DNA of 57,100 nucleotides from Oscillospiraceae bacterium. GTDB taxonomy: Bacteria; Bacillota; Clostridia; Oscillospirales; Ruminococcaceae. The translations under genes were made by a program, and so were the position numbers. Below are positions 1-57,100 of this stretch, one piece after another. The notes beneath the pieces were generated by a model. That model was not told where the DNA came from. It saw only the letters and a list, made by a program, of their open reading frames with translations, and did not search any database. Positions within the stretch are counted from its first letter, which is position 1. Each line of letters opens with the position of its first letter. The DNA lies in contig JAIRWC010000019.1 of assembly GCA_031253495.1 (NCBI GenBank), positions 1 to 57,100 on the forward strand, in the 5' to 3' direction.

Positions 1-497
1 ACGGCGAGTTTTACTTTATGGAGATGAACGCGCGGATACAAGTCGAACACCCCGTTACCGAAACCGTTACGGGAATTGATTTAATCAAAGCGCAAATTAA
101 AATCGCGGCGGGGGAAGAGCTGCCGTTTAAGCAAGAGGACGTGGATTTTTCGGGGCACGCCGTCGAATGTCGCGTAAACGCCGAAGACCCCGCGAACGGT
201 TTTCGCCCGTCCCCGGGAAAAATCAAATCGTTGCATTTGCCGGGCGGATTCGGGGTGAGGATTGATTCGGCGGTTTATCAGGGGTATGTAATACCGCCCT
301 TCTACGACGGCATGATTGCGAAGGTCATAGTCAAGGGCGACGGCAGGGCGGAGGCGATTCAGAAGATGCGGGTGGCGCTGGCGGAGTTTTTAATCGAGGG
401 AATAGTCGCCAACATCGATTACCAGCTCGGAATATTGGAGCACAAGGAGTTCATAGGCGGAAGGTACGACATAGGCTTCTTGGAAGGGATAACATGA
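1..497 (+). CDS. accC: Biotin carboxylase subunit of acetyl-CoA carboxylase, C-terminal part (5' truncated)
   Basis: This is the C-terminal ~165 residues of the ATP-grasp enzyme that carboxylates biotin on its carrier protein, the first half-reaction of acetyl-CoA carboxylase. The frame is open from base 3, so the gene starts upstream of the window. The family signature [16 protein letters not shown] is intact, followed by the biotin carboxylase C-terminal domain ([12 protein letters not shown] and [13 protein letters not shown]). The protein ends at a normal family position (GFLEGIT). accD and accA follow downstream on the same strand, so it is probably part of an acc operon. The gene for the carrier protein, accB, is not visible and may lie to the left. 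Pyruvate carboxylase subunit A has the same fold; the acc context favours accC. Confidence 0.93.
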
Positions 498-499
498 AA

Positions 500-521
500 A
501 ACCGGCGGCATACCGCCGGTT
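500..521. other. Perfect hairpin just after accC
   Basis: The inverted repeat ACCGGCGG-CATA-CCGCCGGT, extended by one A-T pair, starts two bases after the accC stop codon. No T-run follows, so it is a poor intrinsic terminator. It is more likely an mRNA-end or processing hairpin between accC and the HPP gene. Confidence 0.5.
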
Positions 522-559
522 GACGGGTCTAACTCCGCTTAATTTGAAAGGAGGCCGCC

Positions 560-1081
560 ATGCCCGATTTAAAGAAACTGCTGTCCACGCGGTTAGACGG
601 CGGCGAACCCCACGGCGTGAAGCACGTCTTGCTGCAATGCGCGCTTGTGTTCGGTTCAATAGGGCTGATAATGACGCTGTACGAGTTTTTCGGCGGAATA
701 GTGGTCGCGTCGCTTGGGGCGAGCGGGTTTATCCTGTTCGTAACGCCCCACACGCAGACCTCGCGCGCGATTAACTTAATCGGCGGATACGTCTGCGGCT
801 CGGTGTCGGGGGTTGGGTTCGGGTATTTGCACAAGGCTTTGGGGGTCCTCGATTTTGAGAAGTTTCACGTTACGCTTATAATCGGGTGCGCGGCGGCGGC
901 GGCGTTCGCCATGTTTCTGATGGTGTGGAAAGGGGTGGTTCACCCGCCGGCGGCGGCGTTGGCGCTGGGGTTGGCGGCGGACGCGAAAAGCGTCGTTACG
1001 GCGGCGGCGGCAATGGTGGGAATAGTCATTCTGTGCGGGGTAAGGCGGTTGTTGAGCAAATATTTGAAGAACTTGGTATAA
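560..1081 (+). CDS. HPP-family integral membrane protein
   Basis: A 173-residue protein with about four hydrophobic segments (roughly residues 24-42, 45-65, 75-95 and 105-165) and the motif HPPAAALAL near residue 131, which names the HPP family (PF04982). The family is membrane-embedded; some plant and cyanobacterial members have been linked to nitrite transport, but no role is known for bacterial members like this one. The start is well supported by AAAGGAGG six bases before the ATG. The gene sits between accC and accD on the same strand. Nothing in the sequence says why a membrane protein should lie among fatty-acid synthesis genes. A conserved leader ORF begins 24 bases after its stop. Confidence 0.8.
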   Translation: MPDLKKLLSTRLDGGEPHGVKHVLLQCALVFGSIGLIMTLYEFFGGIVVASLGASGFILFVTPHTQTSRAINLIGGYVCGSVSGVGFGYLHKALGVLDFEKFHVTLIIGCAAAAAFAMFLMVWKGVVHPPAAALALGLAADAKSVVTAAAAMVGIVILCGVRRLLSKYLKNLV

Positions 1082-1104
1082 AATGCAGGAAAGGACGAAT
1101 CACC

Positions 1105-1155
1105 GTGCCGCAATTTTCATTGAATTTTGTGCAAGGTGAGGCGGCACGGTCATAA
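1105..1155 (+). CDS. 16-codon intercistronic leader ORF before accD (diverged copy)
   Basis: A GTG-started reading frame encoding MPQFSLNFVQGEAARS, preceded by the purine-rich site AGGAAAGGA at 1087-1095 and ending in TAA two bases before the accD ATG. The same module, with a nearly identical peptide, occurs before rplF and before addA. This copy differs from those two by R3Q, S7N, A9V and R10Q and has GTG in place of ATG. The DNA also forms a hairpin, with ACCGTGCCGC pairing to GCGGCACGGT across the ORF. accD has no SD of its own at normal spacing; its only upstream GAGG is about 16 bases away and lies inside this ORF. I infer that accD is translated by coupling or re-initiation from this leader. 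The repeat and the frame are seen directly; the function is inference. Confidence 0.6.
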   Translation: MPQFSLNFVQGEAARS

Positions 1156-1157
1156 AA

Positions 1158-2039
1158 ATGGGGCTTGAAGACCTTTTAAAGACGGTAAAAGAGCGGTTCA
1201 AGGACAAAGACGAGAAAGCGGAAACCGCGCGCGGCGGCAAACCCGAAATACCGGGTGATTTGCTTTTCAAATGCCCGCGTTGCCGAACGGCGGCGTATAT
1301 GGAAGAATTCGAGAAGAACCGTAAGATATGCGTTAATTGCAATTATCACTCGCGTTTGACATGGCGGGAAAGGCTTGACATGACCGCCGACAAAGACAGC
1401 TTCAAAGAATTTGATTCGGGGATGGTTTCGCTCAACCCGATAGGGTTTCCCGATTATGAAAAGAAAATATCGGCGCTGTCCGAAAGCCGCGGGATAAACG
1501 AGGCGGTCGTTACCGGCGAATGTACCGTTTCGGGATACCGCGCCGCCGTCGGGATAATGGACAGCGGTTTTATGATGGCGAGCATGGGGAGCGTCGTGGG
1601 GGAAAAAATCACCCGCCTTTTTGAATACGCGACAGAGCGTAAAATGCCGGTAATCGTGTTCGCGGCTTCCGGCGGGGCGCGAATGCAAGAGGGGATAATC
1701 TCGCTTATGCAAATGGCTAAGACAAGCGGGGCGATTGCGCGGCATAACGAGGCGGGGCAGCTGTATATAACCGTTCTGACCGACCCGACCACCGGCGGCG
1801 TAACCGCGTCGTTCGCCTCGCTCGGCGACGTAATAATAGCCGAGCCCAAGGCGTTAATCGGGTTTGCGGGGCGCAGGGTAATTCAAGACACAATCAAACA
1901 GCAGCTGCCCGACGATTTCCAATCCGCCGAGTTTTTGCTGGAAAACGGCTTCGTCGATATGATTGCGGACAGGCATAAGATGCGTAAAATCCTTTCGAGG
2001 TTATTGAAAATCCATAATTACCAAAAGGAGGGGGAATAA
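1158..2039 (+). CDS. accD: Acetyl-CoA carboxylase carboxyltransferase, beta subunit
   Basis: With AccA it forms the carboxyltransferase that moves CO2 from carboxybiotin to acetyl-CoA, giving malonyl-CoA for fatty-acid synthesis in the cytosol. The 293-residue length is usual. The N-terminal zinc ribbon is present (CPRC near 38-41, CVNC near 58-61), and the crotonase-like core contains ASGGARMQEG and the TTGGVTASFASLGD oxyanion-hole region. The ATG lies exactly two bases after the stop of a 16-codon leader ORF and lacks an independent SD. accA begins one base after the stop. Confidence 0.96.
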   Translation: MGLEDLLKTVKERFKDKDEKAETARGGKPEIPGDLLFKCPRCRTAAYMEEFEKNRKICVNCNYHSRLTWRERLDMTADKDSFKEFDSGMVSLNPIGFPDYEKKISALSESRGINEAVVTGECTVSGYRAAVGIMDSGFMMASMGSVVGEKITRLFEYATERKMPVIVFAASGGARMQEGIISLMQMAKTSGAIARHNEAGQLYITVLTDPTTGGVTASFASLGDVIIAEPKALIGFAGRRVIQDTIKQQLPDDFQSAEFLLENGFVDMIADRHKMRKILSRLLKIHNYQKEGE

Positions 2040-2040
2040 A

Positions 2041-2868
2041 ATGAAAACCGCCCCCGAGCCCGCGGCGTCCGCATACGGGCGCCTCGAACTAATCCGCAAT
2101 AAAAAACGCCCCACCGTCAACGACTATATCCCGATGATTTTCCGCAGTTTCACGGAACTGCACGGCGACCGCCATTACGGGGACGACCCCGCGATAATCG
2201 CGGGGGTGGCGATGTTTTCCGGTATCCCCGTTACGGTAATCGCGCAGGTTAAAGGGCGCGACGTCAACGAAAACAAACGCTCGAACTTCGCCATGCCGCA
2301 CCCCGAAGGCTACCGCAAGGCGTTAAGGTTGGCCAAGCAGGCCGAGAAATTCCGCCGCCCGGTAATCTGCCTGATTGACACGCCCGGCGCGTTTTGCGGG
2401 ATTGAAGCGGAAAAACGGGGGCAAGGCGAGGCGATTGCGAAAAATTTGATGGAATTTATGACCCTGCGAACGCCGATTGTTTCCGTCGTGCTGGGCGAAG
2501 GCGGGAGCGGCGGCGCTTTGGCCCTCGCCGTGTGCGACGAGCTGATGCTTCTTGAAAACGCGCTGTATTCGGTAATATCGCCGCGCGGTTTCGCCTCCAT
2601 TCTTTGGAAAGACCCCGCCCGCGAAACCGAGGCGGCGGAGCTGATGAAAATAACCGCCGAGGACTTATTGGGGTTTGGCGTGTGCGAAAGGATTATCCCC
2701 GAATCCGCCGGCGGCGCGCATAACGACCCGCAGCTTACGGCGAAGAACATCTCCGACTGCCTTTACGAATCGATTCAAAGGCATATCAAGACCGACGTCG
2801 GCGTCCTCCTCAAAAACAGATACGAGAAATTCAGGAAAATCGGGATGTTTTCGTTTGTGCAAAAATAA
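2041..2868 (+). CDS. accA: Acetyl-CoA carboxylase carboxyltransferase, alpha subunit
   Basis: The alpha partner of AccD in the carboxyltransferase tetramer. It is 275 residues, somewhat shorter than the ~315 residues common in other bacteria, with a shortened N-terminus. Family motifs are clear: FTELHGDRHYGDDPAI, the RNFAMPHPEGYRKALRL-like segment, PVICLIDTPGAFCGIEAEKRGQGEAIAKN and GEGGSGGALAL. It follows accD with no real gap (TAA, one base, ATG), with AAGGAGGGGG upstream, so the two subunits are co-translated. The next gene, acpP, has its own promoter. Confidence 0.95.
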   Translation: MKTAPEPAASAYGRLELIRNKKRPTVNDYIPMIFRSFTELHGDRHYGDDPAIIAGVAMFSGIPVTVIAQVKGRDVNENKRSNFAMPHPEGYRKALRLAKQAEKFRRPVICLIDTPGAFCGIEAEKRGQGEAIAKNLMEFMTLRTPIVSVVLGEGGSGGALALAVCDELMLLENALYSVISPRGFASILWKDPARETEAAELMKITAEDLLGFGVCERIIPESAGGAHNDPQLTAKNISDCLYESIQRHIKTDVGVLLKNRYEKFRKIGMFSFVQK

Positions 2869-2923
2869 CGAACCGCCTTTTGTGAAGTTGAAAATTTTTG
2901 TAACCGTTTCGCGCTTTTTACTA

Positions 2924-2952
2924 TTGATTATTTTGGCGCAATATCTTATAAT
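2924..2952 (+). promoter_or_regulatory. Promoter of acpP
   Basis: TTGATT at 2924-2929, a 17-base spacer, and a perfect TATAAT at 2947-2952. Transcription should start near 2959, leaving a leader of about 25 bases that carries the acpP SD. The region is AT-rich compared with its surroundings. No FapR-type operator could be recognised. Confidence 0.8.
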
Positions 2953-2984
2953 AATAAAAATAACTGTCAAAGGGGGATTTCAAA

Positions 2985-3215
2985 ATGGTATTCGAAAAAG
3001 TGAAGGCTATTATAATCGACCAATTGGACGTCGACGAAGAGAAGGTTACGCTTACGGCGAGTATTCAAGACGATTTGGGCGCGGATTCGCTTGACGTGGT
3101 GGACCTTGTGATGAGCTTCGAGGAGGAATTTGATTTGGAAATTCCCGACGACCAAGTCGAAACCATAAAAACCGTCGGGGACGTCGTTAAATATATCGAG
3201 GAGAAAACGGAATAA
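2985..3215 (+). CDS. acpP: Acyl carrier protein
   Basis: A 76-residue acidic protein that carries growing acyl chains on a 4'-phosphopantetheine arm during fatty-acid synthesis. The attachment serine lies in [10 protein letters not shown] near residue 36, the canonical DSL motif. Helix III ([22 protein letters not shown]) is typical. The SD AAAGGGGG lies seven to eight bases before the ATG. It follows accA but has its own strong promoter, which suits a highly expressed small carrier. Confidence 0.96.
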
Positions 3216-3225
3216 CGCGTTTAAC

Positions 3226-3276
3226 GGGGGCGGCGGGGCGGCAGGGCGGCGGAGCGGCAGGGCGGCAGGGCGGCGG
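3226..3276. repeat. G-rich GGCAGGGCGGC short tandem repeats
   Basis: Degenerate direct repeats of GGCGGGGCGGC and GGCAGGGCGGC fill the space just after acpP. The last unit merges into the hairpin that could terminate acpP transcription. The clustered G-runs on the + strand could also fold into a G-quadruplex, which is inference. Confidence 0.65.
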
Positions 3277-3298
3277 ATTGCCGCCCCTACGGTTTTTT
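3268..3298 (+). terminator. Probable intrinsic terminator of acpP
   Basis: The stem GGGCGGC (3268-3274) pairs with GCCGCCC (3280-3286) around the loop GGATT, followed after CTACGG by six T residues (3293-3298). The six-base gap before the T-run is longer than ideal, so efficiency is uncertain. Confidence 0.5.
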
Positions 3299-3313
3299 GC
3301 GGGGGATACGGGC

Positions 3314-5473
3314 ATGGAATGGTTGTTGGCGATAATCGCGTTTCTTTTCGCCGGCGCGGCTTTTGCCGCGGCTTGGCTTCAGCGCGGTAAAGCCCTGTCG
3401 TCGGAAAGGCGGCTCGCCGCTTTCTTAAAAGCGAGCAACAGGTATATCGTCATATGGAAATCCGACCTTACCTCAATCACCGTCAACGACGCCTTGAAAA
3501 CCAAGCTGTATTCCTTAGGCAGGAACGCCGACGCGGATTTTATCCTTTCCATTTTCGGCAACGAAAAAACGACGGAGAATTTCGCGCCGTCCGCCCTGCT
3601 TGTCGCCGCCCTCAACGAAAACGGCACGGACAGCGTCTTCACCGCCGCCGGGGGGGAGGTCTGCTACATAAAATGGAGGAGCGAAACCGTTGAAATAAAA
3701 GAATCGGCGGCGGTAATCATCTCCGAGGGGATAGACGAAACCGAGATGCGGTATATCAAAAGCGAATTATACGAACAGCGGCGGCGCAATTATATAACCG
3801 AGGAAAATTTCGACATGGCGATGGAGAGCGCGGAAATAGGCATAATATACATTTCCGTCGACGAACTCCCCCGTATTGAAATGTCGGAGGGCGGCAGGAA
3901 TATGCTCGGCTTTTCGGAGCATGACGAGCTGACTCTCGACGACCTTACGCGAAAGGTTTACAGCGTGGATTTGAACAGTTACCAAATAAAGCTGAAAAAT
4001 CTCTTGGACGGCATAAGCGACGCGTTGGAGGCGGAAATAAAGATACTGATTAAAAGCAACGATTATCACAGCTTCATGCTCAAGTGGCGCGGCGTCAAAG
4101 ACGGGTTCGGCAATGTAACGCGGATAACGGGGGCTTTTATAGACGTTACCAACCAGCGGGAACGGTACAACCTTTACGACGGCGCGAGTCTCGCGGACCC
4201 GATGTCCGGCTTGCTGAACCGCAGGGGGTTTATGGATAAGGGGGGCGCGTTGCTTTCCGCCATAGACGAGGACGGCGGAAAGGCGGTCATGGCTTCGGTG
4301 AAAATCGAGCGCATGATGAAAATCAACTCGCTTTTCGGGAATGAAATGTGGGAGCGCCTTATAAAATGCTACGCGGAAGGGCTGGTAAAGCTGTCCGGGG
4401 ACAAATCGGTGATAGGAAGGCTCGGAACCGACGATTTCGCGCTGATTATGGGTTGCGTGGAACCCCGCCGCGAAATCGAGCGGCTTACGAAGGAACTGCT
4501 GTTTTTCCTCGAGAACTGCTGCGACGACAACATTCTGCCCGCCAATCTGAAAGACCAGGTGCGCTTTGACGCGGGCGTCTGCGTTTACGGCGGAACCGAC
4601 GATATTCAAACGCTTTACTACAAAGCGAACATCATGCTTTACGCGAGCGACGGGATAGGCGCGACCGTATGCCACTATTACGACGACTCCGTCGAAAAGA
4701 AAATACACGACCGCGAGTTAATAGAATATGAAATCGTTTCCGCGCTTAAGCACAACGAGTTTGAACTGTATTACCAGCCTAAAATCAGCTTCAAAACCGG
4801 CGAAATTATCGGGGCTGAGGCTTTGATACGCTGGAACCATCCCAAGCGCGGGCTTATTCAGCCTTACGAGTTTATCCCTATCGCCGAGGACGTGGGCATT
4901 ATTATGAAAATAGACGAATGGGGCGTAAAGCAAGCCTGCCACCAGAACAAATACTGGCAGATTAAGGGTTACAAGCCGATTAAGGTTTCGGTGAACATAT
5001 CGAAGGTTCAGCTTTATAAGACCGATATAGTCAAGACAATCAAGCGCGTTTTGGCGGATTCCGGCCTTGACCCGAAATATTTGGAGGTCGAGATAACGGA
5101 AACAATGGCCGTTCAAGATATCGAGCATACGATTAAAATGCTGGAGAACGTCAGGAAACTCGGCGTTTCCGTATCAATGGACGACTTCGGAACGGGGTAT
5201 TCCTCGCTGTCCGCGATTAAGCAGCTCCCTATCGACGTGTTGAAGGTGGACCGCAGCTTGATTTACGACATATGCGAAAACCCCGCGTCGGAAAACGTCG
5301 CGCGCGCCGTCATCGAAATGGGCAAGGCGATGAATTTCCGCGTGGTCGCCGAGGGCGTGGAAACTCAAGAGCAGTGGGACATTCTTCAACAGCTCGGCTG
5401 CGACGAGGCGCAGGGGTATTTCCACGGAAAGCCGCTCGCGACGGCCGATTTGGAAAGACAGTTCTTTATGTAG
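3314..5473 (+). CDS. Membrane-anchored c-di-GMP phosphodiesterase with degenerate GGDEF and intact EAL domain
   Basis: About 719 residues from the ATG at 3314, chosen because it starts the hydrophobic stretch MEWLLAIIAFLFAGAAFAAAW; an upstream in-frame ATG at 3278 falls inside the acpP terminator region. Order: one N-terminal membrane helix, a low-similarity sensor and PAS-like region to about residue 290, a GGDEF domain (about 295-455), then an EAL domain to the end. The GGDEF signature reads GTDDF, so cyclase activity is unlikely. The EAL domain keeps EAL (GAEALIRW), the Asn of VNIS, EITE, DDFGTGYSS, KVDR, AEGVE and QGY, so it should hydrolyse c-di-GMP. It appears to be monocistronic. The N-terminal signal is unknown. 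Confidence 0.9.
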   Translation: MEWLLAIIAFLFAGAAFAAAWLQRGKALSSERRLAAFLKASNRYIVIWKSDLTSITVNDALKTKLYSLGRNADADFILSIFGNEKTTENFAPSALLVAALNENGTDSVFTAAGGEVCYIKWRSETVEIKESAAVIISEGIDETEMRYIKSELYEQRRRNYITEENFDMAMESAEIGIIYISVDELPRIEMSEGGRNMLGFSEHDELTLDDLTRKVYSVDLNSYQIKLKNLLDGISDALEAEIKILIKSNDYHSFMLKWRGVKDGFGNVTRITGAFIDVTNQRERYNLYDGASLADPMSGLLNRRGFMDKGGALLSAIDEDGGKAVMASVKIERMMKINSLFGNEMWERLIKCYAEGLVKLSGDKSVIGRLGTDDFALIMGCVEPRREIERLTKELLFFLENCCDDNILPANLKDQVRFDAGVCVYGGTDDIQTLYYKANIMLYASDGIGATVCHYYDDSVEKKIHDRELIEYEIVSALKHNEFELYYQPKISFKTGEIIGAEALIRWNHPKRGLIQPYEFIPIAEDVGIIMKIDEWGVKQACHQNKYWQIKGYKPIKVSVNISKVQLYKTDIVKTIKRVLADSGLDPKYLEVEITETMAVQDIEHTIKMLENVRKLGVSVSMDDFGTGYSSLSAIKQLPIDVLKVDRSLIYDICENPASENVARAVIEMGKAMNFRVVAEGVETQEQWDILQQLGCDEAQGYFHGKPLATADLERQFFM

Positions 5474-5540
5474 CCTCGAAATACGCGAATTAAGGAGAAT
5501 AATCCGCGAACCGCCCGTTCACGGGTTATAAACGACAAAC

Positions 5541-6113
5541 ATGAATTATACCGCCATAGCGGAAGCGATTTTGTTCGCGTCGGGGGAACCATTAACGGCG
5601 GAAAAACTTGCCGAAGCCTGCGGCGTTACCAAACGCGAGATAACGCCCGCCCTCGAGCGGCTTGAACGGCGTTATTCCGACGCGGGGAGCGGTCTCGCGC
5701 TTTTGAGGCTGGGAAATTCCTACCAGATAGCGACGCGGGAGGAATACGCGCCGTTCATAAAGACCGCGGTTGAATTGAGGCGCCAAACGCCCCTGTCGGC
5801 GGCGGCGATGGAGACCCTCGCGATTATCGCTTATAACCAGCCGATTTCAAAGGCGTTCGTGGAACAGGTTCGCGGGATAGATTCGGGCAGCGTGGTGAAC
5901 ACGCTCGTCGAGCGCGGGCTCGCGGAAGAAGCGGGGAGGTTGGACTTGCCGGGGAGACCGGCGGCTTACCGCACCACCGAGAATTTTCTGCGGTGTTTCG
6001 GGTTGACCCATATTAAGGATTTGCCGCCCCTCCCGGGGGAAGAGGTGCAGCTGTCCTTCGATTCCGCCGCGGACGACGGGCTTGACGCCGCCCCGCCGGA
6101 GGGAACCTTATGA
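5541..6113 (+). CDS. scpB: Segregation and condensation protein B
   Basis: A 190-residue winged-helix protein of the SMC-ScpAB complex, which compacts and separates chromosomes. The ScpB pattern is clear: AIAEAILFASGEPLTAEKLAEA at the start, LSAAAMETLAIIAYNQPISKAFVEQVRGIDS in the second winged helix, and GRPAAYRTTENFLRCFGL. The acidic C-terminal tail is normal. The usual partner gene scpA is not adjacent in this window. The ATG has no good SD; an AAGGAG about 45 bases upstream is separated from it by a small CCCG/CGGG hairpin. The stop overlaps the next gene (ATGA), implying coupled translation. Confidence 0.93.
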   Translation: MNYTAIAEAILFASGEPLTAEKLAEACGVTKREITPALERLERRYSDAGSGLALLRLGNSYQIATREEYAPFIKTAVELRRQTPLSAAAMETLAIIAYNQPISKAFVEQVRGIDSGSVVNTLVERGLAEEAGRLDLPGRPAAYRTTENFLRCFGLTHIKDLPPLPGEEVQLSFDSAADDGLDAAPPEGTL

Positions 6114-6748
6114 TTGGATGTATAATTCTCGGCGTCGTCGGAGGGCTTGCGTTGTTGGCCGCGCTCTTGCTGTCGCTTTCGGTAAAAGCGGACATAGAGT
6201 ACGAAAACGGGTTTACGGTAAGGGTGAGGTACGGTTTTATAACCCTTTACCCCCGCCCCGAAAAAAAGAAAAAACCCCCGAGGCAAAAAAAAATCAAAGC
6301 CGGGAAAGCACCCCCTTCGAGCGGCGGTTCGTTGCTTGCGAGAACCGCGGAAAAAACGGGGATTGACAAATTCGCGGACGACGTGAAAAAAAAGGGCGGA
6401 CGGGATTTCAGCTTTGAGAAAATCAAGGCGGCTTACGACGGCGCGAAAGCGCCGCTTAAACGGTTCATACAAAAGCTGCGGGTGGAGAAACTTTGGATTA
6501 ACTGCGTGGTCGGCGGGGACGACGCCGCTAAAATCGCGCTTTCCTACGGGGCGCAATCGGCGGTGATAAACGCGTTCCTCGCGTGGCTGAAAGAAACCGT
6601 GAGGCTTCAAATCGCCGAGGTGAGGATTACGGCGGATTTTTTGAAAGAGGAAACGGAACAGCGCTTTAAATGCAGGGTAAGGACGCGGCTTTTCACGGCG
6701 TTTGTCAGCGTGGTTCAATACGCGGTCAAAAGCGTGAAAACGAAATAG
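6110..6748 (+). CDS. DUF2953 family membrane-anchored protein
   Basis: 212 residues: an N-terminal transmembrane helix (IILGVVGGLALLAALLLSLSV), a short beta-rich segment, a Lys/Pro-rich basic linker (near 46-65), and a C-terminal region with LWINCVVGGDDAAKIALSYGAQSAVINAF, matching DUF2953 proteins. In Firmicutes this family commonly sits next to ytfJ and scpB and is thought to be linked to sporulation, though its biochemical role is unknown. It overlaps scpB by four bases and lies 17 bases before ytfJ, so the three probably form one operon. Confidence 0.75.
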   Translation: MIGCIILGVVGGLALLAALLLSLSVKADIEYENGFTVRVRYGFITLYPRPEKKKKPPRQKKIKAGKAPPSSGGSLLARTAEKTGIDKFADDVKKKGGRDFSFEKIKAAYDGAKAPLKRFIQKLRVEKLWINCVVGGDDAAKIALSYGAQSAVINAFLAWLKETVRLQIAEVRITADFLKEETEQRFKCRVRTRLFTAFVSVVQYAVKSVKTK

Positions 6749-6765
6749 AAGGAGGGGCAAATATT

Positions 6766-7173
6766 ATGGCGCAGCATTTGGAAGGCTTGATGGGAACGTC
6801 GATGGACAAAATCCGGGAGCTTGTGGACGTCAACACCATTATAGGCGAGGCGATTACCGCGCCCGACGGCACGGTAATCATTCCCGTGTCTAAGGTGTCG
6901 TTCGGATTCGTTTCGGGGGGGTCGGACATACCCGCGACCGCGCCGAAAGAGGTTTTCGCGGGGGGGGCGGGGGCCGGCGTTACGATTAAGCCGATGACGT
7001 TTATAGTGATTAAGACCGACGGCGACGTAAAACTCCTCGAAGCGCTGCCGAAGGACAACAACATAATGGAAAGCATCTTTGAATCCGCCCCCGAGTTCAT
7101 CGAAAAAATAAAAGCCCTTTTTTCCAAAGGCAAAAAGAAGGGCGAAAGCGGCGCCGCGGCCGAGTCCGAATAG
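6766..7173 (+). CDS. ytfJ: GerW/YtfJ family sporulation protein
   Basis: 135 residues. YtfJ (GerW) is a forespore protein of Bacillus subtilis involved in germination. The family core is visible: IRELVDVNTIIGEAITAPDGTVIIPVSKVSFGFVSGG, then GGAGAGVTIKPMTFIVIK. The start is set by AGAAGGAGGGG before the ATG at 6766, with MAQHLEGLMG matching the family N-terminus. The tail is Lys/Glu/Ala-rich and variable. Its presence implies that the organism makes endospores. It follows the DUF2953 gene in the same operon. Confidence 0.9.
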   Translation: MAQHLEGLMGTSMDKIRELVDVNTIIGEAITAPDGTVIIPVSKVSFGFVSGGSDIPATAPKEVFAGGAGAGVTIKPMTFIVIKTDGDVKLLEALPKDNNIMESIFESAPEFIEKIKALFSKGKKKGESGAAAESE

Positions 7174-7209
7174 GGCTTCGCCGCCGCGAACATTTTTACC
7201 GAGGTTGAA

Positions 7210-7956
7210 TTGGATAAAACACGCGTACAGAAAATTATAGCCGATTCCGGCTACTGTTCCCGCCGCAAAGCGGAAATTTACGTCAAGGCGGGGCAGGTCC
7301 GCGTAAACGGGCGGCCCGTTAAAATCGGGGATAAGGCGGACCCGCTCAAAGACGCAATCACCGTGAACGGCGAAAAATTAACCCTTGGGAACAAGCCGCG
7401 CTATATAAAGTTATACAAGCCGCGCGGCTATATTTGTTCCCTGTTCGACCCGCGCGGCAAGAAGCCGGTCGTCGAACTGCTCGGCGGCGTCCGCGAACGC
7501 GTTTACCCCGCGGGCAGGCTGGACGTCAATTCGGAGGGTTTGATTTTCTTAACCAACGACGGTTTTTTTTCGCAGCATATCACCCACCCGAAGAACAAAA
7601 TTAAAAAAACCTACCGGGTAACCGTTTCGGGAGAAGTTACGGAGGAAACGGCCGCATTCCTCGCGGCGGGGGTGGAACTGGGCGGCGACGGGAAAACGCG
7701 CCCGTGCGACGTCGGGATAATTGTGTCCGGGGCGGAAAGGTCGGTCTTGAGGATAACCGTTTCCGAGGGGAAGAACCGCCAAATCAGGCGGATGTGCGAC
7801 GCGGCGGGGTTGCCCGTTTCACGGTTGAAGCGGGTTTCCGTCGGCGGGGTGAGGTTAGGGATGCTCAAGCCCGGGGAATACGCCGATTTAACCGCCGACG
7901 AACTGAAGCTGCTGGGTTACGGCGGCGCGAATAAAAAAACGCCGCGCCACTTGTAA
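7210..7956 (+). CDS. rluB: 23S rRNA pseudouridine synthase, RluB type (TTG start)
   Basis: 248 residues. It isomerises a uridine of large-subunit rRNA. An N-terminal S4 RNA-binding domain (VQKIIADSGYCSRRKAEIYVKAGQVRVNG) precedes the catalytic domain. The active-site aspartate lies in YPAGRLDVNSEGLIFLTNDG, and RITVSEGKNRQIRRMCDAAG is the second signature. The start is taken as TTG at 7210 because it gives the normal N-terminus of this family and has GAGG at usable spacing; no ATG precedes the S4 domain. Its TAA stop overlaps the -35 box of the next promoter. Confidence 0.9.
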   Translation: MDKTRVQKIIADSGYCSRRKAEIYVKAGQVRVNGRPVKIGDKADPLKDAITVNGEKLTLGNKPRYIKLYKPRGYICSLFDPRGKKPVVELLGGVRERVYPAGRLDVNSEGLIFLTNDGFFSQHITHPKNKIKKTYRVTVSGEVTEETAAFLAAGVELGGDGKTRPCDVGIIVSGAERSVLRITVSEGKNRQIRRMCDAAGLPVSRLKRVSVGGVRLGMLKPGEYADLTADELKLLGYGGANKKTPRHL

Positions 7957-7979
7957 TTTTTTCCGCGGCGTAGTATAAT
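7951..7979 (+). promoter_or_regulatory. Promoter of the biotin-dependent carboxyltransferase operon
   Basis: TTGTAA (7951-7956, overlapping the rluB stop), a 17-base spacer, and TATAAT (7974-7979). Transcription should begin near 7986, giving an untranslated leader of about 84 bases before the GTG at 8070. Confidence 0.75.
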
Positions 7980-8069
7980 TCAAGTATGCCGGTACGGAAC
8001 GGTTACGCGGCGGTTGCGCGTAAAACGCGGAATTGCCGTAAAAGATTATACCGCAAGGGGGTTTTGCGC

Positions 8070-9296
8070 GTGGAAAACAATCCGGGCATGGCTTCAAAAA
8101 GGCTTGCCGCTTTATTCGACGCGGACGGCTTTGTCGAAACCGACGCGCTTTGCGCGCCGGAAGTCGCGACGGGTTACGGTTTAATCGGCGGTTCGCCCGC
8201 TTTCGCGTTCGCCGAGGGCGGAGCGGGGATGACGAAGGCGGCGGCGGATAAAATTAAAAAGCTGTACAAAAGCGCCGTCAAGAACGGCGCCCCGGTAATC
8301 GCCGTCTACGACTCGAAGGGCGGCGACATAAAAGAGGGCCGCGCGGTTCTCGCGGCTTACGGCGAGATAAGCGTTATGTGCGCCGAACTTTCGGGCGTGG
8401 TGCCGCAGGTTTCCGTGGTCGCGGGGCTGTGCGCGGGCGCGGCGGCGGTCTTGTGCCTTATGGCGGATTTCGTAATCACGACGGAAAAAGCGGAACTTTT
8501 TATGACGCCGCCGTTTTTGTCGAAGGATTCCGCCGCGGTTTCGCCGTCGGGCGCGGCGTCGGTTACGGAAAAGGACGAAGCCGCCGCGCTGGAAAAGGCG
8601 CGTTCGCTAATCAGGGCGCTTCCGCCCAATAACCTCGAGTTGCCCGGCGACGGCTGTTTTGAGGAAAACGACGCGGTCGTCACCGGAGATTTGGGCGGTT
8701 TGCCGCTGGCGCGCGCAATCGCGGACAAAAACAGCCTTATCGAGATAGGCGAAGGCTTCGGAAGCTCCGTGACGGCGTTCGGGAGCATAAGCCGGCGCGC
8801 CGTCGGTTTTATAGCCGTTTCGGAAAGGATAAGCGCCGCCGACTGCGCGAAAATCGCGCGGTTCGTCAGCTTTTGCGACGCTTTTTCAATCCCCGCGGTT
8901 ACGCTGGCGGATTCCGAAGGCTTTGAACTGAGCTCGGCGGCGGATTTCGTCATGGGCGCGGCGAAACTGGCGCAGACCTACGCCGCCGCCACAATTCCGA
9001 AAATCGCCGTCGTTACGGGGAACGCCGTCGGCGGGGCGTATATCGCGCTGTCTTCGGCGAGTGATTTCATAATGGCTTATGAAAGCGCGGCCGTCTTCCC
9101 GATTACGCCGAAAGCCGCCGCCGCCTTTATGGGGGACGGCTTCGACGAAAGCGCGACCGGCGCGTTAAGCGCGGCGAAAGAGGGGTTTATCGATAAAATC
9201 GTCGAACCCGAAAACGTGAGGGAAGCGGTTTTATCCGCGCTTGGCGCGTTAAGCGGGAAACGGGTGAGTTCCCCGCCGCGAAAACACGTCGTTTAA
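8070..9296 (+). CDS. Carboxyl transferase, divergent MmdA/12S-like subunit
   Basis: 408 residues from the GTG at 8070, which has CAAGGGGG eight bases upstream; an ATG at 7986 coincides with the predicted transcription start and is unlikely. Two crotonase-like halves are visible: RLAALFDADGFVETDAL, VIAVYDSKGGDIKEG and SGVVPQVSVVAGLCAGAAAV, then FVSFCDAFSIPAVTLADSEGFE and ATIPKIAVVTGNAVGGAYIALSS. Relatives are the carboxyltransferase subunits of methylmalonyl-CoA or glutaconyl-CoA decarboxylases and the 12S subunit of transcarboxylase, which are about 500 residues. This one is about 100 shorter and lacks the usual GGSLSEAH segment. The substrate acyl-CoA cannot be read from the sequence. It heads a three-gene operon. 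Confidence 0.8.
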   Translation: MENNPGMASKRLAALFDADGFVETDALCAPEVATGYGLIGGSPAFAFAEGGAGMTKAAADKIKKLYKSAVKNGAPVIAVYDSKGGDIKEGRAVLAAYGEISVMCAELSGVVPQVSVVAGLCAGAAAVLCLMADFVITTEKAELFMTPPFLSKDSAAVSPSGAASVTEKDEAAALEKARSLIRALPPNNLELPGDGCFEENDAVVTGDLGGLPLARAIADKNSLIEIGEGFGSSVTAFGSISRRAVGFIAVSERISAADCAKIARFVSFCDAFSIPAVTLADSEGFELSSAADFVMGAAKLAQTYAAATIPKIAVVTGNAVGGAYIALSSASDFIMAYESAAVFPITPKAAAAFMGDGFDESATGALSAAKEGFIDKIVEPENVREAVLSALGALSGKRVSSPPRKHVV

Positions 9297-9332
9297 CGCG
9301 AAAACGCTTATTCATCAGGAAAGGGAAACGCT

Positions 9333-9692
9333 ATGAAAAGATACAATATTACGGTCAACGGAACGGCATACGACGTCGCGGTCGAGGAAATCGGCGCGGA
9401 CGGCGGCGCTTCGGCGGCGGCGGAAACGCGGCCGGTCAAGCCCGCCGCCAAGCCCGCTCCGGCGGGCGCGGCAGGCGACGTAAAAATCAACGCGCCCATG
9501 CCCGGAACGATTGTCGAGGTTATGGGCAAGGCGGGCGGCAGCGTCAAGGCGGGGACGGTTATCGCCGTTCTCGAGGCCATGAAGATGGAAAACGACATAA
9601 CCGCGCCGTCCGACGGCGTAATCGTCAGCGTGAACGTGGCGAAGGGTGAGCAGGTCAACACGGGGACGTTAATCGCGACTATGACCGTTTAA
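9333..9692 (+). CDS. Biotin carboxyl carrier protein (1.3S / decarboxylase gamma-like)
   Basis: 119 residues: a short N-terminal strand region, an Ala/Pro/Lys-rich flexible linker (about 35-50), and a biotinyl domain with the biotinylation motif EAMKMEN, Lys near residue 87. It shuttles carboxybiotin between the upstream carboxyltransferase and the downstream OadA-like subunit. Size and layout match the 1.3S subunit of transcarboxylase and the carriers of Na+-pumping decarboxylases. SD AGGAAAGGG, seven bases before the ATG. BirA near 53 kb would attach the biotin. Confidence 0.93.
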   Translation: MKRYNITVNGTAYDVAVEEIGADGGASAAAETRPVKPAAKPAPAGAAGDVKINAPMPGTIVEVMGKAGGSVKAGTVIAVLEAMKMENDITAPSDGVIVSVNVAKGEQVNTGTLIATMTV

Positions 9693-9702
9693 GGAGAACA
9701 CA

Positions 9703-11100
9703 ATGCCGAAAATAAACATCACCGAAGTCGCGCTCAGAGACGCGCACCAGTCGCTGATTGCCACCCGTATGCCGCTTGACGAAATGCTGCCGATTTTGGG
9801 CGTGATGGATAAAATCGGGTTTTGGTCGGTTGAATGTTGGGGCGGCGCGACGTTTGACGCCTGTCTGCGGTTCCTTGACGAGGACCCGTGGGAAAGGCTC
9901 CGCATCCTCAGGAGGGAAATGCCCGGCACCAAGCTGCAAATGCTTTTCCGCGGGCAGAATATGCTCGGCTACCGCCATTACGCCGACGACGTGCTGGAAT
10001 ATTTCGTGCAAAAATGCGTCGGCAACGGTATCGATATTATACGGATATTCGACGCGCTTAACGACATACGCAACATGACGACTTCCATAAAGGCGACGAA
10101 AAAAGAGGGGGCGCATTTTCAAGCCTGCATTTCCTACACGTTGAGCCCCGTTCACAGCGCGGAAAAGTTCGTCGAATTCGCCAAACGGCTCGAGAACGAA
10201 GGCGCCGACAGCATCTGCGTCAAAGATATGGCGGGGCTGCTGAAACCTTATGTAACCTACGATTTGGTCAAATCAATCAAAGCGGCGGTGAAAATCCCCG
10301 TTCAAATCCATTCCCACTACACGTCGGGGTTGGCTTCCATGTCGCATTTAAAGGCGATTGAAGCGGGCGCGGACGGGATTGACGTCTCAATTTCCCCGCT
10401 CGCCATGGGCACCTCGCACCCCGCGACCGAAACGATGGTCGCCGCCCTCGCCGGCACGGAATACGATACCGGCTTGGATATGGCGAAGCTGAACCAAGTC
10501 CGCGATTATTTTGAAACGCTGAGGATAAAATATTTGAACTCCGGGCTGTTAGACCCGAAAATCATGGGCGTCGACGCGAACACGCTGCTTTATCAAGTGC
10601 CGGGCGGGATGTTGTCCAACCTCGTTTCGCAACTTAAACAGGCGGGGAAATCCGACCAATTCGAGGACGTGCTGAAAGAAATACCGAGGGTGAGGGAGGA
10701 TTCGGGGTATCCGCCGCTCGTAACCCCCACTTCGCAGATTGTGGGGACGCAGGCGGTGTTCAACGTGATTAACGGCGAGCGGTACAAAACCGTTACAAAG
10801 GAGTTCAAGGGGCTGGTTCGCGGGGAATACGGGCGCACCCCGGAAAAAATCGACCCGGAATTCCGCAAAAAGATTATCGGGGACGAAGAACCGATTGATT
10901 GCCGCCCCGCCGACCTGCTGGAGCCGGAATTGGAGAAGCTCAAGGCGGAAGCGGCGAAGTGGGTTCAACAGGAAGAAGACGTTTTGAGTTACGCCATGTT
11001 CGGGCAGGTCGCCGAAAAGTTTTTCGAGAAGCGGTTGGACAGGCAGTGCGGAATCGACAACGTTCACGCGGATAAAGCGAACAAAATCATGCCGATATAA
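9703..11100 (+). CDS. Pyruvate/oxaloacetate carboxyltransferase, OadA/5S-like subunit without biotin domain
   Basis: 465 residues. An HMGL-like TIM barrel carries the metal and substrate motifs (EVALRDAHQSLIATRM, MLFRGQNMLGYRHYADD, IRIFDALNDIRN, CVKDMAGLL, IHSHYTSG), followed by the conserved carboxylase domain (LVTPTSQIVGTQAVFNV). It transfers CO2 between carboxybiotin and pyruvate/oxaloacetate. Typical OadA proteins end in a fused biotin domain; here biotin is on the separate protein encoded 10 bases upstream. That three-protein layout matches transcarboxylase 12S/1.3S/5S. No Na+-pump beta subunit is adjacent. SD AAGGAGAA. Confidence 0.9.
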   Translation: MPKINITEVALRDAHQSLIATRMPLDEMLPILGVMDKIGFWSVECWGGATFDACLRFLDEDPWERLRILRREMPGTKLQMLFRGQNMLGYRHYADDVLEYFVQKCVGNGIDIIRIFDALNDIRNMTTSIKATKKEGAHFQACISYTLSPVHSAEKFVEFAKRLENEGADSICVKDMAGLLKPYVTYDLVKSIKAAVKIPVQIHSHYTSGLASMSHLKAIEAGADGIDVSISPLAMGTSHPATETMVAALAGTEYDTGLDMAKLNQVRDYFETLRIKYLNSGLLDPKIMGVDANTLLYQVPGGMLSNLVSQLKQAGKSDQFEDVLKEIPRVREDSGYPPLVTPTSQIVGTQAVFNVINGERYKTVTKEFKGLVRGEYGRTPEKIDPEFRKKIIGDEEPIDCRPADLLEPELEKLKAEAAKWVQQEEDVLSYAMFGQVAEKFFEKRLDRQCGIDNVHADKANKIMPI

Positions 11101-11112
11101 CGCGCCGACGCA

Positions 11113-11158
11113 AACCCTTTTCGCCGTTTTTAAACGGCGAAAAGGGTTAATTCTTTTT
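11113..11158. terminator. Strong bidirectional terminator
   Basis: A 17-base arm at 11113-11129 (AACCCTTTTCGCCGTTT) is perfectly complementary to 11132-11148. On the + strand it is followed by AATTCTTTTTCTTC and serves the carboxyltransferase operon; on the - strand an A/T-rich stretch lies beyond it for the MerR gene, whose stop codon overlaps the stem by two bases. Confidence 0.9.
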
Positions 11159-11983
11159 CTTCTTAACCACTCCCGACGAAACCCTTAACAGGAAACATTT
11201 CGGGTCTTTTACGCTGATTTCGTCCAGCAGATACACCACGCAAACCGGGCCTTTCGGCGTCAGCCCCCGCTTTTCCGCGTAATCGCCCATTTTTCGCGGC
11301 AAATCGCCAAATTCGCCGTAATAGCCGCGGTTGTACCCGACAAGGTATTTCCCCGCCGAATTTACGCTGTTTCCGAGCGGGTCGTACGAGACGAACCTGT
11401 CCGGTCTGCCCGGCGACTTTAAAAGAGAATCGAAATCCTCGTAATAACCGCCTATCGGATACCGTATGTTTATCCTGTTCTCTTCGGCGGAATTGCAAAA
11501 GTTCACAAATTCCTCGTAGAACGTCGGGGCGGCCTTGAAGCTCTCGGGGGTTTTCGGCCCCAGTATATAACGCGTTTCGTCAAGCTCTTCGATTTTCACG
11601 GAAACGCCGCCGTTCAAAAGGTTATCCGCCGAAAGCCCGTCTTGGATATTGCCCCGCAGCGTATGGATAATCGAAAACGCCGTCCTCAGCTCGTCTAACC
11701 GGCGGTTCAGCTTCGCTTCCTGGCGTTTGAGCAAATCCATCACCTTTTCCGGCGCGCGCGCGGCGTTCATATCCTTAATCGTCGATAAAGGGACGCCCAA
11801 TTCGATAAGCACGTTGACGAACTTAAGCGTCGTTATCTGCATCGGCGCGTAATAGCGATAGTTGTTTTCACCGCGCGCGGCGGGCGGGAGCAGCCCGATT
11901 TCGTCATAATACCTGAGCGCGGATTGGCTTACCCCCGTAAATTTTGAAAATTCCTTGATTGACAGCAGGGTGGATTCGTTCAT
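11147..11983 (-). CDS. MerR-family transcriptional regulator with GyrI-like effector domain
   Basis: 278 residues. The N-terminal MerR helix-turn-helix is clear (LSIKEFSKFTGVSQSALRYYDEIGLLPPAARGENNYRYY), followed by a dimerisation coiled coil (about 75-115) and a C-terminal domain resembling the BmrR/GyrI effector-binding fold. BmrR-type regulators sense hydrophobic compounds and activate efflux genes. No transporter target is adjacent; it may regulate itself. It has its own promoter at 12029-12057, whose -35 box lies within the 3' end of the phage portal gene. A palindrome in its leader could be the operator. Confidence 0.88.
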   Translation of the reverse strand: MNESTLLSIKEFSKFTGVSQSALRYYDEIGLLPPAARGENNYRYYAPMQITTLKFVNVLIELGVPLSTIKDMNAARAPEKVMDLLKRQEAKLNRRLDELRTAFSIIHTLRGNIQDGLSADNLLNGGVSVKIEELDETRYILGPKTPESFKAAPTFYEEFVNFCNSAEENRINIRYPIGGYYEDFDSLLKSPGRPDRFVSYDPLGNSVNSAGKYLVGYNRGYYGEFGDLPRKMGDYAEKRGLTPKGPVCVVYLLDEISVKDPKCFLLRVSSGVVKKKKN

Positions 11984-12001
11984 ACGGCGCCTCGCTTGAT
12001 A

Positions 12002-12018
12002 AGTCGGTTTAAACGACT
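12002..12018. promoter_or_regulatory. Palindrome in the MerR-gene leader (possible operator)
   Basis: AGTCGGTTTAAACGACT: arms AGTCG/CGACT around a TTTAAA core, just downstream of the predicted transcription start of the MerR gene. Autoregulation through this site is inference. Confidence 0.45.
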
Positions 12019-12028
12019 ATGTGCGTTC

Positions 12029-12057
12029 ATTATACCACGTTACGCCTTATCGGTCAA
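12029..12057 (-). promoter_or_regulatory. Promoter of the MerR gene
   Basis: On the minus strand: TTGACC (12057-12052), a 17-base spacer and TATAAT (12034-12029). The -35 box and part of the spacer lie within the last codons of the portal gene. Confidence 0.8.
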
Positions 12058-13423
12058 GCGGGGGTATCCTCCGCGCGGATTTGCGCCTCATCTCCCCGGA
12101 AATGTCGTCCGCCCACGGATGGTTGGCGATAACCGTTTCTTCCGACAGCAGCGCCAACGATTTTACGCAGTTGTCTATAATTTGCCCCTCGTTGAGCATC
12201 ATGTCGCGGTTAAAAATAAATTCGGCGTTTTTTGAACCCGCGAACCCCCCGTGTTCGAGCGACCTGTTGACAAACCACAGCGTTTCCGCCAGTGCCGCTT
12301 GAAACTCGGTTTCGATTTCGTTGGCGTCCAAATCGATATCGGAATACATGGATTGAATGTTCATCTGATTGGGGTTGCCGCCGCCCAAAACGCGGCTGTC
12401 CTTCGCGTCGAACCCCATGCCGTTTTCGATTACCGCCCTTTTGAAAATCTCAATAATCGCGCGGTAATTGTCGGCGTTCACTTCCACGCGGAGCGTTTTC
12501 AAGTCCCCCGCCGCGCCGTCCACGCTGCGAACCTTTACCGCGCCGTAGGCGGCCAAATTCCGCCTGAACTCGCTTAAATCCTCGCCGTCGTAGTTGACTA
12601 AAACGAGCAGCGTGTTGCGCGGGTCTTCCTCCATCGCGTTCCAGAAATTCGACAAAATGAGGTTCAACCCGTCTTGAAGCGATTTAACCGAGCTTATCAA
12701 CGGGGTTTCGTCCCCGTCCCGCTTAAACGCGATTAACGGAATCTTTTCCCAGTTATATTCCCGGGCGAACCCGTTCCCCGCGACGGTGATATACGACGCG
12801 CGATAAGGCGGGACGCTTACGGGCTTGTCGTCGTCCAACCTGAAATAATGCACCCCCGCCCCGTCGAAAACCTCGGCTCTTTCGACGGCCTTTTCGTCCC
12901 CGCCGGAGCAATCGGCGGTTTCGTATATCCTGATTGCGTAATCCAACCGGGTATGTTCAAAATCCCGCCAGCCCGGGATTATCTCGCAGCCTTTCAACCT
13001 TTTGAACTTCAGCGCGCCTTTTTCGTAATAGAGGTAAATCCAGGCTATGCCGTGGTTATAAGCGTCTTTCGCGACGTTTTTCATCATCCGCATAAACCCC
13101 TTGTCGAACACCGCCGCCAATTTCGCGCGGTAATCCCCGTCGCCCGCGCGAAACGTCAGCGGCTGCCCGAGAATATAATTGGCTTTCTGGTTGACCAATT
13201 TGCGGTACTGGTTGTCGACGGCTTTATTGTCGGGTAAATTCCGCGCCGTTTCAAGCTCCCCCGCTTCCCCTATGACCGCCCTTTTCCTGTAGACGATATC
13301 GTGCCGCCCCGCGAAATAATCCTCGCCCAAAAGCATCAGCCGCCGCTTTTCGGAGGCTTTGAACCGCAAAATCTCCCGCCCGATAAATTCCCTGTCAGCT
13401 TTTTTTCTGAAATCAAATTGCAT
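12047..13423 (-). CDS. Phage portal protein, SPP1 gp6-like, orphan
   Basis: 458 residues, complete, with AAAGGAG before its ATG. Portal proteins form the dodecameric ring through which phage DNA is packaged. Family features: KLVNQKANYILGQPLTF near 95-111, DAYNHGIAWIYLYY, IPLIAFKRDGDETPLISSVKSLQDGLNLILSNFWNAMEE, then LGGGNPNQMNIQSMYSDIDLDANEIETEFQAAL, all typical of the SPP1 gp6-like group (PF05133), which usually runs near 450-500 residues. No head, protease, capsid or tail genes are near. The terminase gene lies on the opposite strand beyond a histidine kinase. This is either a prophage remnant or a retained gene. The frame is intact, so decay is recent or selection persists. Confidence 0.88.
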   Translation of the reverse strand: MQFDFRKKADREFIGREILRFKASEKRRLMLLGEDYFAGRHDIVYRKRAVIGEAGELETARNLPDNKAVDNQYRKLVNQKANYILGQPLTFRAGDGDYRAKLAAVFDKGFMRMMKNVAKDAYNHGIAWIYLYYEKGALKFKRLKGCEIIPGWRDFEHTRLDYAIRIYETADCSGGDEKAVERAEVFDGAGVHYFRLDDDKPVSVPPYRASYITVAGNGFAREYNWEKIPLIAFKRDGDETPLISSVKSLQDGLNLILSNFWNAMEEDPRNTLLVLVNYDGEDLSEFRRNLAAYGAVKVRSVDGAAGDLKTLRVEVNADNYRAIIEIFKRAVIENGMGFDAKDSRVLGGGNPNQMNIQSMYSDIDLDANEIETEFQAALAETLWFVNRSLEHGGFAGSKNAEFIFNRDMMLNEGQIIDNCVKSLALLSEETVIANHPWADDISGEMRRKSARRIPPLDR

Positions 13424-13478
13424 AACGCAGCTCCTTTACGTAAATAATTTAATTCAATATTACCCCCCGTCGAAGCCG

Positions 13479-13522
13479 AACCGTGCCAAATTCCGTTGCA
13501 AAGGCAACCTGTAGGCACGGTT
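13479..13522. other. Two-tier stem-loop between portal and kinase genes
   Basis: The outer stem AACCGTGCC/GGCACGGTT (nine pairs) encloses an inner stem GTTGC-AAAG-GCAAC, with asymmetric internal loops of seven and five bases. No T-run follows on either strand. It lies between divergent genes, just upstream of the kinase promoter. Possible roles are a regulatory RNA element, an operator or a mobile-element end; none is shown. Confidence 0.55.
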
Positions 13523-13532
13523 TACAAAATCA

Positions 13533-13561
13533 TTGACTTTTCGGCGTTTTTGTAGTACAAT
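13533..13561 (+). promoter_or_regulatory. Promoter of the hybrid histidine kinase gene
   Basis: TTGACT (13533-13538), a 17-base spacer and TACAAT (13556-13561). The leader is about 40 bases long and ends in a strong AAGGAGG site. Confidence 0.85.
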
Positions 13562-13605
13562 CACTTATATCGCGGGGTTGCGCCCGCTGGAAGGAGGTGT
13601 CTCTC

Positions 13606-16569
13606 ATGCCGGCAAAAAGAAGAAAAAACAGGGCTTATTTCCTTCTCGCGCTTGTGTTTGTCGTTACATTGGGGACCGTTATCCTTATAGTTCAGTTTGA
13701 AACCGGGGATATGATTTCAGAGCTTACGCTCAAACAGGCGGACACGGCCAACCGCTCTTTCGCCAATTATCTGGGCGAGCTTGAGGAAAGGGCCCTGCAA
13801 TGGACGGAAGTGATAATCAACGACGCGAACGTCCTCGGTTCCTTAAAAAGCGGGAAATACGACAGCCTTAAAAGCGATTTGACCAATTTGGCGCCGAGCG
13901 TGGATTATATAAGCGTATACGGTCTCGACGGGTCCGTGATTTTCAGAACCGACGGCGACCCCGCGGGTCTTAGGGGCGCTCCGGCGCGCGCGGACATTTC
14001 AGCCGTTCTGCGGGCGGGTTCCGCCGTGCGGGCGGTCTTTACCGACCCTTCCACCGGGTTCCTTTCGGCCGGCGCGAGCGCGCCCGTTTACGACGAGGGG
14101 GCGGTGGTATTCGTCGTAAACTGCGGCTTCGACCTTTCCAAAAAAGATTATGTGGACATATTCAAAGAGCGGACCGGCTGTGAAGCCACGGTCTTCCAGA
14201 ACAACATACGCATAAGCACCACCGTTACCGATTATTCCGGCGAACGCGTGGTGGGGACCGAAGCCCCCGACGACGTGGCTGAAATCGTGTTGGGGCGGAA
14301 AAGCAAGCATATAACCGAGCTTAACCTTTTCGGGAGGATGTACGCGGCCTGCTACTCCCCCGTTATGACCGACGGGGAAGTTATCGGCATCCTGTTTACG
14401 GGGGTCGATATAGGCACCTCGCTTGAAAGACAGCGCGTTATGGGGTATCTTATCATCTTGGCGGCTTTTTTGGGCGTAACCGCGGCGATAATTTCCATGC
14501 TGGTTTCGGGAAAAACGGAGCGCAGACATTCCTCCGAAATAGAAAAGGAGCTTGAACAGCAGCGGTTAATGGCGAGAATAGCGCGCCTTTTCCTGTCGGA
14601 CACCGAAATGAACGTTTTGATTACCGACACGCTTCGCATGATTGGGGAATTTATGCGGATACCGCAGGCGCTCCTCTTCCTGTTGGAAGACGACGGGCGC
14701 ACCCTCGTCTGCGTCAACGAGTACATAAATCCCGAACTCGGCATCCCGTCGCGCATAGGCGGCAAGATGCCGCTCGGCGACAAAATGCACTCTTTCATAG
14801 ACAAGCTGAAACCCGGCGTGGGGAAAGACGCCTGCCTCCATTCCAACGACCCCGCAATCAAGAAAACCATGGCCCCTTACCGCGTCAGTTTTGAAAACTA
14901 TATAACCACGCCGATATTCGTCAAAGGCAAAATGTACGCGGTGATTGATTTTTCAAGGGACGACGACGGGAAAAACTGGAGCGACAGCGAAATAAGCCTT
15001 TCGACGCTCTTCGCCAGCATCTTGTCCGGCGTGTTTGAGCAAAAAGCCATGGAGTTGCAAACCTCCGTCGTCGAAAACGCCCCCGTAAGCATAGTATACG
15101 CCCTTCAAGACGGCAACCTCGCCTACGCGAACCCCGCCATCGCCGCCCTCACGGGTTACACCGAAAGCGAAATCATCGCGGGGGGGCTGGAGCTTATCTT
15201 CGATAAGGAAGAGGCCGACGACATAAAAAACATGTTCATTCCCATGGCGCTTTCAAGCGGCGCGTGCCACGAGGTTAACCTGAAAAACAAGGACGGGGGA
15301 AGGCGAATCCTTGAAATCAAAAGTTTCGCCATAAAGGACGGCATAGTCGCCGCCATCGGCATCGACCTGACCGAAACGCGCGCCCTCGAGGCGGAATTGA
15401 TTTCCGCCAAGGACCTGGCGGAACAGACGAGCCGTTATAAATCCGAGTTCCTCGCCAACATGAGCCATGAAATCCGCACCCCGCTCAACGCCATTACCGG
15501 CATGACGAATATCGGGAAGTCCGCCGCCGACTTGGAGCGCAAGAATTATTGCCTCGGCCGGATAGAAGAGGCGTCCGGCCACCTCCTCGGCGTTATAAAC
15601 GATATTTTGGATATGTCCAAAATTGAGACGGGGAAGATTGAGCTTTCGCCGTCGGCGTTCAACCTCGGGAAAACGCTTCAAAAGGTCGTCAACATCGTAT
15701 ATTTGCGAATGGAGGAAAAACGCCAGAAATTAGACCTGCGAATAGACGGGAAAATCCCGGAGGCGCTCATAGGGGACGAGCAGAGACTGTCGCAGATTAT
15801 TACGAATATTTTGGGCAACGCCGTGAAGTTCACGCCTGAAGAGGGGAAAATCACCGTTGACGCGTCCCTTTCGGAAGAAACGAACGGCGTTTGCGTGATA
15901 CGGATATCCGTCGAGGATTCCGGCATCGGTATAAGCCCCGAACAGCAAACCCGCCTGTTCCAGCCGTTCCATCAGGCGGAAAACAGCACCACCCGCAAAT
16001 ACGGCGGCACAGGGCTGGGGCTTGCCATTTCAAAGCGGTTGGTGGAGATGATGGGCGGTGATATCCGCGTAAAATCAGAGCTCGGAAAAGGCGCGGCGTT
16101 CGTCTTTACGGTTCGGGTAAAACGCGGGGAGGGCGTCGGCGACGCGGATTCAGGCGCGAAAGAGTGGGGCGCGGACGCCGCCGACCTGTTCGCGGGGAAA
16201 AGTATACTGCTTACGGAGGACGTGGAGATTAACCGCGAAATAGTGCTGTCTTTATTGGAGCATACGCTTTTGGAAATCGACTGCGCCGAAAACGGGAAAG
16301 AGGCGGTGCGGATGTTCGGCGAGGCCCCGGACAAATACGGGATGATTTTTATGGACGTGCAAATGCCCGAAATGGACGGTTACGAGGCGACGCGGAGGAT
16401 ACGCGCGCTCGGCGTCCCGAACGCCAAAACCGTGCCTATTATCGCGATGACGGCGAACACTTTCAACGAGGACGTCGAAAAGTGCCTTGAAGCGGGAATG
16501 AACGGGCATATAGGAAAGCCGCTCAATTTTGACGAGGTTATGGAAAAACTCCGCGAATGTCTGAAATAA
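13606..16569 (+). CDS. Hybrid sensor histidine kinase (Cache-GAF-PAS-HisKA-HATPase-REC)
   Basis: 987 residues from the ATG at 13606, eight bases after AAGGAGG; the GTG at 13597 lies inside that SD. Order: TM helix (about 10-28), an extracytoplasmic Cache-like sensor to about 270, a second TM (about 277-300), GAF-like domain (about 325-480), PAS (about 490-600), HisKA with FLANMSHEIRTPLNAITGM (phospho-accepting His), HATPase with DEQRLSQIITNILGNAVKFT, EDSGIGI and GGTGLGLAIS, then a receiver (ILLTEDVEINR, acceptor Asp in MIFMDVQMPEMDGYEA). No HPt domain or partner regulator is present, so output needs a phosphotransfer protein elsewhere. It sits alone between two phage packaging genes. Confidence 0.93.
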   Translation: MPAKRRKNRAYFLLALVFVVTLGTVILIVQFETGDMISELTLKQADTANRSFANYLGELEERALQWTEVIINDANVLGSLKSGKYDSLKSDLTNLAPSVDYISVYGLDGSVIFRTDGDPAGLRGAPARADISAVLRAGSAVRAVFTDPSTGFLSAGASAPVYDEGAVVFVVNCGFDLSKKDYVDIFKERTGCEATVFQNNIRISTTVTDYSGERVVGTEAPDDVAEIVLGRKSKHITELNLFGRMYAACYSPVMTDGEVIGILFTGVDIGTSLERQRVMGYLIILAAFLGVTAAIISMLVSGKTERRHSSEIEKELEQQRLMARIARLFLSDTEMNVLITDTLRMIGEFMRIPQALLFLLEDDGRTLVCVNEYINPELGIPSRIGGKMPLGDKMHSFIDKLKPGVGKDACLHSNDPAIKKTMAPYRVSFENYITTPIFVKGKMYAVIDFSRDDDGKNWSDSEISLSTLFASILSGVFEQKAMELQTSVVENAPVSIVYALQDGNLAYANPAIAALTGYTESEIIAGGLELIFDKEEADDIKNMFIPMALSSGACHEVNLKNKDGGRRILEIKSFAIKDGIVAAIGIDLTETRALEAELISAKDLAEQTSRYKSEFLANMSHEIRTPLNAITGMTNIGKSAADLERKNYCLGRIEEASGHLLGVINDILDMSKIETGKIELSPSAFNLGKTLQKVVNIVYLRMEEKRQKLDLRIDGKIPEALIGDEQRLSQIITNILGNAVKFTPEEGKITVDASLSEETNGVCVIRISVEDSGIGISPEQQTRLFQPFHQAENSTTRKYGGTGLGLAISKRLVEMMGGDIRVKSELGKGAAFVFTVRVKRGEGVGDADSGAKEWGADAADLFAGKSILLTEDVEINREIVLSLLEHTLLEIDCAENGKEAVRMFGEAPDKYGMIFMDVQMPEMDGYEATRRIRALGVPNAKTVPIIAMTANTFNEDVEKCLEAGMNGHIGKPLNFDEVMEKLRECLK

Positions 16570-16579
16570 ACAAAAACGC

Positions 16580-16599
16580 GGCGGTTTGGCCGAACCGCC
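16580..16599. other. Hairpin after the histidine kinase gene
   Basis: GGCGGTT (16580-16586) and AACCGCC (16593-16599) form a seven-pair stem with a six-base loop, 11 bases after the kinase stop. No T-run follows. A TATAAT at 16630-16635 downstream lacks a convincing -35 box. Confidence 0.4.
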
Positions 16600-16690
16600 A
16601 ATCTGGCACTGCGCGTGAAAAACGCGCGGTATAATTGATACTGTTCCGGAAAGCGCGTCGAAAACGTCGGCGCGCAAATGCCGGAAGCGA

Positions 16691-16727
16691 AAAACAACCG
16701 TTTAAACGCGGTTGTTTTTTATTTTTT
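16691..16727 (+). terminator. Intrinsic terminator directly upstream of the terminase gene
   Basis: AAAACAACCG (16691-16700) pairs with CGGTTGTTTT (16709-16718), followed by TTATTTTTT. It should stop transcription from the kinase gene. It ends about 20 bases before the terminase ATG, so that gene can be expressed only by read-through or antitermination. Confidence 0.85.
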
Positions 16728-16747
16728 ATAAAAAAGGAAGGAAAACA

Positions 16748-18001
16748 ATGGAACAAAATCTGCGTTTAAGCAAACTCGTCGGCGGCGGTTACGACGGGTT
16801 TTGGAACTTTAAGGGGCGGTACCGCGTCGTCAAGGGCGGCAGAGCCTCGAAAAAATCGCGGACGGCCGCGCTTTGGTTCGTTTACAACATGATGGAATTC
16901 CCCGCCGCCAATCTGCTCGTCGTCCGAAAAACCTACAATTCCCTGAAAAATTCATGCTTTTCGGAATTGAAATGGGCGATTGACAGTTTAAAGGCGGGGC
17001 GGTTGTGGAAGGTCAAGACCTCGCCGCTTGAAATGAATTATCTTAAAGGGGGGAACGTTTATTTCAGGGGATTGGACGATTCCATAAAGCTGACGAGCAT
17101 AACGGCGGATAAGGGCAAACTGTGCTGGATTTGGATAGAAGAGGCGTTCGAGATTTCGTCCGAAGAGGATTTCAACACCCTTGACGAAACCGTCAGGGGG
17201 AAAGTGGGGCGGGGCCTGTTCAAACAGGCGACGCTCACGTTCAATCCGTGGAATGAAAACCACTGGCTCAAAAAGAGATTTTTCGACGCCCGCGACGACG
17301 ATATTTTCACGCTAACCACCGATTATACCTGCAACGAGTGGCTTGACGAAGCGGACAAGGCGCTTTTTGAACGCATGAAAAAAACCAACCCCCGCCGTTA
17401 CCGCGTCGCGGGATTGGGCGAATGGGGCGTTTTAGACGGGCTTGTGTTCGAGGATTGGGAGGAGCGGCATTTTTCAATCGAGGAAATAAAGCGGAAAAAG
17501 GGCGTTTTAAACCCCCGTTCGCTGAAAAGCGCGTTCGGTTTGGACTTCGGCTATACGAACGACCCGACCGCCCTTTGTTGCATGATGGTCGACGCCGCCG
17601 ATAAAACCATTTATGTTTTCGACGAGCTGTACGAGTTCGGCTGCTCAAACCGCGACATTTACGAAAAAATCCGCGCCCTCGGCTACGGGAAGGAAAGGAT
17701 TTACGCGGATTCCGCCGAGCCGAAGAGCATAGACGAGCTTTATTCGCTGGGGCTGTCCGGTATAAGGAAAGCGCGTAAAGGCAAGGACAGCGTCAACCAC
17801 GGAATACAGTTCATAAAAGGGCATAAACTCGTCATTTTGCCCAAATGCGTGAATTTTCTGCGTGAGATTTCCGCCTATTCATGGGCGGAAAACGCGTCCG
17901 GGGCGAGGACGAACACGCCGTCCGGCGGTTACGACCACCTTATGGACGCCATGCGGTACGGGCTGACCGAAGTCTGCGACGGGGAACGCTGGGGTTTTTG
18001 A
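16748..18001 (+). CDS. Phage terminase large subunit (PBSX-type), orphan
   Basis: 417 residues, complete, with AAGGAAGG before the ATG at 16748. The enzyme is the ATP-driven motor and nuclease that packages phage DNA. A Walker A-like loop KGGRASKKS (about 29-37), the adenine-binding VVRKTYNSLKNS, Walker B LCWIWIEEA and the coupling segment LTFNPWNENHWLKKRF are present. The nuclease half has GLDFGYTNDPTALCC, RIYADSAEPKSIDEL and YDHLMDAMRYG. No small terminase subunit is adjacent, and the portal gene lies on the other strand 3.3 kb away. An intrinsic terminator lies just upstream with no clear promoter. It may be a remnant, or retained for an unknown purpose. Confidence 0.9.
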   Translation: MEQNLRLSKLVGGGYDGFWNFKGRYRVVKGGRASKKSRTAALWFVYNMMEFPAANLLVVRKTYNSLKNSCFSELKWAIDSLKAGRLWKVKTSPLEMNYLKGGNVYFRGLDDSIKLTSITADKGKLCWIWIEEAFEISSEEDFNTLDETVRGKVGRGLFKQATLTFNPWNENHWLKKRFFDARDDDIFTLTTDYTCNEWLDEADKALFERMKKTNPRRYRVAGLGEWGVLDGLVFEDWEERHFSIEEIKRKKGVLNPRSLKSAFGLDFGYTNDPTALCCMMVDAADKTIYVFDELYEFGCSNRDIYEKIRALGYGKERIYADSAEPKSIDELYSLGLSGIRKARKGKDSVNHGIQFIKGHKLVILPKCVNFLREISAYSWAENASGARTNTPSGGYDHLMDAMRYGLTEVCDGERWGF

Positions 18002-18067
18002 CGCGTATAAGGGCGCGGGGTTCCCGGCAAATCAACGCGGCGCCCGTCGCCGAAAATTTTTCACCGG

Positions 18068-18349
18068 CTATTTTCCGGCTTTTTTAATCCAGTTATAGAC
18101 GTTCGCCTTGTTCATTTCAAATATTCTTCCCACGCCGCACCCGCTGACCCCGGAATAATGGGTTTTGATTGCGGCTTGGCGTATCTCGTCCGAAAACGCC
18201 CGCGTTTTCGGGTTGAGCGTATATAAGCGGTTGCAGTTTTTGCACTTGCACCGTTGCGTGCCCGACCTGTTAAAGCCGTAATTCATCTGATTTTCGACGC
18301 TTTCGCATTTCGGGCAAGCCCGCCCCTCGATTATTTTCGTTTTTTTCAT
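18068..18349 (-). CDS. InsA-like zinc-ribbon and helix-turn-helix protein (IS1-type), orphan
   Basis: 93 residues. A zinc ribbon (CPKC near 13-16, CKNC near 37-40) is followed by a C-terminal HTH (GVSGCGVGRIFEMNKANVYNWIKKAG). Length and layout match InsA of IS1 (91 residues), which binds the IS ends. No InsB transposase frame follows and no terminal inverted repeats were seen, so this is either an IS remnant or a free-standing DNA-binding protein. It converges on the terminase gene. AAGGAG lies 11 bases before the ATG; a GTG six bases after that SD gives no open frame. Confidence 0.7.
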   Translation of the reverse strand: MKKTKIIEGRACPKCESVENQMNYGFNRSGTQRCKCKNCNRLYTLNPKTRAFSDEIRQAAIKTHYSGVSGCGVGRIFEMNKANVYNWIKKAGK

Positions 18350-18380
18350 TTCACAATATACTCCTTAAAGTGAGAAACGG

Positions 18381-18845
18381 TTATGAAGTCTTATCCGTTT
18401 TTGACTTCGCCTTTTTTTTTCTGAACACGACCAATTTGCTCAAGATATAGTTCAGCGTAAGGACGACGGCGCTCACGCACACCCGCGCGAACAGTTCGTA
18501 CCGCGCGTTTGAAACGCCCGTTAAGTCAACCAGCAGATACATCATGAGCAAATCCGCCGCGAACGTGAAAAGCCTCGCCGCGTAAAAAAGCGCCGCCTCC
18601 CGCGCTATCCGCCAAAACCGCTTTTCCTTGCTTTCAAACACCCAAATCCTGTTGGTGATATAAGCGAACGTTACCGCGCATACCCACGAAAACGCCACGG
18701 CGGGCGAGGTGCTTTCCCCCGTGAAGAAAACCCACCGCGCGAGGAAATACGTCGAAAACGACGTCGCGGTGGTCAGCCCGCCGAAAAAGACGTACAGGCA
18801 CAGCTCGCGTTTTTCGCGGAGCGTTTTTTTTAATTTACCCGGCAT
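18381..18845 (-). CDS. GtrA-like membrane protein
   Basis: 154 residues with four transmembrane helices in the GtrA pattern (LYVFFGGLTTATSFSTYFLAR, FSWVCAVTFAYITNRIWVFES, FTFAADLLMMYLLV, LNYILSKLVVF). GtrA proteins are thought to move lipid-linked sugars across the membrane or to support cell-wall glycosylation. A basic Lys-rich tail follows. The start overlaps the end of the HAD phosphatase gene by 11 bases, so the two are probably co-translated. The sugar substrate cannot be told. Confidence 0.85.
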   Translation of the reverse strand: MPGKLKKTLREKRELCLYVFFGGLTTATSFSTYFLARWVFFTGESTSPAVAFSWVCAVTFAYITNRIWVFESKEKRFWRIAREAALFYAARLFTFAADLLMMYLLVDLTGVSNARYELFARVCVSAVVLTLNYILSKLVVFRKKKAKSKTDKTS

Positions 18846-19485
18846 TGAAAAGTTCCCTTAACCCGTCCATGTCGCGGATTATATAATCCGCGCCCGCGTT
18901 CGTCAATTCTTGCTCGTCGCCGTAGCCCCAAAGAACGCCCACGCTTTTGATTCCCGTTTTTTTCGCCCCTTTTACGTCGTGTTCGCGGTCGCCGATTATA
19001 TAAACGCCGTCTTTGCCGGAAATTTTCAAGTTTTCCATAACGTATTTTATAACCTCGGCTTTTTCGGAACGGCTCCCGTCCAATTCCGCGCCGCCGACGA
19101 AAGAAAAGTATTCCGCCAGTTTGAAACGCTCCAAGACCTTTTCGGCGTATTCCTTTACCTTCGACGTGGCGAGGGCTAAAACATGCCCCTTGTTCCTCAA
19201 ATCCCGCAAAAGCCTTTCTATGCCGTCGTAAGGTCTGTTTTCGTATAAGCCCGTCGGCACGAAGTATTCGCGGAACGCCGTTAAGATTTCCTCCCCGCGT
19301 TCTTCCGGCACGCCGAGCCTTTTAATGCTTTCCCTTAACGGCGGACCGATTACCCAGCGTAAGCCGTCGTCAACGGGGATGTTCATTCCCGTTTTTTCAA
19401 ACGCGTGCCGGAAGGAGTTTTTAATTCCCTCAAACGGGTCGGTAAGCGTTCCGTCAAGGTCGAAAAGCAAAAAAGTTTTATCCAT
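18835..19485 (-). CDS. HAD-superfamily phosphatase, phosphoglycolate phosphatase-like
   Basis: 216 residues. HAD motif I is LFDLDGTLTD near residue 7 (nucleophile Asp and acid Asp). The helical cap follows, then motif II in LALATSKVKEYAE, and motif III/IV with SEKAEVIKYV and GDREHDVKGAKKTGI. It belongs to the Gph/PpaX-like subgroup, which removes phosphate from phosphoglycolate or pyrophosphate-like substrates; the actual substrate is uncertain. The gene lies just after the ribosomal operon terminator. A GC-rich hairpin shared with the ymdB leader lies just before its SD (AAAGGA). Confidence 0.85.
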   Translation of the reverse strand: MDKTFLLFDLDGTLTDPFEGIKNSFRHAFEKTGMNIPVDDGLRWVIGPPLRESIKRLGVPEERGEEILTAFREYFVPTGLYENRPYDGIERLLRDLRNKGHVLALATSKVKEYAEKVLERFKLAEYFSFVGGAELDGSRSEKAEVIKYVMENLKISGKDGVYIIGDREHDVKGAKKTGIKSVGVLWGYGDEQELTNAGADYIIRDMDGLRELFNAG

Positions 19486-19501
19486 AATATCAGCGTCCTT
19501 T

Positions 19502-19525
19502 CGCCGGCGGTTCGCCGGTTAAACT
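19502..19525 (-). repeat. Short hairpin repeat in the HAD gene leader (copy 1 of 2)
   Basis: The 24-base segment CGCCGGCGGTTCGCCGGTTA and its following bases recurs with one mismatch at 55622-55645. In gene orientation each copy folds as CGGCG-AAC-CGCCG and is followed directly by AAAGGA, the SD of the next gene. Confidence 0.5.
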
Positions 19526-19553
19526 TAAAACGGCGCGCTGAGGCCAGCGCGCC
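19521..19553 (-). terminator. Terminator of the ribosomal-protein superoperon
   Basis: GGCGCGCTG and CAGCGCGCC form a nine-pair stem with loop AGGC (19532-19553). On the minus strand the stem is followed by GTTTTAAGTTT. It lies 21 bases after the rplQ stop. Confidence 0.8.
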
Positions 19554-19574
19554 CTAAGGTCAGTATAACCCGTG

Positions 19575-19913
19575 TCAAACCAGTTCGATTATCGCCATTT
19601 CCGCCGCGTCGCCCCTGCGCGGACCGACGCGGATTATACGGGTATAACCGCCCTTCCTGTCGGCGTAACGGGGCGCGATTTCGTCAAACAGCTTTTTTGA
19701 AACCGATTCTTTCGTTACGTAGGCGAACACCCGCCGCTTGGAATGAAGGTCGTCATTCTTGCCCGCCGTGATGATTTTCTCGACCGCGCCGCGCAGTTCC
19801 TTGGCCCTCGTAACCGTGGTTTCCATCTTTCCGTTTTCCAGTAAATGCGTAACCATCCCGCGGAGCATCGCCTTTCTGTGCGCGGCGGTTCTGCCTAATT
19901 TCCTCATAGCCAT
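19575..19913 (-). CDS. rplQ: Ribosomal protein L17
   Basis: 112 residues, the short bacterial form. The N-terminus [41 protein letters not shown] is diagnostic. L17 lies near the peptide exit tunnel of the 50S subunit. It is the last gene of the superoperon and is separated from rpoA by 131 bases that contain a perfect palindrome; the other gaps in this operon are mostly shorter. A strong hairpin terminator follows. Confidence 0.97.
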
Positions 19914-19997
19914 TTTTGTATCCTCCCGCCGGGGCGCCGATACGCCGCCGCCCCCGCCAAATCTCGTTTAAACTCAAAACGCGTCTTCGCCCGCGCT

Positions 19998-20022
19998 TTG
20001 ACATTAACATGGTTAATGTCAA
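19998..20022. promoter_or_regulatory. Perfect 11-bp palindrome between rpoA and rplQ
   Basis: TTGACATTAAC (19998-20008), a three-base spacer ATG, and GTTAATGTCAA (20012-20022). It looks like an operator or a compact RNA hairpin. TTGACA occurs on both strands, but no -10 box stands at the right distance on either, so it is not a simple promoter. The triloop stem lacks a T-run, so it is not a normal terminator. Confidence 0.6.
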
Positions 20023-20044
20023 GTACAACCGCCGTTTTCGGGCG

Positions 20045-21001
20045 TCACATAACCTCTTCGCTGGGGGCAAGGTCAAAACCGAGCGAATTCAGCTTCGCCC
20101 TTACCTCGTCGAACGATTTTTTGCCCAAATTGCGGACTTTCATCATGTCTTCGGGCGATTTGGCAATCAAATCGTCCACGTTATTTATCCCCGCGCGTTT
20201 CAAACAGTTGAACGAACGCACCGACAAATCCAAATCTTCAATGGTCATTTCAAGAATCTTATCCTTATTTCTATCGTCTTTTTCGGACAAAAGCTCGGGC
20301 TGGTCGGCGTCGTCGGACAGCTCCACGAAAAGCATCAAATGTTCGCCCAACAGCTTCGCCGCGTAAGAAATCGCTTCTTTGGCGGAAATGGTGCCGTCCG
20401 TCCACACCTCAATCGTAAGCTTGTCAAAGTCCGTCCGCTGCCCCACGCGGGTGTTCTCGACCGCGTAATTCACCTTTAAAACCGGGGTATATATGCTGTC
20501 CACGGCGATTACGCCGATTGTCGGCTGCAAAAACAGTTTGTTCTTTTCCGCGCCGGCGTAACCCCTGCCGGTATCAAAGGTAAGCTCCATGCTTAACTTC
20601 CCTTCGGGTTCCAGCGTCGCTATGTGCGTGCCCGGGTCTAAAATCTCAATCTCGCTGTCGGTTTTTATGTCGCCGGCGGTTATTTCACATTCGCCCTCCG
20701 CGTCGATATAAACCGTTTTGGGGCAATCGCCGAATATTTTGGCGACCAGCCCTTTTACGTTCAAAACAATTTCCGTAACGTCCTCTTTAACGCCGGGTAT
20801 CGTGGAGAACTCGTGCAGGACCCCCTCTATTTTTATCGAGGTTACGGCCACTCCGGGCAATGAAGAGAGCAAAACGCGCCTTAAACTGTTGCCGAGCGTA
20901 TTGCCGAACCCGTGTTCAAGCGGTTCAAGACAGAACTTGCCATACTTGCCGTCGGGTTTCAAATCGGTTTTGATTTCCGATTTCTCTATTTTTTCAAGCA
21001 T
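20045..21001 (-). CDS. rpoA: RNA polymerase alpha subunit
   Basis: 318 residues. The N-terminal assembly domain is clear ([55 protein letters not shown]). The C-terminal DNA- and activator-binding domain carries the HhH motif ([53 protein letters not shown]). It follows rpsD, as in the alpha operon of most Firmicutes. SD GGGGG seven bases before the ATG. Confidence 0.98.
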
Positions 21002-21087
21002 TATGCTACCCCCAATATTATTAAATTGTCATAAAACGGCGGCGCGCGGCGAAAGCGAACGCCCGTTTCCGCGGGCGCGTCCGCGCC

Positions 21088-21693
21088 CTATTTGGAATAC
21101 AGCTCTATAACCAAATGCTCTTGAATTTCATAATCAAGCTCTTCTCGCTGAAATTTCCCCGCCACGGTCGCGGATTGGTTTTCTCTGTTCACCTCCAGCC
21201 AGCGCGGCGCCGGCCTTCCCCGGGTCAGCTCGGCAATCTGCGCGAATTTCGGGCTTTTCTTGCCGCGCTCGCATAAAGCGACGACGTCGCCCGTCTTAAC
21301 CCGATAAGACGGAATGTCGACCTTTTTGCCGTTCACGGTGAAATGACCGTGTCCCACAAGCTGGCGCGCCTCCCTTCGGGTGATAGCCATATTCATTCTG
21401 AAAACGACGTTGTCAAGGCGGGATTCAAGCAAAGCGAGAAGGTTTTCGCCCGTTACCCCCTCCTCCTTGACGGCAAGCTCGTAATAATGGTAGAACTGCT
21501 TTTCAAGGACGCCGTATATAAATTTCAGCTTCTGCTTTTCTTTGAGCTGTAAACCGTATTCGGAAATTTTCCTGCGGGAACTGCCCCCCCCGAATTTACG
21601 CCTCGTTTCTTTCTTGTGCGTATAGCCGAGAACGGCGGGGCTTATTCCGAGCGACTTGCATTTTTTTGAAATCGGTTCTCTGTAAACTGCCAT
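21088..21693 (-). CDS. rpsD: Ribosomal protein S4
   Basis: 201 residues. It is a primary 16S rRNA-binding protein that nucleates the 30S body. The S4 domain is clear (LDNVVFRMNMAITRREARQLVGHGHFTVNGKKVDIPSYRVKTGDVV). The N-terminus MAVYREPISKKCKSLGISP has a single Cys, so this is the zinc-free type. S4 often represses its own operon; no leader pseudoknot could be recognised by eye here. Confidence 0.97.
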   Translation of the reverse strand: MAVYREPISKKCKSLGISPAVLGYTHKKETRRKFGGGSSRRKISEYGLQLKEKQKLKFIYGVLEKQFYHYYELAVKEEGVTGENLLALLESRLDNVVFRMNMAITRREARQLVGHGHFTVNGKKVDIPSYRVKTGDVVALCERGKKSPKFAQIAELTRGRPAPRWLEVNRENQSATVAGKFQREELDYEIQEHLVIELYSK

Positions 21694-21753
21694 TGTTCCT
21701 CCTCAGACGGGCGAACGCGGTCCGCCCGGCGTTGATTATCGAATATCGACGCG

Positions 21754-22167
21754 CTATACGCGCCTGCGTTTCGGGGGTCTGCATCCGTTATGGGGAATGG
21801 GGGTAACGTCCTTTATCATCCTCACCTCAAGCCCCGCCGTCTGCAAGGCGCGTATCGCCGCCTCGCGCCCGGAACCCGGACCCTTGACGTAAACCTCCAC
21901 GGTCTTCAAGCCGTGTTCCATAGCCGCCTTCGCCGCCGTTTCCGCCGCCGACGACGCCGCGAAAGGGGTGGATTTCCTTGAACCCCTGAAGCCCAACCCC
22001 CCGGCCGAAGCCCATGAGACGGCGTTGCCCTGCAAATCTGTTATGGTAACTATCGTATTATTAAATGTGGATTGAATGTGCGCCGAACCGTTCTCGATGT
22101 TTTTGCGTTCGCGCCGCCTGCGGATAACGGGTTTTTTACCGCCGCCTTTACCGCTTTGTTTAGCCAT
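21754..22167 (-). CDS. rpsK: Ribosomal protein S11
   Basis: 137 residues. The body [45 protein letters not shown] and the end [18 protein letters not shown] are diagnostic. The first 18 residues are a basic extension rich in Lys, Gly and Arg. S11 is part of the platform of the 30S subunit. It lies between rpsM and rpsD. Confidence 0.97.
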
Positions 22168-22182
22168 AATTCAGTTATCCCC

Positions 22183-22554
22183 CTATTTCTTCTTGTTGGC
22201 GATTGTCTTACGCGGGCCTTTCCTTGTTCTCGCGTTGGTTTTCGTCCGCTGCCCCCTGACGGGAAGCCCTTTGCGGTGCCTAATCCCGCGGTAGCAGTTG
22301 ATTTCCACCAGCCGTTTTATGTTAAGCGCGGTTTCGCGTCTAAGGTCGCCCTCCACGAGATACCCCGCCGAGTCGATGACTTCGCGTATTTTCGCTTCTT
22401 CGGCGTCGGTGAGGTCTTTTACCCTTGTATCCGGGTCGACCCCCGCCGCCGCCAAAATATCGTTCGAGGTCTTCCTGCCTATGCCGAAAACGTATGTCAG
22501 CCCGATTTCAATCCTCTTTTCCTTGGGCAAATCCACACCGGAAATTCTCGCCAT
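22183..22554 (-). CDS. rpsM: Ribosomal protein S13
   Basis: 123 residues. [27 protein letters not shown] is the diagnostic start, and the tail [35 protein letters not shown] is complete. S13 contacts the P-site tRNA and forms bridges to the 50S subunit. SD AGGAGGA upstream. Confidence 0.98.
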
Positions 22555-22614
22555 TATATAATCCTCCTGTCGTTTATATCCCCGCGTGAAAGCGGATAAC
22601 CCCCGCTTTCCGCT

Positions 22615-22728
22615 TTAACCCTGCTTTTGCTTGTGCTTAGGCTCTTTACAGATAACCATTACTTTGCCGTGGCGTTTGATAATTTTACATTTGTCGCACA
22701 TAGGCTTAACCGACGGTCTGATTTTCAC
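22615..22728 (-). CDS. rpmJ: Ribosomal protein L36 (GTG start)
   Basis: 37 residues, read directly from the minus strand: it starts [20 protein letters not shown] and ends [11 protein letters not shown]. The zinc ligands Cys11, Cys14, Cys27 and His32 are all present, so this is the zinc-binding type. The start codon is GTG at 22728, with GAGGGA upstream. It lies in the standard place between infA and rpsM. Confidence 0.95.
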
Positions 22729-22798
22729 TGTTAATCCCTCCTTAGCCCGGTTGCGGGGAAACGCCGCCGCAATCGTCGAATTCCGGCCGTTTGAGCCG

Positions 22799-23017
22799 CT
22801 ATTTCGCTCTCCAGGTAATCCTTCCTTTTGTTAAATCATAGGGCGACATCTCAACCGTTACCTTGTCCCCCGGCAATATGCGTATAAAATTCATCCTCAA
22901 TTTTCCGCTGACGTGGGCGAGGATTTTATGCCCGTTTGAAAGCTCGACTTTGAACATCGCGTTGGGGAGCGCTTCAAGAATCATGCCCTCAACCTCTATC
23001 ACGTCTTCTTTTGACAA
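22799..23017 (-). CDS. infA: Translation initiation factor IF-1 (TTG start)
   Basis: 72 residues from TTG at 23017, eight bases after GGAGGAG. The in-frame GTG nine bases further upstream overlaps that SD and would add three residues; the TTG start gives the standard IF-1 length and N-terminus ([11 protein letters not shown]). The OB-fold body ([51 protein letters not shown]) is complete. IF-1 blocks the A site during initiation. Confidence 0.95.
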
Positions 23018-23022
23018 GTAAA

Positions 23023-23301
23023 TCACTCCTCCCCGCCCGGCGCGCCGTCTTTTCCCTCCGCGCCGCCGAAATTATATTCCCACAGCGCCTTCCTTAACGC
23101 TTTGTCGGTTAATCCGCTCAATTCAACGGTTTTGCGGGTGATTTCAACGTGCTTTACGTTTTTCTTTTTCGGTTTTTCCGCTTTGCGCCGTCTGCCGTCC
23201 GCGATATACACGAACCCGTCCTCTTCCCTGAGCGCCGCGTACCACGAACCCTTATCGTGCCCGGCGACGCTTTTAACTAACGTGAAAGTTTGGTTTTTCA
23301 T
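23023..23301 (-). CDS. KOW-domain RNA-binding protein between map and infA
   Basis: 92 residues from the ATG at 23301. The KOW-like start [45 protein letters not shown] resembles L14e/KOW proteins that many Clostridia carry at this point of the spc operon. The rest is basic, with an acidic C-terminal tail. Its role is unproven; ribosome association is inferred from place and domain. The start overlaps the map stop (ATGA), giving coupled translation. Confidence 0.8.
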
Positions 23302-24053
23302 AATTTTCGCACTGTCATAATAAGCGGTTCCCCCGCGGTAATCAGTACGGTATGCTCGAAATGCGCCGATAAATTCCCGTTCGCCTCGACCACCGTCCAT
23401 CCGTCGGGGAGCGTTTTGGTTTTCGCGGTGGTGGAATTTATCATCGGCTCGACGGCGAGCGTCATCCCCGGGGTGAGGCGCGGCCCTTTTCCGGGTTTCC
23501 CGTAGTTGGGGACGTTGGGGTCCTCGTGTAAACTCCTGCCCACCCCGTGCCCGAAATATTCTTTCGGGACGAAGAACCCCCTGCTTTCGCAATAGGTCTG
23601 GATGGCGCCGGATATATCGCCGACGCGGTTCCCCGCTCTTGCCTGTTTAATTCCCTCGTAAAGGCTTTGCTCGGTAACTTCGAGAAGCCGCTTCGCCTTT
23701 TCCGCGATTTCCCCCACCGCGAACGTCGCGGTGTTGTCACCGTGAAACCCGTCCTTGAACGCGCCCACGTCAATCGAAACAATGTCGCCGTCCTTTAAAA
23801 CCCGCTTTTTCGACGGAATCCCGTGGATAAGCTCTTCGTTAACCGATATGCACGCGTTTCCCGGAAACCCGTACAGCCCCTTGAACGACGGCTTCGCCCC
23901 CATGCTTTTTATAAAATTCCCCAAAGACCTGTCTATTTCCCATGTGCTGATACCCGACCGGACAAGACTGCCCGCGTGTTCCAGCGCGAGGGCGGAAATT
24001 TCGCATGATTTGAGCATAATCGAAATTTCTTTCGGGGATTTTACGACAATCAT
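23298..24053 (-). CDS. map: Methionine aminopeptidase, type I
   Basis: 251 residues from the ATG at 24053, chosen because MIVVKSPKEISIMLKSCEISA matches the family N-terminus; AAAGG sits unusually close to it, and a TTG at 24086 is the only longer option. It removes the initiator methionine from new proteins. Metal ligands are visible: Asp in DIVSIDVGAFKDGFHGDNTATF, His in YFGHGVGRSLHEDP, Glu in AVEPM, and Glu in SAHFEHTVLIT. It overlaps the KOW gene by four bases. Confidence 0.93.
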   Translation of the reverse strand: MIVVKSPKEISIMLKSCEISALALEHAGSLVRSGISTWEIDRSLGNFIKSMGAKPSFKGLYGFPGNACISVNEELIHGIPSKKRVLKDGDIVSIDVGAFKDGFHGDNTATFAVGEIAEKAKRLLEVTEQSLYEGIKQARAGNRVGDISGAIQTYCESRGFFVPKEYFGHGVGRSLHEDPNVPNYGKPGKGPRLTPGMTLAVEPMINSTTAKTKTLPDGWTVVEANGNLSAHFEHTVLITAGEPLIMTVRKL

Positions 24054-24066
24054 CCTTTTACGCGGC

Positions 24067-24699
24067 TCAACAACCGATTGCCTCAAACGTAAGCCGTTTG
24101 GTGTCGTCCACGAGCTCTTGCCCCTCCACGGTTTTCAGCTTGCCTTTCCCCGCGTAAAAATCCTTTAAAGGAGCGGTTTTCTCGTGATAAGTCTTGAGCC
24201 TTGACAAAACGGTTTCGGGCTTGTCGTCGTCCCTTTGAACGGCGTCGCCCCCGCATAAATCGCATTTTCCCTCGATTTTCGCGGGTTTGTATTCCGTGTG
24301 ATAAGATGAGCCGCACTTTTCGCAGACGCGCCTGCCGCTCATCCTCGCGCAGATTTTTTCGTCGGGGACGTGAATCTCGATTACAAGGTCGATGTCCACG
24401 CCCATCTCTTCCAAAATTTCCGCCTGCCGAACGTTGCGGGGGAAACCGTCGAGTATAAACCCGTTTCCGGCGTCGTCCTCGCCTATTCTGTCCTTGAGTA
24501 TGCCCACGACCACTTCGTCGGGGACGAGGTCGCCCCTGTCCATATACTCCTTCGCCGCCAAGCCGGCCGACGTTTTGTTCCTGACCGCCTCGCGCAGCAT
24601 ATTTCCGGTGGAAATAGCGGGTATCCCCGTCTTTTCGCGGACGAACTCGGCTTGCGTGCCCTTGCCCGCCCCCGGCGCCCCCAAGAAAATCAAATTCAT
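24067..24699 (-). CDS. adk: Adenylate kinase (zinc-lid type)
   Basis: 210 residues. It interconverts AMP, ADP and ATP. P-loop GAPGAGKGTQ at 7-16, NMP-binding region STGNMLREAV, FILDGFPRNVRQAE, and a lid with four cysteines (CEKC and CDLC near 126-150) that bind zinc, as is common in Firmicutes. It lies between secY and map, as usual. Confidence 0.97.
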   Translation of the reverse strand: MNLIFLGAPGAGKGTQAEFVREKTGIPAISTGNMLREAVRNKTSAGLAAKEYMDRGDLVPDEVVVGILKDRIGEDDAGNGFILDGFPRNVRQAEILEEMGVDIDLVIEIHVPDEKICARMSGRRVCEKCGSSYHTEYKPAKIEGKCDLCGGDAVQRDDDKPETVLSRLKTYHEKTAPLKDFYAGKGKLKTVEGQELVDDTKRLTFEAIGC

Positions 24700-24742
24700 A
24701 ACACGCGCCCTTTCTTTCGTTTTGTTTTTCGGAACGCCTCAG

Positions 24743-26038
24743 CTATTCCAAGAATCCTTTGTGATGGCGCATCATCATCTGGCTTTCAAGCGTCCGCATG
24801 GTTTCGAGCGCGACGCTGACGACGATGAGTACGGTCGTTCCGCCCAAAGAAAGACCGTGCAACCCCGTTACCTTAGAGAAAGCGATGGGGAATATCGCGA
24901 CGAAGCCCAAGAAAATCGCCCCGATAAACGTAACCTTTGAAAGCGAGTTGTGTATAAAATCCGAGGTCGGCTTACCCGGGCGGTACCCGGGAACGGCGCC
25001 GTTGTTTTTCTTCAGGTTGTTGGCGATTTCCACCGGATTATACTGGATAGCCACATAGAAGTAGTTGAAAGCGATGATTAAAACGAAATACAACGCCGCG
25101 TAAACCCAGCTTGAAGAGTTAAAGACCCTTACGAAATCGCCCCAAAATCCGGAAGACTGGTTGTCGACGCCGAAGAAATACAAGATAGTCTGCGGAAGGC
25201 TCATAACGGACATGGCGAAGATAATCGGCATTACGCCCGACATGGCGACTTTAATCGGGATATGCGAGCTTTGCCCGCCATACATCTTCCGCCCTACCTG
25301 CCGTTTGGCGTACTGAACGGGTATTCGCCTTTCCGCGTTTGTCATGGTAACGACAAGCGCAATCATCAATATATAGATTATGAGAATGAGCGGGACAAAC
25401 ACGATATTCTGCGGTTTGTCGGCGCTCACCTGCCGGAAAAGCCCGACGATTTCCTCCGGAACCCTCGAGATGATGCCCGCGAACAGTATCATGGAAATGC
25501 CGTTGCCTATGCCCTTGTCGCTGATTTGGTCGCCCAGCCATATAATGAGCGACGCGCCCGCGACAAAGCAGCCGATTATCGTAACCATGGTTATAAAACC
25601 GTCGAAGCCTTCGGTATATTTAACCGCCTCTATTCTCAAAAGCCCGAAGTAAAACGCCGCCGACTGGAAAATGGCGATGCCCAAAGCGACAAACTTCGTG
25701 ATTTTGTTGATTTTTTTCCGCCCTTCGTCCCCTTCCTTGGAAAGCCGCTCCAGCACGGGGATTGCCACGGTGAGGAGCTGCATGATGATTGACGCGTTAA
25801 TGTAAGGCGTAATCGACATCGCGAACAGCGTGCCCTTACCGAGCGCGCCGCCCGTAATGGCGTCAAAATACTGCATGAGCGTACCGTCGCCGCCGAGCAT
25901 GCTTCCGATGGCGTCCGCTTCAAGAAAAGGCACGAAAATATGGGAACCGAGACGGAAAATCATCACGATGAATATCGTAAACAGAATCTTTTTTCGCAGT
26001 TCGGCAATTTTCCACGCGTTCCTGAATATCTCGAACAT
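24743..26038 (-). CDS. secY: Protein translocase subunit SecY
   Basis: 431 residues with ten hydrophobic segments, the pore of the Sec translocon. Typical stretches: FRLGSHIFVPF near the start, GDQISDKGIGNGISMILFAGI, ERRIPVQYAKRQVGRKMYGGQSSHIPIKVAMSGVMPIIFA, and NNLKKNNGAVPGYRPGKPTSDFI. Its ATG overlaps the rplO stop by one base (TAATG). Confidence 0.98.
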   Translation of the reverse strand: MFEIFRNAWKIAELRKKILFTIFIVMIFRLGSHIFVPFLEADAIGSMLGGDGTLMQYFDAITGGALGKGTLFAMSITPYINASIIMQLLTVAIPVLERLSKEGDEGRKKINKITKFVALGIAIFQSAAFYFGLLRIEAVKYTEGFDGFITMVTIIGCFVAGASLIIWLGDQISDKGIGNGISMILFAGIISRVPEEIVGLFRQVSADKPQNIVFVPLILIIYILMIALVVTMTNAERRIPVQYAKRQVGRKMYGGQSSHIPIKVAMSGVMPIIFAMSVMSLPQTILYFFGVDNQSSGFWGDFVRVFNSSSWVYAALYFVLIIAFNYFYVAIQYNPVEIANNLKKNNGAVPGYRPGKPTSDFIHNSLSKVTFIGAIFLGFVAIFPIAFSKVTGLHGLSLGGTTVLIVVSVALETMRTLESQMMMRHHKGFLE

Positions 26039-26538
26039 TAATTTTCACCCGCTTTTTTAACTCTCGCGTTATCGGGCAGGAATTTCTTTTTCAAGGGCAA
26101 TTCCCGCGCTTTGCCGCCGGCGGATTCTATCTTTTGCCTGGCGGTTCCGGAAAATTTCGTAACCGTTACGTCAAGTTTTTTTGTAAGCTCGCCGGTTCCG
26201 AGAATTTTTATGCCGTCAAGCGGCTTTTTTATCAGCCCGGAAGCGATAACCGCCCGTTCGTCCACAACGGCCCCGTCTTCAAAACGCTTCTCAAGGTCGC
26301 GTACGTTCACGACGGCGTATTCGGTTTTGAAAACGTTGTTGAACCCTCTTTTGGGCATACGCCTGGCAAGGGACGTCTGACCGCCCTCGAAGCCCGGCCT
26401 TACGCCGCCGCCGGAACGCGCCCACTGCCCCTTGTGCCCTTTGCCCGCCGTTTTGCCCCAACCGGAACCGTGTCCGCGCCCTATCCGCTTCACTTCCCTG
26501 TTGGAGCCCTTGGCGGGGGATAACTCGTGTAATTTCAT
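26038..26538 (-). CDS. rplO: Ribosomal protein L15
   Basis: 166 residues. The basic glycine-rich start [38 protein letters not shown] and [18 protein letters not shown] are diagnostic. The C-terminal tail is about 20 residues longer than the common 146-residue form and is Lys-rich. L15 is a late-assembly protein of the 50S core. Confidence 0.97.
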
Positions 26539-26540
26539 GG

Positions 26541-26711
26541 TTACACCTCTTGCACTTCTATCAAATAAGAAATTTCTTTTATCTTTCCTCTGGTCGCGGG
26601 ATTATCCGGCTGCGCCGAAACGTCGCCGATTTTTTTTAACCCGAGCGATTTCGCCGTGTCAATGTGCGAATCCTTGCGCCCTATCAAAGACTTTATCAAT
26701 TTTATCCTCAT
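26541..26711 (-). CDS. rpmD: Ribosomal protein L30
   Basis: 56 residues, read directly: starts [20 protein letters not shown] and ends [10 protein letters not shown]. This is the usual length and pattern for bacterial L30 (KSLIGR..., GLKKIGD). It lies between rpsE and rplO, with two bases between its stop and the rplO ATG. Confidence 0.95.
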
Positions 26712-26724
26712 CGCCTTTAACCCC

Positions 26725-27228
26725 CTAAACAGTGAGAATCTGCCTAACCGTCTTCCCTCTTAACGAAGCCACCTCGTCGGCGTTCCTCATTGCCAGCAAG
26801 CCCTGCATCGTCGCCCTTACGACGTTGCACGGGTTATTGGAACGCAGGGATTTCGTACGGATATCCCTTATGCCCGCCGCTTCGACGACCGCGCGGACGG
26901 GACCGCCGGCGATAACCCCGGTTCCCTCGGGGGCGGGCTTCAGCAAAACCGCGCCCGCGCCGTATTTCCCGATGATTTCATGCGGGATGGTGGAGCCTTT
27001 CAATGAAATCCGAAAGAGATTCTTCTTCGCGTCTTCAATCCCTTTGCGGATGGCGTCGGGAACTTCGTTAGACTTGCCCATCCCGAAACCGACCACGCCG
27101 TTCGAGTCGCCCACCACCACCAACGCGGAAATCTTCATAATACGCCCGCCTTTGACGGTTTTGGACACCCGTTTGATATTTACCACCTTTTCGGCGAGTT
27201 TATAATCCGCCGCGTTCAATAAAGCCAT
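26725..27228 (-). CDS. rpsE: Ribosomal protein S5
   Basis: 167 residues from the ATG at 27228, which follows GGAGGGG at good spacing. The S5 signature is present: [51 protein letters not shown]. The dsRNA-binding fold is followed by the C-terminal [28 protein letters not shown]5 contributes to decoding fidelity and mRNA helicase activity. Confidence 0.97.
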
Positions 27229-27245
27229 AACCCCTCCTGCAAAAG

Positions 27246-27605
27246 TTAAAATTTCAGCCCGCCCTCGCGCGCGCCCTCGGCCAACGCCGCCACCCTGCCG
27301 TGATAGACGTAGCCGGAACGGTCGAACACCACTTCGGTTATCCCCGCCTTTTTCGCCTTTTCGGCGATTAACAGACCGATTTTTTTGGCCGCCGCCACAT
27401 TTCCGCCGTAATCGGCAAAGCCTTTCCCGGCGGTGGAAGCCGCGCAAAGCGTCGCGCCCTTTTCGTCGTCGACGAGCTGGGCGTAAATGTGCGCCGACGA
27501 GCGGAACACGTTCAAGCGCGGGCGGGAAGCCGTCCCCGCTATTTTGCCCCTCACGCGCTTATGTCTGCGAAGCCGGCTTTCGTTTTTATTTATCCGTTTA
27601 ATCAT
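27246..27605 (-). CDS. rplR: Ribosomal protein L18
   Basis: 119 residues, binds 5S rRNA. The pattern [41 protein letters not shown] and the ending [26 protein letters not shown] are diagnostic and complete. Confidence 0.97.
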
Positions 27606-27647
27606 AATATTCTCCTGTTCGGCGGACCCCGGTACCGCGGCGATTGG

Positions 27648-28193
27648 TTATTTCTTGCCTTTGCCGGCTTTGCCCTCTTTGCGGATAATGGTTTCGTCGG
27701 CGTATTTGATTCCTTTGCCCTTGTAGGGTTCAGGCGGGCGAAGCCCCCTCACTTCCGCCGCGAACTGCCCGACCTTTTGCTTGTCGACGCCGTTTATGAT
27801 TATTTTATTGGGGGATGGCGCCTCAATGGTTATATCGTCGGTATCCCTGACAATCACGGGGTGGGAGAAACCCAAAACCAAGTTAAGCTCTTTGCCCGTC
27901 TTTTGGCAACGGTAACCCACGCCGTTGATTTCCAGCTCTTTTTTAAATCCGACGGTAACCCCCGTTACCATATTGCCGAGCAAAGTCCTCGACAACCCGT
28001 GAAGCGAACGGTCCCGCTTGCTCTGCGTTTCGGGCGTTACGCTTAACGCCCCGTCGGCGAGCGCGATTTTCATCGACGGTTTAAACTCGCGGGAAAGGGA
28101 ACCTTTCGGACCCTTTACCGTAACGGTCGAGCCGTCTATCCTCACATCCACCCCCGCGGGAACGGGGATGGGCATTTTCCCTATTCTTGACAT
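27648..28193 (-). CDS. rplF: Ribosomal protein L6
   Basis: 181 residues. MSRIGKMPIPVPAGVDVRIDGSTVTVKGPKGSLSREF and the C-terminal RPPEPYKGKGIKYADETIIRKEGKAGKGKK are diagnostic. L6 stabilises the base of the L7/L12 stalk region. The ATG lies two bases after the stop of a 16-codon leader ORF and has no SD of its own at normal distance; translation is probably coupled to that leader. The rpsH-rplF gap is 104 bases. Confidence 0.97.
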   Translation of the reverse strand: MSRIGKMPIPVPAGVDVRIDGSTVTVKGPKGSLSREFKPSMKIALADGALSVTPETQSKRDRSLHGLSRTLLGNMVTGVTVGFKKELEINGVGYRCQKTGKELNLVLGFSHPVIVRDTDDITIEAPSPNKIIINGVDKQKVGQFAAEVRGLRPPEPYKGKGIKYADETIIRKEGKAGKGKK

Positions 28194-28195
28194 AT

Positions 28196-28246
28196 TTACG
28201 ACCGTGCCGCCTCACCCCGCGCAAAGCTCAACGAAAATCGCGGCAT
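28196..28246 (-). CDS. 16-codon intercistronic leader ORF before rplF (MPRFSLSFARGEAARS)
   Basis: ATG-started frame encoding MPRFSLSFARGEAARS, stop TAA two bases before the rplF ATG, preceded by the purine-rich site AAGAAAGGA. The peptide is identical to that before addA. The two ORFs differ at four bases (TCA/TCG, AGT/AGC, GGC/GGT, TCA/TCG), all synonymous third positions, which argues for selection on the peptide and not only on the DNA or RNA shape. A 10-base GCGGCACGGT / ACCATGCCGC pairing (one mismatch) spans the ORF. The role is inferred: translational coupling to rplF. Confidence 0.65.
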   Translation of the reverse strand: MPRFSLSFARGEAARS

Positions 28247-28297
28247 GGTGATACGTCCTTTCTTATTGCAATTCCGCTTGACATTGAAATAAACTCA

Positions 28298-28696
28298 TTA
28301 CCAGACAAACGCGAGGATTTCGCCGCCGACGCGTTCCGCCCTCGCCTTTTTGTCGGTCATCAACCCTTTGGAGGTGGACACGATGGCGATGCCGAGCCCC
28401 TTCATCACTTTCGGCATTTCTCTCGAATTTGAGTAGATTCTCAAACCGGGCTTCGACACCCTGCGCAACCCCGTAATGACCTGCGCCTTGTTTTCGGCGT
28501 ATTTCAAGGTAATCCTTATCACGCCCTGTTTGCTGTCCTCGATAATTCTGAAACTTTTTATATATCCCTCGTCTTGAAGAATCTGCGCGATTTGCCTTTT
28601 CAAACCGGAGCAGGGGACATCGACTATCGGGTGCTTCGCCGCGTTCGCGTTGCGTATCCGCGTGAGCATATCCGCGATTGTATCGGTAGTTTGCAT
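28298..28696 (-). CDS. rpsH: Ribosomal protein S8
   Basis: 132 residues from the ATG at 28696 with AGGAGGA upstream. [28 protein letters not shown] and the ending [31 protein letters not shown] are diagnostic. S8 binds 16S rRNA early and in some bacteria represses the spc operon. Upstream, the rpsN-rpsH gap holds three 26-bp tandem repeats. Confidence 0.97.
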
Positions 28697-28730
28697 ATTT
28701 TTCCTCCTGTGTTTAACCGGCGTTTTGCCC

Positions 28731-28808
28731 GCCTTTGAAAATTCCGGGTCCGCGCCGCCTTTGAAAATTCCGGGTCCGCGCCGCTTTTGAAAATCCCGGG
28801 TTCGCGCC
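28731..28808. repeat. Three 26-bp tandem repeats between rpsN and rpsH
   Basis: Two identical and one slightly diverged copy of a 26-base unit (core TTTGAAAATTCCGGGTCCGC) lie head-to-tail in the 137-base gap. The third copy has TTTTGAAAATCCCGGGTTCG. They are transcribed within the operon but not translated. Their period is not a multiple of three. Confidence 0.85.
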
Positions 28809-28833
28809 GCCGAAACGGCGGGGAACCAATCCG

Positions 28834-29019
28834 TTACCAAGACGACTTTTTGACGCCGGGAATGTGCCCTTTATACGCCAATTCCCTGAAACAAATTCTG
28901 CAAATCCCAAACTTGCGCAAATAGGCGTGCGGTCTCCCGCAGAGTTTGCATCTGGTATACGCGCGGGTGGAGTATTTGGGCGCGAGCTTTTGTTTCGCAA
29001 TCATCGATTTTTTCGCCAT
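28834..29019 (-). CDS. rpsN: Ribosomal protein S14, zinc-binding (type Z)
   Basis: 61 residues with CKLC near 24-27 and CRIC near 40-43 as zinc ligands. The start [24 protein letters not shown] and ending [13 protein letters not shown] are standard for the short S14 of Firmicutes. It sits between rplE and rpsH. Confidence 0.97.
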
Positions 29020-29044
29020 AAAGCAGTTCTCCTATTATATCCGG

Positions 29045-29584
29045 TTATTTCGCGAAAGGCGCGCCCATCAAGGCGAGCAGCTCCTTCGCTTCTTCATCCG
29101 TTTTTGCCGTGGTAACAAAGTTTATGTCCATTCCCCGAACGGCGTCGATTTTGTCATACTCGATTTCGGGGAAAATCAACTGCTCTTTTATGCCTATGGA
29201 ATAATTCCCGCGACCGTCGAACGAATTCGGGTTAATCCCCCTGAAATCCCTTACGCGCGGAAGCGCCACGTTGAAAAGCCTGTCGAGGAACTCGTACATG
29301 GCCCCGCCCCGAAGCGTCAGCTTAACGCCGATTATGTTGCCCTCGCGGAGCTTAAAGTTGGCGACGGATTTCTTCGCTTTGCATATAACCGGCTTTTGCC
29401 CTGTTACGGCCTTTATATCGCTCATAATGCCGTCAATCACCTTCGGGTTGTCCTTGGCCTCGCCGCAACCGACGTTGATGGTGATTTTGTCGATTTTCGG
29501 AACCTGCATCACGCTTTTGTACTTAAACTTTTTATAAAGCGCGGGAAGCACCGTTTCACTGTAATACGTTTTCATTCTCGCCAT
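29045..29584 (-). CDS. rplE: Ribosomal protein L5
   Basis: 179 residues from the ATG at 29584 (SD GGAGAGA). It binds 5S rRNA and contacts the P-site tRNA. Diagnostic: [47 protein letters not shown], and [42 protein letters not shown]. Confidence 0.97.
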
Positions 29585-29653
29585 GGTCTGTCTCTCCTTC
29601 GGAAGCGTGGATGCCGCCCGCCCGAAAGACGGGGGACGCAAAGGGACCGCCGA

Positions 29654-30001
29654 TTATAGGGTCGCGCCGCATTTTTTGCAGACGCGGACTTTTTCGGTTT
29701 TGCCGCCCTTTTCCTTAAAATCGCGCCCCGCGCGCGCGGGCTTGTCGCATTTCGGGCAGACAAGCTGCACCTTGCAGGCGTAAACAGGGGCTTCCGCCTC
29801 GATTATGCCGCCCGGCTTCTGCCCTCGCGGTTTAACGTGTTTTTTAACCTTGTTTATGCCCTCGATTATAACCTTGCCCTCCTTAGGGCTGACCTCAAGG
29901 ATTTTACCGGTTCTGCGAACGCCTTCCTTAACGTATTTGTCTTTGTATTTCCCCGTTAAAAGAACGACGGTATCGCCTTTTTTTACGTGCAACTCGTTCA
30001 T
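29654..30001 (-). CDS. rplX: Ribosomal protein L24 (zinc-ribbon variant)
   Basis: 115 residues from the ATG at 30001. The KOW start [19 protein letters not shown] and [45 protein letters not shown] are typical. The CPKC and CKKC pairs in the C-terminal part make a zinc ribbon, seen in some L24 forms. A TTG six bases upstream is an alternative start. L24 starts 50S assembly. Confidence 0.96.
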
Positions 30002-30061
30002 AATCAATTTTACCTCACAGTTTCGCCGGCGCTTTCCGGCGCAAAAATCCGGCGCCTTCGG

Positions 30062-30430
30062 TTACAGAACCTCGGGGGCGAGCGAAAGGATTTTGATATA
30101 CTCTTTCTCGCGCAACTCCCTCGCCACCGGACCGAAAATGCGCGTTCCCCTGGGATTTTTGTCTTCTTTGATAATCACCGCCGCGTTCTCGTCGAAGCGG
30201 ATATAAGTCCCGTCGGTTCTGCGAACGCCGGAAGCGGAGCGCACAATAACGCACCTCACCACGTCGCCCTTCTTCACCGTGCCGCCGGGATTGGCTTTCT
30301 TCACCGAGGCGACGATTACGTCGCCGATATTGGCGTACCTTTTGCGCGTTCCGCCCAATACGCGGATACACATAATCTCTTTCGCGCCGGTATTGTCGGC
30401 GACTTTAAGACGCGACTGCATCTGAATCAT
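30062..30430 (-). CDS. rplN: Ribosomal protein L14
   Basis: 122 residues, the exact usual length. [44 protein letters not shown] and the ending [17 protein letters not shown] are diagnostic. L14 binds 23S rRNA at the subunit interface and is the docking site of the silencing factor RsfS. Confidence 0.98.
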
Positions 30431-30460
30431 CTCAATCTCTCCTTAACGGACAATTTGCAA

Positions 30461-30718
30461 TTATTTCGCGCGTTCAAGGATTTGAACCAAGCGCCACCTT
30501 TTTTCCTTGGAAATGGGGCGGGTCTCCATTATTTCCACCTTGTCGCCGACATTGCAGGCGTTTTCCCCGTCGTGCGCCTTGAACTTAATGGTGCGTTTGA
30601 CGATTTTCTTGTACAGGGGATGGCGGACGTTATCCTCGATGGAAACGACGACGGTCTTGTCCATTTTGTTGCTGACGACCCTGCCTACCCTCGTTTTTCT
30701 TAAATTTCTGCCGCTCAT
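30461..30718 (-). CDS. rpsQ: Ribosomal protein S17
   Basis: 85 residues from the ATG at 30718 with AAGGAG upstream. [47 protein letters not shown] and [20 protein letters not shown] are diagnostic. It is a primary 16S rRNA binder with an OB fold. Confidence 0.97.
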
Positions 30719-30728
30719 AAAGCACTCC

Positions 30729-30947
30729 TTAGTTATTGCCCGCCGCAAGTTCACGAAGCTCGCGTTCGCGCTGAATGGTTTTGATTATGGCAATCCGCTT
30801 TTTTACCGCTTTAATCCTCATGGGGTTTTCAAGCTGATTTACCGCCAACTGGAAACGCAGATTAAAAAGCTCCTGTTTTAAGTCGGACGCTCTTTTCTCA
30901 AGCTCCAGCCCGGAAAGTTCCCTAAGCTCGCCGGCATCCTTCCTCAT
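30729..30947 (-). CDS. rpmC: Ribosomal protein L29
   Basis: 72 residues: [51 protein letters not shown], the two-helix hairpin of L29. It lies at the tunnel exit and is part of the binding site for trigger factor and SRP. The start overlaps the rplP stop (ATGA). Confidence 0.96.
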
Positions 30948-31384
30948 TGTTCACCGCTCCCCTCGTTCGCGATAATCTCTTCCCTTTTTACAAATTTGCA
31001 CTTAATGGGAAGTTTGTGCATGGCGAGACGCATCGCCTCCCTCGCGGTTTCTTCGGAAACGCCCGCGATTTCAAACATTACCCTGCCAGGTTTTACGACC
31101 GCGACCCAGTATTCGGGCGAACCCTTTCCGGAACCCATACGGGTTTCGGCGGGCTTTTCCGTAACCGGCTTATGCGGGAAAATCTTAATCCAAACCTGCC
31201 CGCCGCGCTTTATGTAACGCGTCATGGCGATACGCGCCGCCTCTATCTGATTGGAAGTAATCCACGCCGGTTCCAAAGCCTGCAAGCCGTATTCCCCGTT
31301 GCTCACGACGTTGCCGCGCGTCGCCTTCCCTTTCATGCGCCCGCGTTGCTGACGCCTGTATTTAACTCTTTTAGGAATTAGCAT
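30944..31384 (-). CDS. rplP: Ribosomal protein L16
   Basis: 146 residues. [25 protein letters not shown], the [72 protein letters not shown] block and the C-terminus are standard. L16 organises the aminoacyl-tRNA site. It overlaps rpmC by four bases. Confidence 0.98.
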
Positions 31385-31390
31385 AATACC

Positions 31391-32365
31391 TTATTCCTCC
31401 TCTTTTTTCGTAACCTCCGCCGCCCTGTCGCCGCCCGAGGAAGCCGCCCTGTCCGCCGCCCTGTCGCCGCCCGAGGAAGCCGCCCTGTCGCCGCCCGGGG
31501 AAGCCGCCCTGTCGCCGCCCGGGGAAGCCGCCCTGCCCGGTCCGTCCCCTCTGCCGAAGCCCGGTCTGTCCGCGCCGCGCTGACCGGTTCTCGAAGGCCT
31601 GTCGCCCGACTGTCCGCGGCGTTCGCCCCTAAAATCGCCGCCCCTGTCGTCGCGGCGGGGCCTGCGCGCGGGCCTTTCGGGGATAACGCGTTTGTTCCCC
31701 GCTTCCCCTTTGAGAACCTCGCCTTTATAAATCCAAACCTTAACCCCGATAATCCCGTAGGTCGTCTTCGCCTTCGCCGTGCCGTAATCGATATCGGCGC
31801 GGAGCGTATGCAAGGGGATGGTACCCTCGTGATAGCTTTCGGAACGCGCGATTTCAGCCCCGCCGAGCCTGCCCGAAACCATGGTCTTAATCCCGTTCGC
31901 GCCGGCGTCCATCGTCCTTTTGATACAGGATTTCATGGCCCTTCTGAAAGAGGTGCGCATTTCAAGCTGGCGCGCGATGTCTTCCGCGACGAGCTGCGCC
32001 GTTAAGTCGATTTGCTTGTTTTCCACGATATTGAGGTTGACGGGTTTTCCGCCCGTGATTTTCTCCAAGTCCACGCGGATTTTTTCGATTTCCAACCCCT
32101 TTTGCCCGATTAAAAGCCCGGGCCTGGCGGTGTGAATGAAAATTTTGATTTTAGTCGCGTCGCGCTCGATTTCAATGTCGGAAATGCCCGGTCTAAGCGG
32201 CGACGACGATTTTTCCGTGGAATACGTTTTGCCGAGCAGATACCCGCGTATTTTAAAATCCTCCACCAGCGTGTCGCCGAAAGTTTTCTTCCCCGCGAAC
32301 CAACGCGAACTCCAATCCTTGATTATCCCTACCCTTAACCCGTGCGGATTGACTTTTTGTCCCAT
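31391..32365 (-). CDS. rpsC: Ribosomal protein S3 with a ~100-residue Arg/Gly/Asp-rich repeat tail
   Basis: 324 residues, against about 210-235 in most bacteria. The body is normal: [20 protein letters not shown], the KH domain ([29 protein letters not shown]) and the C-terminal domain ending near [11 protein letters not shown]. From about residue 222 a low-complexity tail follows, rich in Arg, Gly, Asp and Pro. It ends in repeats of the eight-residue unit AASPGGDR or AASSGGDR and a charged EVTKKEEE. The repeats are also visible in the DNA as 24-bp units. S3 lines the mRNA entry channel, so the tail would project from the solvent side of the 30S. Its function is unknown. Confidence 0.96.
31420..31540. 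repeat. 24-bp coding repeats in the rpsC tail
   Basis: Tandem in-frame units (core GCCGCCCTGTCGCCGCCCG on the + strand), each coding for eight residues, with one partial unit. Because the unit length is a multiple of three, copy number can change without breaking the frame. Confidence 0.8.
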
Positions 32366-32401
32366 TATGATAACTCCTTACTGTTTGCCGGTTACCCGCG
32401 C

Positions 32402-32746
32402 TCAATTCGCCTCTTCCGCTTCTTTGACGACCAAAACGACGTTTGAAGTCCTTTTAAAAATACGGTGCGCCCGCCCGTGGTCTTTCGCCCTTATGCGCTT
32501 CATCGTAACCCCCGGGCCGCAATGACATTCAGAAACGTAACACTCCGACAAATCCATGGAATGGTTGTTCTCCGCGTTCGCCATCGCCGACGTAAGAAGC
32601 TTCCGCAACGGTTCGCTCGCGGACTTCGGGGTGTGCCTCAAAACAGCCAGCGCCTCGTCGCATTTCTTGTTCCTTATCAAGTCCAACACAATCCCCACCT
32701 TTCGGGGCGAAATGCGTATGAATTTAAGTTCCGCTCTCGCTTCCAT
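32402..32746 (-). CDS. rplV: Ribosomal protein L22
   Basis: 114 residues. AELKFIRISPRKVGIVLDLIRNKKCDEALAVLRHTPKSASEPLRKLLTSAMANAENNHSMD and the beta-hairpin CHCGPGVTMKRIRAKDHGRAHRIFKRTSNVVLVVKE, which reaches into the exit tunnel, are diagnostic. Confidence 0.97.
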   Translation of the reverse strand: MEARAELKFIRISPRKVGIVLDLIRNKKCDEALAVLRHTPKSASEPLRKLLTSAMANAENNHSMDLSECYVSECHCGPGVTMKRIRAKDHGRAHRIFKRTSNVVLVVKEAEEAN

Positions 32747-32806
32747 AACGGTTTGTCTCCTTAAATACGGGCGGACGCCGTTCGCGGCGCCTCCGCGTTT
32801 TAAATC

Positions 32807-33082
32807 CTATTTCTTCGTGGTCTTGCTCCCGGCGTGCCCCCTGTAGGTCCTCGTCGGCGCGAACTCGCCCAGTTTATGCCCCACCATATCCTCGGTAACG
32901 TACACCGGCACATGCTTCCTCCCGTCGTGGACGGCGAAAGTATGCCCGATAAAATCAGGGAATATGGTACTCGCCCTGCTCCAGGTTTTAAGAACCTTTT
33001 TCTCGCCCGCGCTGTTCATCGTCTTTACGCGCTTCATCAACGCCTCTTGAACGAACGGTCCTTTCTTCACGCTTCTGCTCAT
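32807..33082 (-). CDS. rpsS: Ribosomal protein S19
   Basis: 91 residues from the ATG at 33082. [73 protein letters not shown] are diagnostic. S19 sits in the 30S head with S13. Confidence 0.97.
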
Positions 33083-33118
33083 CTGCCGTATCCTCCGCAA
33101 TGTAGTTAAGCCGCCCGC

Positions 33119-33952
33119 TTATTTTTGCCCTCTTCGCTTAACTATGAATTTATTTGTGTTTTTCTTGGTCTTACGGGTTTTGTAACCCATCGCGGGCTTG
33201 CCCCAAGGGGTTACGGGACCGGCCCTGCCGATGGGGGAACGCCCCTCGCCGCCGCCGTGCGGGTGGTCGCAGGGGTTCATAACCGAACCGCGGACGGTCG
33301 GCTTTTTCCCCATATGCCTCACGCGCCCCGCCTTGCCCCAGTTCACGTTCGCGTGGTCGGGGTTTGAAACGCTCCCTATCGTCGCCATGCACTTGGCGGG
33401 GACGTTCCGCAGTTCGCCGCTCGGCAGGCGGAGCAAAGCCATTTCGTTTTCCTTGGCCATAAGCTGCGCCGAGTTCCCCGCGCTCCGAACGAGCTGACCG
33501 CCCTTGCCCGGATATAACTCGATATTGTGTATGACCGCACCCACGGGAATATCAATCAGCCGTAACGCGTTGCCCGGCTTTATGTCCGCGTTCGCGCCCG
33601 CGCTCACCGCGTCGCCGACCTTCAGGCCGTCGGGGGCGAGGATATAACGCTTCTCCCCGTCTTCGTACCGCACCAGCGCGATAAACGCCGAACGGTTGGG
33701 GTCGTATTCAAGAGTTAAAACCTTGGCGTCCATATCGAGTTTATCGCGTTTGAAGTCGATAACCCTGTATTTTCTTCGGTTGCCGCCGCCTTTGTGCCTG
33801 ACGGTGATGCCGCCTGAATTGGCGCGGCCCGCGTGCTTTTTAAGCGGGGTGAGCAGGCTTTTCTCGGGTTCGGCTTTGGAAAGCCCGCCGTAATCGACGA
33901 CCGACATCCCCCGCCGCCCGGGCGTGGTCGGCTTATAAAACTTAATGGCCAT
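33119..33952 (-). CDS. rplB: Ribosomal protein L2
   Basis: 277 residues, the usual length. The peptidyl-transferase-proximal loop is present ([50 protein letters not shown]). N-terminus [19 protein letters not shown]2 is needed for subunit association and peptide-bond formation. Confidence 0.98.
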
Positions 33953-33994
33953 TTTCAGTATATCTCCTAAATCTAAAATCCCGCCGCGGCGCGA

Positions 33995-34294
33995 TTATAT
34001 CATCCCGTCGAAAAATTCAATCGTTTTCGAGCCTTCCCGCAGGGTTACAATCGCTTTCTTCCAGCTTGCGGTGTAACCTTGGGTGCGCCCTTGCCGCCTT
34101 AATCTCCCCTTGACGTTCATGGTGTTGACTTTTTCGACCCTCACGCCGGAAAACAACGCTTCCACAGCTTTTTTGATTTCGATTTTATTCGCTTTTTTCG
34201 CGACTTTGAAAGTGTACTTGCCGTTCGCCAGCCCTTCGGTTGAACGCTCCGTGATGACGGGGCTTAAAACGACGTCTTGGGGTATGAAGTTCAT
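33995..34294 (-). CDS. rplW: Ribosomal protein L23
   Basis: 99 residues. DVVLSPVITERSTEGLANGKYTFKVAKKANKIEIKKAVEALFSGVRVEKVNTMNVKGRLRRQGRTQGYTASWKKAIVTL is diagnostic. L23 forms the trigger-factor docking site at the tunnel exit. The start overlaps the rplD stop by one base. Confidence 0.97.
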   Translation of the reverse strand: MNFIPQDVVLSPVITERSTEGLANGKYTFKVAKKANKIEIKKAVEALFSGVRVEKVNTMNVKGRLRRQGRTQGYTASWKKAIVTLREGSKTIEFFDGMI

Positions 34295-34917
34295 TACGCG
34301 TACACCTCCTCGATTTTCGCGAGCGCGTCTTTCACGACAATCAGCCTGTCAAATTTAAGGATATCATAGACGCAAAGGGTATTGACCTGCGTCGTTTTAA
34401 TTCCGGGGATATTCGCCGCGCTTTTTATGACCGCCCTGTCGTTGGCGCCAAGGACAATCAGCGCCTTCTTGCCGACGTTAAGGGCCTCAAGCATTTTAAC
34501 GATTGTCTTGGTTTTGAACCCGTCCGTTTTCAGCGCGTCAAGCACCGTTATCTCATTGTCGAGAACCTTCGAGGATAACGCCGACTTCATGGCTATCCTC
34601 TTAACCTTTTTGTTGAGCGCGTAACGGTAACTCCTCGGTTTGGGGCCCAACGCGACGCCGCCGTGCTTCCACTGCGGGCTCCTTGTCGAACCCTGCCGGG
34701 CGTGCCCCGTCCCCTTTTGCCGCCAAGGCTTTTTCCCGCCGCCGCGAACCTCGGTTCTCGTAAGGGTGGACTGCGTCCCTTGGCGTTGGTTGGCCAAATA
34801 ATTCACCACCATGGCGTGCATAACCGCCTCATTGGGCTTAACGCCGAAAACCCCGTCGCTTAACGTCAAGGTGGAAACCTCGTTCCCCGACATATCGTAG
34901 ACTTTAACGTCCGCCAT
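34294..34917 (-). CDS. rplD: Ribosomal protein L4
   Basis: 207 residues from the ATG at 34917, which stands eight bases after AAAGGAGG; an in-frame ATG six bases upstream would leave only two bases to that SD. The extended loop TRTEVRGGGKKPWRQKGTGHARQGSTRSPQWKHGGVALGPKPRSY is intact. L4 lines the exit tunnel and in some bacteria represses the S10 operon. Confidence 0.96.
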   Translation of the reverse strand: MADVKVYDMSGNEVSTLTLSDGVFGVKPNEAVMHAMVVNYLANQRQGTQSTLTRTEVRGGGKKPWRQKGTGHARQGSTRSPQWKHGGVALGPKPRSYRYALNKKVKRIAMKSALSSKVLDNEITVLDALKTDGFKTKTIVKMLEALNVGKKALIVLGANDRAVIKSAANIPGIKTTQVNTLCVYDILKFDRLIVVKDALAKIEEVYA

Positions 34918-34931
34918 GCTCATTTCCTCCT

Positions 34932-35564
34932 TTACGCCTTAACCGCGTCCGTAACGCAGACGATGCCGCCTTTGGGACCGGGAACGGCGCCCTTTACGGC
35001 GATTAGGTTATTCTCCGCGTCCACCTTTACGACGGTGAGATTTTGGGTCGTTACCCTGTCGACGCCCATATGCCCGGGCAGCTTCTTCCCTTTGAATATC
35101 CTCGAGGGGGAAGAACACGCGCCCATCGAACCCGCGTGCCTGTGTACGGGGCCCGCGCCGTGCGTTTCTTTTATCCTTGACTGGTTATGCCGTTTAATCG
35201 TGCCTTGGAAACCGTGCCCCTTGCTTACGCCGCAAACGTCGACGACGTCCCCTTCGGCGAACGCGTCCGCCTTGATAATGTCGCCCGTTTCGATTTCCGC
35301 GACGTTATCCGGCTTAAACTCCCTAAGCGTCCTTTTGAAAGGGATATCGTTCTTTTTGAAATGCCCCTGTTTCGGTTTGTTCACGCCTTTCGGCGAAATA
35401 TCGCCGAACCCGAACTGCACCGCGTCATAACCGTCGTTCGCGACCGTCTTTTTCTGGACGACGACGCACGGACCGGCTTCCAGCACCGTTACGGGAACAA
35501 CCTTTCCGTTCCCGTCGAAAATCTGCGTCATGCCGATTTTTTTCCCGATTATACCCTTTTTCAT
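34932..35564 (-). CDS. rplC: Ribosomal protein L3
   Basis: 210 residues. [40 protein letters not shown], the [14 protein letters not shown] loop and [30 protein letters not shown] are diagnostic. L3 is one of the two proteins that start 50S assembly. Confidence 0.98.
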
Positions 35565-35615
35565 ACGGTTTCTCCTTATAATGTCCGCGTATCGGTCGCC
35601 CGCCCCGCTTAACCG

Positions 35616-35927
35616 TTAAAATTCCATTGAAATATCGACGCCCGCGGGCAGCTCAAGGCTCTGCAAAGCCTCCACGGTTTTGTTCGTGGGGCGTATAACG
35701 TCGATAAGGCGCTTATGCGTTTTAAGCTCGAACTGTTCGCGGCTGTCCTTGTATTTATGGACGGCGCGCAAAATAGTGATAACCTCCCTGTTCGTGGGGA
35801 GCGGAATGGGCCCCGCCACGCGCGAGCCGCTCCTTTTGGCGGTTTCGATAATCTTCGCCGCCGCCGAATCGACAAGGCTGTGTTCGTATCCCTTAACCTT
35901 TATTCTCACTTTTTCTTTTACTGCCAT
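35616..35927 (-). CDS. rpsJ: Ribosomal protein S10
   Basis: 103 residues from the ATG at 35927 (SD GGAG upstream); longer frames would translate the GC-rich leader. [77 protein letters not shown] is diagnostic. S10 is part of the 30S head and, as NusE, of antitermination complexes. First gene of the operon. Confidence 0.98.
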
Positions 35928-35965
35928 CTCCAATAACTCCTTATCCCGACCGAACCTAATGAAAA

Positions 35966-36036
35966 CCGCCGCCGACCCCGCCGACCGCCGCCGCCGACCC
36001 CGCCGCCGACCCCGCCGCCGCCGACCCCGCCGCCGC
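35966..36036. repeat. GC-rich CCGCCGACCCCG tandem repeats in the S10-operon leader
   Basis: Irregular head-to-tail units of CCGACCCCGCCG with extra CCG triplets fill part of the ~180-base untranslated leader between the promoter and rpsJ. On the transcribed strand they are runs of G (GGGG, GGCGG), so they could form stable RNA structure. No known S10 leader fold was recognised. Confidence 0.7.
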
Positions 36037-36081
36037 GCACACACGCCGCCGCGCGTACGGCCTAACTTCGCCCGATTGCGC

Positions 36082-36109
36082 TTTTGCCGCCGTTTTCGCG
36101 GCGGCAAAA
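36082..36109 (-). other. Stem-loop at the very 5' end of the S10 operon transcript
   Basis: TTTTGCCGCCG (36082-36092) pairs perfectly with CGGCGGCAAAA (36099-36109), loop of six bases. The predicted start of transcription (near 36106) falls at its outer edge, so most of the stem would form at the very 5' end of the mRNA. Such 5' stem-loops can protect mRNAs from decay; that role here is inference. Confidence 0.6.
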
Positions 36110-36112
36110 CAT

Positions 36113-36141
36113 ATTGTAACACAAATAAAATAGAAATACAA
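36113..36141 (-). promoter_or_regulatory. Promoter of the S10-spc-alpha superoperon
   Basis: On the minus strand: TTGTAT (36141-36136), a 17-base AT-rich spacer, TACAAT (36118-36113). An AT-rich stretch lies directly upstream. Further upstream (36142-36240) I see nothing else that can be named. Confidence 0.85.
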
Positions 36142-36240
36142 CACTTTTTTCTCGAATTACGCGTAGAAAATATCGCGATTTCGGATAGGAGATTTGGCGG
36201 TTATGCACAAAGCGGAGTGGGGATTGCGACTTTTACGCGG

Positions 36241-38232
36241 TTACGATTGTGTATAATCCTCGGCGTTAAACTCGACCGCGGCCGTTTCGTACCAGCTTCC
36301 GTTGACCGATATATAGGCGATTTCGGGGTTCACGCGGACATACCGCAGAACGCCGTATTCGGTTTCAAACGTAATTATGCCGGTATTATCCCCGATTTCA
36401 TAATAGGGGACCTCGCCCGGGGGAATACGTTTAATTTCACCCAGACCGTCGAACCAGCCCTCCAACATACTTCCGTTTACCGTATGCTCTTCGCCCGTGA
36501 CGCCGACCACCCGAGTAACAAGGTCGTCTTTCACCGACTGATACCACGCTTTAAACGCAGGCGGCGTTACCGCGCCCGTGTCGATGTCGTGCTCCTCGAA
36601 ATAGTCGGGGATATATCCGACCGGTTCGACATAGAAAGGCACGATGTCGCTTATCTTATAACGCCCGTCCTCCAAGACAAACCTGTACTGAACCGCGTGC
36701 TTCCCTCCAAACCTATCGGGGTAGTAATGGTGCCGCCCGTCGCTCCAATCGACATAGCCCACTATAACGCCGTTTATGTCGACATAATAATCGTTCCCGT
36801 CTTCGGTAAACGAAAACCACCCCGTGGCGACCGTCAGCTTAACCGCGTCGCCGCTCTCGCTTTTTTCGGCGGCGAGCAGGAACATCGCCGCGCTTTGGGC
36901 GGCGTCAAACGCGGCGGCTTGAAAATACTCGCCGTCGATAACATTGCCCAAACTTTCGCTTAAGTCGAACGATATGTTTCGCGCTTTCCCGGAGAATAAA
37001 TAATCGTAATACTTTTTGAGCGACGATATTTTGTAAAACCGTTCATGGCTGTCATAATACTCCGCGTTGCCGTCGATAAGGCCCGACGCATAGGCTTCCT
37101 CCCCCGAAAGCATATCGTCTTCATTGCAGTACGTATACAGATTGTTCCAGCCGATTTTTATATCTTCGGGATATTTTGCGGTTTGCCATTCCAAGACGCC
37201 GATTATGGGATTGAGCCGCTTTATTTCCTCGAAAAGCTTGGCTTCAAGCGCGGCTTCAAGCTCGTTTTCGGGAACGTCGAACTCATCGGCTTCTTCGTCG
37301 TCGTAAGGCGATTCGACGACTTGGACGTTAAGCAGTCCGTTAACGTCGATTATCACGTTTCGCCCGGCGGCAATGTCGTATAAAACGGCGTAACAGCCGG
37401 TTTTTAAATCAAAAATTATACCCGCCGCGCTGCTTGAATAAGGCTGCGTCCTCAAAGACGTTTGGTCGCCGAACGTCGCCGCGATTACCGAATCCGTGAG
37501 TTTCCTCGCGCTGTTCTCTTCGCCGTACGGGTCGTCCCCCATAACGCCTAACGGGGTTACGATAAACGTCGACCCCGCGAACTCGAATTTCTTCGACGGG
37601 CACGAAGGGAAGTCGGCTTTCACGCGGAAAGCGGCTTCCGCGGCGCCGCTGAGCGAAAGCGTGAACTCGCCGTCCCCCGGAACGTCGCAGTATAAACTGA
37701 TTGCCACCCGCGCTTTCCCCTCTTCGTCGAACGCGAACGTTTTCTCGCTGCCGCGGCCCGTTATATCCGCTGTCAGCGCGTAAGGCGCACCCTCGTAAAT
37801 TTCTTTCGCGGCGATGTTAAGCGCCACATACACGCCGCCGTAACCGTCGGAGGCAATCCCCGCGATTTCGATTTCCCAATCCTCGGGATTTTTTTCCAAA
37901 ACCTCATATTCGGGGATAACGGCGATACCCCTTAACGCGCGGGCGTTCTCGACCAACCCGTCGAACGCCGTCCACGCCGCGTCATGGTCGATTTCGATAC
38001 CGAATCCGACGGGGTCTTCATCGACGGGCTGCCTCAACCAAGGCGCGTTCATGACGAACAACGCCGAGCCTGTTATCAAAACCGCCGAAAAGCACAGCGC
38101 CAGAACGGGCGAGCTTATAAGACCGTTTTTTCGGTTTTGACCCTCGGCTTTTTCCGCGACCGCGTCGGCGAAGCGGGCGTTGGAACCCTTCGGCGTTATA
38201 TTGTCGTACATTTTTTTGATGTTATCTTTCAT
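36241..38232 (-). CDS. Large membrane-anchored protein, probable anti-sigma partner of the adjacent ECF sigma factor
   Basis: 663 residues from the ATG at 38232 (AAAGGAGG nine bases upstream). A short cytosolic N-terminus (about 35 residues), one TM helix (about 40-62, SPVLALCFSAVLITGSALFV), then a large extracytoplasmic part rich in Tyr, Asp and Glu with no domain I recognise. It starts 11 bases inside the sigma gene, a layout typical of sigma/anti-sigma pairs, and its N-terminus resembles the short cytosolic part of such proteins. No zinc-binding HxxxCxxC anti-sigma motif is present. The outer part may sense an envelope signal. Function is inferred from context. Confidence 0.65.
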   Translation of the reverse strand: MKDNIKKMYDNITPKGSNARFADAVAEKAEGQNRKNGLISSPVLALCFSAVLITGSALFVMNAPWLRQPVDEDPVGFGIEIDHDAAWTAFDGLVENARALRGIAVIPEYEVLEKNPEDWEIEIAGIASDGYGGVYVALNIAAKEIYEGAPYALTADITGRGSEKTFAFDEEGKARVAISLYCDVPGDGEFTLSLSGAAEAAFRVKADFPSCPSKKFEFAGSTFIVTPLGVMGDDPYGEENSARKLTDSVIAATFGDQTSLRTQPYSSSAAGIIFDLKTGCYAVLYDIAAGRNVIIDVNGLLNVQVVESPYDDEEADEFDVPENELEAALEAKLFEEIKRLNPIIGVLEWQTAKYPEDIKIGWNNLYTYCNEDDMLSGEEAYASGLIDGNAEYYDSHERFYKISSLKKYYDYLFSGKARNISFDLSESLGNVIDGEYFQAAAFDAAQSAAMFLLAAEKSESGDAVKLTVATGWFSFTEDGNDYYVDINGVIVGYVDWSDGRHHYYPDRFGGKHAVQYRFVLEDGRYKISDIVPFYVEPVGYIPDYFEEHDIDTGAVTPPAFKAWYQSVKDDLVTRVVGVTGEEHTVNGSMLEGWFDGLGEIKRIPPGEVPYYEIGDNTGIITFETEYGVLRYVRVNPEIAYISVNGSWYETAAVEFNAEDYTQS

Positions 38233-38707
38233 AAACCATCTCCTCCTTTGCAAAGGTTCTTTTCAGCTGTTCGCGGGCGCGGGCGAGCCTTGTCGTAACG
38301 GCCGTCCGGCTTATCCCCATAAGCCGCGCCACGTCGGTCACGGGATAATCCTCATAATAATACAGGTAGACCGCCGCCCTGTATTTCGGCGGCAACCGCA
38401 TAACGCAGTCGAAAAGCTCCCTGTCTTGAACGTCGGAGTAATACGGGACGCTTTCCGGCGGCATATCCGCGCGCTTTTGCCGCCATGAGGACCGAAGCGC
38501 GCTCTTCGACGCGTTAATCGCCACCCGTATGAGCCACGCTTTTTTGTGTTCCTCGTCAACAAACCTCTTGTTCGATTTAAACAGCTTCAAGAACACGTCC
38601 TGCGATATGTCCTCCGAATCCTCGAAGCTGCCCGTGTAGCCGTAGGCTATTCTGAACACCGTATCGCGGTATTTTTCAACCGCCTCGGTTAATTCTTCCC
38701 TGTCCAT
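38222..38707 (-). CDS. ECF-type RNA polymerase sigma factor
   Basis: 161 residues. Region 2 is visible in YRIAYGYTGSFEDSEDISQDVFLKLFKSNKRFVDEEHKKAWLIRVAIN-like sequence near 18-65. Region 4 is LPPKYRAAVYLYYYEDYPVTDVARLMGISRTAVTTRLARAREQLKRTF, with its helix-turn-helix. ECF sigma factors turn on envelope or stress genes when released by an anti-sigma factor; the next gene, overlapping by 11 bases, is the likely partner. SD AAAGGGGG. No matching autoregulated promoter was clear. Confidence 0.9.
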   Translation of the reverse strand: MDREELTEAVEKYRDTVFRIAYGYTGSFEDSEDISQDVFLKLFKSNKRFVDEEHKKAWLIRVAINASKSALRSSWRQKRADMPPESVPYYSDVQDRELFDCVMRLPPKYRAAVYLYYYEDYPVTDVARLMGISRTAVTTRLARAREQLKRTFAKEEMVYER

Positions 38708-38784
38708 AAATCAACCCCCTTTCCGAAGTCTTTAACCATAACACGCTTCAAAAAGCGCAAATATCACAAAAATATCAAAATAAA

Positions 38785-41700
38785 TTAAAAAAGTTTAATC
38801 GCGCCCCGCTCGAAGGAGTACAGCCAGCACTCCTTAACCCTGTCGCCCGTCATCTCTTCAATCGCCTTTTTGTAAACCCGAAGCTGCCCGCCGTATTCGC
38901 GAATAAGCTTTTCCGGCGAGGTGTTGCGGTTGGTCTTATAATCCGTCAAAACTATTTCGCCGTCCTCGTAAAAGAACATATCGGCCATCCCTTGGACAAA
39001 GGGTCTGTCGTCAAACCCCGGGACGGGCGGCTCGATTTCCGTGTACAGCTTATACTCTTTTACGACCTTGCCGCTTTTAACCGCCCTTCGCCCCAATTCC
39101 GACTTGAAAAACCCCTCTATGTCGGCGGGATTGACCGCCTTATGCTCAATCGGGGTGAAGCGCGGTTCAAGCTCGCGCAATTGCCCCGCGTAATCCCCCC
39201 GTGTGAAGTCAATCAGCTCCATTGCCTTGTGATAGGCGTCGCCGCGTTTTTTCCCCGTCAAACGCTTCTCGCCGTAAAACGACGGGTTACGGGGGAACAC
39301 GGCGGGTTCGTCCGCTTCGTCGGCGGTCGTTTCGCGGATAACCCCCACCTGCGTCGCGGTCATTTTGCGCGGCACGGCGGCGAGAATTTCCCGCGGGTAG
39401 ACGGCGGTAATGTTTTTAACGATTTGCCCGACCTCGCCCGATATGTCCGCCCGTCGCGAATCGCCGGCCTCCGGTTGCGCGTTATCCCCGAACCGCGCGC
39501 CGTCAACCGTCAACCGCTCTATGCCCGCCAGCCGTTCGGCGTAGCTGTCCGCGTTAATTTTGCCGTCTTTGGCGAACCCCGTGAAAATCAGCTTGCTTTC
39601 CGCCCTTGTCGCGGCGACGTAAAGCTTTCGCGTTTCCTCCGCCCTCGTATAATCGCGGTTAAGCCGCTCGGCGTATTCCATGTGGAGCGTTTTGAAGCGG
39701 CAAAGGTTTTCCCCGTCGAAAACGCGCGCGCATATTCCCGCTTCTTTGTCGAGTTTTATAAGGGGCGGAACTTTCACGCCGCGAAAATTGAATTTTTGGT
39801 TCGTCCTCCCCACGAAGCAAACGGGGAACTCCAGCCCTTTCGCCTTATGGATGGTCAAAAGCCTTACCCGCCCCGTTTCCGCGTTTACGGCGGCTTGCCT
39901 CACGTCCCCGCCGCCGTCCCTTATATCCTTTATGTAGGCGAGAAAAGCGGGCAAGCTCCCGTCCGCCTTTTTTTCGGAAAAACGTTCGGCGTAGTATGAA
40001 AGCAACCGCAAATTGGCGCGTTTTTGCGTATTCCCTTTTACGATAAGCGGCAGGAAACCGCCCTCGTCGTTCACGGCGGATATAAGCTCCGTTACCCCGC
40101 GCGAGTCGGCTATCCGCCTGAACCTCGACAGCGAGCCGAGGAAAGCGGCGGTTCTTTCGGAAGGGCTTTCCTTGTTCGCCGCGACGACCGCCGAATAAAG
40201 CGGAACGTCTTTCCTCCCCGCTCTCATTTTCGCCAGCTCCTCGGCGGAAAACCCGTAAAGCGGCGACATAAGGACGTTCAGCAGGCTTAAATCGTCGTAG
40301 GGGTTGTCTATGACGGCGAGCAAATCAAGGGCGAGCCCCGTTTCCTCGGTTTTGAGATAATCGTTTCCGCCTTCGCCGGCGCAGGGGACGCCCGCCTCTT
40401 CAAACGCCTTTTTATACACGCGGAAGTTCTTTTCCCCGGCGCTTGTCAGCACCGCGAAATCGCCCCAACGGCAGGGGCGGAACCCGCCGTCCTTGTCGAA
40501 TACCGAAAAGCCGTTTCGCGTCATTTCTTTAACGCGCAAGGCCGTGTAACGCGCCTCTTTCTCCGCGCCGTCGCCGATATCGGGAAAATCGTTTTCGCCG
40601 AGCAGCGCGAACTCCGTTTTGAACGCCCCGTCGGAAAAGCCTTTGCCCGCCCTCAGCTTCGCGTTTTCGTCATAACCCGGCATTGCGCTTTCAAAAATAT
40701 CGTTGACGCTTTGTATGACCTCTTTCGACGAGCGAAAATTATCGGACAGGTAAAGGGTCTTATAATCCCCGCTCCCCGCGGCGAGGGCGAACGCCTCGGG
40801 GTCCGCCCCGCGAAAGCGGTAAACGGACTGTTTTATGTCCCCCACGAAAAACAGCCTGTTTCTGCCGCCGTCAAGCAGGCGGAATATTTCATACTGCAAA
40901 AAGTTGCTGTCTTGAAATTCGTCCACGATGATAAACTCGCAATTCCTGCGGACGCGTTCCGAAGCCGCGCGGTTGTCCCTCAGCAGTTTAAGGCATAAAT
41001 GCTCCGAATCCGCGAAGTCGATTACCCGCGCCGCCTTTTTCCGCGCCGCGAAACATTCCGAGTAAAGCCGATACAGCCGCGCGAGAACGCCTATAACCGG
41101 TTCCAAGCGCCCGACAGCCTCCTTAAAACTCAAAATCAGGCCGCGCGCCGAATAAAGCTCGTCTCTGACCGCTTTGGCTTTGCCGTTGTTTTCCTTAATC
41201 AATTCCTTGACGGCGGCGTCCTCGTTTTTATCGATATACATACGCGGATAATCGTCGGAGGAGCCGTCGAAAAAATCAAGCGCCTTTTGCAGGAACGCCC
41301 GCGTTTTTCCATATTCGGCGGCGTTCAGGCTTTCCTCGGTTAAGGCGGCGGCTTCGTTCCTCTTTGCTTCCATAATCGCGGAGAAAGGCGGGACGAGTTT
41401 TCGGTAATAAGCGTCGGGGTTTTTATATAACCGGAGCTGTTCGTCAACCCAATCGTCGGGATTGGGCAAATTCCTCGTGAAAGCGTACAGCTCCCGAACC
41501 GCGCGGCGCAGGGCGGCGTCGCCGTTGCCGCCGAAAAACGCGAGCGCGGCGGTTATTTCCCCGCCGTCGCCCCCGTAGAACTTTTCAAGGGCGTCGTCCA
41601 TGGCCTTTTTCGCCAAAAGTTCCGTTTCCTCGTCTTCCGCGACGGAAAAGCCGGGTTCAAGCCCCGCCGGTCCCGCGTTTTCCCGCAGTATGTTCAGGCA

Positions 41701-42039
41701 AAAGGCGTTAATCGTGGTGATTTGCGCGTCGTCAAGACGCGCCAGTTGTTCTTCCGCCCATGAATACCCGCTTGACTCCAACCGGGAAAGCAGGGCGGCC
41801 TCGAGCCGTCCTTTCATTTCCGCCGCCGCTTTCCGCGTAAAGGTTACAAGTACGATTTTATCGGCGGGGACAGGTTCGCCGTTTTCGCGGCCCTCCCCCG
41901 TAATCAGCCGCCTTACCCGTTCCACGAGGACGGAGGTTTTCCCGCTGCCGGCCGCCGCCGAAACGATGGCGGACTTATCGGGGAAGGGGGGGTGGTCTAT
42001 CGCCGCGCGTTGTTCAAAAGTCCATTCGCGCTCTTTCAT
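38785..42039 (-). CDS. addA: ATP-dependent helicase/nuclease subunit A
   Basis: 1084 residues from the ATG at 42039; longer frames only translate the leader module. It is the UvrD-like helicase with a C-terminal RecB-type nuclease that, with AddB, resects DNA breaks for recombination. Walker A AAAGSGKTSVL (28-38), EFIIVDEFQDSNFLQYEIFRLL (Walker B), QSVYRFRGADP, LLTIHKAKGLEFPVCF and YVAATRAESKL are helicase motifs; the nuclease has VLTDYKTNR near the end. The ATG lies two bases after the stop of a 16-codon leader ORF. It is the last gene of a five-gene operon. Confidence 0.96.
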   Translation of the reverse strand: MKEREWTFEQRAAIDHPPFPDKSAIVSAAAGSGKTSVLVERVRRLITGEGRENGEPVPADKIVLVTFTRKAAAEMKGRLEAALLSRLESSGYSWAEEQLARLDDAQITTINAFCLNILRENAGPAGLEPGFSVAEDEETELLAKKAMDDALEKFYGGDGGEITAALAFFGGNGDAALRRAVRELYAFTRNLPNPDDWVDEQLRLYKNPDAYYRKLVPPFSAIMEAKRNEAAALTEESLNAAEYGKTRAFLQKALDFFDGSSDDYPRMYIDKNEDAAVKELIKENNGKAKAVRDELYSARGLILSFKEAVGRLEPVIGVLARLYRLYSECFAARKKAARVIDFADSEHLCLKLLRDNRAASERVRRNCEFIIVDEFQDSNFLQYEIFRLLDGGRNRLFFVGDIKQSVYRFRGADPEAFALAAGSGDYKTLYLSDNFRSSKEVIQSVNDIFESAMPGYDENAKLRAGKGFSDGAFKTEFALLGENDFPDIGDGAEKEARYTALRVKEMTRNGFSVFDKDGGFRPCRWGDFAVLTSAGEKNFRVYKKAFEEAGVPCAGEGGNDYLKTEETGLALDLLAVIDNPYDDLSLLNVLMSPLYGFSAEELAKMRAGRKDVPLYSAVVAANKESPSERTAAFLGSLSRFRRIADSRGVTELISAVNDEGGFLPLIVKGNTQKRANLRLLSYYAERFSEKKADGSLPAFLAYIKDIRDGGGDVRQAAVNAETGRVRLLTIHKAKGLEFPVCFVGRTNQKFNFRGVKVPPLIKLDKEAGICARVFDGENLCRFKTLHMEYAERLNRDYTRAEETRKLYVAATRAESKLIFTGFAKDGKINADSYAERLAGIERLTVDGARFGDNAQPEAGDSRRADISGEVGQIVKNITAVYPREILAAVPRKMTATQVGVIRETTADEADEPAVFPRNPSFYGEKRLTGKKRGDAYHKAMELIDFTRGDYAGQLRELEPRFTPIEHKAVNPADIEGFFKSELGRRAVKSGKVVKEYKLYTEIEPPVPGFDDRPFVQGMADMFFYEDGEIVLTDYKTNRNTSPEKLIREYGGQLRVYKKAIEEMTGDRVKECWLYSFERGAIKLF

Positions 42040-42041
42040 TT

Positions 42042-42092
42042 TTATGACCGTGCCGCCTCGCCCCGCGCAAAACTCAATGAAAATCGCGGCAT
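42042..42092 (-). CDS. 16-codon intercistronic leader ORF before addA (MPRFSLSFARGEAARS)
   Basis: ATG CCG CGA... frame encoding MPRFSLSFARGEAARS, ending in TAA two bases before the addA ATG. The purine site AGGAAAGG begins just after the addB stop codon. The peptide is identical to the copy before rplF. The addB-addA gap holds only this module. Hairpin arms GCGGCACGGT and GCCATGCCGC (one mismatch and one G-U pair) span the ORF. The repeat and frame are direct observations; a role in addA translation is inference. Confidence 0.65.
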   Translation of the reverse strand: MPRFSLSFARGEAARS

Positions 42093-42115
42093 GGCGAGGA
42101 GCCCTTTCCTGTTTT

Positions 42116-45100
42116 TCAACCTTCGATAACCCTTTCAATCGCGTTTTTGTTTATGAGCCTCACCCTTTTCCCGCCGTTCCCGCATACCGCCGAATAATCG
42201 CAGTATTCGCAGACGGCGGTGTTTTTGTCGGGGACCGCGGGCGCCGCCGCGATATTCCCGCGTTTTATCTGTTTGACGCGCGCGCCGATAAGTTTGGCGC
42301 AATAATCCTTTAAATTCTCATAAGCGGCGGGGGTAAGCCGTTTCGCTTTGACGAACTCTTTTCTTAAAGAGCCGCTTTCCGCCCTGTACCTTTGTTCGCG
42401 GTTTAAGAAGTCTTTTTCCGCTTTTGAGCCGTCCGCCACGTAAACCCCGCATGGAATATGCGCCGAAAGCCAGTTTCCGCGGGTTTTGGAAGCGTCGGCC
42501 GAAACCGAGCCGTTTTCCGGTTCGAGCGCGGCGCCGAAGCGAAACCCGTCCGCGGGCATATACAACGCCGAAGAGGGTTTGCGAACGCCGTCCCCGCACG
42601 CCGCGAAAAGATAAAGCAGTATCTGCGTGTCCAGCCCGTAGAAAACCGACGGGAAATCCATTTCTTTGCCGCCCGTTTTGTAATCCGTTACGCCGATATA
42701 TTCACATTCGCCGTCAACGACGAGGACGTCCGTCCTGTCGATTTTCCCGGTCAGGCGAACGCCCCCGAACAGGAAATCGACGCGTTCCTCAAACGAGCGG
42801 GGCGTGAAAGCGCTGTTCGCGAAGTCGTCGCGGATATGCCGAAACATACGGATTATACCCGGTTTGAAACTCTTGAGTATATATTCCTGCCGTTTGGTGA
42901 AGGCGTAACCCGGCGGCAGTTTGGTTTCGCGGTAATCGCTTATGCAGCGTTCGGCCAAGGCGTCCGTTTTCGCGTCGGAAGCCCCCTCGAAAATTTCGGG
43001 GGTTTCCCGGTAAGCGCGAAGCAGCCTGTCAAGGCAGAAATGGATAATGTTCCCGCGTTCCGTCCCGGCGGGTTCCTCGTCGTTTCGCGTTTCTGGAACG
43101 CGGATTCCCAACCCGTACCGGCAAAAGAACTTGAAACGGCAACTCATCAGCGTTTCCAATCCCGTGGGGGAAAACGCCTCAAAGTTGAACAGCCTTTCGG
43201 CCGTTTCGGGCGTTAAAAAATGTTCCCCGCTCCAAACGCCCGCCTCGAGTTTTTCGGCGAAAGCGCCGTCGCCGACGGCAAAGAGCGCTTTTTTAAGAAC
43301 CGCCGCGTTCGCGCGGTCGCCGAGATTTTCGGCGAACAGCTTGCGGGCGGTTTTAACGGTTCTCGCCCAAAAGGAAAGCGGCAGGTCGGAAACGCGGTTA
43401 ATTCCGGCGGCTTTCCCCCGCGCGGTCAAATCGTCGAATATCGGGGACGGCCGCAGTTCCTCCCACGCCCCGTCCCTAAGCGGCGCGGTTATAAAAAGCC
43501 TTTCCGACGGAAGGGTCAAAGCCTTGTCCGCGACGAAACGCCCGTGATAATATCTTTCAAGGCGCTTCGCCTTGATTTTCAAACCGTTTTCGTACAGCGC
43601 CTCAAGCTCCCCGCTCGAAAACTCGCCTTCAAAGGCGGCGCTTTTCGGGAAAACGCCCATGTTCGCGCCCGCGACAAACACAACCTTCGCGCCGTTTAAG
43701 CGGGTGCGCTCGGGGTCGCCCGCGGTTACCGCGTCGAGAACCTGCGGCGGCTTGGCGATGTTCACCGACGAGAAGAACAGGCGAAGCAACTCCGCGTAAT
43801 CGTCGAGGCTGACGGAATAGCCTTTCAGCGCGTCGCGCAGGGACTCGAAGACCTCGACGATTAAATCCCAAAGCTGCCGGTATTCGTCCGTGAAGGTTTT
43901 TTTATCCGCTTCGTTAAAGCCGGGCGAACGGCACAAGCCCAAAACCGTCCGCTGCAATTCCGCGACGTCTATCAAAAAGCCGCACAGCGCCTCGGTGATT
44001 TTGTCGCCCGTAACGCCGCGCGCGGCGTCGCGCAGGTTGACGAGCGCGGATACTATTTCCTTTCTCAACGGTTCCGCCGCCCATAATTCGCGGTTTTGTT
44101 CGGGGAACGGCGACCCCCACTCCTTTTTCGTAAGGTTCCAGCGGCGGGCGGCGCTTTCAAGCAAATCCATGTCGCGCTTGGAAAGCCGTTTCGTAAGTCT
44201 GCCGCCCGTTTTCACATAACCGTAACGCTTGTCGGTTTGGGATTGACCGAGCTTTAAATTTCGCGGGGCGACCGGGTTCCCCCGTTTTGCCGGAACGCGG
44301 ACAAAGCCGCTCCTTATATAAGCCAGCACCTTGTCCGTGTCAAGCGAAACCGCCTCTAACGCGGACAGGATAAACCGCGCCAGCGGCTTTTTGATAATCG
44401 GTTCGGGCAAATCCGCGAAGAATTGTATTCCGTAATCGGAAAAGGCGGAGGCAAGTTTCGGCATAATGTCGGGGCGGCAGGCGAGAACCGCTATTTCGTT
44501 GCAGGAATAACCGTTTTCGGTAATCAGTTCGCGGATTTTCGCCGCGATAAACTCACATTCGGCGTAAGCGTCGTCGGCAAGCCAAAGCTCGGTTTTCGGG
44601 GAATACGCGCGGCCGCCCAAATCGATACGCTCGAAACCGACGCCCGTATTCGCCGCCTCCGCTTTAAAACGGTTAATAAGGGCGTTAATCGCGTAAAATT
44701 CGGGAACTCCGTTTTTTGAAGCGTCGGTTCTCAGCAGAATCGACAGCTTTTCCGCGGAACCGGCGATGGCTTTTAAAACCGCGATTTGGCTTTCCGAAAA
44801 GCCGTCGAACTCATAGACGAAAACGCGAAGCCCGGAAAAGCATCCGTGTTCCGCGATAAGGGAAGCCGCCCGCGCGTCGTCGTCAAGCTTGTCCGAATAA
44901 TCGGCTTCAAGCGCGTCGCAATAAACGGAGAAAATCTCCGCTATGTCGGCGAGCTTCGCCGATAACGCCTCGTCGCCCGCCCCATCCCGCGAGGAATCGA
45001 GGTTCGCGGCGACCGCCGCTTTCCTGAGGGCGGACTGCGTTATCCCCGCCGCCTTAAGCTCGCCCGCCAAGTCCAGCATACGCGCGGCGAAGCCGGGGGA

Positions 45101-45406
45101 GGAGGAGTTATAATACGCGCAGCTTGTTTTCAGGCGGTTGACGGTTTTATACATGGTAACGCCTTTTATGATTTCGTCGGCGTACGACTTGGCGGAGCCG
45201 TATTTTTTCACGATACCCGCCGACAGCTTTGAAAACCCCGTAATGTTTATTCCGCTGATTTTGCGCGCGCCGAGAAGCTTGTACATATTGCGCTCGGTTT
45301 CAAAAAGAAACTGCTCGGGCGCAATCAGACAGTCGTTTTCGCGCAGCTCGGCGGTCAGGCGTTCAAGCCGTTTTTCAGCGGAAAGAGAAGTGATTATTCT
45401 AATCAT
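42116..45406 (-). CDS. addB: ATP-dependent nuclease subunit B
   Basis: 1096 residues. AddB pairs with AddA and supplies the second nuclease, which cuts the other strand. Nuclease motif GVTDYKTGGK near residue 938. Iron-sulfur cluster cysteines are in MSCRFKFFCRYG and in CEYCDYSAVCG near the C-terminus, a four-Cys set typical of AddB. The N-terminus (MIRIITSLSAEKRLERL) lacks the usual GRSGSGKT Walker A loop of Bacillus AddB, so it may not bind ATP. It starts four bases after the hydrogenase-like gene. Confidence 0.93.
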   Translation of the reverse strand: MIRIITSLSAEKRLERLTAELRENDCLIAPEQFLFETERNMYKLLGARKISGINITGFSKLSAGIVKKYGSAKSYADEIIKGVTMYKTVNRLKTSCAYYNSSSPGFAARMLDLAGELKAAGITQSALRKAAVAANLDSSRDGAGDEALSAKLADIAEIFSVYCDALEADYSDKLDDDARAASLIAEHGCFSGLRVFVYEFDGFSESQIAVLKAIAGSAEKLSILLRTDASKNGVPEFYAINALINRFKAEAANTGVGFERIDLGGRAYSPKTELWLADDAYAECEFIAAKIRELITENGYSCNEIAVLACRPDIMPKLASAFSDYGIQFFADLPEPIIKKPLARFILSALEAVSLDTDKVLAYIRSGFVRVPAKRGNPVAPRNLKLGQSQTDKRYGYVKTGGRLTKRLSKRDMDLLESAARRWNLTKKEWGSPFPEQNRELWAAEPLRKEIVSALVNLRDAARGVTGDKITEALCGFLIDVAELQRTVLGLCRSPGFNEADKKTFTDEYRQLWDLIVEVFESLRDALKGYSVSLDDYAELLRLFFSSVNIAKPPQVLDAVTAGDPERTRLNGAKVVFVAGANMGVFPKSAAFEGEFSSGELEALYENGLKIKAKRLERYYHGRFVADKALTLPSERLFITAPLRDGAWEELRPSPIFDDLTARGKAAGINRVSDLPLSFWARTVKTARKLFAENLGDRANAAVLKKALFAVGDGAFAEKLEAGVWSGEHFLTPETAERLFNFEAFSPTGLETLMSCRFKFFCRYGLGIRVPETRNDEEPAGTERGNIIHFCLDRLLRAYRETPEIFEGASDAKTDALAERCISDYRETKLPPGYAFTKRQEYILKSFKPGIIRMFRHIRDDFANSAFTPRSFEERVDFLFGGVRLTGKIDRTDVLVVDGECEYIGVTDYKTGGKEMDFPSVFYGLDTQILLYLFAACGDGVRKPSSALYMPADGFRFGAALEPENGSVSADASKTRGNWLSAHIPCGVYVADGSKAEKDFLNREQRYRAESGSLRKEFVKAKRLTPAAYENLKDYCAKLIGARVKQIKRGNIAAAPAVPDKNTAVCEYCDYSAVCGNGGKRVRLINKNAIERVIEG

Positions 45407-45410
45407 CAGA

Positions 45411-46676
45411 CTAAATCTCCGAATAAAAATCCCCCGCCGCCCGTTTGTGGATACAGCCGCCCTTATGCCCGCGTATCACGTCCTCGGCGAAGGCGCGGCA
45501 GGTGGGCGCGCCGCAGCAGCCGCAATCCAGCCCCGGCAGTTTTTCGAGTATCCGCTCCAATTTTTCCATCAAACTTATGGACTCGCCTATATCGTCGGAA
45601 AGACCGTAGGCGGGTACGTATTCGATTTCCCCCTGCCAGAAAAGGCTTTTTTTCTCGCTTCCGTCCAACCTCGCGCCCGAAACGGGCAGATATTTCCGCA
45701 GGGCGTTGAGCTTTACCCGGGCGATGTACGGGTTCTCAATCGTGAGGACGCCGCCCAGACAGCCGCCCGAACAGGCGCTTAACTCTATGAACTCAAGGTT
45801 TTGGAAGCGTTCGTCCTCCAAATGGGAAAGCACCTTCATAACGTTTTCCACGCCGTCGGCGGAAAGGCAGCGGTCGCTTAAAACGCCCCCCGCCTCGCCG
45901 CCGGTCCCCCCCCAACTGACGCCTATCCTCCCGGCGGTGTTGAGGGTCTCCCCGTCGGGGAACAGGTTTTCAAGGTCGAGGTTTTTCATAAGGGACGGCA
46001 GCTTCGGAAAAATATCGCTGATGGCGATTACGCCGTCGATATCGGATTTCTCAAGCCCGACGGGAGCGCGGACCGACGTCGTTTTCGCGGGGCAGGGCGC
46101 GATAAGGAAAACGCCGATTTCCTCGCGGGGGAGCGCGGTTTTCCTTTCCGCCCGCCGCAAAGCCGTTTTCGCGGCGACGTCCTCGGGGGCGTTGAGCGGG
46201 GAAATATACGGTATAAGGTTGGGGAAGCGGACTCTGATAAGCCTTATAACGGACGGGCAGGCGGATGATATCAGGGGCAGGTTCACCTTGCCCTCGGCGA
46301 TTAGCCGCCTTGTCGCTTCCGAAACCTTTTCGGCGGCGGCGCCGACCTCGTATATGTCGTCGAACCCGTAGGCGAGCAAAGCCCCCAAAACCGCCGCCTT
46401 ATCCTCAAGGTTGTTGAACTGCGCGTAAAGCGCGGGGTGGGGCAGCGCCACTTTATACCTGTAGCCGTCCGTCACGGCGAGCGGGTCGCGGACGGGCGTT
46501 TTCGCGCGGGCGGGGCAGACGCGGATACACTCGCCGCAATCGATACAGCGCATATGGCTTATAACGGATTTGCCCCGCCGGATTCGCACCGCTTCGGTGG
46601 GGCAGCGCTTAAGGCAGTTGATACAGCCGTTGCACTTATCCGGGTTAAGCAGGACCGAGTTCGGGAATTTATTCAT
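45411..46676 (-). CDS. [FeFe]-hydrogenase-like protein with 2x[4Fe-4S] N-terminus, probable sensory type
   Basis: 421 residues. Two ferredoxin clusters at the start (CNGCINCLKRCP, CIDCGECIRVCP), then a hydrogenase large-subunit domain, then a C-terminal FeS domain (CGCCGAPTCRAFAEDVIRGHKGGC). All four H-cluster cysteines can be placed: SSACPS (L1), APCPAK (L2), SACSGGCLGG (L3, two Cys). In catalytic enzymes L1 reads TSCCP; here the proton-relay Cys is Ala. That change is a feature of sensory hydrogenases. It follows an RsbW-like ATPase and a DRTGG-like protein, a set also seen around hydrogenases in other Clostridia. It likely senses H2 or redox state and does not make H2 in bulk. Confidence 0.85.
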   Translation of the reverse strand: MNKFPNSVLLNPDKCNGCINCLKRCPTEAVRIRRGKSVISHMRCIDCGECIRVCPARAKTPVRDPLAVTDGYRYKVALPHPALYAQFNNLEDKAAVLGALLAYGFDDIYEVGAAAEKVSEATRRLIAEGKVNLPLISSACPSVIRLIRVRFPNLIPYISPLNAPEDVAAKTALRRAERKTALPREEIGVFLIAPCPAKTTSVRAPVGLEKSDIDGVIAISDIFPKLPSLMKNLDLENLFPDGETLNTAGRIGVSWGGTGGEAGGVLSDRCLSADGVENVMKVLSHLEDERFQNLEFIELSACSGGCLGGVLTIENPYIARVKLNALRKYLPVSGARLDGSEKKSLFWQGEIEYVPAYGLSDDIGESISLMEKLERILEKLPGLDCGCCGAPTCRAFAEDVIRGHKGGCIHKRAAGDFYSEI

Positions 46677-46680
46677 AAAC

Positions 46681-47112
46681 TTAGTCCTTCGGGCGCTTCA
46701 TGTATATCTTCATGGTGATAACCGTGCCTTTGCCCGCTTCCGAGCGGATATCGAACTCGTCGGCGTATTTCTTCATATTGGGCAAACCCATTCCCGCGCC
46801 GAAACCGAGCGCCCGTATGTTGTCGGAAGCGGTTGTGTACCCTTCCTGCATGGCTAACTCTATATCGGGGATTCCGTTCCCCGTGTCGGAAATGACAATC
46901 ACGATTGCGTCGGGGTCCACCGTAACCGTGATTTCCCCGCCGTTCGCGTGGATAACCGCGTTGATTTCCCCCTCGTAAGCGGCTATCGAAACGTTGCGTA
47001 TAACCTCGGGCGGAATACCCATTTGCTTCAGTTTGTTCTTAACGGCGGAACTCGCCTCGCCCGCGCGGGAAAAGTCGTCGCCCGGGATTTCATGCTTTAA
47101 GACGATGCTCAC
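46681..47112 (-). CDS. RsbW-like GHKL ATP-binding protein (anti-sigma/serine kinase fold)
   Basis: 143 residues. N box VSIAAYEGEINAVIHANGG, G1 box VISDTGNGIPD and G2 box RALGFGAGMGLPNMKKYAD give a full Bergerat ATP-binding fold like that of RsbW and SpoIIAB. Proteins of this type phosphorylate an anti-anti-sigma partner or bind a sigma factor. No STAS-domain partner is adjacent. The gene lies between the DRTGG-like gene (overlap of four bases) and the hydrogenase-like gene (four-base gap), so it probably relays the sensor's signal. Target unknown. Confidence 0.85.
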   Translation of the reverse strand: MSIVLKHEIPGDDFSRAGEASSAVKNKLKQMGIPPEVIRNVSIAAYEGEINAVIHANGGEITVTVDPDAIVIVISDTGNGIPDIELAMQEGYTTASDNIRALGFGAGMGLPNMKKYADEFDIRSEAGKGTVITMKIYMKRPKD

Positions 47113-47459
47113 GGCTCTTTCCTCCCTTTAAGCCCGCTTTCGTAAAGTTTTCCGCAGGCTTCATACATACGCTCTTTCGTGGAAAGGATAACGACGCCTT
47201 TTTCCCGGGCAAGCTCGACGACGTCCTGACCCGGCGTTTTACCCCGGACGAATACTATGCAGATAATATCCATCATTTCGGCGGTGCGGACCACCTGCGG
47301 GTTTAAAAGTCCCGTGAGCAAAACCGCCTGGTCTTTCACGAAGGCGAGGACGTCGCTCATCATGTCCGAACCGCAAGCCATATGCACGTCGCTGCCGAGG
47401 CGTTCCTCGCAGCAGAGTACCGAACAGTTAAGCAGGGTTGAAATGTCTTTGATTGTCAT
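47109..47459 (-). CDS. DRTGG-domain-like protein
   Basis: 116 residues. MTIKDISTLLNCSVLCCEERLGSDVHMACGSDMMSDVLAFVKDQAVLLTGLLNPQVVRTAEMMDIICIVFVRGKTP and VVILSTKERMYEACGKLYESGL match stand-alone DRTGG/CBS-linked domains found beside hydrogenase-like genes in Clostridia. Several cysteines (15, 16, 29) could respond to redox, which is inference. It is the first gene of the operon, with its own promoter at 47490-47518 and SD AAAGGAG. Confidence 0.75.
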   Translation of the reverse strand: MTIKDISTLLNCSVLCCEERLGSDVHMACGSDMMSDVLAFVKDQAVLLTGLLNPQVVRTAEMMDIICIVFVRGKTPGQDVVELAREKGVVILSTKERMYEACGKLYESGLKGRKEP

Positions 47460-47489
47460 ACGGTGTATTCTCCTTTAAGCATTTTATAT

Positions 47490-47518
47490 ATTATACCACT
47501 AACAAGAGGATTTTTCAA
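47490..47518 (-). promoter_or_regulatory. Promoter of the DRTGG / RsbW-like / hydrogenase-like / addBA operon
   Basis: On the minus strand: TTGAAA (47518-47513), a 17-base spacer, TATAAT (47495-47490). It is divergent from the promoter at 47563-47590. No further promoter is clear before addB or addA, so all five genes may share it. Confidence 0.8.
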
Positions 47519-47562
47519 CCGAAAAAAAAGAAGCCGTATTTCAAAAAATGCATACCGCGCCG

Positions 47563-47590
47563 TTGACATATTCAAAAAAAATGTTATACT
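47563..47590 (+). promoter_or_regulatory. Promoter of the secreted lipoprotein gene
   Basis: TTGACA (47563-47568), a 16-base A-rich spacer, TATACT (47585-47590). The start of transcription should lie near 47597, some 50 bases before the gene. Confidence 0.75.
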
Positions 47591-47649
47591 TGAAAGGGTT
47601 GGTTAAACGGAAAGGCGTATGGCGACGGAACGCTTGGAGAAACAATATT

Positions 47650-48462
47650 ATGGAAATGAAAAAATCGGTTGTTATCAACTTTCTCGCGTTCGCGTTATTG
47701 TCGTCGGTCGCCTGTTCGGGCGCTTCCGGCGGCGCGGTGAAAGAGGTGGTTATAATCCGCGGCGACAGAAATGTTTACGGCTCGTTAAATATGTTGCTCG
47801 AACCCGTGACGGTTAACTATGAGGGCGAGGAATTGACGGAGGATTTCAGCGCGGATTTGGTGGTAATCGGCGAATTTACCGGAGAAACGAAAGCGGGATT
47901 CGGCTATGTTTACGACGACCATTTCAAAAAAGAGATTATAAACGACGCGAACGCATACAATCAATTGCTTATAACAAATGTGCTGAAAGGCGATGCGAAG
48001 GTTGGTGAAACCGTAACGGTGGTACAACGTTACGGTTTCGACGAGGAACGCGGCGCGCTGATTTCGTTCAGCGGGTTGACCCCCATGAATAAAGGCGACA
48101 GTTGGATTTATTTTTTAAAGCGTTCCGATAACGCGGATTTCGGCGCGTATTACAGCGCGGGGGATTCCGACGGTCGATACCCCGTTCCGAACCATGAGCT
48201 GAAAAAAGCGGCAAAAGAGGTTTTGACCAAAACAAGGGAATTGCACGACAAGGGCTCCGGTTGCGGGGAAGGGTGTTTGAAAGCCCGCGAGGAAGCGGTT
48301 TTGAAAATTGACGCTTCCATGCTCGGCGTGTTAAACCGCGACGATTTTAATTTCGAGCTGTACGCCGAAATTCTTGAATACTTTGAAATCGGGGCGCGGG
48401 ACGGAGCGAACCCCGGGCAAGGTTTCGACGCGGGGCTGATTGAATTGGCCAATCGGCAATAA
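47650..48462 (+). CDS. Secreted lipoprotein of unknown function
   Basis: 270 residues from the ATG at 47650 (a second ATG at 47656 is equally possible; GGAG lies about 10 bases upstream). The signal peptide KKSVVINFLAFALLSSVACSGAS ends in a lipobox-like VAC, so it is probably lipid-anchored outside the cell. The mature part includes SADLVVIGEFTGETKAGFGYVYDD, a segment on transfer of a signal-like domain (ITNVLKGDAKVGETVTVVQRYGF) and GDSWIYFLKRSDN, which recall OB-like surface domains of clostridial lipoproteins. A CGEGC motif lies near residue 205. No name could be given. It stands alone with its own promoter and terminator. Confidence 0.7.
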   Translation: MEMKKSVVINFLAFALLSSVACSGASGGAVKEVVIIRGDRNVYGSLNMLLEPVTVNYEGEELTEDFSADLVVIGEFTGETKAGFGYVYDDHFKKEIINDANAYNQLLITNVLKGDAKVGETVTVVQRYGFDEERGALISFSGLTPMNKGDSWIYFLKRSDNADFGAYYSAGDSDGRYPVPNHELKKAAKEVLTKTRELHDKGSGCGEGCLKAREEAVLKIDASMLGVLNRDDFNFELYAEILEYFEIGARDGANPGQGFDAGLIELANRQ

Positions 48463-48474
48463 TTGCGCGGTATA

Positions 48475-48560
48475 GACAAAAAAGCCGTATTCATAAAGAC
48501 AAAAAAGCCGTATTCATAACGGGCGCGTCCGAAAACGCCCTTTATGAATACGGCTTTTTT
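48475..48560. terminator. Bidirectional terminator with a duplicated left arm
   Basis: AAAAAAGCCGTATTCATAA (48501-48519) plus GGGCG pairs with CGCCC plus TTTATGAATACGGCTTTTTT (48541-48560). An extra, nearly identical left arm lies at 48475-48497 (23-base period). It separates two convergent lipoprotein genes and has T-runs for both strands. Confidence 0.9.
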
Positions 48561-48563
48561 GCG

Positions 48564-48995
48564 TCAAAGAACCGATATGTCGTCTACGGCAAGATAATAC
48601 CACGCCTGCCCGAACTCTTCATAACTATTGAAAACCCCGGTTATTTCAATATCCGCCGTTTCCTCCGGATAGTCGTCGGGGAAATTATGCTCGCCGTTCC
48701 ATAAAAACTCAAGCCCCTTCACGCAGCAGGCCGCCGTGTCGGTAACGAACGCGTAATGGTAATATGTGTCGGTTTCTTCGGAATACAAAGCGTAATACGC
48801 CCCGCTCATTTTTATGGTTTTGCCCATATAATCCTCCGGGGTCTCGTTTATTTGGTCCAAACAGGCGATTAACACCGTAACGCTCAACTCCGTTAAATCC
48901 AAGTCGACGGCGGCGTTCCCCTCGGGGTTCCCTTTGCCCGCGCACCCCGCCAAAACCAAGCATAAGACCAATAATAAAGATAAGCGCCTTTTCAT
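48564..48995 (-). CDS. OB-like lipoprotein at the end of the metal transporter operon
   Basis: 143 residues from the ATG at 48995 (AAGGAGG upstream, three bases after the znuB stop). Signal peptide MKRRLSLLLVLCLVLAG and lipobox LAGC make it a surface lipoprotein. The mature part (GKTIKMSGAYYALYSEETDTYYHYAFVTDTAACCVKGLEFLWNG, then ADIEITGVFNSYEEFGQAWYYLAVDDISVL) resembles the OB-fold end of the zinc-linked YcgQ/TIGR03943 family, including the CC pair. Its place after znuB suggests a role in zinc or manganese handling; this is inference. Confidence 0.75.
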   Translation of the reverse strand: MKRRLSLLLVLCLVLAGCAGKGNPEGNAAVDLDLTELSVTVLIACLDQINETPEDYMGKTIKMSGAYYALYSEETDTYYHYAFVTDTAACCVKGLEFLWNGEHNFPDDYPEETADIEITGVFNSYEEFGQAWYYLAVDDISVL

Positions 48996-48997
48996 TT

Positions 48998-49849
48998 TCA
49001 GTTCCTCCTTAAAACGAACCCGACCGCGCCGAACGCGCAAAAACCCGCGGCGTTCGCCGCGACGACGGTCGAACCTACCGGCGTTCCCGCCAAAATTGAA
49101 ACCAATATGCCGGCGGAAGCGCATACTACGGAAAAGCACGCCGAACAAACCGTTACGGCTTTAAAGCTCTTAAACACCCGCATGGCGGACAGCGCGGGGA
49201 AAATCACCAGCGCCGAAATCAAAAGCGCCCCCACCAAGTTCATGGCCACCACGATAACCGCGGCGATAACCGCGGAAAGCAGCAGGTTGTACGCTTTCGC
49301 GCTCGTCCCCGTCGCCGCGGCGAAGTCCTCGTCAAAGGTTACGGCAAATATTTTGTGATAAAACAGCAAAAACACCAAAATCACGAGCGCCGACAAAACG
49401 GCGCACAGCCATACGTCCGTTACGGTCAAAGTAAGTATCGACACGGAACCGAACAGCGTGGCGCAAACGTCCCCCGCGAGGTTAGAGGACGTCGAAGAAA
49501 CGTTCAGCACAAGATAACCGACGCCCATGGCGCTCACGGAAATCATGGCGAGGGCCGCGTCGCCTTTAATCGTCGCGTTCCCTCCCCCCGAGCGAAGGAG
49601 CAAAACGGCGCCGATTACCGTCGTCGGGAGAGCCAAAAGGTAGCTGTTCGTTAAATTCATCGCGGCGGCAATGGCGATTGCCCCGAAAGCGACGCGGGAA
49701 AGCCCGTCCCCGATAAACGAGAACCGCTTTAACACCAAGGTTACCCCCAAAAGCGAGGAACACAGCGCGGTAAGCGCGCCGACAATCATGGCGTGCCGTA
49801 CGAAAGGGAATTCAAAGTATGAAGCGAGTTTGTTCGCGAGTTCCGTCAC
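48998..49849 (-). CDS. znuB: Metal ABC transporter permease (ABC-3 family)
   Basis: 283 residues from the GTG at 49849, nine bases after AAAGGAGG. About eight TM helices; the ABC-3 pattern includes LSSLLGVTLVLKRFSFIGDGLSRVAFGAIAI and NLVGALLISALVIFPALSAM. It forms the channel for zinc or manganese with ZnuA and ZnuC. The metal cannot be told from the permease alone. Operon order is znuA, znuC, znuB, OB-like lipoprotein. Confidence 0.92.
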   Translation of the reverse strand: MTELANKLASYFEFPFVRHAMIVGALTALCSSLLGVTLVLKRFSFIGDGLSRVAFGAIAIAAAMNLTNSYLLALPTTVIGAVLLLRSGGGNATIKGDAALAMISVSAMGVGYLVLNVSSTSSNLAGDVCATLFGSVSILTLTVTDVWLCAVLSALVILVFLLFYHKIFAVTFDEDFAAATGTSAKAYNLLLSAVIAAVIVVAMNLVGALLISALVIFPALSAMRVFKSFKAVTVCSACFSVVCASAGILVSILAGTPVGSTVVAANAAGFCAFGAVGFVLRRN

Positions 49850-49895
49850 GGCGTTTCGCCTCCTTTCGCGCAATTTCGTTTATGCCGTTCACCGT

Positions 49896-50594
49896 TTAAA
49901 GACGACCGTAAGACCGCCCCGCCTCGCTTTGCAGATAATCCGCCGTCAGCCCGAAGAAGAGCGCGGACTTGTTCCCGATATGCAGAATATGGGAGGCGTA
50001 TTTTACGGCGGCGGCAATATCGTGCGAAATCATAATAACGGTTACGGCTTCGGCGTTCAGCTTCGCTATCAGTTCGTACATTTCGGCGGCGGCGGCGGGG
50101 TCGAGACCCGCGACGGGTTCGTCAAGCAGAATGATTTTGCCCGCGGCGCATAACGCCCTCGCCAAAAGCGCCCTTTGTTGCTGCCCGCCGGACAGTTCGC
50201 GGTAACAGCGTTTCGCGAGTTTGGATATACCCGTGTTTTCCATGTTTTCTTCCGCCATTCGCTTTTCGGCTTTGCTGTAAAACGGGCGCAAGCCGCAACG
50301 GTTCAAGCATCCGGAACGCACAACCTCCCTTACCGACGCGGGGAAATCCTTTTGCGCCGCCGTGTGTTGCGGCAGATAGCCGATTTCTTTCCGGGTCAGG
50401 CCGCCGCCTGTCTGAATCTGACCGGACGTCGGCGTTTTCAGTTTTAACAAAGCCTTCATCAAGGTGCTTTTGCCGGAACCGTTTTCGCCGACGACGCACA
50501 GGTAATCTCCGGCGTTTACGGTAAACGAAAGGTTTGAAACCACCGTTTTCCCTTCATAGCCGAGGGTCAGATTCCGACAGGTTAGTTGCGGCAT
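49896..50594 (-). CDS. znuC: Metal ABC transporter ATP-binding protein
   Basis: 232 residues. Walker A GENGSGKST (36-44), Q-loop GYLPQHTAAQ, signature LSGGQQQRALLARAL, Walker B IILLDEPVAGLD and switch His in ISHD are all intact. It powers import by ZnuB. It begins four bases after the znuA stop. Confidence 0.95.
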   Translation of the reverse strand: MPQLTCRNLTLGYEGKTVVSNLSFTVNAGDYLCVVGENGSGKSTLMKALLKLKTPTSGQIQTGGGLTRKEIGYLPQHTAAQKDFPASVREVVRSGCLNRCGLRPFYSKAEKRMAEENMENTGISKLAKRCYRELSGGQQQRALLARALCAAGKIILLDEPVAGLDPAAAAEMYELIAKLNAEAVTVIMISHDIAAAVKYASHILHIGNKSALFFGLTADYLQSEAGRSYGRL

Positions 50595-50598
50595 AATT

Positions 50599-51582
<984 letters not shown>

Positions 51583-51598
51583 TTTAAAGATAACCTCC

Positions 51599-51608
51599 CA
51601 AATATTTG
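51599..51608. promoter_or_regulatory. CAAATATTTG palindrome upstream of znuA
   Basis: A perfect 10-base palindrome just before the znuA SD. It could be a repressor site, but it does not match a Zur or MntR box that I can recognise. A weak TAAAAT -10 lies nearby. Confidence 0.3.
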
Positions 51609-51686
51609 ATTTTAAACGCAAAAAAACAAGGAAACGCCGGACGAACCCTTAAAAAGGGCGCGAAGCGCCGCCTTGCGGAGGTTATA

Positions 51687-52031
51687 TCAACCGTTTATCT
51701 TAATTTTTAAACTCACCGGCGTTCGAAACGCCCGAAAAGACGGCGCGGCGACGCCCGCCGCCGAAACCGCCGCGAAAACGGCGGCCGCGAACGCGACGCG
51801 CTTAAAAACCGCGGTAAACATCTTCAGCAAATCCCCCGCGATTTGGATATAAGCGCAAGCCGAGCAGCCCCCGTCCCGGTCGTTTTGGTCGTGTTCATGC
51901 CCCGCACAGGCAAAAACGCTTATCCGCGAAAAGAGGGGGAATATCAACAGGCACAGCGCAAGCGCGAGGGCAAGCGCCGTTTTGGCGTTTGTCCCCCCGT
52001 TTTTTGCCGTAACCCGCGAAAAAACGTTCAC
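51687..52031 (-). CDS. Small membrane protein with His/Cys/Asp metal-ligand-rich loop
   Basis: 114 residues from GTG at 52031. Two hydrophobic segments (about 18-42 and 74-96) flank a loop ACAGHEHDQNDRDGGCSACA, rich in His, Asp and Cys. Small proteins with a similar H-x-C/D-C-x-x-C loop are common beside zinc transporters in Firmicutes. The GTG overlaps the bioY stop (GTGA), so it is co-translated with bioY, and the znu genes follow 104 bases downstream. The role is unknown; metal binding is inference. Confidence 0.6.
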   Translation of the reverse strand: MNVFSRVTAKNGGTNAKTALALALALCLLIFPLFSRISVFACAGHEHDQNDRDGGCSACAYIQIAGDLLKMFTAVFKRVAFAAAVFAAVSAAGVAAPSFRAFRTPVSLKIKING

Positions 52032-52588
52032 AAGTTCTCCCCCTCAAGCCTCGCCGCGTCAATCCTGCGCGCCAACGCGGCGCATATAACCGTCTTAACC
52101 GCGTCCGGAACCAAAAACGGCAGGACGCACAAAACGAAAGCCTGAACAATCCCCGAACCGGTAACCAGCATAAACCACGGCAGACCGACGGCGTAGGTCG
52201 CCGCCCACCCCGCGTACATACCCAAAAACAACGCGGGATAAGACCGCCCGAAGCGTTCGATAACCAGCCCCGCGACAAAAGCGGCGAAGACGTATCCCGC
52301 TATGAAGCCGCCCGTAGGTCCGGCGATTTTTCCCAAGCCGCCCTCAAACCCCGAAAAAACGGGAACGCCCGCCGCCCCCAACGCGACGAAAACCGCTTGG
52401 CTTGCCGCCGCCCTCTTCGCGCCGAGAACCGCCGCCGATAAAAATACCGAAATATGCGTCAGCCCGACGGGGACGGGCCCCACCGGAATGACCCAAGGGG
52501 ACGCCGCCGCCGAAACCGCCGCGAAAACGGCGCACAAAACAAGCGTCCGCGTTCGGTTTATTTTCGCTCTTTCCCGCATAAATCCCAC
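52028..52588 (-). CDS. bioY: Biotin ECF transporter S component
   Basis: 186 residues from GTG at 52588 (AAGGA five bases upstream); an ATG nine bases further in is also possible. Six TM helices. BioY features: VPVGLTHISVFLSAAVLGAKRAAASQAVFVALGAAGVPVFSGFEGGLGKIAGPTGGFIAGYVFAAF. It binds biotin and works with the shared energy module (EcfAAT), not encoded here. It lies after birA on the same strand, which supports the biotin role and fits the biotin enzymes at 0-11 kb. Confidence 0.94.
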   Translation of the reverse strand: MGFMRERAKINRTRTLVLCAVFAAVSAAASPWVIPVGPVPVGLTHISVFLSAAVLGAKRAAASQAVFVALGAAGVPVFSGFEGGLGKIAGPTGGFIAGYVFAAFVAGLVIERFGRSYPALFLGMYAGWAATYAVGLPWFMLVTGSGIVQAFVLCVLPFLVPDAVKTVICAALARRIDAARLEGENL

Positions 52589-52631
52589 ACCAATCCTTAT
52601 ACCGTCCCTTATTTAACGCCGTTAACGCGAT

Positions 52632-53366
52632 TTAAAGCCTAACCGAGATTTCCCCCGATGAAAGGGCTTCACTCGTTCCGTCGGCCGTCCTCACCATCAG
52701 CCGCCCCGCGCCGTCTATGTCCTCGGCGAACGCCGCGTATTCCCCGGCGGGGGCGATAACCGTAACCTCGCGCCCTATTACGGCGGAAAGGCGCCTGTAT
52801 TCCGCCATAACGTCTTCATAAGGGGTTTTGTCGGGGAAATCGGCGAAAGCGCCGATTAAATACCCGATAAGGCGGTCTTTAACGTCCTTTTTCAACCGCG
52901 CGTCCGCCCCGTCGGGAAAAATCGCGCCCGCCGAGCGGCGCAGCCCTTCCGGAAAACCGCCGTCGAGGGCGACGTTAATCCCCACCCCCAAAATAACCGC
53001 GCCGTCGCCCGGAACGGCCTCGGTAAGTATTCCGCATATTTTCTTCCCGTCCAAAAGGACGTCGTTGACCCATTTTATCCGGCAATCGCGCCCCGCCGCC
53101 GCCCGAACGGCGTCGCATACGACGACCGCCGCCGCCGTGGTAATCGCCGCCGCCGTAACGGCGAAACGCGGACGCAGGACAAAACTCATAAAAACGCCGC
53201 CCTCGCAGGAATAAAAGCCCCTGCCGCGCCTGCCGCGCCCCGCCGTCTGGCTGTCGGCGATGATTACCGTCGCGCGCGGCGCGCCGTTTTTCGCCTTTTC
53301 CTTCGCCGTTTCGTTGGTGGAGGCGAGCGCGTCGTATCTGTATACGCCGCCTTTTTCAATCACCAC
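52632..53366 (-). CDS. birA: Biotin--[acetyl-CoA carboxylase] ligase, without HTH domain
   Basis: 244 residues from GTG at 53366. It attaches biotin to AccB and to the carrier at 9.3 kb. Motifs: GRGRRGRGFYSCEGGVFMSFVLRP (biotinyl-AMP binding), KWVNDVLLDGKKICGILTEA, VILGVGINVA. It lacks the N-terminal winged helix of the bifunctional form, so it cannot act as the bioY repressor. The start overlaps the sugar-binding gene stop by seven bases and has no SD, so translation is coupled. Confidence 0.93.
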   Translation of the reverse strand: MVIEKGGVYRYDALASTNETAKEKAKNGAPRATVIIADSQTAGRGRRGRGFYSCEGGVFMSFVLRPRFAVTAAAITTAAAVVVCDAVRAAAGRDCRIKWVNDVLLDGKKICGILTEAVPGDGAVILGVGINVALDGGFPEGLRRSAGAIFPDGADARLKKDVKDRLIGYLIGAFADFPDKTPYEDVMAEYRRLSAVIGREVTVIAPAGEYAAFAEDIDGAGRLMVRTADGTSEALSSGEISVRL

Positions 53367-54463
53367 GCGAAATCGGCTTCATCATAATATCCGGTGTCGA
53401 TAAGCGCGCTTTTAACGTTGTCCCTGTCCACCGCGACGACCGCCGTCTGCTTGGAGGGAACGCTCTTCTTCCCGTTGTCGTAATCGGCGGGGGCGCTCAC
53501 GGAATCGCCTTTTATAATGGCAATCGCCATATCCATGGCGTCGTTCGCGAGGGTTCTGGTATCCTTGAACACCGTCATGGACTGCTTCCCGTCGATGACG
53601 TACTGCACGGATTCTTTCTCCGCGTCTTGCCCGGTAATTACGAAACTGCCGACGTTAACCGCCAAGACGTCGGCAATCGCGCGGGCGGCGCCGTCGTTCG
53701 GCGCCAAGACGAAAACATGCTTCTTGTCCTCGGCCGACGCGCTCGTCATATTCGCCTCGGCAAGGTTTTTCGCCGTGTTAAAGTCCCAGTTGGTCGAAAT
53801 CTGACCGATAATCTCAGCCAAATCGTCGCGGCTTAATTCCGCCTTGTCCCGAAGCGCGGCGGCTTTGGAAGAGTTCTTGATTACGAACGTGCCGTCCGCT
53901 ATCTTCGGCTGCAAAACGCTCCACGCCCCCTCGAAGAACAAAAAGGCGTTATTGTCGGACGCCGCCCCCGCGTAAAGGTAAAGCGGGTTCCCGCTGCCGG
54001 ACGCGTTGTCCGCAAGGTACCGCCCTTGCGTCTCGCCCACGGAAACGCTGTCAAAGGTTACGTAATAATCCACCGCGTCGGTTCCCATAATCAAACGGTC
54101 GTAAGATATAACCGTAACGCCCTTGGCTTTCGCGGCTTCAACCGCGGGACCGGCGGCGTCCGCCGTCTGCGGGCAGATTATCAGCACTTGAATACCCTTT
54201 TCAAGCAACGCCTCGACGTTTTGCTTTTCGGTCGCGGTCTCCCCGTGGCTGAACATAACTTCGACCGTGTAGTCGGTAGCCCCGATTACTTCCATAAACT
54301 TAGCCTCGTCTTGGAGCCATCGCGGCTCTTCCCTTGTGGGCAAGACGACGCCTATGTTCACGGAACCGGAATCCGAGCCGGAATTTCCGTCGCAGCCGGT
54401 CGAGGCGGCCGTGAAACCGAGCGTGAGGACGACCGCCAGAAAAAACGATAATTTCTTTTTCAT
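53360..54463 (-). CDS. Sugar ABC transporter substrate-binding lipoprotein (ChvE/XylF-like), orphan
   Basis: 367 residues from the ATG at 54463, eight bases after AAGGAAAGG. Signal peptide with lipobox TGC near residue 24, then a periplasmic-binding fold: IGVVLPTREEPRWLQDEAKFMEVI, IQVLIICPQTADAAGPAVEAAKAKGVTVISYDRLIMGTDAVDYYVTFD and VFVLAPNDGAARAIADVL. The nearest type is the ChvE group, which binds xylose, glucose or other aldoses. No ATPase or permease gene is next to it in this window; birA follows with an overlap. Confidence 0.88.
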   Translation of the reverse strand: MKKKLSFFLAVVLTLGFTAASTGCDGNSGSDSGSVNIGVVLPTREEPRWLQDEAKFMEVIGATDYTVEVMFSHGETATEKQNVEALLEKGIQVLIICPQTADAAGPAVEAAKAKGVTVISYDRLIMGTDAVDYYVTFDSVSVGETQGRYLADNASGSGNPLYLYAGAASDNNAFLFFEGAWSVLQPKIADGTFVIKNSSKAAALRDKAELSRDDLAEIIGQISTNWDFNTAKNLAEANMTSASAEDKKHVFVLAPNDGAARAIADVLAVNVGSFVITGQDAEKESVQYVIDGKQSMTVFKDTRTLANDAMDMAIAIIKGDSVSAPADYDNGKKSVPSKQTAVVAVDRDNVKSALIDTGYYDEADFAW

Positions 54464-54552
54464 AAACATGACCTTTCCTTTCTTGCGTCAGGCGCGAAAC
54501 CGCCGCGCCAAACGCCGTTAAATAAATTTTCGCCGAGGAAGCGCGCCCGCGT

Positions 54553-54819
54553 TCACCGCGTGTCAACCGTTAACTGCATGGCTGTTTTTTCCGTGCCGTC
54601 AATCGGAATTACCGTAAACGCGGGGCGGCAAATCAAATCGACCTTTTCCGCCTCCATATAAACGCGGGCAATCGCGATTGCCTTAACCGCCTGATTTGTC
54701 GCGCCGGCGCCGACCGCTTGGATTTCGGCTCTCCCGCCCTCCCTGATTATGGCGGCGATGGCGCCCGCCACCAATTTCGGCATCGACCTTGCCGAAACCT
54801 TGACAATTTCCGTGTTCAT
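54553..54819 (-). CDS. spoVS: Stage V sporulation protein S
   Basis: 88 residues, nearly the length of B. subtilis SpoVS (86). VSARSMPKLVAGAIAAIIREGGRAEIQAVGAGATNQAVKAIAIARVYMEAEKVDLICRPAFTVIPIDGTEKTAMQLTV is the Alba-like family signature. It helps cells to pass stage V of sporulation. It follows ymdB, as in Bacillus. Confidence 0.96.
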   Translation of the reverse strand: MNTEIVKVSARSMPKLVAGAIAAIIREGGRAEIQAVGAGATNQAVKAIAIARVYMEAEKVDLICRPAFTVIPIDGTEKTAMQLTVDTR

Positions 54820-54837
54820 AACCGCGTGGCCCCCCTG

Positions 54838-55602
54838 TTAAATATTTTGCGCAATCCTCTTTATTGAAACGGCCCTGCCGCTTGAAACGTCTATTTCCAC
54901 CGTTACCGCGTTGACTTCGCATTCCCCTTCGGCGGGAAAATACTTTTGCGGATAATAACGTATGAATTTTTCAACCATGTTTTTTTCCGCGCCGATTATC
55001 GAATCCGACGCGCCCGTCATTCCGACGTCGGTGATATAGGCGGTGCCGCCGACAATCCGCTCGTCGGCGGTTTGCACGTGGGTATGCGTTCCCAAAACCG
55101 CGCTCACCCTCCCCCGCAGAAAACGGCCCATCGCTTTCTTTTCGGCGGTGGCTTCCGCGTGGAAATCCACGATTATATTTTTCGCGCCCGATTTTCGCAG
55201 CAAGGCGTCGGCGCATTTGAACGGGTTGTCGCAGGGCGGCATATACGTCGCGCCCATCAGGTTGATTACCGTCAGCGCGCAATACCCGAAATCGACGGTG
55301 AAAACGCCCGCGCCGGGACAGTCGTCCCCGAAGTTCGCCGGGCGCAGAACGTTGCGGCGCTCTTCAAACGCGGCGTCCATTTCTTTCCTTTTGAAAGCGT
55401 GGTTGCCCGTGGTAATCACGTCCGCGCCCATGTCGAACAGCATTTTCGCGGAATGGGGGGTTATGCCGTTGCCGTCGGAAGAATTTTCGCCGTTTATTAT
55501 CACAAGCTCCGTTCCCTCCGACAGTTTTATGCCGGGCAGGGCTTTCCCGAGTTTGGCGGCCGCCTTTTGCCCCACGACGTCGCCGATAAAAAGTACCTTC
55601 AT
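54838..55602 (-). CDS. ymdB: YmdB-type metallophosphoesterase
   Basis: 254 residues. GDVVGQ near residue 7, NGENSSDGNGIT, ITTGNHAFKRKE, DFHAEATAEKKAMG and GTHTHVQTADERI give the metal site of the TIGR00282/YmdB family, which hydrolyses 2',3'-cyclic nucleotides and controls biofilm against motility genes in B. subtilis. The SD AAAGGAG follows a GC-rich hairpin shared with the HAD gene leader. spoVS comes next, 18 bases on. Confidence 0.93.
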   Translation of the reverse strand: MKVLFIGDVVGQKAAAKLGKALPGIKLSEGTELVIINGENSSDGNGITPHSAKMLFDMGADVITTGNHAFKRKEMDAAFEERRNVLRPANFGDDCPGAGVFTVDFGYCALTVINLMGATYMPPCDNPFKCADALLRKSGAKNIIVDFHAEATAEKKAMGRFLRGRVSAVLGTHTHVQTADERIVGGTAYITDVGMTGASDSIIGAEKNMVEKFIRYYPQKYFPAEGECEVNAVTVEIDVSSGRAVSIKRIAQNI

Positions 55603-55621
55603 ATTCCTCGCGCTCCTTTGC

Positions 55622-55645
55622 CGCCGGCGGTTCGCCGATTAAACG
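55622..55645 (-). repeat. Short hairpin repeat in the ymdB leader (copy 2 of 2)
   Basis: One mismatch from the copy at 19502-19525 (CGCCGGCGGTTCGCCGATTA and following bases). It overlaps the stop of the glycosyltransferase gene and lies just before the ymdB SD. Confidence 0.5.
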
Positions 55646-57100
55646 GATTTACCCGATAACGCGCCTATCGCTTCCGCGTAGGAGGCGCATTCCGACGCGG
55701 CGGCCTCATACGCCGAAGCGTCCCCGTTTCGCGCCAGCGACGCGTAATACCCGAAACGGACCAATTCCGGCAGCGAGGAAACGTCGGAATCGTTGAGCAA
55801 GTCCGGGTTATAGACGTTAGCGACGTAAAGCGCGGTGAAGTGGGCGAAGCGTTCGTATAGAAGCGCGCGGTCTTTCGGCGGGATGGAGTTCGCGCTGATG
55901 AGCGCGCCCGAAAACGCCGTTACCGCCCAATATAGGGCGCCCGCGTCCCCGTCAAAGTATTCCGGCAGACAATAGGAAAGGGTCGCATCCGCGTAATCGC
56001 ACAGCCGATTTTTCAACGCCTCGATGACGTCGTTAATCCGCTCCGCTTCAAACGAAAGGAAATTATCGCGTATATATTCGGCGGCTTTCGGATAATCCCC
56101 CGCGTTTATCAGGGTTTCGCAATAACGCGCCTTCGCCGCCGAGAGCTTTTCCTCGGAAGAATACTCGACGCATATGGCGTTTAACGGTTCGCGGTCAAGC
56201 TTTCCTTCGCCGTTAAGCTCGCAGTATTCAAAGTATTCGTCGAATACCGCCAAGGCTTCGCCGTAACGTTCCAAGGATATGAGCGCGTCGGCCTTCAGGC
56301 GGCACAAGTCGATGAGCAGCACGTCTTTTTTCTTGAACCTGTCCGTATACTCGACGGCGAGACTCAGCGCTTTCGCGTGGTCGCCCCCGCTTGTCGCGTC
56401 GCGTATGGCCGTTAAGAATACCGGGGCCGAAAAATTGGTGTTGATTTTCCGCGCCGCCTTTAACGCCCTGTCCAAATATTCCGCGCGCTCGTCCCCCGAC
56501 ATCCCCGGCAGTATCTGGTAGAGGAGGCGCACGCTGTCCGGAGTGTTTTCAAGCTCCCGCAAAAGCAAGGACAGGTTCCTCTCCTTTTTTTGTTCGCGGC
56601 GTTTTTCGTCGTCGTACAAATAGCCGTAATGCGTCGCGAACGTCTTAAAATCGTAACGCGGCGGCGAAAGCGGCGTGAGATTTTCATGTACGGAACCGAC
56701 GAAGCGCAGATTCCCCGAACGCCTCCCTATGCGGCGGGGGGCGAAATCATAGCTGTCCCCCGCGCCTATTAAATTTTTAACGACGTATGACGCGCTGTTA
56801 TATTTCTTCCGCGTTTCCGCGTCACCGAAGAAACCTGACATCTCGCTTAAATCCTCGTCGAAGATTTCGTCCGCGTCAAGGAACATGAACCATTCGCCCC
56901 CGCACTTCTCCAATCCGAAGTTGCGGGCGGCCGAAAAGTCGTCGGCCCAGTCGAAACGGTACACCTTGTCGGTGAAGCGTCCGGCGATTTCGACGGTTTT
57001 GTCCGTCGAGCCGGTATCGACGATTATAAGCTCGCTTGAAACCGCGTCTAAAAGCGGCTTCAACGCTAAAAGGCATTTTTCGAGGTATTTTTCCTCGTTT
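55639..57100 (-). CDS. Family 2 glycosyltransferase with C-terminal TPR-like region (5' end outside window)
   Basis: At least 486 residues. The frame is open to the window edge; its first visible residues are NEEKYLEKCLLALKP, so the true start (expected just before, as MIVKNEE-like) is missing. The GT2 core has ELIIVDTGSTDKTVEIA, FDWADDFSAARNFGLEKCGGEWFMFLDADE (DXD-like) and VHENLTP. Helical repeats from about 180 on look like TPRs. It is like SunS/TPR-containing transferases of Clostridia, some of which decorate flagellin or S-layer proteins or peptides. Acceptor unknown. Confidence 0.88.
   Translation of the reverse strand, partial: NEEKYLEKCLLALKPLLDAVSSELIIVDTGSTDKTVEIAGRFTDKVYRFDWADDFSAARNFGLEKCGGEWFMFLDADEIFDEDLSEMSGFFGDAETRKKYNSASYVVKNLIGAGDSYDFAPRRIGRRSGNLRFVGSVHENLTPLSPPRYDFKTFATHYGYLYDDEKRREQKKERNLSLLLRELENTPDSVRLLYQILPGMSGDERAEYLDRALKAARKINTNFSAPVFLTAIRDATSGGDHAKALSLAVEYTDRFKKKDVLLIDLCRLKADALISLERYGEALAVFDEYFEYCELNGEGKLDREPLNAICVEYSSEEKLSAAKARYCETLINAGDYPKAAEYIRDNFLSFEAERINDVIEALKNRLCDYADATLSYCLPEYFDGDAGALYWAVTAFSGALISANSIPPKDRALLYERFAHFTALYVANVYNPDLLNDSDVSSLPELVRFGYYASLARNGDASAYEAAASECASYAEAIGALSGKSV

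Follow-up and report, generated by a model that had tools for sequence, protein, structure and literature searches.

A dispersed hairpin element before the start codons of unrelated genes in an Oscillospiraceae bacterium, a candidate split ribosome-binding site

The window analysed in this work is a stretch of 57,100 nt from contig JAIRWC010000019.1 of the Oscillospiraceae bacterium assembly GCA_031253495.1 (1.67 Mb, hereafter the own genome or G000; G numbers denote the genomes compared and L numbers denote loci). The window includes three copies of a short module, located as given in a preliminary description of this DNA at 42042-42092 before addA and 28196-28246 before rplF, both on the reverse strand, and at 1105-1155 before accD on the forward strand, with the accD copy having GTG instead of ATG. 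The gene names are largely borne out, with NCBIfam families for L6 and AccD matched above the cut-off. For addA, the best NCBIfam family is AddA, as expected, but the score (574.6 bits) is below the cut-off of 707.65 bits. A TAA stop codon is found 2 bases before the ATG in all three window copies, though this spacing, which the preliminary description gives for all three, is not universal genome-wide. The similarity between copies was also said to comprise 51 bases, but its real extent is longer, reaching ~30 bases further 5'. Table 1 lists the features of the three copies.

Table 1. Element copies in the window and their component parts (positions are those of the window).
Feature	Position	Strand	Basis or remark
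Element copy before addA, AAGGTTG (left end) to CATAA	42042..42123	-	Sequence, 79-base query
Probable native SD GAAAGGG, within the 3' end of addB and 5' of the insertion	42130..42136	-	G314 has ATCGAGAGGATAATATAAATTATG there
Element-carried SD AGGAAAGGG, addA copy	42102..42110	-	
Left hairpin arm GCCATGCCGC, addA copy; one A-C mismatch with right arm	42086..42095	-	
Right hairpin arm GCGGCACGGT, addA copy	42047..42056	-	
Leader ORF of the preliminary description, product MPRFSLSFARGEAARS followed by stop	42042..42092	-	
TGA stop of addB, provided by the left end of the element	42116..42118	-	
addA start codon	42037..42039	-	
Element copy before rplF, left limit uncertain	28196..28276	-	Sequence, 79-base query
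Element SD AAGAAAGG, rplF copy	28258..28265	-	
Left hairpin arm ACCATGCCGC, rplF copy; one A-C mismatch	28240..28249	-	
Right hairpin arm GCGGCACGGT, rplF copy	28201..28210	-	
ATGTCAAG, left copy of the rplF start; may be a target duplication	28277..28284	-	By reading
ATGTCAAG, rplF start proper	28186..28193	-	By reading
Element copy before accD, left limit uncertain	1087..1155	+	Sequence, 79-base query
Element SD AGGAAAGG, accD copy	1087..1094	+	
Left hairpin arm ACCGTGCCGC, accD copy	1102..1111	+	
Right hairpin arm GCGGCACGGT, accD copy; perfect partner	1141..1150	+	

Elsewhere in the window, genes for an SPP1-type phage portal protein (12047-13423, reverse strand) and a phage terminase large subunit (16712-18001, forward strand) are in opposite orientations with a hybrid sensor kinase gene (13597-16569) between them, and this region looks like a broken-up prophage remnant. 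Repeats of other kinds are also present. Three tandem 26-base units (CCGCCTTTGAAAATTCCGGGTCCGCG; the third 88% alike) are found at 28729-28806, near the 5' end of ORF 28298-28840, which is the gene before rplF. Near-identical 24/36-base repeats at 31416-31535, at the 3' end of ORF 31391-32365 (ribosomal protein S3 by reading), give the product a repetitive C-terminal tail, and an identical 29-base sequence occurs at 51755-51783 and 52504-52532, 749 bases apart. A run of glutamate codons (51133-51186) is located in ORF 50599-51621, the product of which has, by reading, the look of a metal-binding lipoprotein.

The recurrence of the module is not due to chance. In the own genome, 27 places were matched by the 79-base query at E ≤ 0.001, including 22 that are near full length. 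These 22 copies were used to build a covariance model, which gave 34 matches at E ≤ 10; among them, 24 are both full-length and high-scoring. The element consensus, AAGKTTGAAAAAYAAGAAAGGACGAATCACCATGCCGCAATTTTCATTGAGTTTTGYGCAGGGTGAGGCGGCATGGTCATAANN-ATG, consists of a purine-rich Shine-Dalgarno sequence (SD), an inverted repeat with 10-base arms (ACCRTGCCGC...GCGGCAYGGT), which had been missed in the preliminary description, and an A-rich stretch before the ATG of the gene. The element is ~80 bp in size, ranging from about 65 to 152 bp. Most own copies have a constant left end, AAGKTTG, and in 21 of the 24 full copies the similarity begins, as judged by eye, ~30 bases 5' of the leader ORF, near AAGGTTGAAAAAC; the three that differ (also by eye) are L040, L043 and L045. 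The element SD is ~60 nt from the ATG with arms of 9-10 bp between them, which is the layout of a structure-bridged ribosome-binding site (RBS).

Shortened or diverged forms with little or no hairpin, such as AAGAAAGGCGGCACGGTCGTAAAAATG, were also seen before start codons in the own genome (L053-L057 and L017), and at L032 an older right end of the element is found directly upstream. The use of GCGGCACGGT alone as a diagnostic was rejected, as many of its 30 loci were found by reading not to be the element. An assembly artefact was likewise rejected, given the presence of copies on many contigs and in several genomes.

The inference drawn from the window, that the element is dispersed and oriented with the genes that it precedes, extends to the whole genome, with 23 of 24 own copies located directly before the start codons of unrelated genes, and the element very probably acts in translation. 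In 19 of the 24, the ATG of the gene is found 10 bases after the start of GGTCRT, with TAA or TGA 2 bases before it. The sequence in L038, L046 and L047 is GGTCATATGAAC with no stop at that place, L040 has two possible ATGs, and L048 follows AAGGAGG and is without a long ORF. The downstream genes identified using NCBIfam encode the unrelated proteins AddA (below cut-off), L6, AccD, S9, RuvA and XseB, and further genes, including those for DnaN, CTP synthase and hypoxanthine phosphoribosyltransferase among others, were recognised by sequence reading only.

Across four species, an ORF in the same direction follows 128 of 139 copies, the remaining 11 being those with no ORF assigned, including L034 that does have a 94-codon ORF. 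A total of 73 matches were available for G313, and 70 of these were used for the analyses of position, frame and downstream genes after exclusion of two weak matches and another truncated by a contig end. The start of an ORF of at least 40 codons is within -6 to +24 of the right arm in 65 of the 70, as compared with 36% of 20,000 random positions. A start at +7 to +11 was found in 47 of the 70, against 15% of random positions, for which the window was wider (4 to 12).

The orthologous sites for 24 gene starts were sought in G314, the closest of the 22 genomes compared from the genus set of 71 (RpsI 95% and RuvA 70% identical to those of the own genome). No full copy of the element was detected in G314, which gave no match at E ≤ 0.01 with model R2 or at 1e-4 with model R1, and four weak matches at E ≤ 10, and the same genes have ordinary, uninterrupted starts. 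This is clearest for rpsI, where GGGAGGATTTTAAGATATG in G314 corresponds to GGGAGGTTCACAAGTATG, the element and then AAGTATG in the own genome, for xseB (GAGGAAAAACATGG in G314; GAGGAGAAGGTTG followed by the element), and for the gene after L036 (AAGTTAAGGGGATAAAAATG in G314; AAGTTAAGGGGATAAAAGTTTG followed by the element). Hence, the copies are insertions into the spacer between SD and ATG, with the native SD kept upstream and the native ATG downstream. A hairpin-less form, AAGTTTGAAAAATAAGAAAGGACGAA then GCATAAAATG, is present in G314 at L065 (1503-1538).

Of the 24 own copies, 18 have an SD core immediately 5' of the left end, compared with 22% of random windows at the same loci, the six copies without one being L032, L040, L043, L045, L046 and L092. 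In the 17 own copies with a left end recognised by pattern, the duplex predicted for the upstream native SD has a mean of -6.2 kcal/mol, compared with -3.7 kcal/mol for shuffled sequences; the duplex analysis covered 46 copies with pattern-recognised ends, including L051, which was anchored wrongly. Among the 24, only L042, L048 and the rplF copy are, by reading, flanked by direct repeats 7-8 bases long, and the start codon (CTG in L048) is part of the repeat.

Within the genus, matches at E ≤ 1e-4 were found in 9 of the 71 genomes including the own genome (27 matches), namely G302 (29), G313 (23), G319 (8), G320 (2), and G310, G317, G322 and G341 with one each. When searched with its own model, G313 gave 104 matches at E ≤ 0.01. 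The matches in G302 at E ≤ 10 numbered 48, 31 of which were read. G302, G310 and G313 each have their own subfamily; G302 includes an additional 152-base form that carries an extra internal hairpin, and the subfamily in G310 has a different core between similar ends. In G302, a second repeated motif (~TGCAGAAAGGNNANGGGTAAA) precedes many of the copies (L094-L121), sometimes after a small hairpin (by reading), and L144 (G313 contig 30, 1-301) comprises several element copies close together, head to tail.

Outside the genus, a family-wide model search of 297 genomes from 126 genera matched the own genome alone among the best candidates per genome, and a family-wide DNA search matched the own genome and one 28-nt armless sequence in G290 that was treated as chance; as scoring in these searches was limited to the best 2 or 13 candidates of each genome, weak copies may have been missed. 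One narrow pattern from the own copies, which would miss copies of the G302 type, had no exact match in the GTDB genome collection and IMG/VR, a search that may leave out very near genomes.

Comparison of the proteins encoded downstream of the 128 copies revealed one clear target gene, rplF, shared by the own genome and G313, and two clear target genes and one weak one shared by G302 and G313. As few genes are hit in more than one species, the insertion sites are mostly independent. A conserved set of target genes was rejected because the gene sets differ between species. L267 in G341 is a diverged copy at an apparent xseA-xseB junction (by reading), the same place as L050 in the own genome, and may represent either an old shared insertion or an independent hit.

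The leader ORF had been interpreted as encoding a peptide under selection, on the basis that the four differences between the addA and rplF leaders, from the ATG to the serine codon, are all at synonymous third positions. The four differences are as reported, but the interpretation does not survive comparison of the 24 full own copies. Over 17 codons (the leader and the preceding codon), 16 of the 22 distinct changes are nonsynonymous, nonsense included, and 6 are synonymous, and with 7, 8 and 7 changes at codon positions 1, 2 and 3, respectively, the synonymous pattern is gone. An in-frame TAG is present in L049, L050 and L092, and GCG replaces the internal start codon in L033 and L052. Frame was scored in 67 of the 70 G313 copies; between leader start and right-arm end, 38 of these have 45 nt and 24 have 46 nt, indicating that the frame is poorly kept. 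A conserved peptide sequence, as in an attenuator or stalling leader, was not found, and the stop does not adjoin the downstream start in every copy, as in a coupling leader, in the four species.

The position of the leader end was assessed using only copies with pattern-recognised ends. Leaders that begin at the internal start end within -10 to +12 of the gene start in 14 of 21 copies in the own genome and 16 of 20 in G302, compared with 8% and 6%, respectively, after random insertions of 1-2 nt. The same window includes 29 of 61 leader ends in G313 (null 32%) and 1 of 8 in G310. In the own genome, an upstream TTG was recognised in 8 of 26 copies, and the leader count from that start was not used. 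Several G302 leaders, 6 to 33 codons in length as a result of different indels, still end 2 bases before the ATG. These include L121 and L122, in which the main stem is broken (by reading), and which were found by the search models despite this. However, L104 in G302 has no stop before the gene and the leader stop in L120 is 28 bases early, both with the arms kept (arms by reading), and a shifted frame in L114 takes the leader end 8 bases inside the gene. Loss of the leader frame is more frequent than loss of the arms, and both devices, the hairpin and the leader, may work.

Pairing of the arms was examined in the 73 G313 matches, where standard pairs make up 99.2% of 648 stem cells. A total of 16 stem cells have double changes as compared with 3.3 in shuffles, these being confined to two pairs (13 and 3 cells), and the numbers of covarying pairs and of pair types are not above those of shuffles (135 and 133 of 500). 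The column pair with the strongest mutual information (0.472; next 0.191) is a stem pair that changes from A-U to G-C. In the own genome, one mismatched stem pair is present in 6 of 22 copies (four A-C and two C-A), including those before addA and rplF.

The fate of each part of the element was followed in the top 70 G313 matches by score, two of which differ from the set used for position, using thirds of the model score as a rough proxy for age, with search models that favour copies with arms. From the high- to the low-scoring third, identity to the consensus is 0.97, 0.99 and 0.93 for the left arm and 0.98, 0.98 and 0.93 for the right arm, and 48 of the 70 are without any arm mismatch. Identity of the element SD rises from 0.83 and 0.85 to 0.92. 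The loop (0.78, 0.64 and 0.60) and the left end (0.81, 0.71 and 0.62) decay, and the left start codon is found in 19 of 24, 18 of 24 and 10 of 22 copies. The native SD duplex falls from -5.9 to -3.5 and -2.1 kcal/mol, as compared with -4.3, -2.9 and -2.8 kcal/mol for shuffled sequences. The element SD duplex, when measured in a fixed window, also becomes weaker (-6.3, -5.7 and -3.9) though its consensus identity rises, perhaps due to register shifts. The persistence of the arms and the element SD while the loop, left end and native SD decay can be read as initiation having been handed from the native to the element SD.

The predicted mean stem probability in context is 0.50 in G000, 0.40 in G302, 0.13 in G310 and 0.41 in G313, with competing folds, and the three window copies do not fold better than shuffled sequences (z of -1.2, 0.0 and -1.3). 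With a 9-bp stem formed, the median bridged distance between SD and ATG would be 14 nt in G000 and G302, 9 nt in G310 and 13 nt in G313. The mode of 14 nt in G000 and G302 is longer than in phage T4 unless the two outer pairs form (by reading).

The cases of structure-bridged initiation known to us are a few phage genes, and we know of no dispersed element that carries a split RBS. In T4 genes 38 and 25, RNA structure shortens the SD-AUG distance from 22 to 5 nt and from 27 to 11 nt, respectively, according to the sections of PMC3014915 that treat these genes. The element is like the split RBS described there in that an SD far upstream of the AUG is brought nearer by structure between them, but unlike the T4 case, where single genes are fixed, it forms a dispersed family before many genes, and its hairpin is only presumed to have this function.

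The suggestion that the element had not been described previously agrees with the absence of an Rfam 15 match over the element at E up to 1 for six own loci and five loci of relatives, and no dispersed element of such kind was found in searches of the open-licence PMC literature. REP/BIME elements occur as many short palindromic intergenic copies and are mobilised by RAYT (Y1) transposases. The element resembles these in its many short palindromic copies between genes, but differs in its fixed position before a start codon and its single orientation. Y1_Tnp (PF01797) was not detected in 8 of the 9 carrier genomes, own included, and gave one weak match in G313. A link to a RAYT/IS200 transposase was therefore rejected, as Y1_Tnp is not associated with the carrier genomes. 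Like MITEs, the element is short and multicopy with inverted repeats; unlike them, it is positioned at start sites, seems to have no constant target duplication, and has no parent transposon or autonomous copy among the element matches. Similarly, operon leader peptides and translational coupling involve a short ORF that ends beside a start codon, but here the copies are dispersed over unrelated genes, the peptide is not conserved and the frame is lost in many copies. Rickettsia palindromic elements are also small, dispersed palindromic repeats that meet coding genes, though these are in frame inside ORFs, whereas the element here ends before the ATG. Table 1 of a survey of bacterial intergenic regions includes 250 'mobile/repeat sequence candidates' (PMC11109978). 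These are likewise structured motifs with multiple copies per genome, but are, by the description of the class rather than motif by motif, often inconsistent in orientation and near transposases, unlike the element.

Based on these sequence comparisons, the element may be a dispersed, probably mobile split RBS with a hairpin that bridges its own SD to the ATG of the host gene, a reading in which our confidence is about even. An ~80-bp family would have inserted, in one orientation, into the spacer between native SD and start codon of many unrelated genes, and the native SD would be left upstream, cut off from its own ATG. The element would bring a new SD (AAGAAAGG), a hairpin and an A-rich stretch ending at the ATG of the gene, and a hairpin in the mRNA would close the new SD-ATG distance to form a split RBS. 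The gene would thus still be translated and would in time lose its native SD. Formation of the hairpin in the mRNA, use of the element SD by ribosomes, mobility, and an active choice of site rather than selection alone are what we infer. The wider proposal, that a mobile element homes to RBSs or start codons, replaces the host SD with an SD-hairpin-ATG device and makes the host gene dependent on it, is put forward tentatively, with confidence just short of even.

The main rival is reinitiation coupled to the leader, where ribosomes would start on the leader, with the native SD serving its TTG or the element SD serving its internal ATG, and would then stop beside the ATG of the gene and restart there, such that frame and stop would matter but the peptide would not. 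This has real support in one species, and is favoured by the leader ends near the gene start in the own genome and G302, by the several G302 indel variants that keep the stop-NN-ATG arrangement even with a broken stem, and by G310, where the upstream TTG was recognised in five of the eight copies and all five have a leader from it that ends near the gene start. However, the copies share ancestry and the frame would therefore be partly inherited. Moreover, the arms are present but the leader is damaged in eight own copies, through loss of the adjacent stop (L038, L046, L047), nonsense changes (L049, L050, L092) or loss of the internal start (L033, L052), as well as in L104 and L120 of G302, and the internal-start counts in G310 and G313, together with decay of the native SD and left start codon in G313, also argue against it. 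Given the G302 variants and the leader-end counts, translated-leader coupling stays a live rival, possibly as an auxiliary route, but is unlikely to be the explanation overall.

The element could instead be a selfish palindromic repeat that prefers SD-like targets, with a hairpin and SD that serve mobility only and a downstream gene that tolerates it. Most insertions being at different genes in different species, the location of L048 after AAGGAGG without a long ORF, and the direct repeats (by reading) at L042, L048 and the rplF copy would all fit, but the arms and SD persist in low-scoring G313 copies in which the left end, loop and native SD have decayed, a pattern that is indicative of selection following insertion and makes this quite improbable. 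Less probable still, indeed hardly to be expected, is a regulatory RNA (a thermometer, protein-binding RNA or bistable switch) placing many genes under one control. The window copies do fold differently and the stem shares its ensemble with other folds, but the gene sets differ between species and no loop is conserved in G313 for recognition by a ligand or protein.

If the split RBS interpretation is correct, a parasite-like DNA element has colonised the SD-ATG spacer, where the bases are among the most constrained in a gene, and even genes that are usually essential would have been made dependent on it. The ~100 natural variants of a split RBS in one genome would then allow the rules of structure-bridged initiation and of reinitiation to be read from sequence, and it would be asked which enzyme or RNA-level process finds the start codons.
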